From Caballeronia concitans (lineage in GTDB: Bacteria > Pseudomonadota > Gammaproteobacteria > Burkholderiales > Burkholderiaceae): 64,000 bases of DNA. Within the stretch, counting starts at the first letter, position 1. Every line of letters starts with the position of its first letter. Shown in pieces: positions 1 through 64,000 of this stretch. Made by a program: the position numbers and the translations under genes. The notes beneath the pieces are model-generated. The model was not told the origin of the DNA, ran no database searches, and saw only the letters and a program-made list of their open reading frames with translations. The stretch covers positions 248,001-312,000 of the forward strand of contig NZ_FCNV02000003.1 in the NCBI RefSeq assembly GCF_001544615.1. The letters run 5' to 3'.

Positions 1-636
1 TTGCCGTCGCTGGCCGTCACCATCGGCACGCTCGCGTTGTTTCGCGGGCTGGCGTACGTGCTGCTCGGCGATCAGGCCATCGCGGATTTTCCCGCGTCGT
101 ACACGGCGTTCGGCATCGATACCGTCGTCAACACGTTCCTGCCGATGCCGTTCGTGCTCGTCATCGCGGGCGCGGTCATCTTCACCGTGCTGCTGCAAGC
201 GACGCCCTTCGGCCGCAGCCTCTATGCGATCGGCGCGAACCCGACCGCCGCGCAGTTCTCGGGCATCGACGTGGCGAAGACGAAGCTCAAGCTCTTCATG
301 ATGTCCGGCGCGATGGCCGCGCTCGCGGGCATCGTCTATACGCTGCGCTTCACGAGCGCGCGCGGCGACAACGGCGAAGGCTTCGAGCTGTCCGTGATCG
401 CGGCGGTGCTGTTCGGCGGCGTGAGCATCTTCGGCGGACGCGGCTCGATGATCGGCGTGCTGCTGTCGCTCGTCATCATCGGCGTGCTGCGCAATGCGCT
501 GACGCTCGCGGATGTATCGAGCGAAACGCTCACCATCGTGACCGGCGCGCTCCTGCTGTCTTCCGTGCTGATTCCGAATCTCGTCGCGCGCTGGCGGGCG
601 GCGCGCGAGAAGCGCCTGATGGCGCAAGCCCGTTGA
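1..636 (+). CDS. Sugar ABC transporter permease (RbsC/RhaP-RhaQ family), 5' end cut off by window
   Basis: This is the C-terminal 211 residues of an inner-membrane permease that forms part of the channel of a carbohydrate ABC importer. It shows several hydrophobic helices and the family signature around GRSLYAIGANPTAAQFSGI (about residues 70-88 of the visible part), then a glycine-rich stretch (FGGVSIFGGRGS). Family members are about 320-340 residues, so roughly 120 N-terminal residues lie upstream of the window; the TTG at position 1 is probably internal. It lies 42 bp before a rhamnose-type binding protein, so it is most likely one of the two rhamnose permeases (RhaP/RhaQ). Which of the two cannot be told from the fragment. 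Confidence 0.85.
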   Translation: MPSLAVTIGTLALFRGLAYVLLGDQAIADFPASYTAFGIDTVVNTFLPMPFVLVIAGAVIFTVLLQATPFGRSLYAIGANPTAAQFSGIDVAKTKLKLFMMSGAMAALAGIVYTLRFTSARGDNGEGFELSVIAAVLFGGVSIFGGRGSMIGVLLSLVIIGVLRNALTLADVSSETLTIVTGALLLSSVLIPNLVARWRAAREKRLMAQAR

Positions 637-678
637 TAACCAGCGCAGCTTTGCGCATAGACAGGAGACTTGACGACA

Positions 679-1692
679 ATGAAGACACCGTATCGACTCA
701 TGCGCGCGCCGATCCTCGCGGCGGCGCTGCTCGCGGCCAGCGTCGCGTTCACGTCGAGCGCCGCCGAAGTGAAGAGCGGCCTCAAGATCGCGTTCCTGCC
801 GAAGCAGATCAACAATCCGTACGAAGTCATCGCCGACGATGGCGGCATGGCCGCGATCAAGGAGTTCAAGGGCGAGGGCAAGGTCGTGGGGCCGTCGGAT
901 GCGGGAGCGTCGTCGCAAGTGAGTTATATCAACACGCTCATCACGCAGCGCCAGAACGCGATCGTGATCGCGGCCAACGACGCGAACGCCGTCGTGCCGT
1001 ATCTCAAGAAAGCGATGTCGCAAGGCATCAAGGTCGTCACGTTCGATTCCGATACCGCGCCCGACGGACGCCAGATCTTCGTCAATCAGGCCGATTCGGA
1101 AGCGATCGGACGCGGCCAGATTCAACTGCTGTCGAAGCTCGTCGGCGGCGAGGGCGAGTTCGCGATTCTCTCCGCCACGCCCAACGCGACGAACCAGAAC
1201 ACCTGGATCAAATGGATGCAGGAGGAATTGAAGAAGCCGGAATATTCGAAGCTCAAGCTCGTGAAGATCGCCTACGGCAACGACGACGATCAGAAATCGT
1301 TCGTCGAAACGCAGGGCTTGCTGCAGGCGTATCCGAACCTGAAGGGCATCGTCGCGCCGACATCGGTGGGCATCGCGGCGGCGGCGCGCTATATCTCGAC
1401 ATCGCCCGCGAAGGGCAAGGTCGTCGTCACCGGTCTCGGCACGCCTAACCAGATGCGCGCGTTCGTGAAGAACGGCACCGTCACCGCGTTCCAGTTGTGG
1501 GACCCGGGCCAGTTGGGTTATCTGGCCGCGTTCGCGGCGGCGAATCTCGCGTCGGGGACGATCACGGGCAAGGAAGGCGATTCCTTCGATGCGGGCAAGC
1601 TCGGCAAGCGCACCGTCGGCAAGAGCGGCGAAGTGATTCTCGGCCCGCCGACGACGTTCGATGCGAGCAACATCGACCAGTTCAACTTCTGA
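679..1692 (+). CDS. rhaS: Rhamnose-type ABC transporter periplasmic substrate-binding protein
   Basis: This 337-residue periplasmic binding protein captures a sugar, probably L-rhamnose, and delivers it to the permease encoded just upstream. Residues 1-27 form a signal peptide (hydrophobic core AAALLAASVAF, likely cut before AEVKSG). The mature part is a type-I periplasmic binding fold with family-typical blocks: NPYEVIADDGG, ANDANAVVPYLKKA, VTFDSDTAPDGRQIFVNQAD and TQGLLQAYPNLKG. The ATG at 679 is chosen over an in-frame TTG at 670 because an AGGAGA box (663-668) is well spaced to it. It is the last gene of the transport operon visible here. The rhamnose assignment rests on resemblance to the RhaS family; another deoxysugar or AI-2-like ligand is possible. 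Confidence 0.8.
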   Translation: MKTPYRLMRAPILAAALLAASVAFTSSAAEVKSGLKIAFLPKQINNPYEVIADDGGMAAIKEFKGEGKVVGPSDAGASSQVSYINTLITQRQNAIVIAANDANAVVPYLKKAMSQGIKVVTFDSDTAPDGRQIFVNQADSEAIGRGQIQLLSKLVGGEGEFAILSATPNATNQNTWIKWMQEELKKPEYSKLKLVKIAYGNDDDQKSFVETQGLLQAYPNLKGIVAPTSVGIAAAARYISTSPAKGKVVVTGLGTPNQMRAFVKNGTVTAFQLWDPGQLGYLAAFAAANLASGTITGKEGDSFDAGKLGKRTVGKSGEVILGPPTTFDASNIDQFNF

Positions 1693-1729
1693 TGCGCCGG
1701 ACGCGGGGCGCTGCGCGGCGCTCCGCGTT

Positions 1730-2158
1730 TCATCGGCGCGATTTGGACAGCAAATGCCCGAGGCCGAGATTCGTCGCGATCTGCCAGACATAGACGCGCG
1801 AGTAGCGCACGCCGTAGCGCCGTTCGATCAACTCGCGCAGCCGCGCATTGGTCCACGCGTCGCTTTCGAAGCCGTGTTCGCGCGCCGAGCCCTGCAATGC
1901 CGTCGCGATCCAGCCGAGCGCTTCCTGATCCAGCACCGATGCCCGCCCGCCGACGCCCATTTTCGCGAGCGCGTCGAGGCCGCCTTCGGACACGATCGCC
2001 TTGTAGCGGCGCACCGTCTGCACCGACAGATGCAAGTCGTCCGCGACCCGCTCCACCGACGCCCCTTCGAGCAGCATGCGGCCCGCCGTCATGCGCCGCA
2101 CGACGCTCGGAAGGGAGGCGGAGCGGGAATGCATGGCGCTCGTCCCTCGATGGGTCAA
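1730..2158 (-). CDS. Stand-alone helix-turn-helix protein resembling the N-terminal half of an IS630-type transposase
   Basis: This 142-residue protein carries a Sin-recombinase/IS630-like helix-turn-helix (about residues 25-65, EGASVERVADDLHLSVQTVRRYK) followed by a winged-helix segment (DAWTNARLRELIERRYGVRYSRVYVWQI). That is the architecture of the DNA-binding half of IS630-family transposases. It stops at about the point where the DDE catalytic domain would begin, and no catalytic domain is encoded downstream, where rhaS lies. A second start at 2134 (MHSRS) is possible. It could be a domesticated DNA-binding protein or a transposase remnant. Its own role is unknown. Confidence 0.6.
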   Translation of the reverse strand: MTHRGTSAMHSRSASLPSVVRRMTAGRMLLEGASVERVADDLHLSVQTVRRYKAIVSEGGLDALAKMGVGGRASVLDQEALGWIATALQGSAREHGFESDAWTNARLRELIERRYGVRYSRVYVWQIATNLGLGHLLSKSRR

Positions 2159-2608
2159 AGGCCGCGCACGGCGGCTCAGGCGCGATGCCTCGCAGCGCAG
2201 TCATCGGCCGGCAGACGCGCCGGCGCAATCGCAATGGCGATTGCAATGGGGTACATGTCGGCGTCGGGCTCGCGGCGTCCGTGTGCGTTCATGGGTGCTC
2301 CTCACGACCGGGATGGGCGTTTTGTCGCTCTAAGTCGGCGACTCAACGAGGTCGATACGCGGCGAGCGAAAGCCAGCCGGCTACAGGAACGACCAATAAA
2401 CCGTTTCCGGCACGATGGCGATGCATCGCTGAAAATTTTTGAGCTTGATAATTAGCAGCGAATTGACTATGACACGACGCACCCGCGCTACGCGATGCGT
2501 AACGCCGGGCGAATTGATTTCGCCGGTTTCACGAATGGCGTTGCGCGCACGCGGGCGCGCGCCCGGGCGTTGCCGTCCACGCGCGCACGCAGCCTTGAAG
2601 CCGGGGCT
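2159..2608. other. 450-bp intergenic gap, no gene seen
   Basis: No convincing coding sequence was found. The stretch about 2390-2480 is distinctly AT-richer than its surroundings and probably holds the promoter of the leftward helix-turn-helix gene. No well-spaced -35/-10 pair could be assigned with confidence. Confidence 0.5.
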
Positions 2609-2935
2609 TCAGACGCGATAGAACTCGATGTCCTGTCCCGCATGCACCGCGCGTTTGAGCCATTCCGGCATGTCGCCGACGCCGTCCCACGTATCGCCGC
2701 TGGCATTGCGAAAAACCGGCTGGTCGCCATTGGCTTGCGGCAGGGACGGGAGTTGCGGCATCGCCCGTTTCGGCTTTATCGCGCCATTTGCTCCGTTGGT
2801 CTTCGTGAGCATGGGCGGCGGGGGAGCCTCCGACGCTTCGGCTAATGCTTCGGCCAATGCGCTTTCGGTGATGCCGAATTCGGCCATGCGGCTGCGCAAA
2901 TACGCAATGATGCTATCTCGCTTTCTTTCGTCCAC
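2609..2935 (-). CDS. H-NS-like nucleoid-associated protein
   Basis: This 108-residue protein ends in a short block, about residues 75-108, reading RNASGDTWDGVGDMPEWL. It matches the core of the H-NS C-terminal DNA-binding domain (usual pattern TWxGxGxxPxWL). The N-terminus (MDERKRDSIIAYLRSRMAEFG) is a charged helix that may mediate oligomerisation. The middle (residues 35-65) is a proline-rich linker. Such short H-NS relatives are common in Burkholderiaceae and bind AT-rich DNA to silence or organise genes. The flanking gaps are themselves AT-rich, which would suit autoregulation. The domain match is by eye, so a distant member of the family is the safest reading. Confidence 0.6.
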   Translation of the reverse strand: MDERKRDSIIAYLRSRMAEFGITESALAEALAEASEAPPPPMLTKTNGANGAIKPKRAMPQLPSLPQANGDQPVFRNASGDTWDGVGDMPEWLKRAVHAGQDIEFYRV

Positions 2936-3317
2936 GGCTTTCCTGATTCAGCTTTTTGATTTACAGATGACGAACCGATGCCCCGCGCGGACCGGGGCGG
3001 TTCGAAGACTTGAGTTTGTGTTTATACAAGCGTGGCGCAGTGCCTGCCGCGCGTCAATTAGTGTATTTACCGCAGGTCGGGTTTAATCCGCTAGTCTCGT
3101 TGCTCATATAGCCGGCATCGAGCGGATTGCGGATAAACGCCAGTTCAGGGATCGCATGACGGACGCGCGACAAGGGTGCGCGCGGGAAGTCACGCCGGAA
3201 AGCCGAATTCGGCCACGATCCGCGGAACACGAGGCTCGCGCCGCCGCCACTGCCGGACGGCTGAAACCCCGCTTTGAACTCTATTGTATGCTGCGCGCGG
3301 CAACTATTAAAAAAGTT
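2936..3317. other. 380-bp intergenic gap, no gene seen
   Basis: No gene is supported. The end near the H-NS-like gene (about 2940-3110) is AT-rich and would contain its leftward promoter. The other end, at 3300-3320, carries an A/T-rich tract that on the minus strand reads as a T-run just after the stop of the next gene and could aid termination. Confidence 0.4.
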
Positions 3318-3569
3318 TTAACGCGTATGCTGCTCTCCCGGTAATTCCGCACCGTGCGCGCGAATGGCGGCAATCAGTTCGGCGGGGGTAATCTCATAAC
3401 GCACTTCACGATGAATACCGGGTTTGCGCTCGTCGATTTCGATCAGCAGGACGGCCTTGCCGTCGGCGGCGGGTTCGAGCCGCAGCGAGCGCACTTCCTG
3501 GCCGCTCGCTTCATCGTGTTCCGTCAGGAGCGTCATGGCCCCGGTGGCAGCGCTTCTCGGCATCGACAT
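3318..3569 (-). CDS. Small conserved-type protein of unknown function
   Basis: The gene codes for 83 residues if the ATG at 3569 is used; this start is preferred because AGGAAG lies directly upstream (a second ATG two codons in, at 3563, gives better spacing). A longer open frame to 3740 exists but its extra part is arginine-rich and looks non-coding. The protein has no signal peptide or membrane segment. It contains an acidic/basic beta-rich part (SLRLEPAADGKAVLLIEIDE) and a C-terminal helix (PAELIAAIRAHGAEL). I do not recognise the family. Confidence 0.5.
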   Translation of the reverse strand: MSMPRSAATGAMTLLTEHDEASGQEVRSLRLEPAADGKAVLLIEIDERKPGIHREVRYEITPAELIAAIRAHGAELPGEQHTR

Positions 3570-3800
3570 TCTTCCTCTCCCTCTTGCAACGTCGTTGTTG
3601 TTGTCCGCCGCGTCGCCGGCCGCGCGCACCAAAAAAGCGTACGCGTTCGAATGAGCGATGCGTGGCGGTAGAGCAGACGCGAAGCGCCGCGCGCGATGCT
3701 TCCCGCGCTGGCGCTCCGGTATCTCATTATTGCCTGTCAAAAGCGCGCGCGTCCAGCACGGGCGGCTTGCGCGCGTGCCGGGCGTGGCGTGGACGTGCGG

Positions 3801-4796
3801 CTAGGCGTTTGTGCCGATGGCGTCGCGCGCTTCTGCCGTGATCTCGAAGGAGCGCAGGCGCGCCCGGTGATCGAAAATCTGCGCGGTCACGATGAGTTCG
3901 TCGGCCCGCGTCTGGTCGATGACCGAGCGCAGCCCCGCCTCGACGTCCGCGCGATCGCCGACGACCGAGCACGCGAGCGAATGCTCGACGCCCGCGCGCT
4001 CGGCCGGCGTCCACGCGATGGACTCGACGGGCGGCGGCAGTTGACCCGGCGTGCCGCGCCGCAGATTGACGAACTGCTGCTCGAGCGACGTGAACAGGAA
4101 GCGCGCCTCCTCGGTGGTATCGGCGGCGAAGACGTTGACGCCGACCATCGCGTAGGGCTTTTTCAGCGTCGGCGACGGACGGAACTGCGAGCGATAAACG
4201 TCCAGCGCGGTCAGCAGATAATCCGGCGCGAAATGCGATGCGAACGCGAACGGCAGCCCGAGCGCGGCCGCGAGCTGCGCGGAGAACAGCGACGAGCCGA
4301 GCAGCCAGATCGGCACGTTCAGGCCCGCGCCGGGTACCGCGCGCACGCGCTGGCCTTCGACGGGATCGGCGAAAAAGCGTTGCAGTTCGACGACATCGTC
4401 CGGGAACGAGTCCGCGCTGCCTTGCAGATCGCGGCGCAGCGCGCGGGCGGTGGTCTGGTCGGTGCCGGGCGCGCGGCCCAGGCCGAGATCGATACGGCCC
4501 GGAAACAGCGACGCGAGCGTGCCGAACTGCTCGGCGATCACGAGCGGCGCGTGATTCGGCAGCATGATGCCGCCGGAGCCGACGCGGATCGTTTTGGTGC
4601 CCGCCGCGATATGGCCGATCACGACCGACGTCGCCGCGCTGGCGATGCCCGTCATGTTGTGGTGTTCCGCGAGCCAGTAGCGCTGATAGCCCCAGCGTTC
4701 GGCGTGCTGGGCGAGGTCGAGCGAATGAGCGAAGGCGTCGGCGGCGGTCGAGCCGAGCGGGATGGGCGAAAGGTCCAGCAGCGAGAAGGGGATCAT
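3801..4796 (-). CDS. LLM-class (luciferase-like) flavin-dependent oxidoreductase
   Basis: This 331-residue cytoplasmic enzyme has the TIM-barrel pattern of luciferase-like monooxygenases. It opens with [19 protein letters not shown], then [10 protein letters not shown] (residues about 41-50), [14 protein letters not shown] and [17 protein letters not shown], which together match the YhbW-type alkanal-monooxygenase-like subfamily. Members use reduced FMN supplied by a separate reductase; the substrate is unknown. The start at 4796 (MIPFSLLD) is where family similarity begins; upstream in-frame sequence is low-quality and not family-like. It stands alone, with no adjacent flavin reductase. Confidence 0.85.
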
Positions 4797-5033
4797 TGCG
4801 GATTCTTGGCTTTCGGTGAGGCGGCGCTCCGCGCGTGAATGCTTGCGGAGCGGGCCTCGACGCGGCCACGTATGGGAAAACCCGATTGTGCCGAAAGTCT
4901 GGAAAGTCTGCCGGGACGGGAGGATTCGGGGGGGCGCGAAGCCCGGCAAAGATGCAGCGCGGGCCGTGACTCTATGCACGCGTCATGGCAACCGGGGACG
5001 CATCAGTAAGCATTCCAGATGAGAAGCGCTCAA

Positions 5034-5849
5034 TCACGCCAGCCGCGGATACCCCGACTCCATCGCCTCGCGCTCATAGCGGTCGATCACCGCGTAATCC
5101 GCCTGTGTGAAGCGCAGCAGTCCTTTAAGCCGCAGCCGGCGCGCGAGCGGCGCGTCATGCGCGATTGCCTCGGAGAGCGCGGCGGCGAGGGCATCGACGA
5201 TATCTGGCGGCACGCGCCGCGACGCGATGAACGGCAGCGCGGGCGCGCTCGCCGTCACGCCGATCTCGCGGATGCCCGTCGCCAGCTCCGGCCGATGTGT
5301 CCGCACGAACGCGAGCGTGACGCAGTCGATGGCGGCGACATCCGCGGTGCGATCGACTGCAATCGCCCGCAACGACGCCAGATGCGAGCCGCTTTTCGCG
5401 ACCGACGCGAAGAATCGCCCGTTCGCTGCAAACGGCGTGACCGCGTGCCGGAAAAGATTCATGCCGCTGTTGGAATCGTCGTCGTTATAGACCGCGCGCA
5501 GGCCGCGGCACGCTTCGAGCGACGCCGCCTCCACGTGCGCGCCCGTCACCAGCACGCTGCGATAGCCGCCGTGCTCGCAACCGGACGCATCGAAGTCGGG
5601 CGTGGCGACGACTCGCACGCGCCCGTTCAGCGCATGCAGCAGCGGATAGCCGCAGGTTTGCGAGAGCAGCACGTCGTCGCGAAGCCAGAACGCGGTGAGA
5701 TCCGCGTCCGGATCGACGATCCGCACGGTATCGCCGCGCGCAATCAGCCGGCCGGATACACGCGCGAGGGCGGCATCGAGCCATGCGCGCCAGTCGTCGG
5801 CGAGCGCGGGCGCGACGTTGTACATCGGCAAGGCGGCAATCCATTGCAT
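5034..5849 (-). CDS. PhnD-like substrate-binding-fold protein without a signal peptide
   Basis: The 271-residue product has the type-II periplasmic-binding fold of the PhnD/SsuA group: a first lobe, then DDVLLSQTCGYPLLHAL (about residues 58-74), YNDDDSNSGMNLFRHAV and AAIDCVTLAFV. Members usually bind phosphonates or similar small anions for an ABC importer. Here the N-terminus (MQWIAALPMYNVAPALADDW) lacks a basic/hydrophobic signal peptide, and no ATPase or permease is nearby, so an orthodox transport role is doubtful. It lies 10 bp after the desaturase gene and is probably co-transcribed with it. The ligand is unknown. Confidence 0.7.
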   Translation of the reverse strand: MQWIAALPMYNVAPALADDWRAWLDAALARVSGRLIARGDTVRIVDPDADLTAFWLRDDVLLSQTCGYPLLHALNGRVRVVATPDFDASGCEHGGYRSVLVTGAHVEAASLEACRGLRAVYNDDDSNSGMNLFRHAVTPFAANGRFFASVAKSGSHLASLRAIAVDRTADVAAIDCVTLAFVRTHRPELATGIREIGVTASAPALPFIASRRVPPDIVDALAAALSEAIAHDAPLARRLRLKGLLRFTQADYAVIDRYEREAMESGYPRLA

Positions 5850-5859
5850 CGGGGGGCGG

Positions 5860-6879
5860 TCAGGCGGAAGGAGATTGCATCGTACCGATATCGCGGCGAA
5901 CCGGCCGAATCCGTGCCGATGCCTGCACGTCCGCGTCGCCCGCGAACGGATGCACGGGCGACACGGCCTGCGCGAACGCATGCCGCGTCAGCCACTCGCC
6001 ATAGCCGCGCACGACGAAGCCGCCGTTGCCCGCGCGATAGGCGTCGCGCCGTTCTTCGTAGACATCGCCGAGCGCGTACCACGGCACGCCGGGCAAGTCG
6101 TGATGCACCGCGTGATAGTTGTTGTTCAGGAAAAGCAGCCGCCACGGCCACGCGGCTTCGTTGATGACCGTGCGTTCGCGTTCGTCGTGAGCCGCGCGAT
6201 GCTCGTGGAACGATCGCACCGAAGCCAGCGCGAGCGACGCATAGCCGACGCCGAAAATCAGCGCGCGCCACGGGATGCCGCATCGCGCATCGAGCCACCA
6301 CGCGAGCGCGGCCAGCATCGTCACATGCGCGGCCCAGCTCGCGACGATCCGCCACTGACGCGTCGCGAGCGCCTGCGCGGCTTCGCGCCATGACGCGGCG
6401 ATCGAAAACCACGGCCCGATGAGCATGCGCCCCGCGAACGTATTGCGCGCGGCGATGGCGCCCCGCAGCAGCGCGCCCGCGTTCGCCCACTGTTCGGGCG
6501 TCACGTAATAGCTCTCGGGATCGCGGCCGGGCACGGTGAGGTGAGCTTCGTCGTGATGACGAAGATGCGAATCGCGATAGACCGCATACGGAAACCACAC
6601 GGCCAGCGGCGCGATGCCGAACAGCATGTTGATGAACGGCCAGCGCGTCGGATGGCCGTGCAGCAGTTCGTGCTGCAGCGACATGTACCAGCACGAGAGC
6701 ACCGTCAGCAGGACGAGCGCGACCGGCAATCCGAGCGTGCGCGCGTTGACCGCGACGGCGAACCATCCGCCATGCACGGCGACGATCACGAGCCACGTCG
6801 GCCATTCGCTGCGCCAGCGCCACGACGCGCGCCGATCCTGGATTGCATCGCGTTGGGCGTCGTCGATATAGCGTGGCAT
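5860..6879 (-). CDS. Membrane fatty-acid desaturase family protein
   Basis: This 339-residue integral membrane di-iron enzyme has the three histidine boxes of the desaturase/hydroxylase superfamily: HELLH (residues 70-74), HLRHH (105-109) and NNYHAVHH (253-260). Hydrophobic segments at about 28-62, 83-100 and 178-222 place the boxes on the cytoplasmic face. Members introduce double bonds or hydroxyls into acyl chains or related lipids; the electron donor is not encoded here. It is the first gene of a probable two-gene unit with the PhnD-like protein, an odd pairing. The specific substrate is not predictable. Confidence 0.85.
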   Translation of the reverse strand: MPRYIDDAQRDAIQDRRASWRWRSEWPTWLVIVAVHGGWFAVAVNARTLGLPVALVLLTVLSCWYMSLQHELLHGHPTRWPFINMLFGIAPLAVWFPYAVYRDSHLRHHDEAHLTVPGRDPESYYVTPEQWANAGALLRGAIAARNTFAGRMLIGPWFSIAASWREAAQALATRQWRIVASWAAHVTMLAALAWWLDARCGIPWRALIFGVGYASLALASVRSFHEHRAAHDERERTVINEAAWPWRLLFLNNNYHAVHHDLPGVPWYALGDVYEERRDAYRAGNGGFVVRGYGEWLTRHAFAQAVSPVHPFAGDADVQASARIRPVRRDIGTMQSPSA

Positions 6880-7170
6880 GGCGGACTCTGTAAAGCGGAA
6901 GCGCCATGGTAGCCGCGCAGCCTGGCGCGCCCAACCAACGAATCCGGCAATGTTTTTCGCGATGCCGGGAAAGCGCCGCTCGCCCGTCTCTCGCGCTTTG
7001 CAAATGTTGACAAGTGCGCCGCACGACCGTGCTATACCTTTCGCGCTTTTGCTAAGCGCATCCGGAAACGTGCCGGCATCGGTCGATCGTTAGACCTGCC
7101 AACGGGATGCAGTCGAGGCGCACGGCAATGTCGCCGCGACGCCGAATTCATGAGCTGCAAGGAGAAAGAG

Positions 7171-7671
7171 TTGAAGAAGCTGATGGCTGTGGGCGCCTTA
7201 GTGGCTGCCGTTTCCGTGCTGACGGGCTGTTCCAGTCTGGACCGCACGAAGGAAGAGTCGTTGAACCGGGCGGCGGGTATCGAAGTGACGGAGACGCCGC
7301 AGGGCGTGGGTGTGCGCCTGCCGGAGAAGGTGCTGTTCGACTTCGACAAGGCCACGCTGCGCGCGGATTCCGGTCCCGCAATCGCGCGGTCGGCCGTGCT
7401 GATCATGCGCAGCAAGAAGCCCGTGCTGGTGGAAGGCCATACCGACAACATCGGCGAACGCGACTACAACATGAAGCTCTCGCAGGCGCGCGCGGAAGTC
7501 GTCGCGCGTGCGCTCGCCGACAAGGGCGTGCCGGCGTCGCGCGTCAACTACAAGGGCTTCGCGTTCGACCGTCCCGTCGCGAGCAACGACAGCGATGAAG
7601 GCCGCGCGCGCAATCGTCGCACGGAGATCGTGATCATCGGCGAATCGGTGGATACGGTCATGGGCAAGTAA
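7171..7671 (+). CDS. OmpA-family outer-membrane lipoprotein
   Basis: The 166-residue product starts with a lipoprotein signal (LKKLMAVGALVAAVSVLTGC, lipidated Cys20) and continues into an OmpA C-terminal peptidoglycan-binding domain (LFDFDKATLR, VEGHTDNIGERDYN, LSQARAEVVARAL, ARNRRTEIVI). It should anchor the outer membrane to peptidoglycan non-covalently. A TTG start at 7171 is chosen because AAGGAG (7159-7164) is optimally placed and yields a clean signal sequence. An upstream in-frame ATG at 7150 would read through that ribosome site. The architecture resembles Pal/YiaD proteins, but no tol genes are adjacent, so it is a paralogue rather than pal itself. Confidence 0.85.
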   Translation: MKKLMAVGALVAAVSVLTGCSSLDRTKEESLNRAAGIEVTETPQGVGVRLPEKVLFDFDKATLRADSGPAIARSAVLIMRSKKPVLVEGHTDNIGERDYNMKLSQARAEVVARALADKGVPASRVNYKGFAFDRPVASNDSDEGRARNRRTEIVIIGESVDTVMGK

Positions 7672-7698
7672 GTCCGTCCCCGTCGCTCGTCCGGGCAA

Positions 7699-7735
7699 TC
7701 GCCCGGCCGTCGCATTCAACGCGGCGGCCGGGCGA
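7699..7735. terminator. GC-rich hairpin after the OmpA-like gene
   Basis: Arms at 7699-7709 (TCGCCCGGCCG) and 7725-7735 (CGGCCGGGCGA) form an 11-bp perfect stem. A competing smaller hairpin (CCGGGC/GCCCGG, about 7691-7706) shares the left arm. There is no U-run, so it may be a weak terminator or an mRNA 3'-end protector. Confidence 0.4.
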
Positions 7736-7830
7736 TGTCGCTTCAGGCCGCGGAATATTGGCTCAGAGTCGAAGCACGGTATCCTTTGACGCTTTGTGAC
7801 CCTTTGTTCCTCCGTCACGTCTGCGCATCC

Positions 7831-8895
7831 ATGGCCCGACCTTTCGACCCCGGCACCGCGTCCCCTCCGGCGTTCACGCTCCCGCGCCGGTCCACGCGCC
7901 TTTTAGCCGGGCTCGTCGCGTTCAATATCGTCGCCTGGGTCTGGGCGCTGATCGCATTTCGTCACTATCCCTTGATTCTCGGCACGTCGCTGCTCGCGTA
8001 TTCGCTCGGGCTTCGCCATGCGGTCGATGCCGACCACATCGCCGCCATCGATAACGTCACGCGCAAGCTGATGCAGCAGGGCAAGCGGCCGATCGCCGTG
8101 GGCATCTTCTTTTCGCTCGGGCATTCGACGGTCGTCGTGCTCGCCACCGCCGTCATCGCCGCGACAGCCGCCGCCGTGCAGGGACGCTTTCTCGCGTTCC
8201 GCGAGATCGGCGGGCTGATCGGCACGTCGGTGTCGGCGCTCTTTCTGTTCGCCATCGCGGCGATGAATCTCTTCGTGTTGCGCGGCGTATGGCGCGCATT
8301 CCGGCGCGTGCGGCGCGGCGACGCCATCCGCGATGAAGACGCGGACATGCTGATCGTCGGCGGCGGGCTGCTCGCGCGCATCGCGCGGCCGCTTTTCGGG
8401 TTCATCGGCAAAAGCTGGCACATGTATCCGCTCGGCTTTCTGTTCGGCCTCGGCTTCGATACGGCCACCGAAATCGGCCTGATGGGCATTGCGGCGTCGG
8501 AAGCGGCGCGCGGCATGCCGGTCTGGTCGATCCTCGTGTTTCCGGTGCTCTTCACGGCGGGCATGTCGCTCATCGATACCGCCGACAGCATGCTGATGCT
8601 CGGCGCATACGGCTGGGCCTTCATGAAGCCGGTGCGCAAGCTCTACTACAACCTGACGGTCACGCTGATCTCGGTGGTGATCGCGGTGTTCGTGGGCGGC
8701 GTCGAGGCGCTCGGGCTGATCGCGGACCGGCTGCAACTGAAGGGCGGGCTGTGGGACGTCGCGTCGGTGCTCTCCGAGCACTTCGGCGCGCTCGGCTATG
8801 CGATCGTCGGTCTCTTCGCCGCGTGCTGGCTCGCGTCGGCGCTCATCTACAAGTGGCGCGGCTACGATACGCGCGATACCGTCAACGCGCGCTAG
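7831..8895 (+). CDS. HoxN/NixA-family nickel/cobalt permease
   Basis: This 354-residue inner-membrane transporter carries the nickel/cobalt signature HAVDADHIAAIDNV (about residues 63-76, the HX4DH motif in helix II), plus FSLGHSTVV and the family motif GFDTATEIGL. About eight hydrophobic helices are visible. Members take up Ni2+ or Co2+ for hydrogenase, urease or cobalamin synthesis; no metalloenzyme genes flank it, so the metal cannot be decided. The ATG at 7831 (MARPFDPG) is chosen because the preceding in-frame residues are not membrane-protein-like; no strong ribosome site is visible, so the start is moderately certain. Confidence 0.85.
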   Translation: MARPFDPGTASPPAFTLPRRSTRLLAGLVAFNIVAWVWALIAFRHYPLILGTSLLAYSLGLRHAVDADHIAAIDNVTRKLMQQGKRPIAVGIFFSLGHSTVVVLATAVIAATAAAVQGRFLAFREIGGLIGTSVSALFLFAIAAMNLFVLRGVWRAFRRVRRGDAIRDEDADMLIVGGGLLARIARPLFGFIGKSWHMYPLGFLFGLGFDTATEIGLMGIAASEAARGMPVWSILVFPVLFTAGMSLIDTADSMLMLGAYGWAFMKPVRKLYYNLTVTLISVVIAVFVGGVEALGLIADRLQLKGGLWDVASVLSEHFGALGYAIVGLFAACWLASALIYKWRGYDTRDTVNAR

Positions 8896-8989
8896 TCCGC
8901 CGTGTCCTGATTCGCGGGCATCGTTCCTGCTCTGCTCCTGCGCCCGCCGCTCATCGATCCCCATCGAGCGGCCTTCACGGAGAACGATC

Positions 8990-9856
8990 ATGTCAGAGCA
9001 GGACAAGGGGCCATCCGCCGGCTCCGAATCACCCAACCTCGACGAAGCCGAGCGCGAGCAGGCCGCCGAGCATTCGACGCCTCATGCGCTCGTCATTCAC
9101 GAAATCGTGCGGGAAGAGGGCGAGGCCGCGATGGAGCGGACTTTCGCCGCGCTCATGTGGTCCGCGCTCGCCGCGGGACTCTCGATGGGCTTCTCGTTTC
9201 TCGTTCAATCCATACTCGAAAGCGAGTTGCCGGACACGAGCTGGCGCAGCCTCATCACGAGCTTCGGCTATACGATCGGCTTCGTCTTCGTCATTCTCGG
9301 GCGCCAGCAGCTCTTCACCGAAAGCACGCTGACGGCGGTGCTGCCCGTGCTCACGCGGCGCGACCTGACGACGCTCGCCAAGACCTTTCGGCTATGGGCG
9401 ATAGTGCTGTTCTTCAATCTGATCGGAACGGTGATCTTCGCGGGTCTCTTGCAGATTCCCGGCGTGTTCTCGCCCGGTGTCACGGAGGCGCTCGCGAAGG
9501 TCGCCAAGGCGCCGCTTTCGGCGGATTTCGGCGTGACGCTCGTGCGCGCGATGTTTGCCGGCTGGCTCATCGCGCTGATGGTCTGGCTGCTGCCGAGCGC
9601 CCGGTCCGCGCGCCTGCTCACCGTGCTGCTCGTGACCTATACCGTCGCCGTGAGCAAGCTGTCGCATGTGATCGCGGGATCGGTGGAATCGGCGTATGCG
9701 GTGATGACGGGCGCCGCCAGCGTCTCCGATTACTTCCTCGTGTTCCTCGTGCCGACGTTCATCGGCAACGTGATCGGCGGGGTGTCGCTGGTGGCGATCG
9801 TCAATCACGCGGCCATCGCGCCCGAGATCAACGGATCGGCGCAGCGCGCGGACTGA
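8990..9856 (+). CDS. Formate/nitrite transporter (FNT) family protein
   Basis: The 288-residue protein has an unusually long acidic N-terminal tail (about 45 residues, rich in Glu/Asp) followed by six hydrophobic helices in the FNT pattern (SMGFSFLVQSIL, LGRQQLFTESTLTAVLPVL, GNVIGGVSLVAIVNHA). FNT proteins are pentameric channels for small monovalent acids; this one resembles the YfdC-type branch rather than FocA or NirC, so the substrate is uncertain. The start has a GGAG box about 8 bp upstream. It follows the metal permease by 94 bp on the same strand, and the two may share a transcript. Confidence 0.8.
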   Translation: MSEQDKGPSAGSESPNLDEAEREQAAEHSTPHALVIHEIVREEGEAAMERTFAALMWSALAAGLSMGFSFLVQSILESELPDTSWRSLITSFGYTIGFVFVILGRQQLFTESTLTAVLPVLTRRDLTTLAKTFRLWAIVLFFNLIGTVIFAGLLQIPGVFSPGVTEALAKVAKAPLSADFGVTLVRAMFAGWLIALMVWLLPSARSARLLTVLLVTYTVAVSKLSHVIAGSVESAYAVMTGAASVSDYFLVFLVPTFIGNVIGGVSLVAIVNHAAIAPEINGSAQRAD

Positions 9857-9866
9857 ACGCAGCCCG

Positions 9867-9890
9867 AGCCCGCGCGCTGTCGTGCGGGCT
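9867..9890. terminator. Hairpin between convergent genes
   Basis: AGCCCGC (9867-9873) pairs with GCGGGCT (9884-9890) across a 10-nt loop. It lies between the end of the FNT gene and the opposing small gene, overlapping that gene's stop codon, so it could serve both directions. There is no clear T-run on either side. Confidence 0.4.
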
Positions 9891-10191
9891 ACTTGTTGTT
9901 GCCCGCGCCCGTGCCGTAAAGGCCGTTGTTGAAGCCGCCCGCGCCTTCGGTCTTGTGGTCCTTGCCGACGGTCGGGCCGCGCGCGGCGCCGGCGGCGTCC
10001 TTCGATTGCGGCTTCTGGGATTCATGCACCATCGTGCCCGACGGATTCGCGCGGCCGGTCGAATCCGACGTGCGGTTTTCCTGCTGATCCGAGCCCGCGG
10101 GCTGCGTGATCTGCGCGTGGCCGGCCGTGCTGAACACGGCTGCGGCGGACGCGACGAGCGTGGCGGCGATTCGATGAAACGATGCAGACAT
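9889..10191 (-). CDS. Small secreted protein of unknown function
   Basis: This 100-residue protein has a signal peptide (residues 1-26, AATLVASAAAVFSTAGHA, cut before QITQPAG) and a hydrophilic, glycine/asparagine-rich low-complexity mature part (GAARGPTVGKDHKTEGAGG, GLYGTGAGNNK). There are no cysteines or recognisable domains. A strong GGAGG box upstream supports the ATG at 10191. It resembles the small periplasmic unknowns common in Burkholderiaceae. The function is unknown. Confidence 0.65.
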   Translation of the reverse strand: MSASFHRIAATLVASAAAVFSTAGHAQITQPAGSDQQENRTSDSTGRANPSGTMVHESQKPQSKDAAGAARGPTVGKDHKTEGAGGFNNGLYGTGAGNNK

Positions 10192-10370
10192 GGCGCCTCC
10201 AGGCGTTGCTAATGGAAGCTCCATGCCGAGCACGAACGATGCCTGAGACCGCCTGTGAAACCGGTTCGACAAACAAAAGCGATAGTGCAAGCCTGTGCAA
10301 GCGCGCGCGACCGGGCCGGACGCGCGACGATCGGGATCGCGCCGTTTGCGCGAGTGGCGAAAGCGGCTAT

Positions 10371-10676
10371 TCAGGCCGCTTTCGCCCAAAGCCTGTTGGT
10401 CGACCTTTTGCGGCTGCCGCCGTCGCGTGGAGTGGTGCGGACCGCATCGAGCGCGAGGCGCAGCGCCTCGATGCGCTGCTTCTGCGCCGGCACGAGCGCA
10501 TAGCCGCTCACGACCGCCGCGAGCCGCTCACGCCAGTACTCGACGTTGAGCGTTCCCGGAGACTGGTTGTGCATCGTGCGAAGCTGCGCGACCGCGCGTT
10601 CGATATGTTGAAGTTCGACATCTGCCAAAGCCGAAGGCAGCAAGCTGCCCTTGGCCTCGCTCTTTTTCTTCTTCAT
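10371..10676 (-). CDS. Small basic protein of unknown function
   Basis: The product is 101 residues, starting MKKKKSEAKGSL, with no signal peptide or membrane segment. The centre (ELQHIERAVAQLRTMHN and YWRERLAAVVSGYALVPAQKQRIEALRLAL) is predicted helical, and both ends are lysine/arginine-rich. AGGAAG lies upstream of the chosen ATG; a longer frame to 10712 adds only an arginine-rich tail. The charge pattern could suit nucleic-acid or ribosome contact, but that is inference only. No family was recognised. Confidence 0.5.
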   Translation of the reverse strand: MKKKKSEAKGSLLPSALADVELQHIERAVAQLRTMHNQSPGTLNVEYWRERLAAVVSGYALVPAQKQRIEALRLALDAVRTTPRDGGSRKRSTNRLWAKAA

Positions 10677-10970
10677 CGCTGGTCTTCCTCTCAGCCGCGC
10701 GACGCGACGCACGCTCTTTCGTCGTTACGCCGGCGGGCACCCCGTTTCACCCGCGCGATTTCTGATGAATCGTCGCGGGCGGCCCTTGCTCGTTATCTGA
10801 CTTGTACGATCGTGACCCGTGATGCTGTCTTCGAATCCTTGATGACCAAAGGTACGACCGTTAACAAAAATGTACGCAACGGGCGCCATGTGGCTCCGTC
10901 TGTCAACGCACATTTATTGCTGAGAGCGTGGTGCTTTCGATGCTGCGATGCGCCAGACGCAAGCGCGTTT

Positions 10971-11261
10971 TCAGTCGCGTTCGTCAGGCGTCGGCTTGTC
11001 CGCGCGCTTGCCGCTGCGGCCTATTTGCGCTTCCATCGCCTGATCGAGCTTGCTGACCTTGCGCGGTTTGGCGGGCTCACGCGCATTGACGAACGCGATG
11101 AAGTCGTCCATCGGCAAAGGATCGCAGAGCTTGCTCGATCCTTCCGCCGAGCGTTCGATGAGATAGAAATAGCCGCCCGGCATGCTGACCGCCGCGTAGT
11201 GCGGATTGCCGCTGCGGGTCTTGAGCCGTTCGACGGCGTTGATGGCTTTGGTCGAGCGCAT
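10971..11261 (-). CDS. Small hypothetical cytoplasmic protein
   Basis: This 96-residue protein contains an aromatic beta segment (HYAAVSMPGGYFYLIERSA) followed by a helix (MDDFIAFVNAREPAK) and a charged tail. There is no signal peptide. It begins 20 bp after the stop of the upstream lipoprotein gene on the same strand, so the two are likely co-expressed. I do not recognise the family. Confidence 0.5.
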   Translation of the reverse strand: MRSTKAINAVERLKTRSGNPHYAAVSMPGGYFYLIERSAEGSSKLCDPLPMDDFIAFVNAREPAKPRKVSKLDQAMEAQIGRSGKRADKPTPDERD

Positions 11262-11281
11262 GCCGTTCTATGCTCCGTGCG

Positions 11282-11614
11282 TCACGGCGCGCATTTCTTG
11301 CCCGCGCCTTCGATCCACAGGTTCGACGCGTGGCGTTCGCCCGGATAGAAGCGATACACGGTCTCGCCGTTGTCGTAGCGAACCTTGATGACGTTGGAGT
11401 CGCCGAATTCGAGCATCGTGCCTTGCGGAATCGCGGTCTGCTTGAACGTGGCGTTGTGCTTCTTCGCTTCGTCGGCAATGCATTGAACGATGCTGCCGAC
11501 GCGGTTTTCCGTCGATGCGGTATCCACTTCGGGCTGGCCTGCATCGGCGTTATGGAAGCGCCCGCAAGCGGACATGAGCAAGGGCAGCGCGAGGGCCGCG
11601 GCGAGTTTTTTCAT
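11282..11614 (-). CDS. Small lipoprotein of unknown function
   Basis: The 110-residue product has a lipoprotein signal (MKKLAAALALPLLMSAC, lipidated Cys17), then a compact domain with two further cysteines (C44 in IVQCIADEAKK and the C-terminal KKCAP) that could form a disulfide in the periplasm. A beta-rich run (TMLEFGDSNVIKVRYDNGETVYRFYPG) follows. It is the first gene of a probable pair with the next small gene. The function is unknown. Confidence 0.6.
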   Translation of the reverse strand: MKKLAAALALPLLMSACGRFHNADAGQPEVDTASTENRVGSIVQCIADEAKKHNATFKQTAIPQGTMLEFGDSNVIKVRYDNGETVYRFYPGERHASNLWIEGAGKKCAP

Positions 11615-11749
11615 GGTCTTCCCGGTTGTCGTGATTTCAGGCCGAACGCGTCATTAGATCACAGCGCCTTTACGGTTCGGTCAGCTTCGGCGCCTGATCG
11701 GGGCAGCAACGTCCGCGCCCGCTGGCGCTTCTGCGCGTGGCGTCGCGCA

Positions 11750-13453
11750 TCACGCGTCGGGCGGAATGCCGAGCAGCGGCAGCGTCGCGCCGACGATGCC
11801 CGAGAACACCGGTCCCGCCACAGTGCCGCCGTAGTACGTGCCGCCGGTCGGCTCGTCGATCATGACGGCGACGATCACGCGCGGATCGCTCATCGGCGCA
11901 ATGCCGACGAACGACGCGCGATACTTGTTCGCCGCATACGATCGCCCGACCTGCTTGCGCGCCGTGCCCGTCTTGCCGCCGACGCGATAGCCTTCGACCG
12001 CGGCGGCGCGTCCGGTGCCGTTCGGTCCCATCGCCATTTCGAGCATGTCGCGCACGGCGGCGGCCGTCGCGGGCTTGACCACCGGCACGCTTTCGCGGCG
12101 CTTCTCGCCGTGGATCAGCGTGGCCGCGTGAAAGCGCCCGTCGCCGGCATAAGCGGTGTACATCTGCGCGATCTGCAACAGCGAGAGCGACAACCCGTAG
12201 CCGTACGCCATCGTCGCCTGTTCGATGGGTTTCCAGCGTTCCGGCGCACGCAGCCGCCCGGTGGCCGCGCCCGGAAACGTGAGTTCCGGCGCGCGCCCGA
12301 TGCCGTATTCGCGATACTTGTCCCAGATGGTCTGCGCGGGCAGTTGCAGCGCGAGCTTCGTGAGCGCGACATTGCTCGACATCTGCACGGCTTCCGACAC
12401 GGTGATGACGCCGTGATTGGACGTGTCGTGAATCACGTTCGGACCGATTTTCATGGTGCCGGGCGTCGTATCGATACGCGTATCCGGCCGCACCTTGCCG
12501 AGATCGATGGCGAGCGCCGCCACGAGCGGCTTGATGGTCGAGCCGGGCTCGAACGTGTCGGTGAGCGCGCGGTTGCGCAACTGCTCGCCGGTGAGACGGC
12601 TGCGGTCGTTCGGATCGAAGCTCGGATAGTTCGCGAGCGCAAGCACTTCGCCGTTCTTCGCATCGAGCACGACGACGCTGCCCGCGCGCGCCCGATGCTT
12701 CGCGATGGCGGCTTTCAGTTGCGAATGCGCGAGCTGCTGAATACGCCGGTCGATGGTCAGTTGAATGGTCTCGCCGTTCTGCGGCATCTCCGTCTCGCCG
12801 ATCTGCGATACCACGCGCCCGAGCCGGTCGCGAATGACTTCGCGCTGGCCGGCTTCGCCCGCGAGACGCGCATCGGCGGCAAGCTCGACGCCTTCCTGAC
12901 CTTGGTCCTCGTTATCCGTGAAGCCGACGACATGCGCCGCCGATTCGCCCTCGGGATAGAAACGCTTCGTGTCCGGCACGAGCGTGACGCCCGCGCGCCC
13001 GAGTTCGGCGATGCGCTCGGCGGCTTCGGAATCGACCTGGCGCTTGAGCAGCACGAAGCTGCGATCGGTGTCGAGCCGCCGCGCCAGATCGCGCGCGGGC
13101 ATGCCGAGCAGCTTCGCGATGTCGTCGTTGCGCGCGCCGTCGAGTCGCTTCGGACTCGCCCACACCTCGTAGGTCGCGAGGCTCACGGCGAGCATCGCGC
13201 CATGCCGGTCGACGATGCGCCCGCGCGTCGCCGCAAGCGCCAGCGTGCGCTGATAGCGCTTCTGTCCTTCGCCGATGTAGAACTCGTGATCGACGACCTG
13301 CACCCACATCGCGCGCCCGGCCAGCGCGAGAAACGCCGCCGTCACGCCCGCGAAGACGAGCCGCGAGCGCCACGCGGGCAGGCGGCTTCCGAGCATGGTG
13401 CTGCGGTGATGTGTATGAAAGTCGCGGCCTGCAGGCGTTTTTCTTCTGAACAT
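11750..13453 (-). CDS. FtsI/PBP2-type peptidoglycan D,D-transpeptidase
   Basis: This 567-residue class-B penicillin-binding protein cross-links peptidoglycan in the periplasm. A short cytoplasmic part and one membrane helix (about 31-52, RLVFAGVTAAFLALAGRAMW) precede the dimerisation domain (residues 60-220) and the transpeptidase domain, which shows the catalytic motifs STIK (S305-K308), SSN (359-361) and KTGT (494-497). Its length and motifs match FtsI (PBP3), but it is not in a division/cell-wall cluster, so it is probably a second FtsI paralogue. The start at 13453 (MFRRK) is preferred; the reading frame continues upstream into the preceding gene. It sits 13 bp after the N-acetyltransferase gene. 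Confidence 0.85.
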   Translation of the reverse strand: MFRRKTPAGRDFHTHHRSTMLGSRLPAWRSRLVFAGVTAAFLALAGRAMWVQVVDHEFYIGEGQKRYQRTLALAATRGRIVDRHGAMLAVSLATYEVWASPKRLDGARNDDIAKLLGMPARDLARRLDTDRSFVLLKRQVDSEAAERIAELGRAGVTLVPDTKRFYPEGESAAHVVGFTDNEDQGQEGVELAADARLAGEAGQREVIRDRLGRVVSQIGETEMPQNGETIQLTIDRRIQQLAHSQLKAAIAKHRARAGSVVVLDAKNGEVLALANYPSFDPNDRSRLTGEQLRNRALTDTFEPGSTIKPLVAALAIDLGKVRPDTRIDTTPGTMKIGPNVIHDTSNHGVITVSEAVQMSSNVALTKLALQLPAQTIWDKYREYGIGRAPELTFPGAATGRLRAPERWKPIEQATMAYGYGLSLSLLQIAQMYTAYAGDGRFHAATLIHGEKRRESVPVVKPATAAAVRDMLEMAMGPNGTGRAAAVEGYRVGGKTGTARKQVGRSYAANKYRASFVGIAPMSDPRVIVAVMIDEPTGGTYYGGTVAGPVFSGIVGATLPLLGIPPDA

Positions 13454-13466
13454 CGGTGTCGTGCGC

Positions 13467-14351
13467 TCAGGCCGGATGGGACGCGGAAAGACGCGCGAGC
13501 GCGGCGTCCAGATCGGCAGTGGTGACGGGATTCGCGCAATCGGGCGCATCGGGCAGATGAATGCCGATCTCCTCGCTCAGTGCGCGGCGCAAGTCGGCCA
13601 CGCTCGCCAGGTCGCGATGCGTGGTGCCGTCGTGATCGTCATGCGTGGAGAGGCGCCGGTTGAGCAGCCCGTAGCGCCGGCCCGGCGCGAGGCGCGCGGC
13701 CATGAGGTTGTGCAGGAAGATGGACTGCGGATACGTGGAGACGAAATGGTTCGACATCTCATAGTCGATGCCGTATTGCGGATCGAAGTCGAAGCGGTAG
13801 ACAGGCGCCCATTTCCCGTCGATGAGCGCATCGAGCCGGAAATGCGGCAGCCGCGCGTCGGGATCGATTTTCTCCAGACGAAACGCGCCGTGCGGCGTGA
13901 TCTGCTCGAGTCCGCTTTCGAGCGCGAGCGGCGCGGAAAGCGTCATGCCGCCGAAGCCGACATCCGCGACGAACGCGCCTTCGTCCAGTTCGACGACGAG
14001 CAGCATGTGCGAGCGCGGCGGCATGGCGGCGTCGGCGCGGCCCCACAGCACGCGGGCCGCGTAGCTTTGCACGCGAAAACCGAGCGCTTCGAGTACGCTG
14101 CGGAAAAGCAGATTGTGTTCGTAGCAGTAGCCGCCGCGCCGGCCGGCGACGAGCTTGCGCTGGATCGACGCCAGATCGAGCCGCACCGGACGGCCGAGCA
14201 GGACGTCGAGATTCTCGAAGGGTATCGCCTGAGGATGCAGCAGATGCAGCGCGCGCAGCGTGTCGAGCGTCGGCGCGGGACGGCGTGCATCGTCATAGCC
14301 GATACGCGCGAAGTAAGCGGACAGGTCGATGGAAGTGTCGTTTGGATTCAT
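13467..14351 (-). CDS. Arylamine N-acetyltransferase
   Basis: This 294-residue cytoplasmic enzyme transfers an acetyl (or related acyl) group from acyl-CoA to arylamines or hydrazines through a cysteine. The motif RRGGYCYEHN gives Cys76, and the rest of the catalytic triad is visible as His115 (RSHMLLV) and Asp130 (ADVGFGGM). PFENLDVLLGRP near residues 44-55 is also diagnostic. The length is typical for bacterial NATs. It lies 13 bp upstream of the transpeptidase gene on the same strand, and the pairing is probably transcriptional rather than functional. Confidence 0.9.
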   Translation of the reverse strand: MNPNDTSIDLSAYFARIGYDDARRPAPTLDTLRALHLLHPQAIPFENLDVLLGRPVRLDLASIQRKLVAGRRGGYCYEHNLLFRSVLEALGFRVQSYAARVLWGRADAAMPPRSHMLLVVELDEGAFVADVGFGGMTLSAPLALESGLEQITPHGAFRLEKIDPDARLPHFRLDALIDGKWAPVYRFDFDPQYGIDYEMSNHFVSTYPQSIFLHNLMAARLAPGRRYGLLNRRLSTHDDHDGTTHRDLASVADLRRALSEEIGIHLPDAPDCANPVTTADLDAALARLSASHPA

Positions 14352-14541
14352 GTGGGTGATCTGCGAAGTCGCGACGCGTCGCCGGTGACCGGGACATTTT
14401 ACGACACGAAAGGCGCAAAATTACAAAATGCATACATTGCGCCGCGCGTGCCGTAAGACGGGGCGTTCGATTGAACTGTGCCGCATCGCCAAGGGTCTTT
14501 CCAGCTTCAGCTCAACGGACAAGGATGAGGAACCTCACGTC

Positions 14542-16097
<1,556 letters not shown>

Positions 16098-16101
<4 letters not shown>

Positions 16102-16922
16102 GCACGGAAACCAGAACGAAGCACAGGACGCGCGTGTCCACCGCCAAGGGCGCGCCGAAGGCCGACCGCATTTTGGCCATCGATATCGGCGGGACGGGGT
16201 TGAAGGCCGCCGTTCTTTCCGAAGACGGCGAAATGAAAAGCGAGCGCGTGCGCGTGCCGACGCCCAAGCCCGCGACGCCCGATGTCGTCGTCGATACGCT
16301 GATGACGCTGGTCGCGCCGATCGTCGAGGAACCGCCGACGCATATCTCGATCGGCTTTCCCGGCGTCGTGCGCGAGAACGTCGTGTTGACCGCGCCGAAT
16401 CTCGGCAACGAATACTGGTATCGCGTGCCGCTCGCGGACATGATCGCGCAGCGTCTGGGCGGCGTGCCCGTGCGCATGATCAACGACGCGGAAATGCAGG
16501 GGCTCGCGGCCATCGAAGGAAGCGGCATCGAGATGGTGCTGACGCTCGGCACGGGCGCAGGAACCGCGCTTTTCCGCGACGGCGAACTGATGCCGCATCT
16601 GGAACTCGCGCATCATCCGGTCTCGAAGGGCCGGACTTACGACGAATACATCGGCAACGCGGCGCGCGAAAAGGCCGGCAGCAAGCGCTGGAACCGGCGC
16701 GTGGAGAAAATCGTCGGCATTCTGGCGTCGCTCGTGAACTACGACAAACTGTGGATCGGCGGCGGCAACGCGGCGCATCTGAAATTCAAGTTGCCGGCGC
16801 ACGTGGCGGTCGTGTCGAACGCGGCGGGCATCGAGGGCGGCGCGAAGCTGTGGCATCCGCGTTCCGTGCGCGAGACCCGTCAATTGCCTCATTTCAATCA
16901 GCGCGAAGGAGCGCTTTCATGA
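16098..16922 (+). CDS. ROK-family glucokinase of the polyphosphate-glucokinase type
   Basis: The 274-residue kinase begins with a phosphate-binding loop, AIDIGGTGLKAAV (residues 27-39). It has the polyphosphate-glucokinase pattern LGTGAGTALFRDGELMPHLELAHH, in which the catalytic Asp lies just upstream (MINDAEMQGLAA), and ends with LWIGGGNAAHLKF. It should phosphorylate glucose to glucose-6-phosphate, feeding Zwf directly; whether ATP or polyphosphate is the donor cannot be read from the sequence. The GTG start at 16098 overlaps the zwf stop and has GAAGGA upstream. The stop overlaps the next start (ATGA), so the three genes are translationally coupled. Confidence 0.85.
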
Positions 16923-17797
16923 ACGCGAATGGCCAATACGGTTTGCATAGCGTGACGGGCGACGGCGCCGCCGCTTTCGAGGCGCTCGCGCAGGTCCAGC
17001 TCGTCGTATCGGATTGCGACGGCACGCTGCTTCACACCGACAAGTCGATCAGCGAGGCCGCGAAAGACGCGGTGCGCCGTCTGCACGAGGCGGGCGTCGA
17101 ATTCACGGTGGCGAGCAGCCGGCCGGGCGCGGGCATGCGCCATATCGTCGAGACGCTCGCCGTCGACATGCCGTACGCGTCGTATAACGGCGGCAATCTC
17201 GTCGCGCCGCGCACGTGGGAAGTGCTCGCCGCGCACAAGCTGCCGCGCGACGCGGTGCAGACATCGCTGGAAGCGCTGGCGTCGGCGGGTGTGGATGCGT
17301 GGGTGTTCGTCGGCGACGTGTGGTATCTGACGAATCCGGACGGCGCGTACGTGCCGCGCGAGCGTCGCACGGTCGGTTACGACGGCGTGCTCGTGCAGCG
17401 TTTCGACGACGTGGATCTGGATGCGGTCGACAAGATCGTCGGCTCGACGGCCGATGCGCCGTTGCTTGAGCGCGTCGAACAGCAACTGCAGGGGCGGCTG
17501 GAGGGGCGCGCGAACGCGGCGCGCTCGCAGAGCTATTACCTCGACATCACGCATCTGCTCGCGAACAAGGGCGAAGCGGTGCGCGAGCTCGGGCGGCGCA
17601 GGAACGTGCCGCTCGAGCGCGTGGCCGTGCTCGGCGACATGACCAACGATATCGCGATGTTCGATATTGCAGGGGTGTCGATTGCGATGGGGCAGGCGTC
17701 GGAAGGCGTGCAGAGCCGCGCGAGCCTGGTGTCGGCGACGAACGACGCCGATGGATTTGCGGTGGGGATCAACGCGCTCTTGTCGGCGCGCGGATGA
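16919..17797 (+). CDS. Cof-type HAD-IIB family phosphatase
   Basis: This 292-residue cytoplasmic phosphatase has the HAD motif I DCDGT (residues 32-36, nucleophile D32), motif II in VASSRPG (65-70) and motif IV GDMTND (239-244), with a large C2-type cap between. Cof-type enzymes dephosphorylate sugar phosphates and other small phosphoesters. Its ATG overlaps the kinase stop by 4 bp, so it belongs to the zwf-glucokinase operon and may remove excess hexose phosphate. The exact substrate is unknown. Confidence 0.85.
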   Translation: MNANGQYGLHSVTGDGAAAFEALAQVQLVVSDCDGTLLHTDKSISEAAKDAVRRLHEAGVEFTVASSRPGAGMRHIVETLAVDMPYASYNGGNLVAPRTWEVLAAHKLPRDAVQTSLEALASAGVDAWVFVGDVWYLTNPDGAYVPRERRTVGYDGVLVQRFDDVDLDAVDKIVGSTADAPLLERVEQQLQGRLEGRANAARSQSYYLDITHLLANKGEAVRELGRRRNVPLERVAVLGDMTNDIAMFDIAGVSIAMGQASEGVQSRASLVSATNDADGFAVGINALLSARG

Positions 17798-17882
17798 GAC
17801 TTCGGGGGGTCGCCCGCCGCGGATCGGGGCTTCGAAACAGCCTTCGGATCAGCGGTGGACGCTAACTGCAGATGCTTGAGGA

Positions 17883-18152
17883 TTAACGCCGGCGCATCGG
17901 TGCGCGTGCCCCGCCGCCGCCGCTTGCGCGTTCGTCCTTGTGACGGAAATTGATGCGGCCTTTCGTAAGGTCGTACACGGACAGCTCCAGCGTGACGCGG
18001 TCGCCGGCCAGAATGCGGATATGGTTCTTGCGCATGCGGCCCGAAGCGTACGCGCCCACGACGACGCCATTGTCCAGCGTCACGCGGTAGCGGCTGTCGG
18101 GAAGCACTTCGTCAACGATGCCATCGAGTTCGATGAGTTCTTCTTTCGCCAT
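17883..18152 (-). CDS. infA: Translation initiation factor IF-1 paralogue with basic C-terminal tail
   Basis: The 89-residue product has the complete IF-1 S1/OB fold: [41 protein letters not shown] and [28 protein letters not shown]-1 binds the ribosomal A site during initiation. Standard IF-1 is 72 residues; this one has about 15 extra glycine/arginine-rich residues ending in RRR. Burkholderiaceae usually have a second infA in the ribosomal-protein cluster, so this is likely the isolated paralogue. No partner genes are adjacent. Confidence 0.9.
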
Positions 18153-18720
18153 TTGAGCTCCTGTTGAAGGTGGTGTAGGGTGCTGCGCCTGCCTCATTCA
18201 TCCATCCATTGCCCGCCTTGACGCGATACGCGCGCGGGCACACGAGCAGGCACACAACGCCGGTTTCGCGGATGGATGCACGAGCGGCTGCGCCAGAAGG
18301 CATCGTCGCTGCAATGCGTCAGAAGCGATGTAAAGCGTGTCCGGCACGCTCGAATGAGCGCGCCGCGTCTCGTTTCAGGCTCGTGCTGAGCTTGACGGCA
18401 TAGGCCGGAACTGCGGAGTTCACCGTGAGGCGGCGAACCCTGGCCGGCATGACCGGGACGGCGACATTGGCGCATGAACCGCTCCGAAGTGATGTCCGGC
18501 GCGATGCCACGGCTGCCAACGTGCGATGTGATGCATGACTGCAGGATTGAACGTGTCTGCTGCTGCTTTTAGCTGCGGCCACCGAGTCAGATTGCAAGAC
18601 TGCGGCTTTGGTAAATCACAGCAAACATGTCCGATTAGACAGACAACATCGCGCAAAAGTTCCCGCGCGATGCCCTATGAATGTTCGACTACCGATGCAA
18701 ACTTCGCATCGAAGTCGCCA
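18153..18720. other. 570-bp intergenic gap, no gene seen
   Basis: Short open frames exist on both strands, but none has a good ribosome site or protein-like composition. The side next to infA should hold its promoter. The side near 18600-18720 is AT-richer and lies downstream of corA, so it may contain that gene's transcription end. No clear hairpin with a T-run was found. Confidence 0.4.
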
Positions 18721-19698
18721 TTATAACCAACCTGCCTTCTTAAAGCGCAGGAACAACAGCACATCGACGACCAGCATCACGCCGATGCACGCCGGATAGC
18801 CGTACGCCCAGTCCAGTTCCGGAATGCGATGAAAGTTCATGCCGTAGATGCCGGCGATCATCGTCGGCACGGCGAAGAGCGCCGCGAACGAGCCTAAGCG
18901 CTTGGTCACTTCGCTTTCCGCGAGCGCGATGAGACCGAGATTGACCTGAATCGCCGTGACGATCATTTCGCGTCGGCCCTCGATGGTCTTCACGATGCGC
19001 AGCAAGTGGTCGTACACGTCGCGGAAATATTCCTGCATGCCCGCGCAGACGCCGGGCGGCCGTCCGCCGTAGAGCTTGCTGACGGCTTCGAGCAAGGGCG
19101 CGGTGTGATGCTGCAAAAGCGTCATGCGGCGCTTGAGCGAGTACAAATCCTCGATGATCTCCCGCGACGCCGCCGATCCGTTGTGCTCGAAGATGCGCTC
19201 TTCGACTTCGTCGAGGTCCGCGCCGAGCGTTTCGAGAATGGGGAAATAGCGATCGACGACGGCATCGAGCAGCGCGTACATGACGAACGCCGGACCGTGC
19301 TTGAGCAGATGCGGCTCGCGCTCGCAGCGCTTGCGCACTTCCTGGAAGCCTTGCGTCGTCCGATTACGCACCGAGATGACGTAATTCCTGCCGACGAATA
19401 CGTTCATCTCGCCGACGAGCAATTCGCCTTCTTCGTCGAACTCGACCGTATGAAACACGGCGAAGAGCGAATCGCCGTATTCCTCGATCTTCGGCCGCTG
19501 ATGCCCGTGCTGTGCATCTTCGACGGCCAGTTCGTGCAGGCCGAACTGCTGCGCCATGTGCGCGAGTTCGCCGGGTCCCGGCTCTTTGAGCGCAACCCAA
19601 ATGAAAGAGTCGGGCAGATCGCGATATGCGTTGATATCATCGATATGTACGTCCGCGAGCTTCCGGCCGTTCTGATAGGCCGCGCAATTGACGAGCAT
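18721..19698 (-). CDS. corA: CorA-family magnesium/cobalt transporter
   Basis: The 325-residue protein is a pentameric inner-membrane divalent cation channel. It has the large N-terminal cytoplasmic domain with long helices and two C-terminal transmembrane helices, with the selectivity motif YGMNF (about residues 284-288) at the end of the first. The C-terminus is basic (RFKKAGWL), as in CorA. The ATG at 19698 gives the family N-terminus; an upstream frame adds arginine-rich residues. The gene stands alone. Confidence 0.9.
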   Translation of the reverse strand: MLVNCAAYQNGRKLADVHIDDINAYRDLPDSFIWVALKEPGPGELAHMAQQFGLHELAVEDAQHGHQRPKIEEYGDSLFAVFHTVEFDEEGELLVGEMNVFVGRNYVISVRNRTTQGFQEVRKRCEREPHLLKHGPAFVMYALLDAVVDRYFPILETLGADLDEVEERIFEHNGSAASREIIEDLYSLKRRMTLLQHHTAPLLEAVSKLYGGRPPGVCAGMQEYFRDVYDHLLRIVKTIEGRREMIVTAIQVNLGLIALAESEVTKRLGSFAALFAVPTMIAGIYGMNFHRIPELDWAYGYPACIGVMLVVDVLLFLRFKKAGWL

Positions 19699-19831
19699 GG
19701 GGGCGCCCTTGTTATGTCGATGTAATGGGCCGCGCGCTCGTGCCTGGCGGCTACGAGCGCGTGGCTTCGTCATCGGGGAAATCTTAGCGGATTGCCTCGT
19801 GAAACGGGCTTCGTGCAACCCCGCGCGACGT

Positions 19832-20269
19832 TCAGCTTGCGGAGTAATCGAGCGCCGGCACGACTTCGGCGGCGGGCAGCGCGGCGGGGGCCGTCTGCAT
19901 CGAATCGAGCTTGGTCAGCTTGCCTTCGACCGTCGCGCCGACGTCCATGCGCAGCTTCTGATAGAAGATGTTGCCGTGCACGTGCGCGTTCGATTGCAGT
20001 TCGACGAAATGCGCGACCGTGACGTCGCCGACCACGCGGCCGTTGATGATGACGTCGTATGCGCTGACGTTGCCGTGAATCGCGCCCTGATCGCTCACGA
20101 CGAGCAGCGATTCGTCGCCCGGACGGCCCGTGACGTTGCCGGTCACCTGGCCGTCCATGCGCAGGCCCTCGCTGAATTCGATATCGCCCGAAACGTGCAC
20201 GTTCTGTGCGACGAGCGTGGAGAGCTTCGCGGACTTGACGCTCTTTGGGTCTTTCTTCGATGAAAACAT
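19832..20269 (-). CDS. Bactofilin (polymer-forming cytoskeletal protein)
   Basis: The 145-residue protein has the bactofilin core, a right-handed beta-helix of short repeated turns (about residues 18-115: VHVSGDIEFSEGLRMDGQVTGNV, GAIHGNVSAYDVIINGRVVGDV, AHVHGNIFYQKLRMD), with disordered tails. Bactofilins polymerise without nucleotide on the inner membrane and localise cell-wall enzymes. It is the last gene of a three-gene unit with a coiled-coil membrane protein and an M23 peptidase, a known bactofilin partner type. The start at 20269 matches the typical MFSSKK-type N-terminus. Confidence 0.9.
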   Translation of the reverse strand: MFSSKKDPKSVKSAKLSTLVAQNVHVSGDIEFSEGLRMDGQVTGNVTGRPGDESLLVVSDQGAIHGNVSAYDVIINGRVVGDVTVAHFVELQSNAHVHGNIFYQKLRMDVGATVEGKLTKLDSMQTAPAALPAAEVVPALDYSAS

Positions 20270-20344
20270 GGCGAATCCTTGTGATGCGATCAAAGGGGTT
20301 TCAAACGGCCACGCCGCGCGGCATGGCCACGATGGCCGGATGAA

Positions 20345-20701
20345 TCAGCGTTGCTTCCTGAGGAAAGCGAGATCGGTCTGCAATCGTTCGATCTGCGCGG
20401 TGCCTTGCGCGACGCGTTGTTCCAGCGCGGTGCGCGTCGCGGCTTCCTGTTCCAGTGCGAATTGCGCGTGAACCAGTTGCTCGCGCAGCGTCTGTTCGGA
20501 CGCGGGCGGCGCGCACAGCGTGTCGAGCCTGCGCGACTGGTCCTGCGAGCTTTTCAGCGCGATGCTCGCCGCGACGAGTGCGCCGACCGCGCAGAGGGCC
20601 GCGATCGCGCCCGGCAGCCAGGCGGCGTTGCGCTTCGGTGTGAGCGAGTAACGATGCTGGGTGAGCTTCAGCGACACCCGTTTTGAATCAGCCTTTCGCA
20701 T
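20345..20701 (-). CDS. Single-pass membrane protein with coiled coil, in bactofilin/M23 unit
   Basis: This 118-residue protein has a basic N-terminus, one transmembrane helix (about residues 28-48, WLPGAIAALCAVGALVAASI) and a C-terminal coiled coil (about 68-115, LREQLVHAQFALEQEAATRTALEQRV). Its first 14 bases overlap the end of the M23 peptidase gene, which indicates translational coupling. It lies 75 bp before the bactofilin gene. The layout suggests a membrane linker between the bactofilin filament and the peptidase, but that is inference; no family was recognised. Confidence 0.65.
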   Translation of the reverse strand: MRKADSKRVSLKLTQHRYSLTPKRNAAWLPGAIAALCAVGALVAASIALKSSQDQSRRLDTLCAPPASEQTLREQLVHAQFALEQEAATRTALEQRVAQGTAQIERLQTDLAFLRKQR

Positions 20702-21668
20702 TGGGCTTGTGCGTGAAGAGCGAGAGATAGGGCTTCGGATCGATCTGCGCGCCGCCGACGATCACTTCGAAGTGCAGATGCGGCCCGGTCGAACGGCCCG
20801 TCGATCCGACTTCGGCGATTTCATCGCCCGGCATCACGAACTGGCCTTCCTTCACGAGCACGCGCGATGCATGTCCGTAGCGCGTGACGATGCCGTTCGC
20901 ATGGCGGATATCGACGGCGTTGCCGTAGCCGTTGCGTTCGCCTGCCTGCACGACGCGTCCGCCCGCGCTCGCGAGAATCGCCGTGCCGGTGGGCGCGACG
21001 AGATCGAGTCCCGGATGAAAACTGGCGTGCCCCGTGAACGGATCGATGCGATTGCCGTACGGCGAGCCGAAGCGCGCGCCCGGCGCGGGGTCGCGGCCGG
21101 GAAACGCCATGTACGCGACGTAGTGCGCGACCGTCTGGCTCTGGAGTTGCGAGAGCGTGTCGTCGAGGCAATCGACCGCTTTCGCCGCGCGCTTGAGCCG
21201 TTGCGACGGCGTGCCCTCGCTCGCGTGATCCGTTTCGCACAAGCGCGGCGGCAGTTCCGGGCCGCCCGCGCCGTCGAGCGATGTCGCGGGCTCCTGGCTG
21301 TCCGGCAGCGGCGGCACATCATGAACGCCCTGCGCGTTGCCGCCGCCCGACGAGCCTTTCAGCCGGATGTCGAAGTCGCGCAGTTCGCTCAACTGGGCGG
21401 CGAGCGCGGCGACGCGCGGCCCGAGCGCACTGAGATTTGCGTCGATACGGCCGAGCTGCTCGATTTCATAGGAACGCCGCGCCGCGAGCGCCTGCTTCTC
21501 GCCGAGATGCGTGCGCGCGAACATCGTGCCGATGACGATGCCGATCGCGAGTGCCGCGATCAGAAGCGCCACCAATGCGACGACGGCGATGGTGCGCGCC
21601 GTGCGCGCTTCGACGAAGCGGATGCGCTGGCTGGACATCGACCGCCTGGACCAGATGACGAACGGCAT
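20688..21668 (-). CDS. M23-family (LytM-type) peptidoglycan endopeptidase, membrane-anchored
   Basis: The 326-residue protein has one N-terminal transmembrane helix (about 26-49) and a periplasmic coiled region (55-105). Its C-terminal zinc metallopeptidase domain has the expected ligands: H218 and D222 in FHPGLDL, H266 in YGHAS and H297-H299 in HLHFEV. It should cleave peptide cross-links in peptidoglycan. An alternative start at 21638 (MSSQRIRF) is equally plausible; neither has a strong ribosome site. It heads the bactofilin operon, which resembles the bactofilin-LmdC type pairing. Confidence 0.85.
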   Translation of the reverse strand: MPFVIWSRRSMSSQRIRFVEARTARTIAVVALVALLIAALAIGIVIGTMFARTHLGEKQALAARRSYEIEQLGRIDANLSALGPRVAALAAQLSELRDFDIRLKGSSGGGNAQGVHDVPPLPDSQEPATSLDGAGGPELPPRLCETDHASEGTPSQRLKRAAKAVDCLDDTLSQLQSQTVAHYVAYMAFPGRDPAPGARFGSPYGNRIDPFTGHASFHPGLDLVAPTGTAILASAGGRVVQAGERNGYGNAVDIRHANGIVTRYGHASRVLVKEGQFVMPGDEIAEVGSTGRSTGPHLHFEVIVGGAQIDPKPYLSLFTHKPNAKG

Positions 21669-21900
21669 CAGCGGACGGCGAAAAGGTGGCGGGGTTGAAC
21701 GAAGCGGGACGCACGGCGCGAGCAGCGCGATTCGAGGCGACCCGCGCGGTGCGCCGATAATCGATTGGGATAGCGAATCAATGTAATACGGGGTAGTGGT
21801 GAGACGGGCTGACAGCGTTTATCGCCGAAAAGCGGCATTAAAACACTTGATCGCGATAACAAAGTCAAAAAGCGTTACGCGCGACGCCGCCGCCGCTCAC

Positions 21901-22863
21901 TCACGCGGGCTTGATGTCCACCCAGGCCATGCCGGGCGCATCGCCCATGAGGAACGCGCGGTTCGCTTCGGCCGCCGCGCGCAGATAGTCCCAGACGGCG
22001 GTGATGCGCCGCAGCCGGCGCAAGTCCTCGCGGCACGAGAGAAAGAACGCGCGCGTCACGACGATCTGATCGGCCAGCACCGGCACGAGCCGCGCATCGG
22101 GCGACGCCATGAAGCACGGCAGGATCGCGAGCGAACGGCCCTGCAGCGCCGCGTGATATTGCGCAATCGCGCTCGTGCTGCGCCAGCGCGACACTGCGCC
22201 GGGCACCGCGCGTTCGAGATACAGCAGTTCGTGGCTGAACGCGAGATCGTCGATATAGCTCGCGAAGCGATGGCTGCGCAGATCGTCGGGTGTGCGGATC
22301 GGCTCGTGTGCGGCGAGGTAATCGGGCGTTGCATACAGCTTGAGCCGATAGTCGCAGAGCTTCGTGTAGACGTACTGGCCTTGCTCGGGCCGCTCGAGCG
22401 TCACCGCGATATCCGCCTCGCGCTTCGACAGGCTCACGAAATGCGGCACCGGTAGCAGATCGATGGATATGTTCGGATGCGCGTCCTGAAAGCGCGCGAG
22501 CTGCGGCGCGAGAAAGAAGCAGCCGAAGCCTTCCGTCGAACCGACGCGCACGTGCCCCGAGAGCGCGTGTCCCGTATTGGCGATCTGCTCGGTGGCGGAT
22601 TGCACCGTCGTTTCCATCGCGTCGACGAAACCGAGCAGGCGCTGGCCTTCCGCCGTCAGCACGAAACCGCCGCTGCGCGATTTATCGAAGAGCAGCGTGC
22701 CGAGCGCATCTTCCAGCGCGCGCACGCGCCGCGCGACCGTCGTGTAATCGACGCCCAGGCGCTTCGCCGCACCGCTCGCGCGCTGCGTGCGGGCGACTTC
22801 GAGGAAATAGCGCAGATCGTCCCAGTTGAGTTTGGCGGGATCGAGCGTCGGGCGTTTTTGCAT
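21901..22863 (-). CDS. LysR-family transcriptional regulator, divergent from mmsA
   Basis: The 320-residue regulator has an N-terminal winged helix-turn-helix (about residues 13-72, YFLEVARTQRASGAAKRLGVDYTTVARRV) and a C-terminal LysR co-inducer domain (GHVRVGSTEGFG onward). It is transcribed away from mmsA-mmsB across a 180-bp gap and is the obvious candidate regulator of that valine/isobutyrate operon. The start at 22863 gives a normal-length protein; an in-frame ATG at 22905 would add 14 residues. No strong ribosome site decides between them. Confidence 0.85.
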   Translation of the reverse strand: MQKRPTLDPAKLNWDDLRYFLEVARTQRASGAAKRLGVDYTTVARRVRALEDALGTLLFDKSRSGGFVLTAEGQRLLGFVDAMETTVQSATEQIANTGHALSGHVRVGSTEGFGCFFLAPQLARFQDAHPNISIDLLPVPHFVSLSKREADIAVTLERPEQGQYVYTKLCDYRLKLYATPDYLAAHEPIRTPDDLRSHRFASYIDDLAFSHELLYLERAVPGAVSRWRSTSAIAQYHAALQGRSLAILPCFMASPDARLVPVLADQIVVTRAFFLSCREDLRRLRRITAVWDYLRAAAEANRAFLMGDAPGMAWVDIKPA

Positions 22864-23043
22864 ATCGATCGGGTATTTTTCTCGTGCCTTGACAGACTTT
22901 TGCATAACTATACTCAAAGTCACGAGCCTGCCAAATAGCGGGCCGAATACTCATAACGGAGACGACATGCCTCATCAAACCGCGCTTTCCCGCGCGCGTC
23001 TTCGCTCCCTCCTTTTTCGCATTGATCCCCCAAGGAGTCATCC

Positions 23044-24576
23044 GTGAATATCGCTGCTGAACAACCGGCGCAGCGCGCGCGCGTGCGCACCGCGAAGCTG
23101 CTCATCGACGGCGAGTTCGTCGATTCGAAGACGAGCGATTGGCGCGACATCGTCAATCCGGCGACGCAGGAAGTCGTGGGCCGCGTGCCGTTCGCGACGC
23201 CGGACGAAGTGAACGCCGCCGTCGCCTCCGCGCAAGCGGCCTTCGCGACGTGGCGCACGACGCCGCTCGGCGTGCGCATGCGGCTCATGCTCCGCTTTCA
23301 GGACCTGGTCCGGCAGAACATGAAGCGCATTGCCGAGACGCTGACCGCCGAGCAGGGCAAGACGCTCGCGGATGCCGAAGGCGACATCTTCCGCGGCCTC
23401 GAAGTGGTCGAGCACGCCTGTTCCATCGGCACGCTGCAGCAGGGCGAATTCGCGGAGAACGTCGCGGGCGGCGTCGATACGTACACGCTGCGTCAGCCGA
23501 TCGGCGTCTGCGCCGGCATCACGCCGTTCAATTTCCCCGCGATGATCCCGCTCTGGATGTTCCCGATGGCGATCGTCTGCGGCAACACCTTCGTGCTGAA
23601 GCCGTCCGAGCAGGACCCGCTGTCGACGATGGAACTCGTCGAACTGGCGATGCAGGCGGGCATGCCGCCGGGCGTGCTGAACGTCGTGCACGGCGGCAAG
23701 GATGTCGTCGATGCGCTCTGCACGCATCCGGATATCAAGGCGATTTCGTTCGTCGGCTCGACAACTGTCGGCACGCACGTCTACAACCTTGCGAGCCAGC
23801 ACGGCAAGCGCGTGCAGTCGATGATGGGCGCGAAGAATCACGCCGTCGTGCTTCCGGACGCCAACAAGGAGCAGACGCTCAACGCGCTGGCCGGCGCGGG
23901 CTTCGGCGCGGCGGGGCAGCGCTGCATGGCGACGTCGGTGGTGGTGCTCGTGGGCGCGTCGAAAGAATGGCTGCCGGACCTGGTCGAGCGCGCGCGGTCG
24001 CTTAAGGTCAACGCGGGCGTGGAGGCGGGCGCGGACCTCGGGCCGGTCGTGTCGCGGACGGCGAAGGAGCGCATTCTCGGGCTGATCGAGAAGGGCGTGG
24101 AAGAGGGCGCGACGCTCGCGCTCGACGGGCGCGGCATCGCGGTGTCGGGTTACGAGAACGGCAACTTCATCGGGCCGACGATTTTTTCCGATGTCACCAC
24201 CGACATGACCATCTACAGGACGGAGATTTTCGGGCCGGTGCTATGCATCGTCGAAGCGCCGACGCTCGACGACGCCATCGCGCTCGTCAACCGCAATCCG
24301 ATGGGCAACGGCGTAGGGCTTTTCACGCAGAGCGGGGCGGCGGCGCGCAAGTTCCAGAGCGAGATCGACATCGGCCAGGTGGGCATCAACATTCCGATTC
24401 CGGTGCCGGTGCCGACCTTCAGCTTCACGGGTTCGCGCGGCTCGAAACTCGGCGATCTGGGGCCGTACGGCAAGCAGGTCGTGCAGTTCTACACGCAGAC
24501 GAAGACCGTGACGGCGCGCTGGTTCGACGACGCGACCGTGAACGACGGCGTGAACACGACGATTTCGCTGCGATAA
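23044..24576 (+). CDS. mmsA: CoA-acylating methylmalonate-semialdehyde dehydrogenase
   Basis: The 510-residue NAD+-dependent enzyme converts methylmalonate semialdehyde (valine route) to propionyl-CoA. It shows the MmsA-type glutamine-rich lead ITPFNFPAMIPLWMFPMA (159-176), NAD+-binding FVGSTTVG, MGAKNHAVVLPD (where other ALDHs have ELGG; the usual general-base Glu is replaced) and the catalytic Cys294 in AGQRCMA. The GTG start at 23044 has AAGGAG six bases upstream. It is co-oriented with mmsB 16 bp downstream, forming the usual mmsAB operon. Confidence 0.92.
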   Translation: MNIAAEQPAQRARVRTAKLLIDGEFVDSKTSDWRDIVNPATQEVVGRVPFATPDEVNAAVASAQAAFATWRTTPLGVRMRLMLRFQDLVRQNMKRIAETLTAEQGKTLADAEGDIFRGLEVVEHACSIGTLQQGEFAENVAGGVDTYTLRQPIGVCAGITPFNFPAMIPLWMFPMAIVCGNTFVLKPSEQDPLSTMELVELAMQAGMPPGVLNVVHGGKDVVDALCTHPDIKAISFVGSTTVGTHVYNLASQHGKRVQSMMGAKNHAVVLPDANKEQTLNALAGAGFGAAGQRCMATSVVVLVGASKEWLPDLVERARSLKVNAGVEAGADLGPVVSRTAKERILGLIEKGVEEGATLALDGRGIAVSGYENGNFIGPTIFSDVTTDMTIYRTEIFGPVLCIVEAPTLDDAIALVNRNPMGNGVGLFTQSGAAARKFQSEIDIGQVGINIPIPVPVPTFSFTGSRGSKLGDLGPYGKQVVQFYTQTKTVTARWFDDATVNDGVNTTISLR

Positions 24577-24592
24577 CGACGGAGAAACGACG

Positions 24593-25477
24593 ATGCAAAT
24601 CGGTTTTATCGGCTTAGGCCACATGGGCGGCCCGATGGCGGCGAATCTCCTGAAAGCGGGGCACGCCGTGACTGCCTTCGACTTGTCCGCGCCCGCACTC
24701 GATGCCGCGAAAAATGCCGGCGCGACGCTCGCCGCATCGCCGCGCGAAGCGGTGGAAAGCGCGGAAGCCGTCATCACGATGCTGCCCGCCGCGCAGCACG
24801 TGAAAGCGGTCTACCTGAACGACGACGGCGTGCTCGCGGGCGTGCGGGCAGGCGTGCCGCTCGTGGACAGCAGCACGATCGATCCCGCGACGGCGAAGCT
24901 CATCGGCGAGGCGGCCACCGCGCACGGCAATCCGTTCGCGGATGCGCCGGTGTCTGGCGGCGTCGTCGGCGCGCAGGCGGGCACGCTGACCTTCATGGTC
25001 GGCGCGGACGAGGCGCTCTTCGAAACGCTGCGCCCGGTGCTCGCCGGCATGGGCAAGAACATGGTGCGCTGCGGCGAAACCGGCACCGGGCAGATCGCGA
25101 AGATATGCAACAACCTGCTGCTCGCCGTCTCGATGATCGGCGTCGCGGAAGCGATGAAACTGGGGGAAACGCTCGGTATCGATCCGGCGAAGCTGGCGAG
25201 CATCATCAACACGTCGACCGGGCGATGCTGGAGCGCGGACACGTGCAATCCGTATCCGGGCATCGTGGAAACGGCGCCCGCGTCGCGCGGATATAGCGGC
25301 GGCTTCGGCGCGGATCTGATGCTCAAGGATCTCGGCCTCGCCGTCGATGCCGCGCGCGGCGCGAAGCAGCCTGTTTTCATGGGCGCGCTGGCGCAGCAGT
25401 TGTACCAGTCGATGAGTCAGCAGGGCCTCGGCGGACTCGATTTTTCAGGCATTATCAAGTTATACGGAAAAGAATAA
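24593..25477 (+). CDS. mmsB: 3-Hydroxyisobutyrate dehydrogenase
   Basis: The 294-residue NAD+-dependent enzyme oxidises 3-hydroxyisobutyrate to methylmalonate semialdehyde, the step before MmsA. The N-terminal Rossmann motif GFIGLGHMGGPMAANLL (residues 4-20), the substrate-binding DAPVSGGVVGAQAGTL (about 117-132) and the catalytic lysine region GTGQIAKICNN (about 166-176) are all present. A GGAG box lies about 10 bp upstream of the ATG. It is the second gene of the mmsAB operon. Confidence 0.92.
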   Translation: MQIGFIGLGHMGGPMAANLLKAGHAVTAFDLSAPALDAAKNAGATLAASPREAVESAEAVITMLPAAQHVKAVYLNDDGVLAGVRAGVPLVDSSTIDPATAKLIGEAATAHGNPFADAPVSGGVVGAQAGTLTFMVGADEALFETLRPVLAGMGKNMVRCGETGTGQIAKICNNLLLAVSMIGVAEAMKLGETLGIDPAKLASIINTSTGRCWSADTCNPYPGIVETAPASRGYSGGFGADLMLKDLGLAVDAARGAKQPVFMGALAQQLYQSMSQQGLGGLDFSGIIKLYGKE

Positions 25478-25487
25478 GTGCGTGATA

Positions 25488-25507
25488 CGGCACGCACGTG
25501 CGTGCCG
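25488..25507. terminator. 20-bp perfect palindrome after mmsB
   Basis: CGGCACGCAC is followed directly by its reverse complement, 10 bp past the mmsB stop. It could be the operon terminator stem or a protein-binding dyad; there is no adjacent T-run on the plus strand. Confidence 0.4.
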
Positions 25508-25741
25508 ATTCGATATGAGTATTTAGCCCTTTTATTAAGCTGCACTGCACAACGCATCGCGGACTCGCTTATCGGGCGGAATGATCGGGAATACGATGAT
25601 TCGCTTTCCAAAAAAATGTCCTATTCTGAAAGCACGACGCGCGTGTGTCGTTGATTTAAGCGCCTTGATAATCGACGCGACGCGCGCCTCCGACGCAGGC
25701 GAAAAGCCCGGCCTTTCGGGCGACCAAACGAGGAGTACGCG

Positions 25742-26098
25742 ATGCAAGTCACACGTCATTTGAACATGGAATTGCGGCACGCCACCGTGCCGACTTATGT
25801 CGCCAGCTATTTCTTTCCGTTGCTGCTATTGGCATACGAAGCGTGGCGAGTGGGGTCGTGGGTCGCGGTGAATGGCTTCAACTTCACCAACTTCAACGCG
25901 ATGGGTTATGAGTTCGCGTTGATGATCGCCGTATTCGCCATGCAGGTGATCGTGGAAATCGCGTTCCTCGCGGGGGCCGTGCTGACGCGGCATAAGGACG
26001 TCGGCCATCGGCTGGCGAATCTGCTGGCGGGCCTTTTCTGCTCGATGGTCGTGCTCGGCTTCGATCTCGCACTGCAATATGGCTTGGGCGGAAGCTGA
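25742..26098 (+). CDS. Small inner-membrane protein of unknown function
   Basis: The 118-residue product has about three transmembrane helices (residues 18-32, SYFFPLLLLAYEAW; 54-78, GYEFALMIAVFAMQVIVEIAFLAG; 90-112, LANLLAGLFCSMVVLGFDLAL). AGGAG is well placed before the ATG. The N-terminus is amphipathic and not a cleavable signal. No family was recognised. The gene lies in a locally AT-rich region and is followed at once by a hairpin and the IS element. Confidence 0.6.
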   Translation: MQVTRHLNMELRHATVPTYVASYFFPLLLLAYEAWRVGSWVAVNGFNFTNFNAMGYEFALMIAVFAMQVIVEIAFLAGAVLTRHKDVGHRLANLLAGLFCSMVVLGFDLALQYGLGGS

Positions 26099-26124
26099 TT
26101 AATTCAGGCGGTATTGCAACGACG

Positions 26125-26147
26125 AAGGCCGGCGTGCAGCCGGCCTT
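26125..26147 (+). terminator. Hairpin terminator after the small membrane-protein gene
   Basis: AAGGCCGGC (26125-26133) pairs with GCCGGCCTT (26139-26147) around a 5-nt loop, 26 bp after the stop codon. The following TAAT gives only a weak U-tract. The IS inverted repeat begins 8 bp further on. Confidence 0.6.
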
Positions 26148-26154
26148 AATGAGA

Positions 26155-26166
26155 TGGTCAGCCTGA
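26155..26166 (+). repeat. Left inverted repeat of the IS element
   Basis: TGGTCAGCCTGA, exact reverse complement of the right repeat at 27479-27490. Confidence 0.8.
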
Positions 26167-26169
26167 CCG

Positions 26170-26205
26170 AAATGGCCCGATCGGCTTACGCTGATCGGGC
26201 CATTT
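26170..26205 (+). promoter_or_regulatory. 13-bp stem-loop upstream of the transposase gene
   Basis: AAATGGCCCGATC (26170-26182) pairs perfectly with GATCGGGCCATTT (26193-26205) over a 10-nt loop. It is followed by CCTTTTTCC and then the transposase ribosome site. It probably blocks transcription entering the IS from outside or hides the ribosome site in read-through mRNA. Confidence 0.55.
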
Positions 26206-26224
26206 CCTTTTTCCGGAGGCCATC

Positions 26225-27249
26225 ATGACGGACGCGACGCTCATCGGTATTGATCTGGGCAAGCATTGTTTCTTCGTGCACGCGCAGGACGCACGCGGTA
26301 CGCAGATTTGGCGCAAGAAGATGACGCGCAAGCAGCTCTACACATGCCTGGCCACTTGTCCGGTCGCCGTGCTAGCGATGGAAGCTTGCGCTGGCGCGCA
26401 TTGGCTGGCGCGCAAGGCTCAGTCGTATGGACATCAGGTTCGCTTGATTGCGCCGCAGTTCGTCAGGCCGTTCGTCAAGGGCAATAAGACTGACTTCGCC
26501 GACGCCGAAGCCATTTGCGAAGCCGCCTCGCGCCCCTCTATGCGCTTTGTCGCAGTCAAGACAGCCGAGCAGCAGACGCTGCTCGCGCTGCATCGGGTGC
26601 GCGAATCGCTTGTCGGCGAGCGCACTGCAACCAGCAATCAGATTCACGCTTTCCTGCTCGAATTCGGTATCGACTTGCCAATCGGTGCGCTGGCCATCAC
26701 GCGCCTGCCGGTGCTCCTTGATGATCTCAGACACGCACTGCCACCCACGATGGTGGCCTTGTTGCTGCGTTTGCATCAGCGCTACGCGCAGTTGAGTCAG
26801 GAAATCCTCGAGCTTGAGACGCAAATCAAGCAACAGACGCTCGAAGATGAAGCGGGCCAGCGCCTGCTCACGATTCCGGGCATCGGCCCGATTACCGCCA
26901 GCAGCTTGCTGGCCATGGCCGGCGACGCGCGTGCGTTCAAGTGTGGTCGTGACTTCGCCGCATCCCTCGGTCTGGTGCCGCGCCAGCATTCGACCGGCGG
27001 TCGAGCGACTCTCCTCGGAATCTCCAAGCGTGGCAACAAGCACTGCGCAGTCTGCTCGTGCAAGGTGCGCGTGCGGTGATGCGTTACGCCGAGCGCAGAA
27101 CGGATGCGCTCGGGCGCTGGCTACAAGCCCTGCTGCGTCGCCGTCACAGCAATGTCGTCGCCTGCGCACTTGCCAACAAAATGGCCAGAATCGTCTGGGC
27201 GATTCTGGCCAAGGGGGGCGAGTACCGGGCGCAACCGGCCATCGCCTGA
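26225..27249 (+). pseudogene. IS110-family transposase disrupted by a single-base frameshift
   Basis: The first 284 codons (to 27079) give the DEDD nuclease domain (IGIDLGK with D10, E53 in MEACAGAHW, D90 and D93 in KTDFADAEAI), a coiled linker and most of the Transposase_20 domain (LTIPGIGPITASSLLAMAGD). At GNKH near 27040-27045 the frame shifts. The expected continuation (LRSLLVQGARAV) resumes in the +1-shifted frame and runs to 27249, ending GGEYRAQPAIA. The shift fits loss of one C after the histidine codon. The truncated product would lack the conserved C-terminal serine-region helices, so the gene is probably inactive unless frameshifting is programmed. Confidence 0.8.
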
Positions 27250-27490
27250 ACAGCTTTCCCGCCTGCTTTTGCGACCACTGACCTGTGATGAAGATAAACG
27301 GCTCACGGCCCAACTGAAACCCTGACAAAAAATCCAGTCCTGCAGACTGAGGCCTTTTTGAGGACAGTTGGGTGCGGCTTCTCATCGAGGGCCGGGCGCT
27401 TTGATCCGCGCCCATTTCGAGCCCGGATACATTTGCGCAAGCCCTTCTATCTTAGATCACCGATCGAGGTTGCAGAAATCAGGCTGACCA
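27250..27490 (+). ncRNA. Right-end noncoding region of the IS, candidate guide (bridge/seek) RNA
   Basis: About 240 bp between the transposase end and the right inverted repeat contain no gene. In IS1111-type elements the RNA that guides insertion is encoded in this position, whereas in IS110 proper it is at the left end. The left noncoding end here is only about 60 bp, so the right end is the better place. This rests on position alone; no RNA fold was computed. Confidence 0.35.
27479..27490 (-). repeat. Right inverted repeat of the IS element
   Basis: TCAGGCTGACCA, exact reverse complement of the left repeat at 26155-26166. Confidence 0.8.
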
Positions 27491-27515
27491 GACAGTTTTC
27501 TTTCGGCGCGCGGAT

Positions 27516-28943
27516 TCAGTAACCCGCTGCGCTCGGCATCGCGGGCGGCTTCGCGGATCGCTCTGCGTAGCACTTCCTGTCGGCATCTTCCAGCGCCGTG
27601 CGCAAGCCTTCCTCCACGACCGGGTGATAGAACGGCAGCTTCAGCATGTCGTCGAGCGTCAGTTCCAGTTGAACGGCCCACGCGAGCAGATGCCCGAGAT
27701 GTTCCATTGCCGGACCGCAGCCTTGCGCGCCGCGCAGCGTGCCGGTCTTCGCGTCGGCATAGACGTGAAGCAGGCCCCGATTTTGGCGCATCACGCGGCT
27801 TCTGCCCTGTGTCTCGAACGACGCCTCGCCGGTCACGGTCATCTGCTTTTCGAGTTCGTCATACGAAGCGCCGACGATCGCCACCTGCGGCTCGCAGAAC
27901 ACGATCGAGAAGGGCACCTTGCGCTCGACCGCCTGCACGTCCGGGAAGCGCGCGGCGTTGTCGCCGGCGAGCTTGCCTTCGTCGGCGGCGTCGTGGAGCC
28001 ACGGGCGCGTGCCGTCGCAATCGCCCGCGATGAAAATCGAACTTTTGCCGCACTGCATCGTGGTTTCGTCGAAAAGCGGCACGCCCTTGTCGTTCAGTTC
28101 GATGCCCGCGCGATCCAGCGCCAGCGGCTTCAAATCCGGCGCGCGGCCGGTCGCGGCAAGCACGAGGTCGAAACGCTCGATGCGCTTCTCGCCGTCGCGC
28201 GAGGTAAAGCGCAGCGTCGGCTGGCCGTTTTCGAGCGACATGCCGTCGATATGCGCGTCGGGATCGAAATAGAACTCGCTGGCGAGCGCGGCGGCGAGCG
28301 CATCGCGCACGGGTGTATCGGACAACGCGGCGACGCTGCCGCCCTTGCCGAACATGAACACATCGACCGACAGCCGCGAGAGCGCCTGTCCCAATTCGAG
28401 CGCGAGCGGTCCCGCGCCGAACACGGCAATGCGCTTCGGCAGCGCACGCAATTCGAAGAGATCGTCGCTCGTGATCAGCTTGTCGCCGAACACTTTCAGC
28501 TCGTCGGGCACCACGGACGATGCGCCCGTCGCAATGACCACGCTTTTCGCTTCCACGCGCGTGTCGTGGCCGATCATCAAACGCTGCGGCGATTCGAAGC
28601 GCGCCTCGCCGCGAAGGATCGCGCCTTCGGGAAACGCCTCCGTTTCCTCGATGACGCCGGCCACGAAGTGATCGCGCTCGCGCCGCACGTAGTCCATCAC
28701 GCGGGCGGAGTCGGCCGCTAGCGCCTCGCCGCCTTCGATGCCGCGCGGCCCGAGCGCGCGTGCATCATGTAGCCCGTTGGCGGCGGCGATCAGCAGCTTC
28801 GACGGCATGCAGCCGACGCGCGCGCACGTCGTTCCGAGTTCGCCGCCTTCGATGAGCACGGCGTTCGCGCCCGCATCGCGCGCCGCCCGGAACGCGGCCA
28901 TGCCGGCGGTGCCCGCGCCGATCACGGCGACATCGACTTCCAT
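27516..28943 (-). CDS. Dihydrolipoamide-dehydrogenase-like flavoprotein disulfide reductase
   Basis: The 475-residue FAD/NAD(P) enzyme has the N-terminal FAD motif VIGAGTAGMAAF (7-18), the redox pair C40/C45 in TTCARVGCMPSK, the NAD(P) motif FGAGPLALELGQAL, the second FAD motif FIAGDCDG and the C-terminal dimer/catalytic histidine in FYHPVVEEGL. The family normally reads GGTCxNxGCxPSK and HPTxSE, so both signature sites vary. No 2-oxo-acid dehydrogenase genes are near. It may act on another disulfide or as a diaphorase. The ATG at 28943 is chosen over a TTG three codons upstream. Confidence 0.8.
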   Translation of the reverse strand: MEVDVAVIGAGTAGMAAFRAARDAGANAVLIEGGELGTTCARVGCMPSKLLIAAANGLHDARALGPRGIEGGEALAADSARVMDYVRRERDHFVAGVIEETEAFPEGAILRGEARFESPQRLMIGHDTRVEAKSVVIATGASSVVPDELKVFGDKLITSDDLFELRALPKRIAVFGAGPLALELGQALSRLSVDVFMFGKGGSVAALSDTPVRDALAAALASEFYFDPDAHIDGMSLENGQPTLRFTSRDGEKRIERFDLVLAATGRAPDLKPLALDRAGIELNDKGVPLFDETTMQCGKSSIFIAGDCDGTRPWLHDAADEGKLAGDNAARFPDVQAVERKVPFSIVFCEPQVAIVGASYDELEKQMTVTGEASFETQGRSRVMRQNRGLLHVYADAKTGTLRGAQGCGPAMEHLGHLLAWAVQLELTLDDMLKLPFYHPVVEEGLRTALEDADRKCYAERSAKPPAMPSAAGY

Positions 28944-28981
28944 TGTTTTCAAATTCGCCCCCGTTATCGTTGTGCTGCTGT

Positions 28982-29782
28982 TCAGCCGTTGCCGGCGAAC
29001 GCGGGATAAAGCGTCATGCCGCCATCGACGAAAAGCGTGGTGCCGACCACGTAATCGCTATCATCCGACGCGAGCCACACGGCCGCCCGCCCGATGTCGT
29101 CCACTTCGCCGATGCGTCCGTACGGCACGAGCGTCAGCAGGCGGTCCATCGCTTCTTTCGACGCCCACGCGGCTTCATTGATCGGCGTGCGGATCGCGCC
29201 GGGCGCGATCGAGTTGACGCGGATGCGCTGCGGCGCGACTTCCTGCGCGAGCGATTTCATCATCATCTGAATGCCGCCCTTCGACGCCGCGTAGTTCACG
29301 TGTCCCGCCCACGGAATGACTTCGTGCACGGAACTCATGCAGATGATCTTGCCCAGCGCCTTCGAGACCGGACTCGGCCCGCGCCGCTGGAACTCGCGCA
29401 CCGCGCGCTGCGCCGTGAGAAATTGGCCCGTGAGATTCGTTTCGATCACCTTCCGCCAGTCGGCGAGCGACATCTCGGCGAACGCCGCGTCCTGCTGCAA
29501 CCCCGAATTGGCGACGACGATATCGACCGTGCCGAAGCGCTTGACGACGGCATCGAACATGGCGTCCACGTCGTTTTCGTCGGAGACGTCCGCGCCGACC
29601 GGAAGAGCTTCGCCGCCGAGCGACGCGATTTCATCGGCGAGCTTTTCAGCCGGCTCCGCGTGCGAGTGATAGTTGATGGCGACGTGCGCGCCCGCCTCGG
29701 CGAGCGCCTTCGCGACACCCGCGCCGATTCCCGAACTCGCGCCCGTCACGAGCGCGATCTGGCCTGCGAGAGCTTTTTGCAT
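28982..29782 (-). CDS. Short-chain dehydrogenase/reductase (glucose-1-dehydrogenase-like)
   Basis: The 266-residue NAD(P)-dependent oxidoreductase has the Rossmann motif TGASSGIGAGVA (residues 14-25), the NSG motif (VVANSG), the catalytic serine in MSSVHE and the YAASKGG motif (catalytic Tyr and Lys). C-terminal GTTLFVDGGMTLYP is typical of the glucose/ribitol dehydrogenase group. The substrate is unknown. It lies between glgA and the flavoprotein gene on the same strand, 38 bp before the flavoprotein start, so co-transcription is likely. Confidence 0.85.
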   Translation of the reverse strand: MQKALAGQIALVTGASSGIGAGVAKALAEAGAHVAINYHSHAEPAEKLADEIASLGGEALPVGADVSDENDVDAMFDAVVKRFGTVDIVVANSGLQQDAAFAEMSLADWRKVIETNLTGQFLTAQRAVREFQRRGPSPVSKALGKIICMSSVHEVIPWAGHVNYAASKGGIQMMMKSLAQEVAPQRIRVNSIAPGAIRTPINEAAWASKEAMDRLLTLVPYGRIGEVDDIGRAAVWLASDDSDYVVGTTLFVDGGMTLYPAFAGNG

Positions 29783-29836
29783 GACTGTTCCCGGGGTCGT
29801 GTGAATCTCCCCGGGCGAGCAAGTGACGCGCCCGGC

Positions 29837-31300
29837 TCAGGGTGCGAGCAGCCCCTGATACACCTCCGCGTACCGCAGCGCCGCCGTTTCCCAGCCGAAG
29901 CTCTGACACATCGCGCGCTTGACGACGGCCTTCCATTCGGTGCGGCGTCCCTTGAGCGCGAACGCCCGGCGGATGGCCGCGACGATGCTCGCGCGGTCGA
30001 AGTTCTCGAACACGAAGCCGGTCGCGAGTCCTTCCGCGAGATTTTCGAGCGAGCAATCGACGACGGTATCGGCCAGTCCGCCCACGCAATGCACCAGCGG
30101 CAACGCGCCATAGGCGAGCGCGTACAGCTGCGTGAGTCCGCACGGCTCGAAGCGCGACGGCACCATGACCACGTCGCTGCCCGCGATGATCGAGTGCGAC
30201 AGCGTTTCGTCGAAACCGAGCACCACCGCGACCGCGCCCGGATGCGCCGCCGCCGCGTTCTTCATGCCGGTTTCGAGCGCCGGGTCGCCGGTGCCGAGCA
30301 CGACGAGCTGTCCGCCGCGCTGCACGATATCCGGCACTGCCGAAAGCAGCAGGTCGAGCCCTTTCTGCTCAGTCAGACGGCTGACGACGCCGAAGAGCAG
30401 GGCGTCGTCGTCGCGCGCGAGGCCCACGCGTTCTTGCAGCGCGGTCTTGCACTTGCTCTTGCCGGACGGCTTCGCGGCCGTGTAGCGCGACGCGATGGCG
30501 TCGTCGATCGTCGGGCTCCAGATCGTATAGTCGACGCCGTTCAGAATGCCGCTGATGTCGTGCGTGCGCGTCTGCAAGAGGCCGTGCAGTCCCGCGCCGT
30601 GCGCCTGCGTCTGAATCTCGCGGGCGTAGGTCGGGCTGACCGTGGTGATGCGGTCCGCGTAGAAGAGGCCCGCCTTCAGGAAGGAAACGTGGCCGTAGAA
30701 CTCGAGGCCATCGACGGCGTAGAAGTCGCCGGGCAACTGCAGCACGCCGAATTCGGACGCCGGGAACACGCCCTGATACGCGAGGTTGTGCACGGTCATC
30801 ACGCTCGCCACGCGAGCCGCGCCGCCGCGTTCGAACGCGCGCAAATAGGCGGGCGCGAGGCCCGCGTGCCAGTCGTGCGCGTGGACGATGTGCGGCTTCC
30901 ACGCGGGATCGGCGCCGGTTGCGATGCGCGCCGCGCTCCAGCCGAGCAGCGCGAAGCGGCGATCGTTATCCGCATACGGGCGATGCGCGGCATCGAGATA
31001 AGGATTGCCGGGGCGGTCGTAAAACGCATCCGCGCGCACGACGTACACCACGACGCCATGCGGCTTCAGCACGCCGCGTTCGAGCCGCACTTGCCCCGCG
31101 CCGAAGGCCGCGCCCAGATCGGCGACCGGCTCCAGATCGGACAGGCCCGCGAGCACGGCCGGAAAGCCCGGCAGCACCACGCGCACATCCATGCCCAATT
31201 GCGATTGCGCGGGCGGCAACGCGCCGGCGACATCGGCGAGGCCGCCGGTTTTCAACAGCGGAAACATTTCTGCTGCGACGTGCAGCACGCAAAGGGTCAT
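29837..31300 (-). CDS. glgA: Glycogen synthase (ADP-glucose type, GT5)
   Basis: The 487-residue enzyme extends alpha-1,4-glucan from ADP-glucose. The diagnostic KTGGLADV motif is at residues 17-24, followed by HAHDWHAGLAPAYL, VHNLAYQG and the C-terminal GT-B motif SRFEPCGLTQLYALAYGALP. The length is normal. It lies 96 bp downstream of glgC, which makes its sugar nucleotide, so the two form the glycogen synthesis pair here; glgB, glgX and glgP are not in the window. Confidence 0.93.
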   Translation of the reverse strand: MTLCVLHVAAEMFPLLKTGGLADVAGALPPAQSQLGMDVRVVLPGFPAVLAGLSDLEPVADLGAAFGAGQVRLERGVLKPHGVVVYVVRADAFYDRPGNPYLDAAHRPYADNDRRFALLGWSAARIATGADPAWKPHIVHAHDWHAGLAPAYLRAFERGGAARVASVMTVHNLAYQGVFPASEFGVLQLPGDFYAVDGLEFYGHVSFLKAGLFYADRITTVSPTYAREIQTQAHGAGLHGLLQTRTHDISGILNGVDYTIWSPTIDDAIASRYTAAKPSGKSKCKTALQERVGLARDDDALLFGVVSRLTEQKGLDLLLSAVPDIVQRGGQLVVLGTGDPALETGMKNAAAAHPGAVAVVLGFDETLSHSIIAGSDVVMVPSRFEPCGLTQLYALAYGALPLVHCVGGLADTVVDCSLENLAEGLATGFVFENFDRASIVAAIRRAFALKGRRTEWKAVVKRAMCQSFGWETAALRYAEVYQGLLAP

Positions 31301-31396
31301 CGGCGCTCCAGGGACACATTGAGGATCAGCCGGAACCGACGATCGAGCGTCGTGCTCCGGCCATGTACGACGTTGCGGCCACGCAGCTTGCGATGG

Positions 31397-32671
31397 CTAA
31401 CGCTGCGCGAGCCTCGCGAGCGCCTCGCGCGTGACCAGCGTGACGCCCGATTCGGTGCGGAAGAAGCGCGCGGCGTCGTCGTCCGGATCCTCGCCGATCA
31501 CGAGCCCTTCCGGTATCGTGCACCCGCGATCGACCACGACGCGCTGCAATCGGCAACTCGGCCCGACCGTCACCTGCGGCAACAGGACCGCCTCGTTGAG
31601 GTTGCAGAACGAATGCACGCGCACCGCCGACGAAAACACCGACTTCGATACCTGCGATCCCGATATCACGCAGCCGCCGCACACGAGCAGATTCGTGATC
31701 GCGCCTTGCTGGCCGTTCAGGTCGCGCACGAACTTGCCCGGCGGCAACTGTTCCTGGTTGGTCCAGATCGGCCAGTTGCGGTCATACAAATCGAGTTGCG
31801 GGATGGTCGAGGCGAGATCGAGATTTGCCGCCCAGTAGGCGTCGACGGTGCCGACATCGCGCCAATACGCGGGTGCGTTTGGATCGGCGTCGGACGTCAC
31901 GCAAGACATGCTGAACGGATGCGCGATCGCGCGGCCGCTCGTCACCACGCGCGGAATGATGTCCTTGCCGAAATCGTGATCCGTGCTCGACGCCGCGATG
32001 TTTTCCTCGAGCAGGTGATACAGATACTTCGCGCTGAACACGTAGATGCCCATGCTCGCCAGCGCGATATCGGGCTTGCCGGGCATCGCGGGCGGATCGG
32101 CGGGCTTTTCGAGGAAGTCGGTGACGCGGCGGTTTTCGTCGACGTGCATCACGCCGAATGCGGTCGCTTCCATGCGCGGCACTTCGATGCAGCCGACCGT
32201 GCAGTCCGCGCCGCTTTCGACGTGATCCAGCACCATGCGCGTGTAGTCCATCTTGTAGACGTGATCGCCCGCCAGCACGATGATGAACTGCGGCGCGATC
32301 GACCGGATGATGTCGAGATTCTGGAACACGGCGTCGGCGGTGCCGCGATACCAGCTCGAATCGACGCGCTGCTGCGCCGGCCAGATATCGATGAACTCGT
32401 TGAACTCGCCGCGCAGGAAACCCCAGCCGCGCTGCAGATGGCGCAACAGCGAATGCGCCTTGTACTGCGTGACGACCGCGATACGGCGGATGCCTGAATT
32501 GAGGCAATTGGACAGCGCGAAATCGACGATGCGGTACTTGCCGCCAAAATGGACGGCGGGTTTCACGCGCTTGTCCGTGAGCGGCCCGAGACGCGTGCCG
32601 CGCCCGCCGGCAAGGACGATTGCGAGGGTCGACTTTTGCAAATCGGTGCGATTCTTAGACGGCGTCTCCAT
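31397..32671 (-). CDS. glgC: Glucose-1-phosphate adenylyltransferase
   Basis: The 424-residue enzyme makes ADP-glucose from glucose-1-phosphate and ATP, the committed step of glycogen synthesis. The nucleotidyltransferase motif [20 protein letters not shown] is at about residues 21-40, with [15 protein letters not shown] and a C-terminal left-handed beta-helix (allosteric) domain. AGGAG precedes the ATG at 32671. An upstream extension to 32905 is open but lacks family features. It is the first gene of the glgC-glgA unit. Confidence 0.93.
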
Positions 32672-33113
32672 GTCAGCTCCTGATTTGACTTGCGTCTGTT
32701 GATGTCGTGTGAGTGGTGCGGGAGTCCTCGTGTGATGGCTGTGCGCGGGCGCCGGAAGCGAGCGCTTGCAGTCGTTGCCAGTCGTTGCATTATCCGGCGC
32801 GCATTCGGATTCGTGTACTGAAGTCGTTCGAATATTTATCGATGGCGCGCGCGACGGTTTCTCCGAAAGCGGCCGAGTGCATCGCATCCGCGACGCATGG
32901 AGCAAGCACCGTGCCCTCGCGCGTCGCGGCGTTGTTGCAGCCGCGCGACTGGCTGATTGCGTTGGCGCAATTTATAACGAGCGGGCCGTGCCGCATTACG
33001 TCGCGGCACGGCACAATACGAAGCACGTCCGCGGAGCAATTCCGCGGAGCACGTCTCGCTGTCGAGCCCGACAGTCATCCATCACCGCCCATGCCTCGCC
33101 CTGGAATCGCAAT
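32672..33113. other. 440-bp gap between divergent glgC and pdxY
   Basis: No gene is supported; promoters for both directions must lie here. A small dyad ATTGCG-TTGG-CGCAAT is at 32956-32971, followed by TTTATAACG, which could be a -10 element or operator for the rightward gene. A matching -35 at proper spacing was not found. Confidence 0.4.
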
Positions 33114-33995
33114 ATGAATAACGTCCTGAGTATCCAGTCGCACGTCGTCTTCGGGCATGCGGGCAATAGCGCGGCGGTGTTTCCCATGCGGCGGCTCGGC
33201 GTCAACGTGTGGCCGCTCAACACGGTGCAGTTTTCCAATCACACGCAATACGGCCGCTGGACCGGCAGCGTGTTCGATGCCGACGAGCTGCAAAGCGTGA
33301 TCGACGGCATCGGCGCGATCGGCGTGCTGGGCCGCTGCAACGCGGTGCTGTCGGGCTATCTCGGCGCGACGGAGCAAGGGCGCGCGGTCGTCGAAATCGT
33401 GAAGATGGTGAAGGCGGTGAATCCGCGTGCGCTGTATTTCTGCGATCCGGTCATGGGCATGACGGGCGGCTGCACGGTGGCGCCGGGCATCGAAGACTTC
33501 CTCGTCACGACCATGCCCGAAGTCGCCGACGCGATGATGCCCAACCACACCGAACTCGAAAAACTCGTCGGGCGCACTATCGAAACGGTGGAAGAAGCCG
33601 TCGATGCCTGCCGCGAAGTGATCGCGCGCGGGCCGCGCATCGTGCTCGTCAAGCATCTGCTGGATCGCAACAGTCGCGCCGATACGTTCAACATGCTCGC
33701 CGTCAGCCCGAGCGAAGCGTGGTTCGTGCAGCGTCCGTTGTATCCGTTCGCGCGCCAGCCGGTCGGCGTCGGCGACCTGACGAGCGCGGTGTTCGTCGCG
33801 CGCACGCTGCTCGGCGATTCGCTGCGCAACGCGCTCGAACATACGCTCGCGGCAGTCAACGCGGTCGTGAAGGCGACGTACGACGCGGGCCGCTACGAAC
33901 TGGAGATCGTGGCTTCGCAGGACGAAATAGCGAAGCCGACGGACCGTTTCCCCGCCATCCGCGTGACGGGCGGCGAGATCGTGCGGCGTGGCTAG
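33114..33995 (+). CDS. pdxY: Pyridoxal kinase
   Basis: The 293-residue kinase phosphorylates pyridoxal to pyridoxal 5'-phosphate (vitamin B6 salvage). It begins [28 protein letters not shown], typical of PdxY/PdxK, and has YFCDPVMGM (about 112-120), the [10 protein letters not shown] block and the ATP/anion-hole motif [14 protein letters not shown] near residues 218-231. The catalytic Asp normally seen in GxGD is D225. The start at 33114 gives the family N-terminus. The gene is monocistronic. Confidence 0.92.
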
Positions 33996-34009
33996 AACGT
34001 GCGCCAAAC

Positions 34010-34489
34010 TCAGGCGACCGCCGCGGCCGCCATCGCCTTGAAGTTCTCCGGCGTGGCGAAGGCAAGGTACTGAGCCTGCATCTCGGGCGTGAGGAATTCG
34101 AGCATCGTCGAATTCTCGACCCAGAACTCGATCACATCGAAGAAATCGTTGCCGCGCGTGCATTGCACCGCGCGCCATCCTTCGCGCTCGCCGATTGCCA
34201 GCACTTGCGCCGCGCTCAGCTTCGTCGCGATCGCCATATGGAACGCGCTGTATTGCGGGCGCTCGATCGACCCCGCGCCATAACTCACGCTCGTCTCGTG
34301 ACCGCCGCCCGGCGTGATCACGCGATCGCCCGGATAGACCTCGATGATGGTGCCGCGATCGTCGCCCGCGACGGCCATCCATGCATCGGGGAAAGGCGAG
34401 AAGGGCGCGGCGAAGCCGTCCCACAGTTCGGCGAGCACGTGCGCGACGTGCTTCGGATCGCGGGCAGGGATGGACGCGTGGAAGATCAT
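34010..34489 (-). CDS. Conserved-type protein of unknown function
   Basis: This 159-residue cytoplasmic protein begins MIFHASIPARDPKHVAHVLAELW, a start reminiscent of single-domain vicinal-oxygen-chelate or related small-molecule-binding proteins. It has alternating strands and helices (WMAVAGDDRGTIIEVYPGD, QYSAFHMAIATKLS, VIEFWVENSTMLEFLTPE). I do not recognise a specific family. A longer frame to 34531 exists, but similarity to a natural N-terminus begins at 34489. It converges with pdxY, separated by 14 bp. Confidence 0.55.
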   Translation of the reverse strand: MIFHASIPARDPKHVAHVLAELWDGFAAPFSPFPDAWMAVAGDDRGTIIEVYPGDRVITPGGGHETSVSYGAGSIERPQYSAFHMAIATKLSAAQVLAIGEREGWRAVQCTRGNDFFDVIEFWVENSTMLEFLTPEMQAQYLAFATPENFKAMAAAAVA

Positions 34490-35050
34490 GACGAGCGCTC
34501 CGGTCGGGAATGTGGAGACTGCGCCGGGCATGCTTTCATGTTGCTGTCGGCGCTGTCAATTAGCACTTGCCGAAGAATTGCGGATTAATACTTTGTTTTG
34601 TCTTCCGGTGAGTTTTAATCTGAACATATGAACGATTAATACGCGATTAATCGGATTCTCGTTGAAATACCGCGACAGTTCCACTTGCGATGACGAAGCT
34701 GTAACGTTACGCTTCGCTCACCGGCGATTTACCCGCCGTAACGCGTATCACGTTAATTATCGTTTAGTCGAGATTAACCGCGCCCCGCGAGGGCGTTGTC
34801 CCGTGGCCTTCGGCGTGTATCGGATAAATCGACCGCATGCCAACGCCATACACGGCAAAACTTGCGTGCATTAGACCCGCGCCCGGAGCGAAACGAATCG
34901 TTTCGTCTGTCTTATGTCGTTTCTCGGGTTTTGCCAGTGTGCTCGATTCACGCAGACAAGGCATGCATGCGCATGCCGTCTAATGCGTCGTGCGTTTAAA
35001 AAGCGCGCTTCGCGAGAAGAGTTTCATTAACGAAAAAGCGGAGTTGAGAC
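34490..35050. other. 560-bp AT-richer gap with a 17-bp palindrome
   Basis: No gene is supported. The region has clearly lower GC than its surroundings and separates two divergent genes. It contains CGAAACGA-A-TCGTTTCG (34889-34905), an 8-bp-arm palindrome about 150 bp before the lipoprotein start, which looks like a regulator-binding dyad. Confidence 0.5.
34889..34905. promoter_or_regulatory. Palindrome CGAAACGA-A-TCGTTTCG, candidate operator
   Basis: A perfect 8-bp inverted repeat around one base, in the promoter-bearing gap upstream of the duplicated-domain lipoprotein. The regulator is unknown; no regulator gene is adjacent. Confidence 0.4.
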
Positions 35051-36283
35051 ATGAAAGAAGGAAAGTATGCCTATTGGATGAGCGCAATCGCTTCGGCGGC
35101 TGCGCTCGCCGTGCTCGCCGGTTGCGGCGGCGGCGGAAGCGGTTCGAATAGCGGCACGACCTCGTCGAGCGCGCCGGCAACGGGCGCAAGCTCGCCGACC
35201 ACTGCCGGTTCGCCTACCGGCGCCAGCACGCCCGCGGCGAACACCACGCCGACGCTCGCCGCCGCGACGCCCGTCATCGACGGCACCACGCTCGGCGCCG
35301 CGCAATGGCCCGCCGGCTCGCCCTCGGGCGGCACGGGCCAGGCCGTGGGCGCGCTCACTTGCGCACCGGCAGGCGCTTCGTACACGTACTCGCATCTTTC
35401 CATCTACCAGAACGGCAAGCTGCTCGCGCTGCCGGCAAACATCGGCACGGTGGATTCGAGCCTCGCCGTGCAGAAGGGATGCGTCTATCCCGTCCATACC
35501 GACGATTCCAGCGGCAAGATCCGCATCGACGCGAGCACGAACACGCAGTACACGCTCGGCCAGTTCTTCTCCGTGTGGGGGCAGCCGCTCTCGTCGACGA
35601 ACGTCGCGGGCATCACGGGACCGGTCACGGCATGGGTGAACACGGGCGGCACGCTCACGCAATACACCGGCGATCTGTCGAGCCTCGTGCTGCCGCGCAA
35701 CGGTGAAGTGACGCTGGAAGTCGGCACGCCGCTCGCGCAGATTCCGACGTACACGTGGACCGATCCGCCTCCGTTCAACACCACGCCCACCGTACTGACG
35801 TACGGCGGCGTCGTCGGCGCCTCGGCCTGGCCGGACGGCGCGACCGCGACGGGCGGCAGCGGGGCGCCGGTCGATGGCGTGGTCTGCGCGGCAGGCATGA
35901 CGGAGACGTTCCACGTGCACTCGCATCTGGCGATCTTCAACAACGGGCAACAGCTCGCGCTGCCGAAGAGCATCGGCCTGCCGGGGTCGTGCAACTATGA
36001 GCTGCACACGCACGACAACACCGGCATCATCCACATCGAAACGCCGAACGACAAGCGCTTCACGCTCGGTCAGTTCTTCGATATCTGGGGTGAGACGCTG
36101 ACCACCACGAATGTCGCGGGCTTCCAGGGCAATGTGGTCGTCTACATCAACGACAACGGCGATGTGCGCCGCTACATGGGCGATCCGCGCGATATCACGC
36201 TGAATTCGCTGCGCGATATCACCTTGCAGATCGGCACGCCGGTGACGTCGCTGCCGACGTACTCGTGGTACGAGCCGCAATAA
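35051..36283 (+). CDS. Secreted lipoprotein with two tandem copies of an unknown Cys/His domain
   Basis: The 410-residue product has a lipoprotein signal (LAVLAGC, lipidated Cys25), a Ser/Thr/Pro/Gly-rich linker (26-74) and two homologous domains, about 75-236 and 252-406. Shared blocks include SHLSIYQNGKLLALP / SHLAIFNNGQQLALP, YTLGQFFSVWG / FTLGQFFDIWG and STNVAGITG / TTNVAGFQG. Each copy has a Cys pair (104/144; 279/314). The second copy has many more histidines (HVHSH at 288-292, HTHD at 319-322) than the first (H115, H149), suggesting a metal site retained in one copy. It should sit on the outer membrane. I do not recognise the family. A GGAG box precedes the ATG. Confidence 0.7.
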   Translation: MKEGKYAYWMSAIASAAALAVLAGCGGGGSGSNSGTTSSSAPATGASSPTTAGSPTGASTPAANTTPTLAAATPVIDGTTLGAAQWPAGSPSGGTGQAVGALTCAPAGASYTYSHLSIYQNGKLLALPANIGTVDSSLAVQKGCVYPVHTDDSSGKIRIDASTNTQYTLGQFFSVWGQPLSSTNVAGITGPVTAWVNTGGTLTQYTGDLSSLVLPRNGEVTLEVGTPLAQIPTYTWTDPPPFNTTPTVLTYGGVVGASAWPDGATATGGSGAPVDGVVCAAGMTETFHVHSHLAIFNNGQQLALPKSIGLPGSCNYELHTHDNTGIIHIETPNDKRFTLGQFFDIWGETLTTTNVAGFQGNVVVYINDNGDVRRYMGDPRDITLNSLRDITLQIGTPVTSLPTYSWYEPQ

Positions 36284-36311
36284 GCCACGCGTCGTAGTCG
36301 ATGCCGCAACG

Positions 36312-36342
36312 AAGCCGCCGTTTCCGAACGGCGGCTTTTTCT
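36312..36342 (+). terminator. Strong intrinsic terminator of the duplicated-domain lipoprotein gene
   Basis: AAGCCGCCGTT (36312-36322) pairs with AACGGCGGCTT (36327-36337) around a 4-nt loop and is followed by a T-rich run, 28 bp after the stop codon. Confidence 0.85.
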
Positions 36343-36348
36343 TTGCGC

Positions 36349-36375
36349 AAAAAAAAAGCCGCCCGGGAAGGCGGC
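36349..36375 (-). terminator. Leftward intrinsic terminator
   Basis: On the minus strand GCCGCC-TTCCCG-GGCGGC is followed by nine T residues. It lies 235 bp beyond the stop of the leftward small lipoprotein gene and back-to-back with the rightward terminator, so convergent transcription is separated here. Confidence 0.7.
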
Positions 36376-36609
36376 GAGAGCGCGTCTGTTGCGAGACTGT
36401 CCCGGTCGGGGAACGGACGCGTGAGGAGACAACCGGATGCGAGTCAGTATGGCAAACGCGTTGATCCGGCTCAATCGTCTGTTTGAAGCAGTGCGTTTCG
36501 TTTCGGCCCGATTATGCCGATGGCTGGATACGTCGCCGCATAGGCGCGTGACGCATGAGATGCATCCACAAAACGCCGGTCCTGACCGTTGCGCTTTCGT
36601 CGGCAAGAC

Positions 36610-37080
36610 TCAGCATTCGTTCGATGCCACGAGCCGCGGATAACCCGGCTGCGTCGAATCGATCGTCGTCACGCACGCGCCGTCCGGCAGATCCAGCGTG
36701 CTGTCGATGTCGCGCCTGGCGCCGTCGCGCATCTGAACGCTGTAGCGATAGACCCGTGCCGTCTGTTCCGGGCTCTTTTCGAAGAGGCTCGTGAGATCGA
36801 AGCTCAGCCCCGCGCCGGCCCCGACGCCGCTCCATCCGCCACCGCCGCCGCCGATACCGCCCGCACCCACGCCGACTGTCGGCCCGGACGAGGCAGGCGC
36901 GCCGGCCACGACCGTCGTCAGATATTGCTTGCCGACGACGCGCCCGTTGGCAAACGCGGCATCGGACGGTATAGCGGCCGATGCGCCCGGCCCGCTCGCG
37001 CACGCCGCGAGCAACGTGAGCGCGGCAGCCGCGACGCCCGCCCGCGCCGCGCGTTTGAAGATGCGTTGGTTGGAATTCAT
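36610..37080 (-). CDS. Small glycine-rich lipoprotein of unknown function
   Basis: The 156-residue product has a basic N-terminus and lipoprotein signal (AAAALTLLAAC, lipidated cysteine at about residue 27), a glycine-rich middle (GAGGIGGGGGGWSGVGAGAG) and a C-terminal part with two cysteines (GACVTTID and the final NEC). The central segment (GRVVGKQYLTTVVAG) resembles glycine-zipper outer-membrane lipoproteins. The function is unknown. The start at 37080 has only a weak ribosome site. Confidence 0.55.
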   Translation of the reverse strand: MNSNQRIFKRAARAGVAAAALTLLAACASGPGASAAIPSDAAFANGRVVGKQYLTTVVAGAPASSGPTVGVGAGGIGGGGGGWSGVGAGAGLSFDLTSLFEKSPEQTARVYRYSVQMRDGARRDIDSTLDLPDGACVTTIDSTQPGYPRLVASNEC

Positions 37081-37149
37081 GAGAGCTTCGTTGACCCGTG
37101 ATTGACCCTCGTTTCTTCTCGCGCCGGCGTGGGCGTCATGGCGTCGGAC

Positions 37150-37177
37150 AAAAAAATGCCGCCCGTGAAAGGGCGGC
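37150..37177 (-). terminator. Intrinsic terminator of the shikimate-dehydrogenase-like gene
   Basis: On the minus strand GCCGCCC (37177-37171) pairs with GGGCGGC (37164-37158), followed by ATTTTTTT, about 120 bp beyond the stop at 37300. Confidence 0.75.
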
Positions 37178-37299
37178 TTCCAATGCATGCCGAGGCCGGC
37201 GTGCGCTCCCGAGGGGACGATTGCGCCGCGCTATGGTGCAGCATCGCGCGGCGCGTTTGAACCAGATTGCTCCGATTCCCGGCGCGGCTTTGCGCGGGC

Positions 37300-38127
37300 T
37301 CAGTCCTTCAGCAGATAGTCGACGATCGCATCGCACACGCGGCCAAACATCTGCGTGCCGGTGACGGTCGGACAGCCGCGCGCGCGAGCGGCCTCGATGA
37401 AAGGCGTAAGCGGCGGCTTGGTCACGACATCGCCGACGAAGGTCGTGCGAGCGAGGCGCGACACGTCGATCGGCAGCGGATCGCCGGGACGCATGCCCGC
37501 CGGCGACGCGTTCACGACGATGTCGTAGGTCTCAGCACCCGCGTCATCGGCGACGCTGACCGCGCCGCGTCCCAACGACGCCAGCCGCGAGGCGAGGGCA
37601 TCGGTGCGCGCGGCGTCGAAATCGCGGATGGCGAGCGACGCCACGCCTGCCTCGACGAGCGCATGACCGATGGCCGAACCCGCGCCGCCCGCGCCGATCA
37701 GAAGCGCGCGCTTTCCCGCAGGCTCGCAGCCCGCATCCCGGAGCGCGGCGACCATCGCGACGCCGTCGGACATGCCGCCGTGCCACGTGCCGTCCGCGTT
37801 GCGCCTGAGCATGTTCGTCGCGCCGAGGAACGCGGATTCGCCGCTGAGCGTGCGGCAATAGCGCGTTGCGTCGAACTTGTGCGGCACCGTGATGATGAGG
37901 CCGTCGACGTTCTGCATCCGCGTGACGCCCGCGAAGAACGCGTCGAGATCGGCGGGGGCGACGTGCGCCGGAATCACGATCGCGTCGCGTCCGGCCGCGC
38001 GCAACGCCGCGGTGACGCCGGACGGCGAGCGCACCTGCGCGATCGGATCGCCGACGATGAAGTACACGCGGGTCGCGCCGCTCAAGCCCGCATCCAGCGA
38101 TGCGGAAAAAGTTGTGTCCTGCGCCAT
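37300..38127 (-). CDS. Shikimate/quinate-dehydrogenase-family protein
   Basis: The 275-residue NAD(P)-dependent enzyme has the AroE fold: the substrate lobe with VGDPIAQVRSPSGVTAAL (about 25-42), GLIITVPHKFDATRYC (catalytic Lys in PHK) and the nucleotide lobe with LIGAGGAGSAIGHALVEAG and VNASPAGM. The usual N-terminal GxPIxHSxSP is changed to GDPIAQVRSP, so specificity may differ from biosynthetic AroE. It is transcribed away from the Gfo/Idh gene across a 190-bp gap with an IclR-type dyad. The context favours catabolism of shikimate, quinate or a relative. The reading frame stays open far upstream; 38127 (MAQDTT) is the sensible start. Confidence 0.8.
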   Translation of the reverse strand: MAQDTTFSASLDAGLSGATRVYFIVGDPIAQVRSPSGVTAALRAAGRDAIVIPAHVAPADLDAFFAGVTRMQNVDGLIITVPHKFDATRYCRTLSGESAFLGATNMLRRNADGTWHGGMSDGVAMVAALRDAGCEPAGKRALLIGAGGAGSAIGHALVEAGVASLAIRDFDAARTDALASRLASLGRGAVSVADDAGAETYDIVVNASPAGMRPGDPLPIDVSRLARTTFVGDVVTKPPLTPFIEAARARGCPTVTGTQMFGRVCDAIVDYLLKD

Positions 38128-38228
38128 GCTCCGACTGTCTCCCGTGAGGCGCTCGCGGATCGCTCCGGCGAACGCACGTTGCCGATGAAAAAATTTGTGG
38201 CCTGCGTCGGTGAAACTGTAGTTGAAAA

Positions 38229-38243
38229 TGGAATAGGATTCAA
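38229..38243. promoter_or_regulatory. IclR-type operator candidate (TGGAAT-AGG-ATTCAA)
   Basis: This near-palindrome differs by one base from the perfect dyad at 39396-39410 and resembles the E. coli IclR-type pattern TGGAA-N5-TTCCA. It lies between the divergent shikimate-dehydrogenase-like and Gfo/Idh genes and could control both. Confidence 0.55.
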
Positions 38244-38316
38244 CAAATGCAGTTCCAAGGACAAAGCAACTAACCGTCTTTTTCGTCCACATCCACGAAT
38301 CGAGGAGAGCATACGC

Positions 38317-39354
38317 ATGAGCAAGAAACGGCTGGCAGTAGCAGGAGCGGGCGCGATCGGACGCATGCACATGGAGCGCGCGCGTCTGCATCCGGATTGC
38401 GAAGTCATCGCGGTGGCGGATCCATCGGCGACGGCGCAATCGGTCGCGCAAGAGCACGGCGCGCGCTGGTTTTCGACGATCGACGCGATGCTCGACGCCG
38501 AAAAGCCCGATGGCGTGATCGTCGCGACGCCGAACGCCACGCACGTCGAAGCGGGCCTCGCGTGCATCGAGCGCGGCATGGCGGTGCTCATCGAAAAGCC
38601 AATCGCGGATACCGTCGAACAGGCGCGCATTCTCGTCGATGCCGCCGCGCAGGCGCGCGTCCCGCTTCTTGTCGGGCATCACCGCCGGCATAGCCCGATT
38701 CTCCGGCGCGCGCGGGAAATCGTGGCGAGCGGGCGCATCGGGCGGGCGGTGTCGGCGAACGCGCTCGCGACGTTCTACAAGCCCGATCCGTATTTCGACA
38801 TCGACTGGCGCAGGAAAGCGGGCGGCGGCCCGGTGCTGATCAACCTGATTCATGACATCGACATGATGCGGTTTCTGCTCGGCGAGATCGTCGAAGTACA
38901 GGCGCTGACGTCGAACGCGGTGCGCGGCTTCGAAGTCGAGGATACGGCCGCCGTGCTGCTGCGTTTCGAGAACGGCGCGCTCGGCACGCTGACGGTGTCG
39001 GACTGCGCGGTGTCGCCATGGAACTGGGACCTCGCGGCGGGCGAGGCGGCGCATTATCCGCGGCAAAGCGTGAATACGCATTTCATTTCCGGCACCGATG
39101 CGTCGCTCGCGTTGCCCCAGCTCGACGTCTGGGAGTATCGCGCGGCAAAGGGCTGGCACGATCCGCTGACCGCCGAGCGCACCGCGCCTCACGCAGGCGA
39201 TCCGTACCACGAACAATTGCGCCATTTCGCGGCGGTGATCGACGGCAAGGAGACGCCGCTTTGTTCCGGCGATGACGGCGCGCGCACGCTCGCCGCGACG
39301 CTCGCGGTACATCGGTCGGCGCGCGAGCGTGCGCCTGTTGCGCCGTCGTGTTGA
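38317..39354 (+). CDS. Gfo/Idh/MocA-family oxidoreductase
   Basis: The 345-residue NAD(P)-dependent enzyme has the N-terminal Rossmann motif AVAGAGAIGRMHM (about residues 6-18), the family EKP motif (IEKPIAD, catalytic-site Lys) and GGGPVLINLIHDIDMMRFLLGE, whose Asp/His pair (HDID) matches the catalytic residues of inositol/sugar dehydrogenases. Members oxidise ring or open-chain polyols and sugars. GAGGAG lies about 10 bp upstream of the ATG. It opens the rightward half of the catabolic-looking cluster. Confidence 0.88.
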   Translation: MSKKRLAVAGAGAIGRMHMERARLHPDCEVIAVADPSATAQSVAQEHGARWFSTIDAMLDAEKPDGVIVATPNATHVEAGLACIERGMAVLIEKPIADTVEQARILVDAAAQARVPLLVGHHRRHSPILRRAREIVASGRIGRAVSANALATFYKPDPYFDIDWRRKAGGGPVLINLIHDIDMMRFLLGEIVEVQALTSNAVRGFEVEDTAAVLLRFENGALGTLTVSDCAVSPWNWDLAAGEAAHYPRQSVNTHFISGTDASLALPQLDVWEYRAAKGWHDPLTAERTAPHAGDPYHEQLRHFAAVIDGKETPLCSGDDGARTLAATLAVHRSARERAPVAPSC

Positions 39355-39395
39355 CGAGGCATCTCCAAAAAATCGCTTGGCAAGCGCTCATAAAG

Positions 39396-39410
39396 TGGAA
39401 TAGCATTCCA
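39396..39410. promoter_or_regulatory. IclR-type operator candidate (TGGAAT-AGC-ATTCCA)
   Basis: A perfect 6-bp-arm palindrome 33 bp before the first flavoprotein start. A second dyad CGCTTG-G-CAAGCG (39374-39386) lies just upstream. The cluster's own IclR regulator gene is downstream at 44462. Confidence 0.6.
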
Positions 39411-39443
39411 ACATCAAATAAAGTTCCGGACGAGGAGCGAGAG

Positions 39444-41219
39444 ATGGTGGAGACGCTGGCAGGTCTGAGCGGTACGGAGTTCGATGTCGTGGTGGTGGGC
39501 GCGGGCGGCGCGGGCATGTCGGCGGCGCTGTTCGCGGCGATCGACGGCGCGCGCGTGCTGCTCGTCGAGAGCACGGAGTTCGTCGGCGGGACGACGGCGT
39601 ATTCGGCCGGTACGACGTGGATTCCCGAGTCGATGCACATGGCGAGCGTCAATCCCGCCGATTCGCGGTCGGTCGCGGAGCGCTTTCTTGACCGTGCCGT
39701 CGGCGAACGCAGCAGCGCCGCGATGCGTCGCGCGTTTCTCGAGGCCGGTCCGAAGGCGGTCGCGCATATCGAAGCGAATTCGGACGTGAAATACCGCGCG
39801 CGCCCGTTTCATCCCGACTATCTCTCCGAACTCGAAGGCTCGACGCTCTGCGGCCGCGCGCTGGAACCGCTGCCGTTCGATGGCCGCAAGCTCGGCGGCG
39901 CATTCGCGCTCATCCGTCCGCCGATTCCGGAATTCACCGTGCTCGGCGGCATGATGGTCGATCGCGACGATGTCGCCCATCTGCTCGGGATGACGAAGTC
40001 ATTTGCATCGCTGAAACATGCGGTGAAACTGCTGGCGCGTCACGCACGCGACCGCATGAGCGCGCCACGCGGCATGCGGCTCGTGATGGGCAACGCGCTG
40101 ATCGGCCGCCTTTTGTATTCGTTGCAACGGCGCGGCGTTCCGGTGCTGACGCGCGCGACCGTCGAGACGCTGCATGTGAGCGCGGGCCGCATCGAAGGCG
40201 TGACGCTCGTTCAGGGCGACGAACGTCGGCGCGTAGCCGTCACGGGCGGTGTGATTCTCGCGAGCGGCGGCTTCAACCGGCACGCCGCGCGCCGCGCCGA
40301 CATGTTGCCGGGCGCCGATCCCGCGTGGTGCCCGGGCGCGCCGGGGCATGAGGGCGGCGCGCAGGATCTTGCGCTGGCGGTGGGCGCGCGTTTCGGCGAA
40401 GGCGCGTTGTCAAATGCATTCTGGGCGCCGGTTTCCGTGCGCAAGCGCGCCGACGGCACGACCGCCGTGTTCCCGCACTTTCTGATGGATCGCGGCAAGC
40501 CGGGGATGATCGTCGTCGATAGAAGCGGCAAGCGCTTTCTCAACGAGAACACGTCGTATCACCTGTTCGGCATCGCGATGCAGGAGGCGCATCGGACAAA
40601 CCCTTCCGTGCCTGCGTATCTTGTTACGGATGCCGAAGGATTGCGCAAGTACGGTCTTGGCATGGTGCGGCCGGGCGGCAAGGGGCTGAAGCCGTTCATC
40701 GACGACGGCTATCTCACCGAGGCCGCCACGCTCGCTATGCTCGCGTCGAAGCTCGGCATCGACCAGACGGGACTCGCGGATAGCGTCGCGCGCATCAATC
40801 GATATGCTCAAACGGGCGTCGATCCGGATTTTCAGCGCGGCACGACCGACTATCAGCGCGCGAACGGCGATGCAAACCGGACCGGCCCCAATCCGTGTCT
40901 CGGCCCGATCACGCGTGCGCCGTTCTATGCGGTGCGGCTTTACCCCGGCGACATCGGCGCGGCGACGGGGCTCGTCACCGATACCGACGCACGCGTGCTC
41001 GATCGCGACGACGAGCCGATTGCCGGCCTCTACGCCTGCGGCAACGACATGCAGTCGGTGATGGGCGGCGTCTATCCGGGGCCGGGCATCACGCTCGGGC
41101 CGGGGCTCGCGTTCGCGTATCTGGCCGCGCGGCATGCGGCGGCGCGAGCGCGGGCGCAGTCGCCGGAGCGGGAGTCGAGTGAAAAGACGCAGCAAGAAGC
41201 GCACGAGCAAACGCCATGA
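39444..41219 (+). CDS. FAD-dependent dehydrogenase, 3-ketosteroid-dehydrogenase/fumarate-reductase-like (copy 1)
   Basis: The 591-residue flavoprotein has the FAD motif VVVVGAGGAGMSAALFAA (about 15-32), the ESTEFVGGTTAYSAGT segment typical of the 3-ketosteroid delta-1-dehydrogenase/fumarate-reductase flavoprotein superfamily, and the C-terminal FAD loop GNDMQSVMGGVYPGPGITLGPGL. Such enzymes dehydrogenate ring ketones or reduce enoates. AGGAG precedes the ATG. Its last 4 bases overlap the start of a homologous gene. Together they may desaturate a cyclic hydroxy acid; the substrate is unknown. Confidence 0.85.
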   Translation: MVETLAGLSGTEFDVVVVGAGGAGMSAALFAAIDGARVLLVESTEFVGGTTAYSAGTTWIPESMHMASVNPADSRSVAERFLDRAVGERSSAAMRRAFLEAGPKAVAHIEANSDVKYRARPFHPDYLSELEGSTLCGRALEPLPFDGRKLGGAFALIRPPIPEFTVLGGMMVDRDDVAHLLGMTKSFASLKHAVKLLARHARDRMSAPRGMRLVMGNALIGRLLYSLQRRGVPVLTRATVETLHVSAGRIEGVTLVQGDERRRVAVTGGVILASGGFNRHAARRADMLPGADPAWCPGAPGHEGGAQDLALAVGARFGEGALSNAFWAPVSVRKRADGTTAVFPHFLMDRGKPGMIVVDRSGKRFLNENTSYHLFGIAMQEAHRTNPSVPAYLVTDAEGLRKYGLGMVRPGGKGLKPFIDDGYLTEAATLAMLASKLGIDQTGLADSVARINRYAQTGVDPDFQRGTTDYQRANGDANRTGPNPCLGPITRAPFYAVRLYPGDIGAATGLVTDTDARVLDRDDEPIAGLYACGNDMQSVMGGVYPGPGITLGPGLAFAYLAARHAAARARAQSPERESSEKTQQEAHEQTP

Positions 41220-42964
41220 ACACATTGCACTGCGACGTCCTCGTGCTCGGCTCCGGCGCGGGCGGCTTGTCCACGGCCGTCACGGCCGCGGCGCTCGGCC
41301 TCTCCGTGATCGTCTGCGAGAAAGAAGACGTGTTCGGCGGCACGACCGCGTGGTCCGGCGGATGGATGTGGATCCCGCGCAATCCGCTCGCGATGCGCGC
41401 GGGCATCGTCGAGACGGCCGATGCTCCGCGCACCTATCTGCGCAACGAACTCGGCGCGCGCTACGACGCCGCGAAAGCCGACGCGCTGATCGAGCACGGT
41501 CCGCGCATGATCGACTTCTTCGAACGCAATACGTCGATGCGTTTCATCGACGGCAACCGCATTCCCGATTTCCACACGACGCAAGGCGCGGGCAGCGGCG
41601 GGCGTTCCGTCTGCGCGATGCCGTTCGATGGGCGCGCGCTCGGTCCGCTCATCGACAAGCTGCGGCCGCCGCTCACGGAGATGACCGTCGGCGGCATGGC
41701 GATCGCATCGGGGCAAGACCTCGCGCATTTCTTCAACGCGACGCGCTCGCCGCGCTCCGCCTGGCACGTGACGAAGCGCCTTGCCGCCTTCGCGATGCAC
41801 AAGCTGCGTCATGGCCGTTCGATGCATCTCGTGAACGGCAATGCGCTGGTCGCGCGTCTGCTCAAGTCGGCGGCGGATCGCGGCGTGCAGCTCATGACGC
41901 GCGCGAAGGCGGTCGAATTGATACGCGATGGCGCACGCGTGACGGGCGCGCGCGTCGAGATCGAAGGCGTGCCGCATGAAGTGATCGCGCGGCGGGGCGT
42001 CGTGCTCGCGTGCGGCGGCTATCCGCACGACCGGGCGCGGCGCGCGCAGACCTTCGCCTACACGCCGTCGGGCGACGAACACTGGTCCGCCGCGCCGCGC
42101 AGCAATACCGGCGATGGCGTGCGAATCGGCGAAGCGGCCGGCGCGCACTTCGATGCATCGCTGAAAGCCCCGGCGGCGTGGGCGCCCGTATCGCTTGCGC
42201 CGAAACGTGATGGCGATGCCGTCGCGTTCGCGCATCTCATCGAGCGCGCGAAGCCGGGCGTGATCGCGGTGACGCGCGCGGGCAAGCGCTTCGTGAACGA
42301 GGCGTCGTCGTATCACGACTTCGTCGCCGCCATGATCGATGCCACGCCGTCCGGCGACGAAGTGTGCGCGTGGCTCGTCTGCGATCATCGTTTTCAGCGG
42401 CGCTACGGTCTGGGCGCGGCGAAGCCGTTTCCGTTTCCGCTGCATCCTTACGAACGCTCCGGCTATCTGAAATCCGCGCCGACGCTCGACGCGCTCGCCC
42501 GCCAATGCGGCATCGATGCGCACGCGTTCAGCGAAACCATCGCGGCCTATAACGCGCACGCGCAAGACGGCCGCGATCCGCAGTTCCACAAAGGCTCGAC
42601 GCCCTACAACCGCATACAGGGCGATGCATCGCAGAAGCCGAATCCGTGCGTCGCGCCGATCGTCGATGGTCCGTTTCACGCGGTGAAGCTGCTGCCCGGC
42701 AGCCTCGGCACCTTCGCGGGCCTCGCCACCGACGCGAACGCGCGCGTGCTCGACGCGACGCGCACGCCGATTCGCGGCCTCTACGCCGTCGGCAACGACG
42801 CCGCCAGCATGATGGGCGGCCACTATCCGGCGGGCGGCATCACGCTCGGCCCGGCGATGACCTTCGGCTATCTCGCGGGACACGATCTCGCGCGGCCCGT
42901 CGAACCGGAAGCCGAGGCAGACGCGGAACATTCATCACTCAATCACGCAAGGACGCTCCCATGA
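41216..42964 (+). CDS. FAD-dependent dehydrogenase, 3-ketosteroid-dehydrogenase/fumarate-reductase-like (copy 2)
   Basis: The 582-residue protein is a clear paralogue of the preceding gene product. It has the FAD motif VLVLGSGAGGLSTAVTAAAL (about 7-26), EKEDVFGGTTAWSGGWMWIP, FVNEASSYHDF and the C-terminal GNDAASMMGGHYPAGGITLGPAM. The ATG overlaps the previous stop (ATGA), so the two are translationally coupled and may act as a pair, either in sequence or on two related substrates. Its own stop overlaps the next start, continuing the operon. Confidence 0.85.
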   Translation: MNTLHCDVLVLGSGAGGLSTAVTAAALGLSVIVCEKEDVFGGTTAWSGGWMWIPRNPLAMRAGIVETADAPRTYLRNELGARYDAAKADALIEHGPRMIDFFERNTSMRFIDGNRIPDFHTTQGAGSGGRSVCAMPFDGRALGPLIDKLRPPLTEMTVGGMAIASGQDLAHFFNATRSPRSAWHVTKRLAAFAMHKLRHGRSMHLVNGNALVARLLKSAADRGVQLMTRAKAVELIRDGARVTGARVEIEGVPHEVIARRGVVLACGGYPHDRARRAQTFAYTPSGDEHWSAAPRSNTGDGVRIGEAAGAHFDASLKAPAAWAPVSLAPKRDGDAVAFAHLIERAKPGVIAVTRAGKRFVNEASSYHDFVAAMIDATPSGDEVCAWLVCDHRFQRRYGLGAAKPFPFPLHPYERSGYLKSAPTLDALARQCGIDAHAFSETIAAYNAHAQDGRDPQFHKGSTPYNRIQGDASQKPNPCVAPIVDGPFHAVKLLPGSLGTFAGLATDANARVLDATRTPIRGLYAVGNDAASMMGGHYPAGGITLGPAMTFGYLAGHDLARPVEPEAEADAEHSSLNHARTLP

Positions 42965-43572
42965 ATCTGTACGACACGGTCACGCTCACCGTCAAAATCG
43001 GCACGAACGCGCAAGTCTTCGAAAACATTCAGGCGAGCGCCGCGCAACCGGGCACGACGCTGCTCGGCTGCTGGTATTCGGACATCGGCGCGCTCGGCAA
43101 GGTGATGGTGCTGCGCGGCTTCGAATCGGAGGCGGCGCTGATCGGCGAACGCAAGCGGCTTTTGCTCGAAGGCAATCCGTTCGGCTGCGGCGAATTCATC
43201 ACCGATGTCGAAGTGAACAGCTACGCGCTCTTTCCGTTCCTGCCGCCGATCCAGCCCGCCGAGCACGGCGGCATCTACGAGATGCGCGTCTACGGCACGA
43301 AGCTCGGCAGTCTTCAGCACACCATTGACGCGTGGCGCAACGCCGTGCCCGAGCGCACGCGGCGTTCGCCACTGATCGGCGCGATGTTCGCGCTCGACGG
43401 CACCGTGCCGCGCTTTCTCAACATCTGGCCGTACAAGAGCGTGGACGAGCGCTCGCGCGTTCGCGCCGAGGCGGTGAAGGACGGCATCTGGCCGCCGAAG
43501 GGCGGGCCGGCGCATCTCAGGACAATGGAATCGACCATCTACGTGCCCGCGCCGTTCTCGCCGCTGCGTTGA
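42961..43572 (+). CDS. NIPSNAP-family protein
   Basis: The 203-residue protein has two related alpha-beta ferredoxin-like halves. The second half begins GIYEMRVYGTKLGSLQHTIDAWRNAVPER, the classic NIPSNAP pattern, and ends WPYKSVDERSRVRAEAVKDGIWPP. NIPSNAP domains form dimeric barrels in bacterial catabolic operons; their exact role is usually not known. Its start overlaps the second flavoprotein gene by 4 bp, so expression is coupled. It may help ring metabolism, as an inference from context. Confidence 0.85.
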   Translation: MNLYDTVTLTVKIGTNAQVFENIQASAAQPGTTLLGCWYSDIGALGKVMVLRGFESEAALIGERKRLLLEGNPFGCGEFITDVEVNSYALFPFLPPIQPAEHGGIYEMRVYGTKLGSLQHTIDAWRNAVPERTRRSPLIGAMFALDGTVPRFLNIWPYKSVDERSRVRAEAVKDGIWPPKGGPAHLRTMESTIYVPAPFSPLR

Positions 43573-43580
43573 GGTCCGAC

Positions 43581-44405
43581 ATGACGATGCCACCACGCAA
43601 GCTGTCCCTTTCCGCGCTGACGGTGCTCGAACTGACGCCGCCGCAGATGGTCGAGTGCGCGGCGCTTGCCGGCTACGATTTCGTCGGCCTGCGGCTTCTG
43701 CCGGCGACGGAAACGGAAGTGCGGCACGAGATCATCGGCGCGACGCCACTGAAGCGCGAAACGCTCGCGGCGCTGCGCGACACGGGAATCGGCGTGCTCG
43801 ATACCGAAATCCTGCGGCTCAAGCCGGACACGGACGTCGCCGGCTACGCGCCGATGCTCGACACCGCCGCCGAGCTGGGCGCGCGCTTCGTGCTCGTCGC
43901 GGGCAACGATCCGGACGAAGCGCGCACCGCCGACCGGCTCGCGCAACTGTGCGATCTCGCGAAGCCGCTGGGACTCGCGCCGTCCCTGGAACCGATGCCG
44001 TGGACCGATGTGAAGGACATCGCGCAGGGCGCGCGCATCGTGAAGGCGGCGGGGCGCGCGAACACCGGGCTGATCGTCGATCCGATTCATTTCGATCGCG
44101 CGGGATCGTCCGTGGAGACGCTGCGTGCGCTGCCGCGCGAGTACTTCGGCTACCTGCAATTCTGCGACGCGCCCGCCGAGCGCCCGGCCGATCTCGCGAC
44201 CTTGCTGCATCAGGCGCGTTGCGCGCGGATGATGCCGGGCGAAGGCGGCATCGATCTCGCGAGCATTCTGCGAGCGCTGCCGGACGATTTGCCGCTTTCC
44301 ATCGAAGCGCCGATGGACGAATGGGCGAAGACCGCGACCGCGTACGAACGCGCGAAGCGTCTGCGCGAAGCGACGCTGGCGGTGCTCGGCGAAGTCTACG
44401 GTTGA
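43581..44405 (+). CDS. Sugar phosphate isomerase/epimerase-type TIM-barrel protein
   Basis: The 274-residue protein belongs to the xylose-isomerase-like TIM-barrel superfamily. It shows LSLSALTVLELTPPQMVECAALAGYDFVGLR at the N-terminus, ARFVLVAGNDPDE, SLEPMPWTDV (metal-binding Glu), NTGLIVDPIHFDRAG (Asp/His) and LPLSIEAPMDEW near the end. Those residues form the divalent metal site of isomerases and of 3-dehydroshikimate dehydratases (QuiC/AsbF type), which would fit the neighbouring shikimate-dehydrogenase-like gene. Isomerase, epimerase or dehydratase activity is therefore possible. It follows the NIPSNAP gene by 8 bp. Confidence 0.8.
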   Translation: MTMPPRKLSLSALTVLELTPPQMVECAALAGYDFVGLRLLPATETEVRHEIIGATPLKRETLAALRDTGIGVLDTEILRLKPDTDVAGYAPMLDTAAELGARFVLVAGNDPDEARTADRLAQLCDLAKPLGLAPSLEPMPWTDVKDIAQGARIVKAAGRANTGLIVDPIHFDRAGSSVETLRALPREYFGYLQFCDAPAERPADLATLLHQARCARMMPGEGGIDLASILRALPDDLPLSIEAPMDEWAKTATAYERAKRLREATLAVLGEVYG

Positions 44406-44461
44406 ATTCCGTGGTGGAATCGTGTTCTCATTCGAATCGGTAATTCAAACGAGAACGAAAC

Positions 44462-45310
44462 ATGGCAGGAAACCTCGAGCGCGCGTTGTCGATCATCGAA
44501 CTGCTGGCGAAAAACGGCGGGCGCATGCCGCTTGCGACCATCGCGGACACGCTCAACATTCCGCGCAGCGGCACGCATCGGCTGCTCGCCATGCTGATCG
44601 ACGAAGGCTATGTGCGTCAGGACGAAGATCACGGCGAGTACATGCTTGCGCTCAAGCTCGTGTCGCTCGCGCTGATCTACCTGTCGACGGGCGGCGTGCT
44701 GGACGTGTCGCAGCCGGTGCTCGACCGGCTCGCGGCGGCGTCGGGGGAACTGGCGCGGCTGGGTGTCGTCGAGGACGATCACATCACGTTCGTCGGCAAG
44801 GCGCAGGGCGCGAAGTCCGGCCTGCGCTACGACCCCGACATGGGCAGCCAGCCGCCGCTGCATTGCACGGCGAGCGGGCAGGCGTGGCTGTCGTCGCTGT
44901 CGGATGAGGAAGCGCTCGCGCTGGTGTCGAAGCAGGGCGGCCTCGGCAAGCCGGGGCAAGGCGGCCCCAAGGCGCCGAAGACGATCCAGCAGTTCCTCGC
45001 GGATCTTCAGGCGGCGAGAAAGCGCGGCTACGGCATTGCCAGCGAGACTTACGAGGCCGGCATGACTTCGATGGCCGCGCCGATCCATCATCCGGTGACG
45101 GGCGCGGTGGTGGGCGTGGTGAGCCTCGCCGGACCGACGAGCCGCCTGCCCGATGCGCGTTTGAAGGAGCTTGCGCCCGCGTTGCTGGAGGCGGCGTCGG
45201 ATATGGGAGCCGCGACGTTGAGCTCGCCGTACTTCAAGCGGCCCGCGGCGAAGGATGTGGCGACGGAGCCGGCGCAGGCGGCGGGGAAGAAGCGGAAGGC
45301 GGCGGTTTGA
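44462..45310 (+). CDS. IclR-family transcriptional regulator of the flavoprotein cluster
   Basis: The 282-residue protein has the N-terminal IclR winged helix-turn-helix (about 1-60: ALSIIELLAKNGGRMPLATIADTLNIPRSGTHRLL) and the C-terminal effector domain (about 75-255, including LHCTASGQAWLSSL and GIASETYEAGMTSMAAPI). A lysine-rich tail follows. It is the last gene of the cluster and the natural owner of the dyads at 38229 and 39396. Its own upstream gap carries a TGGAAT half-site (44415-44420) and a GTTCTC/GAGAAC inverted repeat (44424-44456), compatible with autoregulation. Confidence 0.88.
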   Translation: MAGNLERALSIIELLAKNGGRMPLATIADTLNIPRSGTHRLLAMLIDEGYVRQDEDHGEYMLALKLVSLALIYLSTGGVLDVSQPVLDRLAAASGELARLGVVEDDHITFVGKAQGAKSGLRYDPDMGSQPPLHCTASGQAWLSSLSDEEALALVSKQGGLGKPGQGGPKAPKTIQQFLADLQAARKRGYGIASETYEAGMTSMAAPIHHPVTGAVVGVVSLAGPTSRLPDARLKELAPALLEAASDMGAATLSSPYFKRPAAKDVATEPAQAAGKKRKAAV

Positions 45311-45395
45311 GGCGGACGAGTTGGCCGAATGGCAGAGGCGACGTGCCTGTCAACCGTGCAGTATCATGGGTTTGATGAGCAGCCGAGATAATCAA

Positions 45396-45593
45396 ATGAC
45401 CAATCCACTCGATCCCGTCGTGTCTGATTTCGCATCTGTCGAAGAAGCCGAGACTTACGACAAGTGGTATCGCGCAAAAGTACAGCGGTCGATGGCGGAT
45501 ACGCGTCCGCGCGTCGGGCATGACGATGTCATGAACGAACTCGATGAAATTATCGATGCCGCCGAGAAACGCCGTCGTGAGAGGGCCGCTTGA
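45396..45593 (+). CDS. RelB/StbD-like antitoxin of a type II toxin-antitoxin pair
   Basis: The 65-residue acidic protein (MTNPLDPVVSDFASVEEAETYDKWYRAKVQ) ends in a helix (DDVMNELDEIIDAAEKRRRERA). The YDKWYRAKVQRSMAD segment and the overlap with the following RelE-type gene mark it as the antitoxin partner. Upstream in-frame ATGs at 45366 and 45375 are possible starts; 45396 fits the family N-terminus best. The antitoxin would bind the toxin and repress the shared promoter. Confidence 0.75.
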   Translation: MTNPLDPVVSDFASVEEAETYDKWYRAKVQRSMADTRPRVGHDDVMNELDEIIDAAEKRRRERAA

Positions 45594-45874
45594 CGCTGCA
45601 GGTTTTGTGGACCCACGAAGCACGTTCAGATATCCGCGAAATCATTCGATACATTGCAGAACACAGTCCCGAGGCGGCGCGGTCGTTGAAGGAGAGAATC
45701 GAAGCCGCGCCCAGCGCCGCCGCGCTCAACCCGGAGCTTTTCAGACCGGGTCGAATTGCCGGTACGCGGGAGATCGTCGTTCACCCTAACTACATCGTTG
45801 TTTATCGCGTGACCGATGCTGTGCTCGAAATCATCAACGTCGTGCACGCGCGCCAGCGTTACCCGTTCGACTGA
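45590..45874 (+). CDS. RelE/ParE-family toxin
   Basis: The 94-residue protein has the RelE/ParE fold signature: LWTHEARSDIREIIRYIAEHSPEAA, then the basic strand RPGRIAGTREIVVHPNYIVVYRV and VVHARQRYPFD, the typical end of this family. It would act on ribosome-bound mRNA (RelE) or gyrase (ParE); the sequence fits the ParE/RelE group without deciding between them. The start is a TTG overlapping the antitoxin stop (TTGA), giving coupled translation. Confidence 0.8.
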   Translation: MTLQVLWTHEARSDIREIIRYIAEHSPEAARSLKERIEAAPSAAALNPELFRPGRIAGTREIVVHPNYIVVYRVTDAVLEIINVVHARQRYPFD

Positions 45875-45936
45875 AGCACGCTCAAGCGTTTACACATTGA
45901 AGACGTCCTCTCACATGCGCAGCCAAGGAGACAGCC

Positions 45937-46794
45937 GTGCAACGAGTCGATCCCGCGTCCTTCACTCCCGAACTCACCGTCGATGCGCTCCTGAACGGTC
46001 CCGGCGCCCTCTGCGTGCGCGGCCTTTTCAGCGCGGCGCAAATCGACGAAGCGCGACGTATCGTCATGGCGCATTCGGACGATCGCGCGCAGACGGTCAC
46101 GCATTTTCAGGGGCAGGCGGCGCATGACGAAAGGCTGCACTTGCAGCGCCGCGTGTGGAATCTGCTCGCGAAGGGCGACGTGTTTTCGCAGATGGCCGAA
46201 GAGGAACGGATCGTCGCGGCGATGCGCGCGTTTCTCGGCGACGACTTCATCATGGGATCGATCGCCGCGAACCGCATTCTGCCGGGCGGGCCGGGGCAGG
46301 AGCCGCACATCGACTATCCGTACTGGGACTATCACATGCCCGGCACGTTTCCGGCCGGCATCAACACGAGCTTTCCGCTCAATGCGCAAGTGACCATTCC
46401 GCTCGATCCGTTCACCGCCGAGACCGGCGCAACGGCGTTCGTGCCACATACCCAGAATATGCTTCGGTATCCGAATGAAAATGACCGCTTCTACGAACGT
46501 GCCGTGCGCATGGAAGCGGAACCGGGCGATGCGATTGTCTTCTTCGGCGCCACATGGCATTGCGCGATGCCGAACCACAGCACGCGCGACCGCAGCGCCG
46601 TGCTTATCCAGTATCTGCCGAAATTCGTGAAGCCGATGGAAGACCTGCGCGCGATGGTCGGCGAAGCGTTCGTGAAGCGCGCAAGCGGAACGATGCGGCA
46701 GTTGCTCGGACTGAACTATCCGTATCCGCAGAACCTCGAAGCGATCGACAAGGCCACGAACGCCGAAGGGCGCACGAACGCGAAGCGTTACTGA
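45937..46794 (+). CDS. Phytanoyl-CoA-dioxygenase (PhyH) family Fe(II)/2-oxoglutarate oxygenase
   Basis: The 285-residue cytoplasmic oxygenase has the Fe(II) site H124-x-D126 in PHIDYPYWD and the distal histidine, H208 in TWHCAMPNHS, followed by the 2-oxoglutarate-binding Arg (R218). PhyH members hydroxylate small acids, lipids or ectoine-like compounds. A GTG start at 45937 has AGGAGA upstream. It converges with an XRE-cupin regulator gene, overlapping by 7 bp, and precedes ALDH and oxidase genes, so the substrate is probably an amino acid or its derivative. The exact reaction is unknown. Confidence 0.8.
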   Translation: MQRVDPASFTPELTVDALLNGPGALCVRGLFSAAQIDEARRIVMAHSDDRAQTVTHFQGQAAHDERLHLQRRVWNLLAKGDVFSQMAEEERIVAAMRAFLGDDFIMGSIAANRILPGGPGQEPHIDYPYWDYHMPGTFPAGINTSFPLNAQVTIPLDPFTAETGATAFVPHTQNMLRYPNENDRFYERAVRMEAEPGDAIVFFGATWHCAMPNHSTRDRSAVLIQYLPKFVKPMEDLRAMVGEAFVKRASGTMRQLLGLNYPYPQNLEAIDKATNAEGRTNAKRY

Positions 46795-47393
46795 GCAGCG
46801 TGTGGCGCGCCGCCACCCGTGGCCATCCACAGCACTTCGGCATCTTCTTCGCTGGTCGAAATCGCTGCGTGCCCGGTGCGGCTGTCGAAGTAGAGGCTGT
46901 CGCCCGCGTTCAGATGCGTCGGCGCATAGAGTTCGGAATACAGGCACACGCTGCCACTGATCACGTACAGGAATTCTTCGCCTTCGTGACGGCCCCAGTC
47001 ATCGAATGCGTCGAGCGTATGCGCCGAAATGCGGATGCGAAACGGCAGCATCGCCTTGTGCGCGAGGTCGGTGGCGAGCAGTTCCATCTGATAGCCGCGA
47101 TACGCGTGACGCTGTCCTTCGTTGCGACGCGTGAGCGCGCGACGGCCGTTCGCGCTCGGTGCGCCCGCGGTGCCGCTGCCGAACAGTTCGCCGAGATCGA
47201 TCCGCAAGCCGCGCACGATTTTCTGCAGCACGTCGAAGGTCGGCGACATCAGCCCGTTCTCGATCTTCGATAACGCCGAGCGCGACACGCCGCACAAGCG
47301 GCTGGCGCTTTCGAGCGTGAGATCGTGCGCGACGCGCGCCTGTTTCACCCGGCGTCCGAGATCGGCGAGAGAAGGTTCGGTCGGGTTGTTCAT
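46788..47393 (-). CDS. XRE-family regulator with C-terminal cupin domain
   Basis: The 201-residue protein has an N-terminal helix-turn-helix (about 10-65: RRVKQARVAHDLTLESASRLCGVSRSALSKIENG) and a C-terminal cupin (EGEEFLYVISGSVCLYSE, LNAGDSLYFDSRTGHA) that likely senses a small ligand. This architecture is typical of regulators of amino acid and polyamine catabolism. It lies between the dioxygenase and the divergently transcribed ALDH gene, whose promoter is in the 215-bp gap. The start at 47393 precedes MNNPTEPS. Confidence 0.88.
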   Translation of the reverse strand: MNNPTEPSLADLGRRVKQARVAHDLTLESASRLCGVSRSALSKIENGLMSPTFDVLQKIVRGLRIDLGELFGSGTAGAPSANGRRALTRRNEGQRHAYRGYQMELLATDLAHKAMLPFRIRISAHTLDAFDDWGRHEGEEFLYVISGSVCLYSELYAPTHLNAGDSLYFDSRTGHAAISTSEEDAEVLWMATGGGAPHAAQ

Positions 47394-47608
47394 GCGATGG
47401 TGTTCATTAGAGGCGGAGCGCTTTGTTTCCGATAATAACATCGGCGAAGCGCGCCTTACGGCCCGGGCTTGCATGCGTTTTCATCCGAGAAAACCCGAAT
47501 ATTGGCCGCATTGTGAGCGGCGAAAACGACGCGTATAGTCTCTCGGACCAGCGAAAAGTTTCTCATCAGAAACACGCGAAACCGCTTCAGCTTTTGGAGA
47601 ATCTCATC

Positions 47609-49108
<1,500 letters not shown>

Positions 49109-49139
49109 GGCTTCGAATCTATTTCGCGACGGGGGCGGC

Positions 49140-50312
49140 GTGGCTTCTCAAGTGGTGATCGTCGGTGGCGGGGTGATCGGCAGTGCGGTCGCGTATTTTC
49201 TGCGGGCATCGGACCCGAACGTGCAGGTGACGGTGATCGAGCGCGATCCGACTTACGCGCGTTCGTCGTCGGCGTTGTCGGCGGCGTCGATTCGCCAGCA
49301 GTTCTCCACGCCGCTTTCGGTGCGCATGTCGCTGTACGGCATCGACTTCCTGCGCACCATCGGCGAGCGGCTGGAAGTGAACGGAGAGCGGCCTTCCATC
49401 GATCTCCACGAGGGCGGCTATCTCTTTCTCGCAACGTCTCGCGGCGAAGCCACGCTGCGCGAGAATCATTCGATGCAACGCGATCTCGGCGCCGATATCA
49501 CGCTGCTCGATGCCGCCGGTCTGCGCACGCGCTTCCCGTGGCTGAACACGGACGATCTCGCGGCGGGCGCGTTCGGCGAAAGCGGCGAGGGCTGGTTCGA
49601 CGGCTACGGTCTCGTGCAGGCGCTGCGGCGCAAGGCTGCATCGCTCGGCGCGCGATACGTGGCGGCGGAAGTCGTCGGCATGGAGCACGAGGGACGGCGC
49701 GTGACGCGTGTGCGCGCATCGAATGGCGAAGCGTATGCATGCGATGTCGTGGTGAGCGCGGCGGGCGCATGGTCGCGTTCGATCGCGTCGATGCTCGGCA
49801 TCGACATTCCCGTGCATGCGCGGCGGCGCAGCATCTTCAATGTGTCGTCGCCAGCGAAGCTCGACGGCTGCCCGTTGTTGATCGATCCCACCGGCGTGTA
49901 CTTTCGTCCCGAAGGGCGCACGTATATCTGCGGGACATCGCCCGCCGCGGACAACGATCCCGACGACTTACCGCTCGACGAAGTGGATCACGCGCTCTTC
50001 GACGATGTCATTTGGCCCACGCTTGCGCATCGCGTGCCGCAATTCGAAGCGTTGCGCGTGGAGCACGCGTGGTCCGGCTATTACGAATACAACGTGCTCG
50101 ATCAGAACGCGATCATCGGCGCGCATCCGGACATCGACAATTGTATTTTCGGAAGCGGTTTCAGCGGGCACGGGCTTCAACACGGACCCGCAACCGGGCG
50201 CGGCATCGGCGAACTCGTTCTGCATGGCCGATATACGACCCTCGATCTCTCGCCGCTCGGCTGGGCGCGCGTAATCGAAGAAAGGCCGATCGTCGAAAAG
50301 AATGTCGTGTAA
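49140..50312 (+). CDS. FAD-dependent amino-acid/amine oxidoreductase (DAO/FOXRED1-like)
   Basis: The 390-residue flavoprotein starts at once with the FAD motif VVIVGGGVIGSAVAYFL (about 5-21), followed by SSALSAASIRQQFS, a DAO-family pattern similar to FOXRED1 and sarcosine-oxidase-like enzymes. The C-terminal GSGFSGHGLQHGPATGRGIGEL completes the FAD fold. Likely substrates are N-substituted or cyclic amino acids such as pipecolate; next to an AmaB-like ALDH this is an attractive but unproven guess. The start is a GTG with only a weak ribosome site. Confidence 0.8.
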   Translation: MASQVVIVGGGVIGSAVAYFLRASDPNVQVTVIERDPTYARSSSALSAASIRQQFSTPLSVRMSLYGIDFLRTIGERLEVNGERPSIDLHEGGYLFLATSRGEATLRENHSMQRDLGADITLLDAAGLRTRFPWLNTDDLAAGAFGESGEGWFDGYGLVQALRRKAASLGARYVAAEVVGMEHEGRRVTRVRASNGEAYACDVVVSAAGAWSRSIASMLGIDIPVHARRRSIFNVSSPAKLDGCPLLIDPTGVYFRPEGRTYICGTSPAADNDPDDLPLDEVDHALFDDVIWPTLAHRVPQFEALRVEHAWSGYYEYNVLDQNAIIGAHPDIDNCIFGSGFSGHGLQHGPATGRGIGELVLHGRYTTLDLSPLGWARVIEERPIVEKNVV

Positions 50313-50538
50313 AAGCGATGGCTTAAGTTTGCACGTGCAGTGCATACCGGGCATCGTTTTGGCTAGCTTAAAGACAGGCGGATTTTTTCGAAGTCGGTTC
50401 TTTGGGATGCGCCCGCCAGACACGCATTCTTTTTATCATCCGCACGGTTGCAGGCTGCGTCCATCAATGAAATCCACTAGGGCCACTTGGCCCGGAAAAG
50501 CGCATTCTGAAACCGTCGAGGAAAACAGGAGGCGAAAG

Positions 50539-50745
50539 ATGGATGCTCGATCCAACACGCATGGCACGGGTTTAGCGCAATGGATGGAAGACTCGGAAGC
50601 ACACGCTGATACGACGGCTCCCGCGTCGCACCGTTCCAGTCAGGTCAGTGCCGAACCGGAATATGTTGCCGAAATATGCGGCCGCTTTGCGGGAGAAAAA
50701 GCGGAAGAGGAACAAAAGTCCTGCGTAGTCCGTGGATATAACTAA
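50539..50745 (+). CDS. Small hypothetical hydrophilic protein
   Basis: The 68-residue protein is supported mainly by an excellent ribosome site (AGGAGG at 50527-50532, ATG at 50539). It is acidic and polar (MDARSNTHGTGLAQW, AEPEYVAEICGRFAGEKAEEEQ), with two cysteines and no membrane segment. No family is recognised. It stands alone in a lower-GC gap. Confidence 0.5.
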   Translation: MDARSNTHGTGLAQWMEDSEAHADTTAPASHRSSQVSAEPEYVAEICGRFAGEKAEEEQKSCVVRGYN

Positions 50746-51053
50746 TCGTTTTAGGATGTGATTCCTTGCGCGCAGACGCGTTATAGCGGGCGCGCAAGCG
50801 ATAAACCGATTGGCAGCGCGTTTCACGCTTCATTGCGGGCAGTAAATTAGCGCCCTTCTCGGTTCTTCACTCAAGCATTTATTCCTTCCCTACAAATTCC
50901 TTTAGCCGACGCCTTAAAACAACACTGCGTCGCGCGGCGCGATTTTTTTTGATCGCCTACGCTGTCGTTGCAGATGGAAATAACCAGACGGGAAACGCTT
51001 AACCGCGCTTTTTGGCGTGGCTGCGCGAGCACGAATCGTCTTTCAGGCGGCAC
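50746..51053. other. 300-bp gap with a terminator near its end
   Basis: No gene is supported. The region is AT-richer than average and carries the hairpin/T-run described at 50930-50950. Confidence 0.4.
50930..50950 (+). terminator. Intrinsic terminator with eight-T tail
   Basis: TCGCG-CGG-CGCGA forms a short GC stem (50930-50942) followed by eight Ts (50943-50950). It lies 185 bp past the small gene at 50539-50745 and before the next rightward gene. Confidence 0.6.
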
Positions 51054-51515
51054 ATGATGCATATCGACGAAAACGCGGCGCTGCCCACGCGCCTGATCGA
51101 AAACGAAGACGCGCGCATCGCAACGCCTGTGCGCAAGCGCAATTTCGGCGACGTCCGCGCCGATGCGAACCGCCTTCGCCGCGCGCTCGCGGCATCGACG
51201 TGCATGATGGTCGCGTGGTCGCTGTTCGAAGTCCCGTGGGAAGTCGACACCGACAGCAGTCTCGAGCAATGGGCCGCGGTCATCACCGCCAAGGCGCTGT
51301 TGATGGCCGTCGCGTGGCTGTCGCTGCAAGGACGGCGCATCGCGCGTTATGTCCTGCTCTTCGTGTGCCTGACGAGCGTGCTCGCCATCGCGCCCGAGTT
51401 GCCCGGCGAATTCGTCAATGCGCCGTGGCTCGCGGTGCTGTCGAGCGTCGAATGCCTGGCGAAGTTCGCCACGCTCGCGCTGATCGCGCTGCACATGAAG
51501 CCTCGCATGCGCTGA
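51054..51515 (+). CDS. Small inner-membrane protein of unknown function
   Basis: The product is about 153 residues, with three to four hydrophobic helices (LAASTCMMVAWSLF, WAAVITAKALLMAVAWLSL, YVLLFVCLTSVLAIA, LAKFATLALIALHM) after a charged 45-residue N-terminus. AGGCGG precedes two consecutive ATGs at 51054 and 51057. No family was recognised. It has no signal peptide and no obvious partner. Confidence 0.6.
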   Translation: MMHIDENAALPTRLIENEDARIATPVRKRNFGDVRADANRLRRALAASTCMMVAWSLFEVPWEVDTDSSLEQWAAVITAKALLMAVAWLSLQGRRIARYVLLFVCLTSVLAIAPELPGEFVNAPWLAVLSSVECLAKFATLALIALHMKPRMR

Positions 51516-51603
51516 TATCGAACGAAGCGGCGCGCGGCAGGCCGGGCGTCGCGGTGGCACAATCCCTTGCATCGCACAAACCACGACGCAGGGAGAATGC
51601 AGC

Positions 51604-51990
51604 TTGGCGAATTCGGATCTCGACAATCCTTTCCTCGAAGCACTCGGCGCGACGCTGACGGAATGGCGCGCAGGTTACGCGGAATTCACGATGCCGATTC
51701 ACGCGGGTCATCTGAACCGCCAGCGCGTGCTGCAGGGCGGCGCCATTGCGACGCTGCTCGATGTGGCTTGCGGCTACACCGGCCTCTTCACCACCGGGCC
51801 GACGCCGATTCACGGCTTCACGCTTTCGCTGACGGTGAATTATCTGGATCGCGGTATCGGCGACAAGGTGGTTGCCAAAGGCTTCCTCGAAAGGCAAGGG
51901 CGCTCGGTGTACTTCGCACGCGGCGAAGCGTGGGTCGATGACCGCGTGATGATCGCGAGCGCGCAAGGCACGTTCAAGTACACGCGCTAA
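51604..51990 (+). CDS. PaaI-family hotdog thioesterase
   Basis: The 128-residue hotdog-fold protein has the PaaI pattern: HAGHLNRQRVLQGGAIATLLDVACGY (about 33-58, containing the catalytic-loop Gly and Asp), LTVNYLDRG and ARGEAWVDDRVMIASAQGTF. Such enzymes cleave acyl-CoA thioesters. The TTG start at 51604 has AGGGAG upstream. It converges with ackA, separated only by a large hairpin. The acyl substrate is unknown. Confidence 0.85.
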   Translation: MANSDLDNPFLEALGATLTEWRAGYAEFTMPIHAGHLNRQRVLQGGAIATLLDVACGYTGLFTTGPTPIHGFTLSLTVNYLDRGIGDKVVAKGFLERQGRSVYFARGEAWVDDRVMIASAQGTFKYTR

Positions 51991-51996
51991 GCGTTG

Positions 51997-52044
51997 GCAT
52001 TTTGCATGCGGCATGCCGCATGCATCGCGCCGCATGCAAAATGC
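51997..52044. terminator. Large hairpin, 16-bp perfect stem, between convergent genes
   Basis: GCATTTTGCATGCGGC (51997-52012) is the exact complement of 52029-52044. A second, mutually exclusive 20-bp palindrome (52004-52023) shares the left arm. The hairpin fills almost the whole 58-bp space between the thioesterase and ackA stop codons. It has no T-run but is ideally placed as a two-way terminator. Confidence 0.65.
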
Positions 52045-52048
52045 AAAG

Positions 52049-53155
52049 TCACTCGCTGAGCATCCGCCGGCAATGCCGCGCGATCTGCCTTTCCTCATCC
52101 GTCGCCACGACGCGATGTTCTGCATGCAAAAAACCAAGCCCATCGAGGGCTTGTTCGCGGATGGCTTCCGCATGCTCGCCGATGCCGCCGCTGAACACGA
52201 TCAGATCGACGCCGCCCAAGAGCGCCGCATAAGCGCCGATCGTCTTGCGGATTGCGGTGCAGAACACGTCGATGGCAAGCGCCGCATTGGCATCGCGCTG
52301 ATCGCGGCGGGTCAATAGCGCTTCCATGTCGTCATCGGAGTCGGATAGCGCCTTCAGGCCGCTTGCGCGATTCACGAGCGTCTCCAGCGCGTTCGCATTG
52401 AGGGATTCGTTGCGCAGCAAGTGAATCAGCACACCGGGATCGATATCGCCGCTGCGGGTGGCCATCGGGATGCCGCCTGCCGGCGTCATGCCCATCGACG
52501 TATCGACGGAACGGCCGTCCTTCAGCGCGCACAGACTCGACCCGGAGCCGAGATGCGCGATCACCATGCGCGAAGGCACGCCCGCGCCGAGCGTGTTCAC
52601 GATGGACTCATACGACAGCCCATGAAAGCCGTAACGCAGGATGCCGTGTTCCGCATAGTCGCGCGGCAACGCGAAGCGCGTCGCACGCTCGGGCATCGTG
52701 CGATGAAACACCGTGTCGAAGCACGCGAAATGCGGCACGCCGGAGAAGATGCGCTGCGCGTCGTCGATCAGCGCCAAAGACTGCGGCAGATGCAGCGGCG
52801 CAAAAGGAACCGCTTCGCGCAACGCGTCCTTCACATGGACATCGATCTTGCAATGCGAGCGCACGTGCGGACCGCCATGCACCACGCGATGCCCCACGCC
52901 CGCAAGCGGCTCGCGCAAGTGCTTCGCGAGCGCATCGGCGACGCGCTGCAACGCATCGTGCTGCGACTCCATCAGATGGTCCTGCGTAATGTTTATCGCG
53001 CCATCCGACGAGCGCATCGACAGCGATCCATTTGCGCGGCCAATGCCTTTCGCGCTGCCGGAAAGCCACGCGGCTTCGTCGCCATCGCGCGCGACGAACA
53101 CGCCGAACTTCAGCGACGAAGACCCGCTGTTCAACACCAGAATGCCTTGCGTCAT
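52049..53155 (-). CDS. ackA: Acetate kinase
   Basis: The 368-residue enzyme interconverts acetyl-phosphate + ADP and acetate + ATP. It has the ASKHA motif ILVLNSGSSSLKF (residues 5-17), GHRVVHGG, CFDTVFHRTMP, YGFHGLSYESI and the C-terminal FSGGIGEHAEAIRE. It is a little shorter than the usual ~400 residues. It lies 4 bp after the phosphoketolase gene, so it is translated from the same mRNA and gains ATP from the acetyl-phosphate made by Xfp. Confidence 0.93.
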   Translation of the reverse strand: MTQGILVLNSGSSSLKFGVFVARDGDEAAWLSGSAKGIGRANGSLSMRSSDGAINITQDHLMESQHDALQRVADALAKHLREPLAGVGHRVVHGGPHVRSHCKIDVHVKDALREAVPFAPLHLPQSLALIDDAQRIFSGVPHFACFDTVFHRTMPERATRFALPRDYAEHGILRYGFHGLSYESIVNTLGAGVPSRMVIAHLGSGSSLCALKDGRSVDTSMGMTPAGGIPMATRSGDIDPGVLIHLLRNESLNANALETLVNRASGLKALSDSDDDMEALLTRRDQRDANAALAIDVFCTAIRKTIGAYAALLGGVDLIVFSGGIGEHAEAIREQALDGLGFLHAEHRVVATDEERQIARHCRRMLSE

Positions 53156-53159
53156 GGCT

Positions 53160-55559
53160 TCAGCCCTTCCAGGTCCATTCGCGGATTTCGTCGCGATCGA
53201 TGCCTTCTTCATGCGCGTATCGCACGCTCTCGATGATGCGGTTCTTGAGCGTTTCCTTCGTATGCGCGGCGGTGCTGGCGAGACCGGGCACGCGATCGAT
53301 CACGTCGATGGCGAGCGTATAGCGGTCCACGCCGTTGATGATGGCAAGCTCGAACGGCGTGTTGATGTTGCCGCGTTCGCGATACCCGTGCACGTGAATG
53401 TTGTCGTGATTCGTGCGGTTATACGTGAACTTGTGCACGAGCGACGCATAGGAGTGAAAGTTGAAAATCACCGGCTTGTCGCGCGTGAAGATGGAATCGA
53501 AATCGCGGTCGGAGAGGCCGTGCGGATGATCGGTTTCGGGCATCAGCCTGAAGAGATCGACTACGTTGACGAAGCGGATCTTCAGATCGCGGCATTGCGT
53601 CTTGAGAATTTCGACGGCGGCGAGCGCTTCCATCGTCGCGATATCGCCGGCACAGGCGATCACCACGTCCGGCTCGCAACCCTGATCCGTCGATGCCCAA
53701 TCCCATATGCCGATGCCCTTCGCGCAATGCACGATCGCATCGTCCATGCCGAGGTATTGCAGATGCGGCTGCTTGTCCGCGACGATCACGTTCACGTAGT
53801 CGTGCGAACGCAGGCAATGGTCCGCGACGCTCAACAGGCAGTTCGCATCCGGCGGCAGATAAATACGCACGACGCCGGGACTTTTGTTCGTGACGACATC
53901 GAGAAAGCCCGGGTCCTGATGCGTGAAGCCGTTGTGATCCTGCCGCCATACGAGCGATGTAATGAGCAGATTGATGGATGGCACCGGCGCGCGCCACGCG
54001 AGTTCGTTCTTCGCTTTTTCGAGCCACTTCGCGTGCTGGTTGAACATCGAATCGATCACGTGCACGAAGGCTTCATACGTGGCGAAGAGACCGTGGCGTC
54101 CTGTCAGCACATAGCCTTCGAACCAGCCTTCGAGCGTGTGTTCCGAGAGCATTTCCATCACGCGGCCGGTGGGCGAGAGCGCACCGCCGTCGGCGTCTTC
54201 GGGCTTCGTTTCCGCGAGCCAGCGCTTGCCCGATGCTTCATAGACGCCGTCGAGCTTGTTGCTTGCGGTTTCATCGGGACCGAAGAGACGGAACGTCTGC
54301 ATGTTGCGGCGAATCACATCGCGCAGGAACGCGGCGAGCACGGCTGTCGGCGATTGATAAATCGCGGCTGCTGCTTCGAATTCGCACGCATAGGCGCGAA
54401 TGTCCGGCAGATCGAGCGCTTGCCGCAACACGCCGCCGTTCGCATGCGGATTCGCGCTGATTCGGCGCGTGCCTTCGGGCGCGAGCGCGCGCAGACTTTC
54501 GATGAGCCGGCCTTCGTCATCGAAGAGTTCTTCGGGCTTGTAGCTGCGCATCCATTCTTCCAGCACGACGAGGCTCTTCGGATTGGTCGCCGGATCGGGC
54601 ACGGGCACCTGATGCGAACGCCAGAAGTTCTCGACCTTATGACCCGCGACTTCCTTCGGGCCGGTCCAGCCCTTCGGCGTGCGCAACACGATCATCGGCC
54701 AGCGCGGACGCGTCATCTCATCAGGGTTCGCGCGTGCGCGCGTTTGAATGGCGCGAATATCGCCGATGCAGCGTTCGAGCGCCGCCGCCATCAATTGATG
54801 CATGACATCCGGCTCGTCGCCTTCGACGAAATGCGGCTCGTAACCGTAGCCTTTGAAGAGCGCTTCGAGTTCGTCGTGCGGAATGCGCGCGAGGATCGTT
54901 GGATTCGCGATCTTGTAGCCGTTGAGATGAAGGATCGGCAGCACCGCGCCATCGGTCGCGGGATTGAGGAACTTGTTGGAGTGCCACGATGTGGCGAGCG
55001 GGCCTGTTTCGGCTTCACCGTCGCCCACTATCGTCGCGACGATCAAATCGGGATTGTCGAACGCCGCGCCGAACGCATGCGAGAGGCTATAGCCGAGTTC
55101 GCCGCCTTCGTGGATGGAGCCCGGCGTTTCCGGCGTGCAATGCGAACCGATGCCGCCCGGCGACGAGAACGCGCGAAACAGCCTGAGCATGCCGCGTTCG
55201 TCATAACTGCGATCCGGATAGATCTCGGAGTAGAAGCCTTCGAGATACGAATTCGCGAGCGTCGCGGGCGCGCCGTGGCCGGGGCCGGAGACGAACATCA
55301 CGTCGAGATGGTCACGCTTGATGAGACGGTTGAGATGCACCCACACGAACGACTGGCCGGGGTCCGAACCCCAGTGACCGAGCAGGCGCCGCTTGATGTG
55401 CTCGGGCTTCAACGGTTCGCGCAGCAGCGGATTCGCGCGCAGGTAGATCATGCCGACCGAGAGGTAATTGCACGCGCGCCAGTACGCGTCGATGCTGCGC
55501 AGAAGGTCGGGGGAGAGAGGCGTCTGCGTCGCGGTCTTGCCCTGGACGTCGTCGTTCAC
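53160..55559 (-). CDS. xfp: Phosphoketolase (xylulose-5-phosphate/fructose-6-phosphate)
   Basis: The 799-residue thiamine-diphosphate enzyme splits xylulose-5-P or fructose-6-P with phosphate to acetyl-phosphate and a shorter sugar phosphate. Family blocks are GHWGSDPGQ (61-69), SGPGHGAPA (91-99), the TPP motif GDGEAETG (179-186) and [16 protein letters not shown]-type segments. The GTG start at 55559 has a GAGGAG box. Its stop is 4 bp from the ackA start, giving an Xfp-AckA carbon-saving module that yields acetate from pentose-phosphate-pathway sugars. Confidence 0.93.
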
Positions 55560-55707
55560 TTGCTTCTCCTCGTGGTGAGAGTTGGGTGGAGCGTCGGTCT
55601 TGCGGCTTCGATGCTGATGCTGATTGATGCGGTGTCTTGCTTCGCGCTCCTTGCGAGCGTCGCGAAACATCATACTTGCGTTCGCGCGACGCGTTTTTGA
55701 CAGAACG

Positions 55708-57009
55708 TCATTCCATCGCCGATTGCGCGATGTCGTAGTCCATCAGCAAGGCTTTATGGTCGTTCCACATGCCGATGTAATGAACCATGAAGCTGTCGGC
55801 GCGCCGGTAGAACCACGCCGTATTCCACTCGATGAACGATGCGACGTGCGCGGCATCGAAGTCCGCATGCTGCTCGTACTCGCGAATGAAATAGAACTGA
55901 TCGCCCAGATTGGCGTAGACATGGGATTTGTCGTCGAGTTGCGCGCAGGCTTCGAGAATGCGCTGGAACGCGTCGTAGTTGGGCTGCGTGCGCCTGAAGC
56001 CCATGATGCCGGAGTTGAACGTCCACGTGCCGACATCGCGCGCGAGCACGGCATCGTGTCCATGCATGATCGAATCGAGCGTGCGGTTCATGTCGTTGAA
56101 GAGCACGTCGGCATCGACCCAGAACACCCATTCGTGATGCGGCAGATATTCGCGCAGCAGCGCGGGCTTGAGCCAGTTGCCCGACGTCTTGCCGTCGTTC
56201 AGATGCGACGGAATCTCCCGATGAACGTAAAGCGTATAGCCGTGACGCTCGCAATAACGCCTGAAATTGTGCTCCGCGATGCGTCCGTATCGTGCAACGT
56301 TCGGCGTGTAAAGCGTGACGACGGCGATCGGCTGGCCCGGTTGATAGACGCTGGTGGCGGCATTGTCGGCGGCGTCGTGAGTGTGGGGAAACGAAAGCAT
56401 CGGCTGGCCGCGCGTCATGCGTTCGTTGACGTGCGCGAAGAACGCCGCGCGAAACCGCCGATGCTGCCCGCCTTCGCGGATGCTCAGGGAAAACGCGGGC
56501 CACGTCGCCCAGACGCTTTCGAGATTCGTGGCGGCGGGCAGGACCACGAAGACATCGCCGATCATGTGCCGCGACGGCATCGCGTCGAACTCGCAAAGCA
56601 GTTCGCCTTCATCGCCGGGCAATTCGACACCGACCCGGCAATGCGAAACGACCTTGTGGAGTTTGCGCCGAACCGTTTCCGTGTTGCGCCAGATCTGCAC
56701 GTCCGTTTGCGGCAACGCGGATTCCGCGCACGTGAGCAACCAGTCGCGGCTATCCAGCAGCGCGGGCAGCGGCGTCGAACCGAGAATTGCGGCGTTCTCG
56801 TTCAGCAGCAGCACGATCTCGCCGGCCTCCGCGCGCTGAAGCCAGAGCAGCAGCGTTTCGTACTTGTACATCCAGAGCACTTCGGGCTTGCTTCCGGACA
56901 GTTCCGACATATCGATCTCGACGTGCCGATACCCGTGCGTGCGCGCATAGCGGCGATGGTTGGCGAGCGCGCCCGGCGCGTGGTCGAAGAGAAGGCTGAT
57001 GACGATCAT
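55708..57009 (-). CDS. Two-domain GT-A-type glycosyltransferase, first domain degenerate
   Basis: The 433-residue protein consists of two related GT-A/GT34-like halves. The C-terminal half (about 228-433) has [34 protein letters not shown] and the metal-binding DAD (299-301) in FWVDADVLF, then [10 protein letters not shown] and FIEWNTAWF. The N-terminal half (1-~215) repeats the layout ([28 protein letters not shown]) but has NEN (70-72) where DxD should be, so it is probably inactive. It would add a sugar to an unknown acceptor, perhaps a surface polysaccharide. No signal peptide is seen; the start at 57009 is uncertain (57054 also possible). Confidence 0.7.
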
Positions 57010-57137
57010 GAGGCGAGAAGCGATAGGCGCTGACGATTGAAAACCGACTAGCATCGCCGCAAATAGGACAAGTTCGCATGGGATGTGTCCTAAAACCGTG
57101 GCGCGCGTCTCGTCGCTCGCGCCCCTAGAATGTTCCG

Positions 57138-60100
57138 ATGACCTCAGATTCCGCTTCGCCCGACACCGCGCTCGACGGCTTCCATCCAGCTGTCGCCGAC
57201 TGGTTTCGCGCGCATTTCGCCGCGCCGACCGCCGCGCAGGCGCGCGCCTGGCCGCTGATCCACGCGCGACGCTCCACGCTCGTCGCCGCGCCGACAGGCT
57301 CGGGCAAGACGCTGACCGCGTTCCTGGCCGCGCTCGACGAGCTCGTGCGCGACGGCATCGCGGGCGGCGGCGTCCTGCCGGACGAAACGCGCGTCGTGTA
57401 TGTGTCGCCGCTGAAGGCGCTGTCGAACGATATCCGCGTGAATCTCGAAGAACCGCTTGCGGGCATCGCGCGTCAGTTGAGCGGCATGGGCGCGGCCGCG
57501 CCCGAGATTCGCGCGGCCGTGCGCACCGGCGACACCACGCAGCAAGAGCGCAACGCCGTGCGCAAGCGTCCGCCGCACATCCTCGTGACGACGCCGGAAT
57601 CGCTCTACGTGCTGCTTTCGTCGGATTCCGGCCGCGCGATGCTGTCCACGACACGCACGGTCATCGTCGATGAAATTCACGCCGTGGCCGGCAGCAAGCG
57701 CGGCTCGCACCTGAGCCTGAGCCTCGAGCGGCTCGACGCGCTGTGCGAGGCGCGCGGCGCGGCGCGTCCGGTGCGCGTCGGGTTGTCGGCGACGCAAAAG
57801 CCGATCGAACTCGTCGCGCGCTTTCTGGCGGGCGAGGGCGAGCCGTGCGAGATCGTCGATGTCGGGCACTCGCGCGCGCGCGACCTTGCGCTGGAGCTTC
57901 CGCCGATGCCGCTCGAAGCCATCATGTCGAACGACATGTGGGAGCGCGTCTACGACAGGCTCGCGGAACTTTCGGCACAGCATCGGACGACGCTCGTCTT
58001 CGTCAACACCCGCCGCATGGCCGAGCGCGCGGCGCGGCATCTGACCGACCGGCTCGGAAAGGAAGCGGTCGCGGCGCATCACGGCAGTCTCGCGCGGGAG
58101 CATCGGCTGGACGCCGAGCAGCGGCTCAAGCGCGGCGAGCTGCGCGTGCTGATCGCGACCGCGTCGCTGGAACTGGGAATCGATATCGGCGATGTGGATC
58201 TCGTCTGCCAGCTCGGCTCGCCCGGTTCGATCGGCGCGTTCCTGCAGCGCGTGGGGCGCTCGGGGCATCACGTGGGCGGCGTGCCGAAAGGGCGGCTTTT
58301 TCCGACTTCGCGCGACGATCTGATCGAATGCGCGGCGCTGCTCGATTGCGTGCGGCGCGGCGAACTCGATGCGCTGACCGTTCCCCGCGCGCCGCTCGAC
58401 GTGCTCGCGCAGCAGATCACCGCCGAAGTGGCGTGCCGCGAGTGGGGCGAGGACGCGCTGTTCGAGCGCATCCGCCGCGCGCATCCGTACGCGACGCTCG
58501 AACGCGCGCGTTACGACGCCGTCGTGAAGACGCTCGCGGAGGGCTATACGGGGCGACAGGGCGTGCGCGGCGCGTATGTGCATCGCGATGCGGTCAGCCG
58601 CACGCTGCGGGGCCGTCGCGGCGGCAAGCTGACGGCGGTGACGTCCGGCGGCGCCATTCCCGACAACGCGGATTTCGCGGTGCTGCTGGAACCGCAGGGC
58701 TTGCAGATCGGCACGGTGAACGAGGACTTCGCTGTCGAAAGTCTGGCGGGCGATATTTTTCAGCTCGGGAACACGTCGTACCGGATCGTGCGGGTGGAAG
58801 GCGGGCGCGTGCGCGTCGAGAATGCGAACGGGCAGCCGCCAAACATCCCGTTCTGGCTCGGCGAAGCGCCGGGACGCAGCGATGAACTCTCCTTCGCGAT
58901 CGCACGCTTGCGGGCGGACGTCGACGTGCGCCTCGGCGACTCCGCTGACGCCGCGACCGAATGGCTCGCGGAAGAAACCGGCATCGGCATGGAAGCCGCG
59001 CGCCAGATCGTCGACTATCTCGCCCGCGCGCGCGCCGCGCTTTCCGTGTTGCCGACGCAGGACACGCTCGTCATGGAGCGCTTCTTCGACGAATCCGGCG
59101 GCACGCAGCTCGTCATTCACGCGCCGTTCGGCAGCCGCGTGAACCGCGCGTGGGGCTTGGCACTCCGCAAGCGCTTTTGCCGCACCTTCAACTTCGAATT
59201 GCAGGCGGCGGCGACCGAGGATGCCATCGTGCTGTCGCTGACGGCGGGCCACAGCTTCGCGCTCGATGAAGTCTGGCGCTATCTGAAATCCGCCACGGCC
59301 GAGCATCTGCTGATTCAGGCGCTGCTCGACGCGCCGCTCTTCGGCGTGCGCTGGCGCTGGAACGCGACGAACGCGCTCGCGCTGCCGCGCTACACGGGCG
59401 GGCGCAAGGTCGCGCCGCAGTTGCAGCGGATGAAGAGCGAGGACCTGCTCGCCGCCGTGTTTCCGGACCAGGTGGCGTGCGCGGAAAACGTCGTCGGGGA
59501 GCGCGAGGTGCCGGCGCATCCGCTCGTCGAGCAGACGATCGACGATTGCCTGCACGACGCGATGGACAGCGACGCGTGGCTCGCGCTCCTGCGGCGCATC
59601 GAGGCGGGCGCGGTGCGGCTCGTGACGCGCGAGCTGCCCGCGCCGTCGCCGCTGGCCGCCGAGATTCTGTCGGCGCGGCCCTACGCTTTTCTCGACGACG
59701 CCCCGCTCGAAGAGCGTCGCACGCAGGCCGTGCTCGCGCGCCGCTGGACCGATCCGCAATCGACGGACGACTTAGGCGCGCTCGACGCCGACGCCATCGC
59801 GAGCGTGCGGGAGGAAGCGTGGCCGTCGGTCACGAGCGCGGACGAGATGCACGAAGCGCTGACGACGCTGTCCTGCATCGCCGATACGGAAGCCGCCGCA
59901 ACCGATGGCTGGCCCGTATGGCTCGACGCGCTCGCCCGCGCGGGCCGCGCGACGCGCCTGCAGATCGCGGATCACGATGCGTTGTGGACGCCCGTCGAGC
60001 GCCTCGCGAGCGTGCGCGCCGTCTATCCGCATGCGCCGATGCACCCGCGCCTCACGCCGCCGCCCGGTTTCGACGATGCCTGGACGGAGGACGACGCGCT

Positions 60101-61505
60101 CGTGGAAATCGTGCGCGCGCGGCTGTCGGCATTCGGGCCGCTGACGGTGGCGGAAATTGCGCGGCCGCTGGCGTTGCCCGCGTCGGCGATTGCGATTGCC
60201 TTGACGCGGCTCGAAAGCGAAGGCTACGTGATGCGCGGCCGCTTCACGCCAGGCTCGATCAGCGCGGAAGAGCAATGGTGCGAGCGGCATCTGCTCGCGC
60301 GCATACATCGATACACCGTGCGGCGGCTGCGGCGCGAAATCGAGCCGGTCGAGCGGCAGGACTTCATGCGTTTTCTGTTCGAATGGCAGCGCGTCGCGCC
60401 CGATGCGCACGGCGAGGGTCGCGATGCGTTGCTTGCCGTGATCGAGCAACTCGAGGGATTCGAAGCGCCCGCCGTCGCGTGGGAAGACGAGATTCTGCCC
60501 GCGCGCATCGCCGATTATTCGGGCATGTGGCTCGACGAAATCTGCCGCGCGGGGAAGATCGTGTGGTCGCGGCCCGCGGGCCGTACGCGCGCGACGGGCG
60601 GACCGGTGCGCGGCACGCCGATCGTGTTGTTGCCGCGTCGAAGGCTCGCGGCGTGGAACGCGCTGATGGCCGCCGACGAAGCGCCCGCGTTGTCATCGCG
60701 CGCGCAACGCGTGTTCGACGCGCTGACGGCGCACGGCGCGATGTTCTTCGACGAACTGCTCGCCGACACGCGGCTTCTGCGCACGGAACTCGAAGACGCG
60801 CTCGGCGAACTCGTCGCGCTCGGGCTCGTCAACGCCGATAGCTTCGCCGGCCTGCGCGCGCTGCTCACGCCGGCGGCGAAACGCAATGCGTGGTCGCGCC
60901 GGTCGCGCCGAGGCTCGGGCGGCCTGTTCATCGGCGGAATGGACGATGCGGGCCGCTGGGCGCTGCTGCGTCGCGCGGGCAATGGAAGCGACGACAGCGG
61001 CGATATCGAGCATGTGGCGCTGACGCTCTTGCGGCGCTACGGCGTCGTGTTCTGGCGGCTCCTGGAGCGCGAGGCGCAGTGGCTGCCGCCGTGGCGCGAT
61101 CTGCTGCGCGTCTATCATCGGCTGGAGGCGCGCGGCGAGATTCGCGGCGGGCGCTTCGTCGCCGGGCTGGCGGGCGAGCAGTTCGCGCTGCCCGAGGCGG
61201 TGCCGCTTCTGCGCGACATGCGCAAGCGGCCGAAGGAGGGCGCGTTCGTCGCGCTGAGCGCGGTCGATCCGCTCAATCTCGTCGGCACGCTCTTGCCCGG
61301 TGAAAAGGTACCCGCGCTGGCGGGCAATCGCGTGCTGTATCTGGATGGCGTGCCCGTGGGCGCGGTGATCGCGGGCAAGACGCGTTATTTCGGCGATATC
61401 GACGGCGACGCGCGCGAACGCATGCGGCTCGCGCTCGTCAAGCGCAGCGGCCGAGCGTCGAGCGTGCCGATGAGCGGCGGCATCGCGGGATTCTCATCGC
61501 GATAA
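57138..61505 (+). CDS. lhr: Large ATP-dependent DNA helicase Lhr
   Basis: This 1455-residue superfamily-2 helicase has Walker A GSGKT (54-58), motif Ia ALSNDI, motif II DEIH (178-181), SATQKP (motif III), the second RecA domain with [15 protein letters not shown] and QRVGRSGHH (motif VI), a winged-helix/beta-barrel region, and the long C-terminal region typical of full-length Lhr. Lhr translocates 3'-to-5' on single-stranded DNA and is linked to DNA repair. It stands alone; no associated metallophosphoesterase gene is adjacent. The ATG at 57138 is the natural start. Confidence 0.93.
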
Positions 61506-61533
61506 ACACGCGCACCGCACGGCACGCAATGAT

Positions 61534-61749
61534 TCATCGCGAAACGATCTTGTTCCGGAACGGCCCCGGCTGCTGCACCGGCACGTCCTTCACCGGCACG
61601 CCGGGATAATCGACGACGCGGTTCGGATTCGACGCCCTGACGCGAAACCACGGATGCGCCGCATCGCGCGCGCCGCCCGCGATCGCCGTCATGGCTTGCC
61701 GGTCGAGTTCGACGCTGTCCGCGAGATCCCTGATCTTGATGACGCTCAT
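61534..61749 (-). CDS. Small peptide precursor with Gly-Gly leader (paralogue C)
   Basis: The 71-residue protein has a 26-residue leader (SVIKIRDL, then ELDRQAMTAIAGG, Gly25-Gly26) that aligns without gaps with those of the two neighbouring genes. The 45-residue remainder (ARDAAHPWFRV, then a Pro/Val-rich part, DYPGVPVKDVPVQQPG) has no cysteine and is unlike the other two cores. A strong AAGGAGC box is 8 bp upstream of the ATG. The leader resembles double-glycine leaders removed by C39 peptidase ABC exporters. The function is unknown. A 14-bp tandem repeat lies upstream. Confidence 0.7.
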   Translation of the reverse strand: MSVIKIRDLADSVELDRQAMTAIAGGARDAAHPWFRVRASNPNRVVDYPGVPVKDVPVQQPGPFRNKIVSR

Positions 61750-61788
61750 GACTGTTGCTCCTTCGTGATCGGAGTCGTGCTGTGGGGC

Positions 61789-61855
61789 ATCGGATCGAGC
61801 TTATCGGATCGAGCTTATCGGATCGAGCTTATCGGATCGAGCTTATCGGATCGAG
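61789..61855. repeat. 14-bp tandem direct repeat, 4.8 copies
   Basis: Four perfect copies of ATCGGATCGAGCTT (61789-61844) and a partial fifth (61845-61855) lie between two leader-peptide genes, about 40 bp upstream of the last one's start. The period is 14 bp with no spacers, so it is a minisatellite rather than a CRISPR. It may be length-variable and alter expression of paralogue C. Confidence 0.85.
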
Positions 61856-61989
61856 TATAGGCAATCCCGGCCGACTCCTCACCGGGACCGCATCGCGGCG
61901 ACGCGCTGAAGCCAAAGGCGGCGAAAGGCCGAAGCCTTTCGCCGCAAACGCCGCGTTCGATCTTCGATGCATCTACTACGGCGCGCGCA

Positions 61990-62250
61990 TCAGAGAAACG
62001 CCGATGCGTTCAGCTTGCCGATCTGCACCGGACTGATGTCGAAGTGCGGCGAGACGCCCGCGCCGACATAGCCGATGTTGCTGAGCGCGGTGACATCGAC
62101 CTTCTGAACCTGCGTGAGGTTCTGAAGGATGCCGACGTTGACTTCCACGTTGGCATACGGTCCGTAGCCTTGCCCGCCGGAGACGGCGGACATCGCGCGA
62201 CGGTCGAGGTCCTTGCTGTGGGACAGGTCCCGGACGATGATGGACGACAT
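61990..62250 (-). CDS. Small peptide precursor with Gly-Gly leader (paralogue B)
   Basis: The 86-residue protein starts with a 26-residue leader (SSIIVRDL, DLDRRAMSAVSGG). The 60-residue core (QGYGPYANVEVNVG, TQVQKVDVTALSNIGYVGAG, ending LNASAFL) is neutral, beta-prone and cysteine-free. GAGGAGC precedes the ATG by about 6 bp. It lies between the other two paralogues on the same strand, with gaps of 36 and 240 bp. The family is not recognised; leader cleavage after Gly26 is inferred. Confidence 0.75.
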   Translation of the reverse strand: MSSIIVRDLSHSKDLDRRAMSAVSGGQGYGPYANVEVNVGILQNLTQVQKVDVTALSNIGYVGAGVSPHFDISPVQIGKLNASAFL

Positions 62251-62286
62251 GGTGGTGCTCCTCGCGTAGCGAATCGTTTTTGCGGT

Positions 62287-62571
62287 TCAGGCCCAGGCCA
62301 GCCCGCCGCCGATGTTGATGTTGCTCGTGTTGCGCGCCGTCTGAACCGGCTTGACCTTCGAGTCGATGTCGTCCGCGAACGCGACATTCGCGCCGTTCTC
62401 GTTGAACGTCTTCTGATCCTGCTGGATCATCTGTTGCGTGTTGAACGAGAGCGAGACCTTCGACATATCGAAGCCCGGCACGAAATAGCTCGAGCCGCCA
62501 CGCACGGCCGACATCGCGCGGCGATCGAGTTCTTCGGTGACGGGCAGGTCCTTGATGGTCAGCGTCTTCAT
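62287..62571 (-). CDS. Small peptide precursor with Gly-Gly leader (paralogue A)
   Basis: The 94-residue protein begins with the leader KTLTIKDL, EELDRRAMSAVRGG (Gly25-Gly26) and a 68-residue core (SSYFVPGFDMSKVSLSFN, a Gln/Asn-rich middle and the hydrophobic end NINIGGGLAWA). No cysteine occurs in leader or core. AAGGAGAACC lies upstream of the ATG at 62571. As the first of three tandem genes it probably heads the operon. Its promoter lies in the gap with the divergent kinase gene. The function is unknown. Confidence 0.75.
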   Translation of the reverse strand: MKTLTIKDLPVTEELDRRAMSAVRGGSSYFVPGFDMSKVSLSFNTQQMIQQDQKTFNENGANVAFADDIDSKVKPVQTARNTSNINIGGGLAWA

Positions 62572-62941
62572 TGCGGTTCTCCTTGAGTGCGCATCGCGCG
62601 TTCGGTGGTGGTGTCGAGCAACTTGTCTGCTCGGGCCAGTTAAACGCATGAGGTATGCCAAGCGCGCGTCTGAACAAACGAAACCGCTTCCGAGCCTTGT
62701 TTCATGGGCTTTTCTGATCGGGAGCGCGTTCAGTTTCATCATCTCGAGTCGATCGGGATGATGCCGCCGGACCAACAGCCCACGCGATCTGTCGGTATCC
62801 GAACGACATGTGCGCGATGCCGCTCATCATCGAAAACGCCATTTGCCTAAGCCGCACGCGAAGGCTAGTATCGAACGAGCACCGGTTGTTTGGTACGACA
62901 AGTGAATTGTCGGTCGATTGGAGCCGCATCGAGTCGCACAG
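62572..62941. other. 370-bp gap between divergent peptide and kinase genes
   Basis: No gene is supported. It must hold the leftward promoter of the peptide genes and the rightward promoter of the kinase. It is AT-richer than average around 62850-62930. No clear operator dyad was identified. Confidence 0.4.
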
Positions 62942-64000
62942 ATGACTAGCTTCCGAGAAGCGCTTCGTCAATATCGGGGCGATGTCGGGTCGCGCGACGC
63001 GTTCTTTGCAGGGGTCGATGGCGCACTGGCCGCCGATCGCACGCCGGGCGCGCGGCTCCTCGACATCCTCGACGAGGAAAACGCGGCAAGGCCCTTGCCG
63101 CCCGATATCTATTCCGCCATTCGCCGGCGCATCGAGCATACGGCGCGCATGCGCTCGGAAACGAACCCCGGCACCACGTTTCATCCGGACCGCGATGAAA
63201 CGCGTCTGCACATGACGCCCGCCGCACCGCCGCCTTTGCCGCCGCGCGCCTTGAGCAGCGCGAGCGTTGGCCCGGACTCAACGGGCGCGACCGGCGCGAC
63301 CGGCGCTACCTCGGGCCAGGCGACGCAAGTGCTTCCCGAAGTGGACCAGATCAAGGGCGTGGGCGATACGCTGAACAATCGCTTCGTGCTCGAAGAATGT
63401 CTCGGCATCGGCGGGATGGGGACCGTCTACAAGGCGCTCGATCTGCGCAAGCTGGAGGCGTCGGACCGGCGCCCGTATGTGGCGATCAAGGTGCTGAACC
63501 TGCAGTTTCGCGGCAATCCGAAGTCGCTGATCGCGCTGCAACGCGAGGCGCGCAAGGCGCAGCAGCTCGCGCATCGCAATATCGTCACGGTGTACGACTT
63601 CGATCGCGACGGGGCCATTGTCTATCTGACGATGGAGTATCTGTCCGGTCAGCCATTGTCCCGGATACTTCGGACACCGAACTTCAAGGGAATGGCGTTT
63701 CCCGAAGTGTTTCGCATCTTCAAGGGCATGGCGACGGCGCTCGCGTATGCGCACGAGCGCGGCTTCGTGCATTGCGACTTCAAGCCTGCCAACGTGTTCG
63801 TCACGGATGCATCGGAAGTGAAGGTCATCGACTTCGGCATCGCGCGCGTGATTCAGCGTCCCGAAGAGGAAACCGAAGCCACCGTGTTCGATCCGGGCAG
63901 CCTGGGCGCGCTGACGCCCGCTTATGCCAGCCCGGAGATGCTCGAACATCGCGAGCCCGATCCGCGCGACGATATCTACGCGCTTGGCTGCATCACGTAC
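62942..64000 (+). CDS. Ser/Thr protein kinase (PknB-like), cut by window end
   Basis: At least 353 residues are visible. An N-terminal region of about 145 residues ends in a Pro-rich (TPAAPPPLPPR) and GAT-repeat linker. The kinase domain follows, with P-loop GIGGMG (155-160), VAIK (K183), the catalytic loop HCDFKPAN (277-284; Asp279, Lys281) and DFG (297-299). It is then truncated after ALGCITY. The residue before the catalytic Asp is Cys, not Arg, so it is a non-RD kinase. It lies divergent from the three Gly-Gly-leader peptide genes. The continuation beyond 64000 may contain a membrane or sensor part. Confidence 0.85.
   Translation, partial: MTSFREALRQYRGDVGSRDAFFAGVDGALAADRTPGARLLDILDEENAARPLPPDIYSAIRRRIEHTARMRSETNPGTTFHPDRDETRLHMTPAAPPPLPPRALSSASVGPDSTGATGATGATSGQATQVLPEVDQIKGVGDTLNNRFVLEECLGIGGMGTVYKALDLRKLEASDRRPYVAIKVLNLQFRGNPKSLIALQREARKAQQLAHRNIVTVYDFDRDGAIVYLTMEYLSGQPLSRILRTPNFKGMAFPEVFRIFKGMATALAYAHERGFVHCDFKPANVFVTDASEVKVIDFGIARVIQRPEEETEATVFDPGSLGALTPAYASPEMLEHREPDPRDDIYALGCITY

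Follow-up and report, generated by a model that had tools for sequence, protein, structure and literature searches.

An apparently undescribed secretion system of double-glycine leader peptides in Caballeronia concitans with a putative dedicated exporter at a distant locus

The stretch of DNA analysed here (the window) covers 64 kb of contig C14 of Caballeronia concitans (C14:248001-312000; genome size 6.17 Mb). Three small open reading frames are located in tandem on its minus strand and form an operon transcribed in the order P3, P2, P1, with P3 as the first gene. Precursor gene 3 (P3 type, 62287-62571) encodes 94 amino acids, a 26-residue leader ending in Gly-Gly and an Asn/Gln-rich core of 68 residues. 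Precursor gene 2 (P2 type, 61990-62250) encodes 86 amino acids with a double-glycine leader of the same length and a 60-residue core, and precursor gene 1 (P1 type, 61534-61749) encodes 71 amino acids, again with a 26-residue double-glycine leader, followed by a basic, Pro/Arg-rich core of 45 residues. A first-pass annotation of this DNA had described gap-free leaders of 26 residues ending in Gly-Gly, cores of 68, 60 and 45 residues, identity of the leaders at D8, L9, L15, D16, R17, A19, M20, A22, G25 and G26, and a separate ribosome site for each gene. All of these features were recovered from the three minus-strand reading frames, the ribosome site being a GGAG motif 7-8 bases upstream of each ATG. 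After Met1, the three leaders agree in ten of 25 columns; at most three such columns were obtained in 20,000 within-leader shuffles, which rules out a chance likeness. Double-glycine leaders carry hydrophobic residues at positions -4, -7 and -12, and in all three window leaders these positions are filled accordingly (V/I23, M20 and L15).

Judged by their conservation, the three open reading frames are real genes, because the family leader profile (E ≤ 0.001) was found in 109 of 299 genomes of the family and because both leader and core are under purifying selection. Leader dN/dS was 0.10 (P1), 0.13 (P2) and 0.34 (P3), and core dN/dS was 0.38-0.44, each estimated from seven sequences of the genus per gene; the core values rule out decayed genes. 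Pfam and NCBIfam gave no match above cut-off for the three precursor proteins, only sub-threshold noise, and no curated profile in these collections assigned them to the named precursor families (NHLP/nif11-type and others).

Related precursors were collected and sorted by type. From 224 distinct peptides, two with an unknown residue were removed, and the remaining 222 were typed with patterns made by hand from motifs seen in the data, the leader pattern demanding GG or GR. This yielded 20 P1, 19 P2, 122 P3 and 60 P4 peptides and a single P5 peptide. The 20 distinct P1 and 19 distinct P2 sequences were aligned, and alignment A3 of the P3 type holds 87 of the 88 rows of a reduced set. In P1, M1, I6, D8, L9, L15, D16, A19, M20, G25 and G26 are invariant. 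All P1-P3 sequences and 98% of those of P4 keep Gly-Gly, figures that owe something to a collecting pattern which partly requires GG. Homologues always lacking the motif had been considered by the first-pass annotation as evidence against its reading; within the same limit of the collecting pattern, the motif is retained.

The first-pass annotation saw no mutual similarity among the three cores. This holds for core 1: in profile comparison with hhalign, the P1 core matched no other core type. It does not hold for cores 2 and 3. The hhalign probabilities were 95 for P2-P3, 94 for P3-P4 and 58 for P2-P4, and none of 40 column shuffles reached the score. According to these profiles the P2, P3 and P4 cores are homologous, and P2 and P3 have in common a motif of the type Q..(I/L).Q.QN, after which come an Asn-rich stretch and V.P.Q.A. 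Of the proposed pattern of a conserved leader attached to diversified cargo, the part on unrelated cargo is not supported for genes 2 and 3, given their homologous cores, and every gene type is conserved across genera. Similarly, the absence of cysteine is true of the three cores in the window, but 11 of the 122 P3-type cores of relatives contain it; among the 222 distinct peptides, no typed core other than P3 has a cysteine. With no cysteine in the three window cores, these peptides do not qualify as lanthipeptides, and no lanthipeptide-type enzyme was detected among ten open reading frames of the exporter locus (see below) scanned with Pfam, one of which has an FGE-sulfatase domain.

A sigma54-type promoter, TTGGCATACCTCATGCGT (GG-N10-GC), is located on the minus strand at 62644-62661, 75 bases before the P3 start codon, and scores 6 of 8. 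Upstream stretches shorter than 150 bases were dropped from the counts of such sites (118 of 122 P3 and 18 of 19 P2 genes were kept). Sites scoring at least 6 precede 89 of 118 P3 genes and 57 of 60 P4 genes, none of the 20 P1 or 18 P2 genes, and were present in 3.0% of 3000 control stretches. At the exporter locus of the same genome, P4 has a site with a score of 7 and the first P3 copy one with a score of 5 at 72 bases; no sigma54-type site was found for the second P3 copy there, nor within 200 bases of the outer-membrane gene. The pattern agrees with P3 and P4 being first genes and with the exporter operon encoding a sigma54 activator. A search for sigma70-type promoters in 61400-63000 found none.

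Two further elements were observed around the operon. A dyad, TGTCG-N9-CGACA, is located at 62790-62808 and is the sole match in the 64-kb window. When upstream stretches shorter than 350 bases were dropped, it was found 228-263 bases from the start in 31 of 118 P3 genes, and also in 5 of 60 P4 genes, in none of 38 P1 and P2 genes and in 42 of 4000 control stretches. The dyad can tentatively be viewed as a binding site of a sigma54 activator; its role is uncertain, and it may not be the site of the activator in question, because it is absent from the exporter-side stretches of the same genome (L010, L011). A GC-rich hairpin occupies the P2-P1 gap (61918-61945, minus strand) and is a possible partial terminator or mRNA 3' end. 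A strong hairpin was present in 9 of 11 P2-P1 gaps (the window and eight of ten relatives). It may separate P3-P2 from P1; P1 may be transcribed on its own, perhaps at a lower level or from a different start.

Divergent from the operon, on the plus strand, lies a gene encoding a Ser/Thr protein kinase with a C-terminal DUF4384 domain (62942-64000, continuing to C14:313083), the start codon of which was chosen by comparison with relatives. The P3-P2-P1 tandem was found in that order in 13 of 20 loci scanned, from several genera, a figure that is not a random sample because the 14 source regions were picked by eye from match lists. Eight of the 13 belong to the genus of the window, and the remaining seven of the 20 loci carry other sets (exporter-side copies, or a stretch ending early). 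Of the 13 triplets, 11 have the divergent kinase next to them, as in the window. The triplet lies about 1 kb from the exporter operon in Aromatoleum (L110, L118) and about 6 kb from it in Noviherbaspirillum (L094); in two loci of the window's genus (L138, L139) and one of another genus of the family (L140), a few kilobases separate the triplet, the kinase and the exporter-side genes. From this proximity in relatives, the window operon and its kinase are read as a detached part of a single system, the parts of which would here be separated by about 100 kb. The kinase was present in only 3 of 80 exporter stretches (best 80 of 315), once as a short piece, so its link to the system comes from the triplet loci, eight of which are from one genus.

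The first-pass annotation stated correctly that no export gene is visible in the window, and suggested looking beyond it for a C39 exporter. One was found on the same contig at a distance of about 100 kb, flanked by precursors with the same leader. The six leader matches of the whole genome (E ≤ 1) are confined to contig C14; three are those of the window, and the others flank this exporter. The latter are a precursor of a fourth type, P4 (C14:409310-409600), and two P3 paralogues (C14:421127-421738), which are 52% and 73% identical to the window P3. P4 is followed by genes encoding a PP2C phosphatase (about C14:409679-410446), a sigma54 activator with a Sigma54_activat match (C14:410455-411765) and the C39-peptidase ABC transporter itself (C14:411762-414821, 1019-aa form), which combines a Peptidase_C39 domain, two cyclic-nucleotide-binding (cNMP) stretches, and ABC membrane and ATPase domains. 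Domain matches further identified a PpiC-type protein, an HlyD protein, an FHA protein and an outer-membrane efflux protein at this locus; this genome thus encodes in one place the ABC protein, the HlyD-type adaptor and the outer-membrane channel that make up a type I secretion system. In the C39 domain, Cys, His and Asp, which we take to be the catalytic residues, align in register with those of PDB entries 4ry2 and 4s0f, presumably PCAT1. Among the best 80 of 315 loci, the nearest named relative of the exporter is from Caballeronia grimmiae (96% in the best segment).

The cNMP-C39 transporter was found in 104 of the 299 family genomes, and all 104 also carry leader peptides (Fisher p = 3e-75, the 299 genomes being treated as independent). 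Within the genus, 29 genomes have both, five the peptides only, none the transporter only and seven neither (Fisher p = 4e-5). Absence of any C39 exporter from carrier genomes, which the first-pass annotation would have taken as counter-evidence, was not the general case: the matching exporter is present in 104 of the 109 carriers. The five peptide-only family genomes (G014, G018, G038, G044 and G056) are all from the window's genus; three have another C39 exporter, and G018 and G044 have neither at the cut-offs used. Leader matches at the looser limit of E ≤ 1 were obtained in 52 of 58 genomes across the genus, five of them weak (best E > 0.2). Among 368 other genomes of the class, G511 has both components, G520 a leader match only and G478 a transporter without a leader match; the leader pattern found no precursor on the 15.5-kb contig of G478.

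Named transporter loci, taken as the best 80 of 315, come from Caballeronia, Paraburkholderia, Burkholderia, Cupriavidus, Herbaspirillum, Noviherbaspirillum, Aromatoleum and other genera. Leader peptides lie within the fetched stretch in 73 of these best 80 of 315 loci (164 matches), and none was found in the fetched stretch of the other seven. In the same set (best 80 of 315), the activator was present in 80 stretches, PpiC in 79, PP2C in 73, the outer-membrane protein in 69 and a caspase-FGE protein in 63; HlyD was found in 70, as was FHA, and each of two DUF4399 queries in 64. HlyD was missing from 10 of the 80 stretches and the outer-membrane protein from 11, six of which are full length. 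Scripted gene calls came from a simple ORF picker, and the sequence counts are not independent because many come from close relatives.

The leader pattern, the same-leader precursors at the exporter and the co-occurrence strongly support the first-pass annotation's reading of the peptides as double-glycine precursors served by a C39-peptidase ABC transporter. It is highly likely that the window genes encode precursors of this peptidase-containing ABC transporter (PCAT) under a sigma54-dependent promoter, and the assignment of their export to the cNMP-C39 PCAT about 100 kb away is very probably correct. This reading builds on what was observed of the leader, the gene order, the exporter genes, the co-occurrence, the promoter pattern and the core homology. 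The P3-P2-P1 operon would be transcribed from the sigma54-type promoter, and we infer that RpoN and the sigma54 activator of the exporter operon switch on the P3 and P4 operons. The 26-residue leader would act as the address tag for a single dedicated PCAT, and a PpiC-type chaperone may hold the precursors unfolded. Cleavage after Gly-Gly and export by the C39 transporter are the most likely fate of the precursors: the C39 domain would cut behind Gly-Gly, and the cores would leave the cell by way of HlyD and the outer-membrane channel. The Ser/Thr kinase next to the operon, together with the PP2C phosphatase and the FHA protein of the exporter locus, probably tunes activity, which nucleotide binding by the transporter may adjust as well. 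Such phosphorylation control is proposed from gene neighbourhood (FHA and PP2C in 70 and 73 of the best 80 of 315 exporter loci; the kinase beside 11 of 13 triplets, but within 10 kb of the exporter in only 3 of those 80 loci), and we propose the adjacent kinase as a regulator of the system.

The extracellular function of the cores is the weakest step of the explanation, and composition and structure models offer the main clues. The P2, P3 and P4 cores of this genome contain 17-21% Asn+Gln, exceeding all 105 local open reading frames (median 5.7%); the P1 core has 11%. Median core net charge is -1 for P2-P4 and +6 for P1 (n = 20). The AlphaFold model of P3 (pLDDT 66) has a leader helix at residues 11-24 and, at residues 41-90, block means of 68-87 pLDDT with zero assigned strands. 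The P2 model is of low confidence (pLDDT 48.5), with the leader helix only. A Foldseek search of the PDB with the P3 model returned no match, and a PDB sequence search with the P3 profile returned nothing significant, the top entry being carnobacteriocin B2 (E 0.55). In PLSDB, three Caballeronia records matched P3, with no annotated feature under the match. One of these records was feature-free in two inspected stretches and has only two features overall.

The P2, P3 and P4 cores would most likely be extracellular structural proteins, possibly fibril-forming components of a matrix, and the basic P1 core may be a nucleator, an anchor or a partner. A structural role is favoured by the nature of the P2-P4 cores, which are conserved, present in several copies, nearly uncharged and rich in Asn and Gln, by the lack of a conserved immunity reading frame in the P2-P1 gap, and by the amyloid that the double-glycine proteins EbfG1-3 of Synechococcus elongatus form after C39 transporter-dependent secretion. 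In that organism, efficient secretion of the small GG-motif proteins EbfG1-4 has been reported to need the C39-peptidase transporter PteB (PMC4997328), and the amyloid-forming EbfG1-3 are thought, in the account consulted, to contribute to the biofilm matrix (PMC9981879). As those accounts describe it, the likeness lies in an operon of several small GG-motif proteins and a C39-peptidase transporter. The system in Caballeronia adds to what they describe a sigma54 activator, a Ser/Thr kinase, a PP2C phosphatase and an FHA protein, together with several precursor types having one leader. Likeness to amyloid of the EbfG type lies here in core composition and the common motif, the models being without strands, and matrix proteins comparable to the amyloid-forming EbfG proteins are a tentative reading of the cores, which we hold with less than even confidence.

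Several alternatives were weighed. Class II microcins combine a GG leader, a C39 exporter and an HlyD-type partner, and the same arrangement is present here. The cores could accordingly be unmodified, class II microcin-like bacteriocins, exported by the same PCAT and lethal to related bacteria, and the several precursors in one genome and the basic P1 cores would fit such a role. No conserved immunity-like reading frame was found in the operon gap, although an immunity gene may lie elsewhere: the P2-P1 gaps of ten relatives contain no ATG-started same-strand reading frame longer than 3 aa, and the 47-aa frame in the window gap is the only such case among 11. The cores are also conserved across genera with a core dN/dS of about 0.4, which is not decisive, and those of P2-P4 are Asn/Gln-rich and nearly uncharged; kinase, phosphatase and FHA neighbours and a sigma54-type promoter further set the system apart from class II microcins. 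On balance, we consider killing peptides unlikely.

The exported peptides might instead carry signals between cells, with the producer or its kin sensing them, perhaps via the DUF4384 kinase, which is the neighbour of the operon at 11 of the 13 triplet loci. HetC of Nostoc PCC 7120, a PCAT with a cNMP domain, is a proposed exporter of a signalling peptide, according to the source consulted (PMC10986499). Cores of 45-70 residues and P3 genes in up to four tandem copies, as found in loci of relatives, resemble bulk products more than one signal, however, and a signalling role appears quite improbable.

Export of the window precursors by a different machine was also considered. A second C39 transporter is encoded in the same genome at C14:179350-181470; it has a C39 domain and, judged by eye, an HlyD-like gene upstream, and it is present in three of the five carriers without the cNMP-PCAT. 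It was found, however, in just 35 of 299 family genomes, only 31 of the 109 carriers and four genomes without the peptides, and the leader pattern detected no GG-like reading frame beside it. On this sparse presence in carriers and the lack of an adjacent precursor it was rejected as the main exporter, and we regard its use by the window precursors as very unlikely. That the leader is a docking helix for something else, such as the kinase or the activator, with a coincidental Gly-Gly, is hardly credible: cleavage is a prediction from sequence, but the motif is retained throughout P1-P3 and in 98% of the P4 sequences (in part built into the search pattern), the hydrophobic residues have double-glycine spacing, and co-occurrence with the C39 protein in the family is near-perfect.

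The dedicated PCAT with its double-glycine precursors has partial counterparts elsewhere. Cyanobacterial 'bacteriocin' clusters of groups I, II and VI, as described in the available account, comprise a long-type C39 ABC transporter, HlyD, a SurA/rotamase protein and GG precursors (PMC3140520). The exporter described here has the same three parts, whereas kinase, phosphatase, FHA and sigma54 components are not mentioned in that account of the clusters. HetC is similar to the present exporter in joining a cyclic-nucleotide-binding and a C39 domain, the former N-terminal and reported to bind ppGpp (PMC10986499); the exporter of C. concitans differs in having two cNMP stretches and adjacent candidate substrates, no GG precursor having been found near hetC according to the same portion of that paper. 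A Ser/Thr kinase, a phosphatase and an FHA protein form the threonine phosphorylation pathway that has been described for type VI secretion (PMC3953482, PMC3224232, in the parts consulted). The likeness lies in the attachment of these three components to one secretion machine, here proposed from gene neighbourhood, and that machine is here a type I/PCAT exporter. It is conceivable, but on present evidence doubtful, that the whole constitutes a type I machine gated in the manner of type VI secretion by kinase, PP2C and FHA as well as by nucleotide sensing of the exporter, driven by sigma54, with a self-assembling set of mutually homologous P2, P3 and P4 subunits and P1 as their basic partner, and forming a widespread undescribed matrix system of the Burkholderiaceae.

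The suggestion of the first-pass annotation that the family may be undescribed stands so far. In addition to the lack of Pfam and NCBIfam matches, a literature search of open-licence PMC papers found none describing the betaproteobacterial system, and the relevant portion of a Burkholderia thailandensis proteomics paper naming a DUF4399 protein (PMC12322963) contains nothing on it. This appears to be a conserved, undescribed secretion system of GG-leader peptides with a dedicated, distant exporter; its precursors occur in about a third of the sampled family genomes, nearly always together with the matching exporter, without a curated family or a paper that we could find. If the reading is correct, Caballeronia, Paraburkholderia and their relatives would gain a dedicated system for exporting peptides, accompanied by an unusually rich set of control genes, and the cyanobacterial theme of GG peptides in biofilms would extend to proteobacteria. 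The system also lends itself to testing clearly whether a type I exporter can be gated by Ser/Thr phosphorylation.

In the window's triplet of precursor genes with a common Gly-Gly leader (P3-P2-P1, minus strand), the gap between P2 and P1 contains a GC-rich 12-bp hairpin (61918-61945, minus strand), about 44 bases 3' of the P2 stop. A strong hairpin was found at a similar position in 9 of the 11 P2-P1 gaps compared (window and relatives), and the hairpin sequences of two same-genus relatives (L138 and L139) differ. This hairpin possibly separates P1 output from that of P3-P2. The same gap of the window also carries a perfect tandem repeat (61789-61855), in which the 14-bp unit ATCGGATCGAGCTT is present in 4.8 copies with zero mismatches; this repeat was not seen in the corresponding gaps of ten relatives.

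Among the genus's triplets, synonymous divergence of the P3 leader was 0.11, well under that of the P3 core (0.29) and well lower than that of the P1 and P2 leaders (0.36 and 0.26, respectively). Gene conversion among P3 copies is one possibility that could explain this low value. A fifth peptide type (P5, 61 aa; L125:1393-1578) has a leader of the same kind. Several leader matches with open frames of 66-70 aa, recovered in searches of genus and family genomes, may represent P5.

Near the genome's own C39-peptidase exporter lie genes for DUF4399 proteins and for a caspase-FGE-sulfatase protein (L011:1968-5069); both kinds are common exporter neighbors, present at 63-64 of the 80 named loci (the best 80 of 315). 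In Aromatoleum, a TIR-domain protein (L110:16861-19062) adjoins the triplet, occupying the place of the Ser/Thr kinase. A second C39 exporter was identified in the same Caballeronia concitans genome (G000:C14:177152-181470, L173) with, judged by eye, an HlyD-like gene upstream; a leader-pattern scan found no adjoining GG-like peptide gene.

In a 3.9-Mb draft genome of the window's genus (G044; L166, L167), P3-P2-P1 are open frames, whereas the kinase, HlyD, and FHA genes appear as shorter pieces by simple ORF calling. Judging from these reading frames, the exporter may be decaying ahead of the precursors in this reduced genome.
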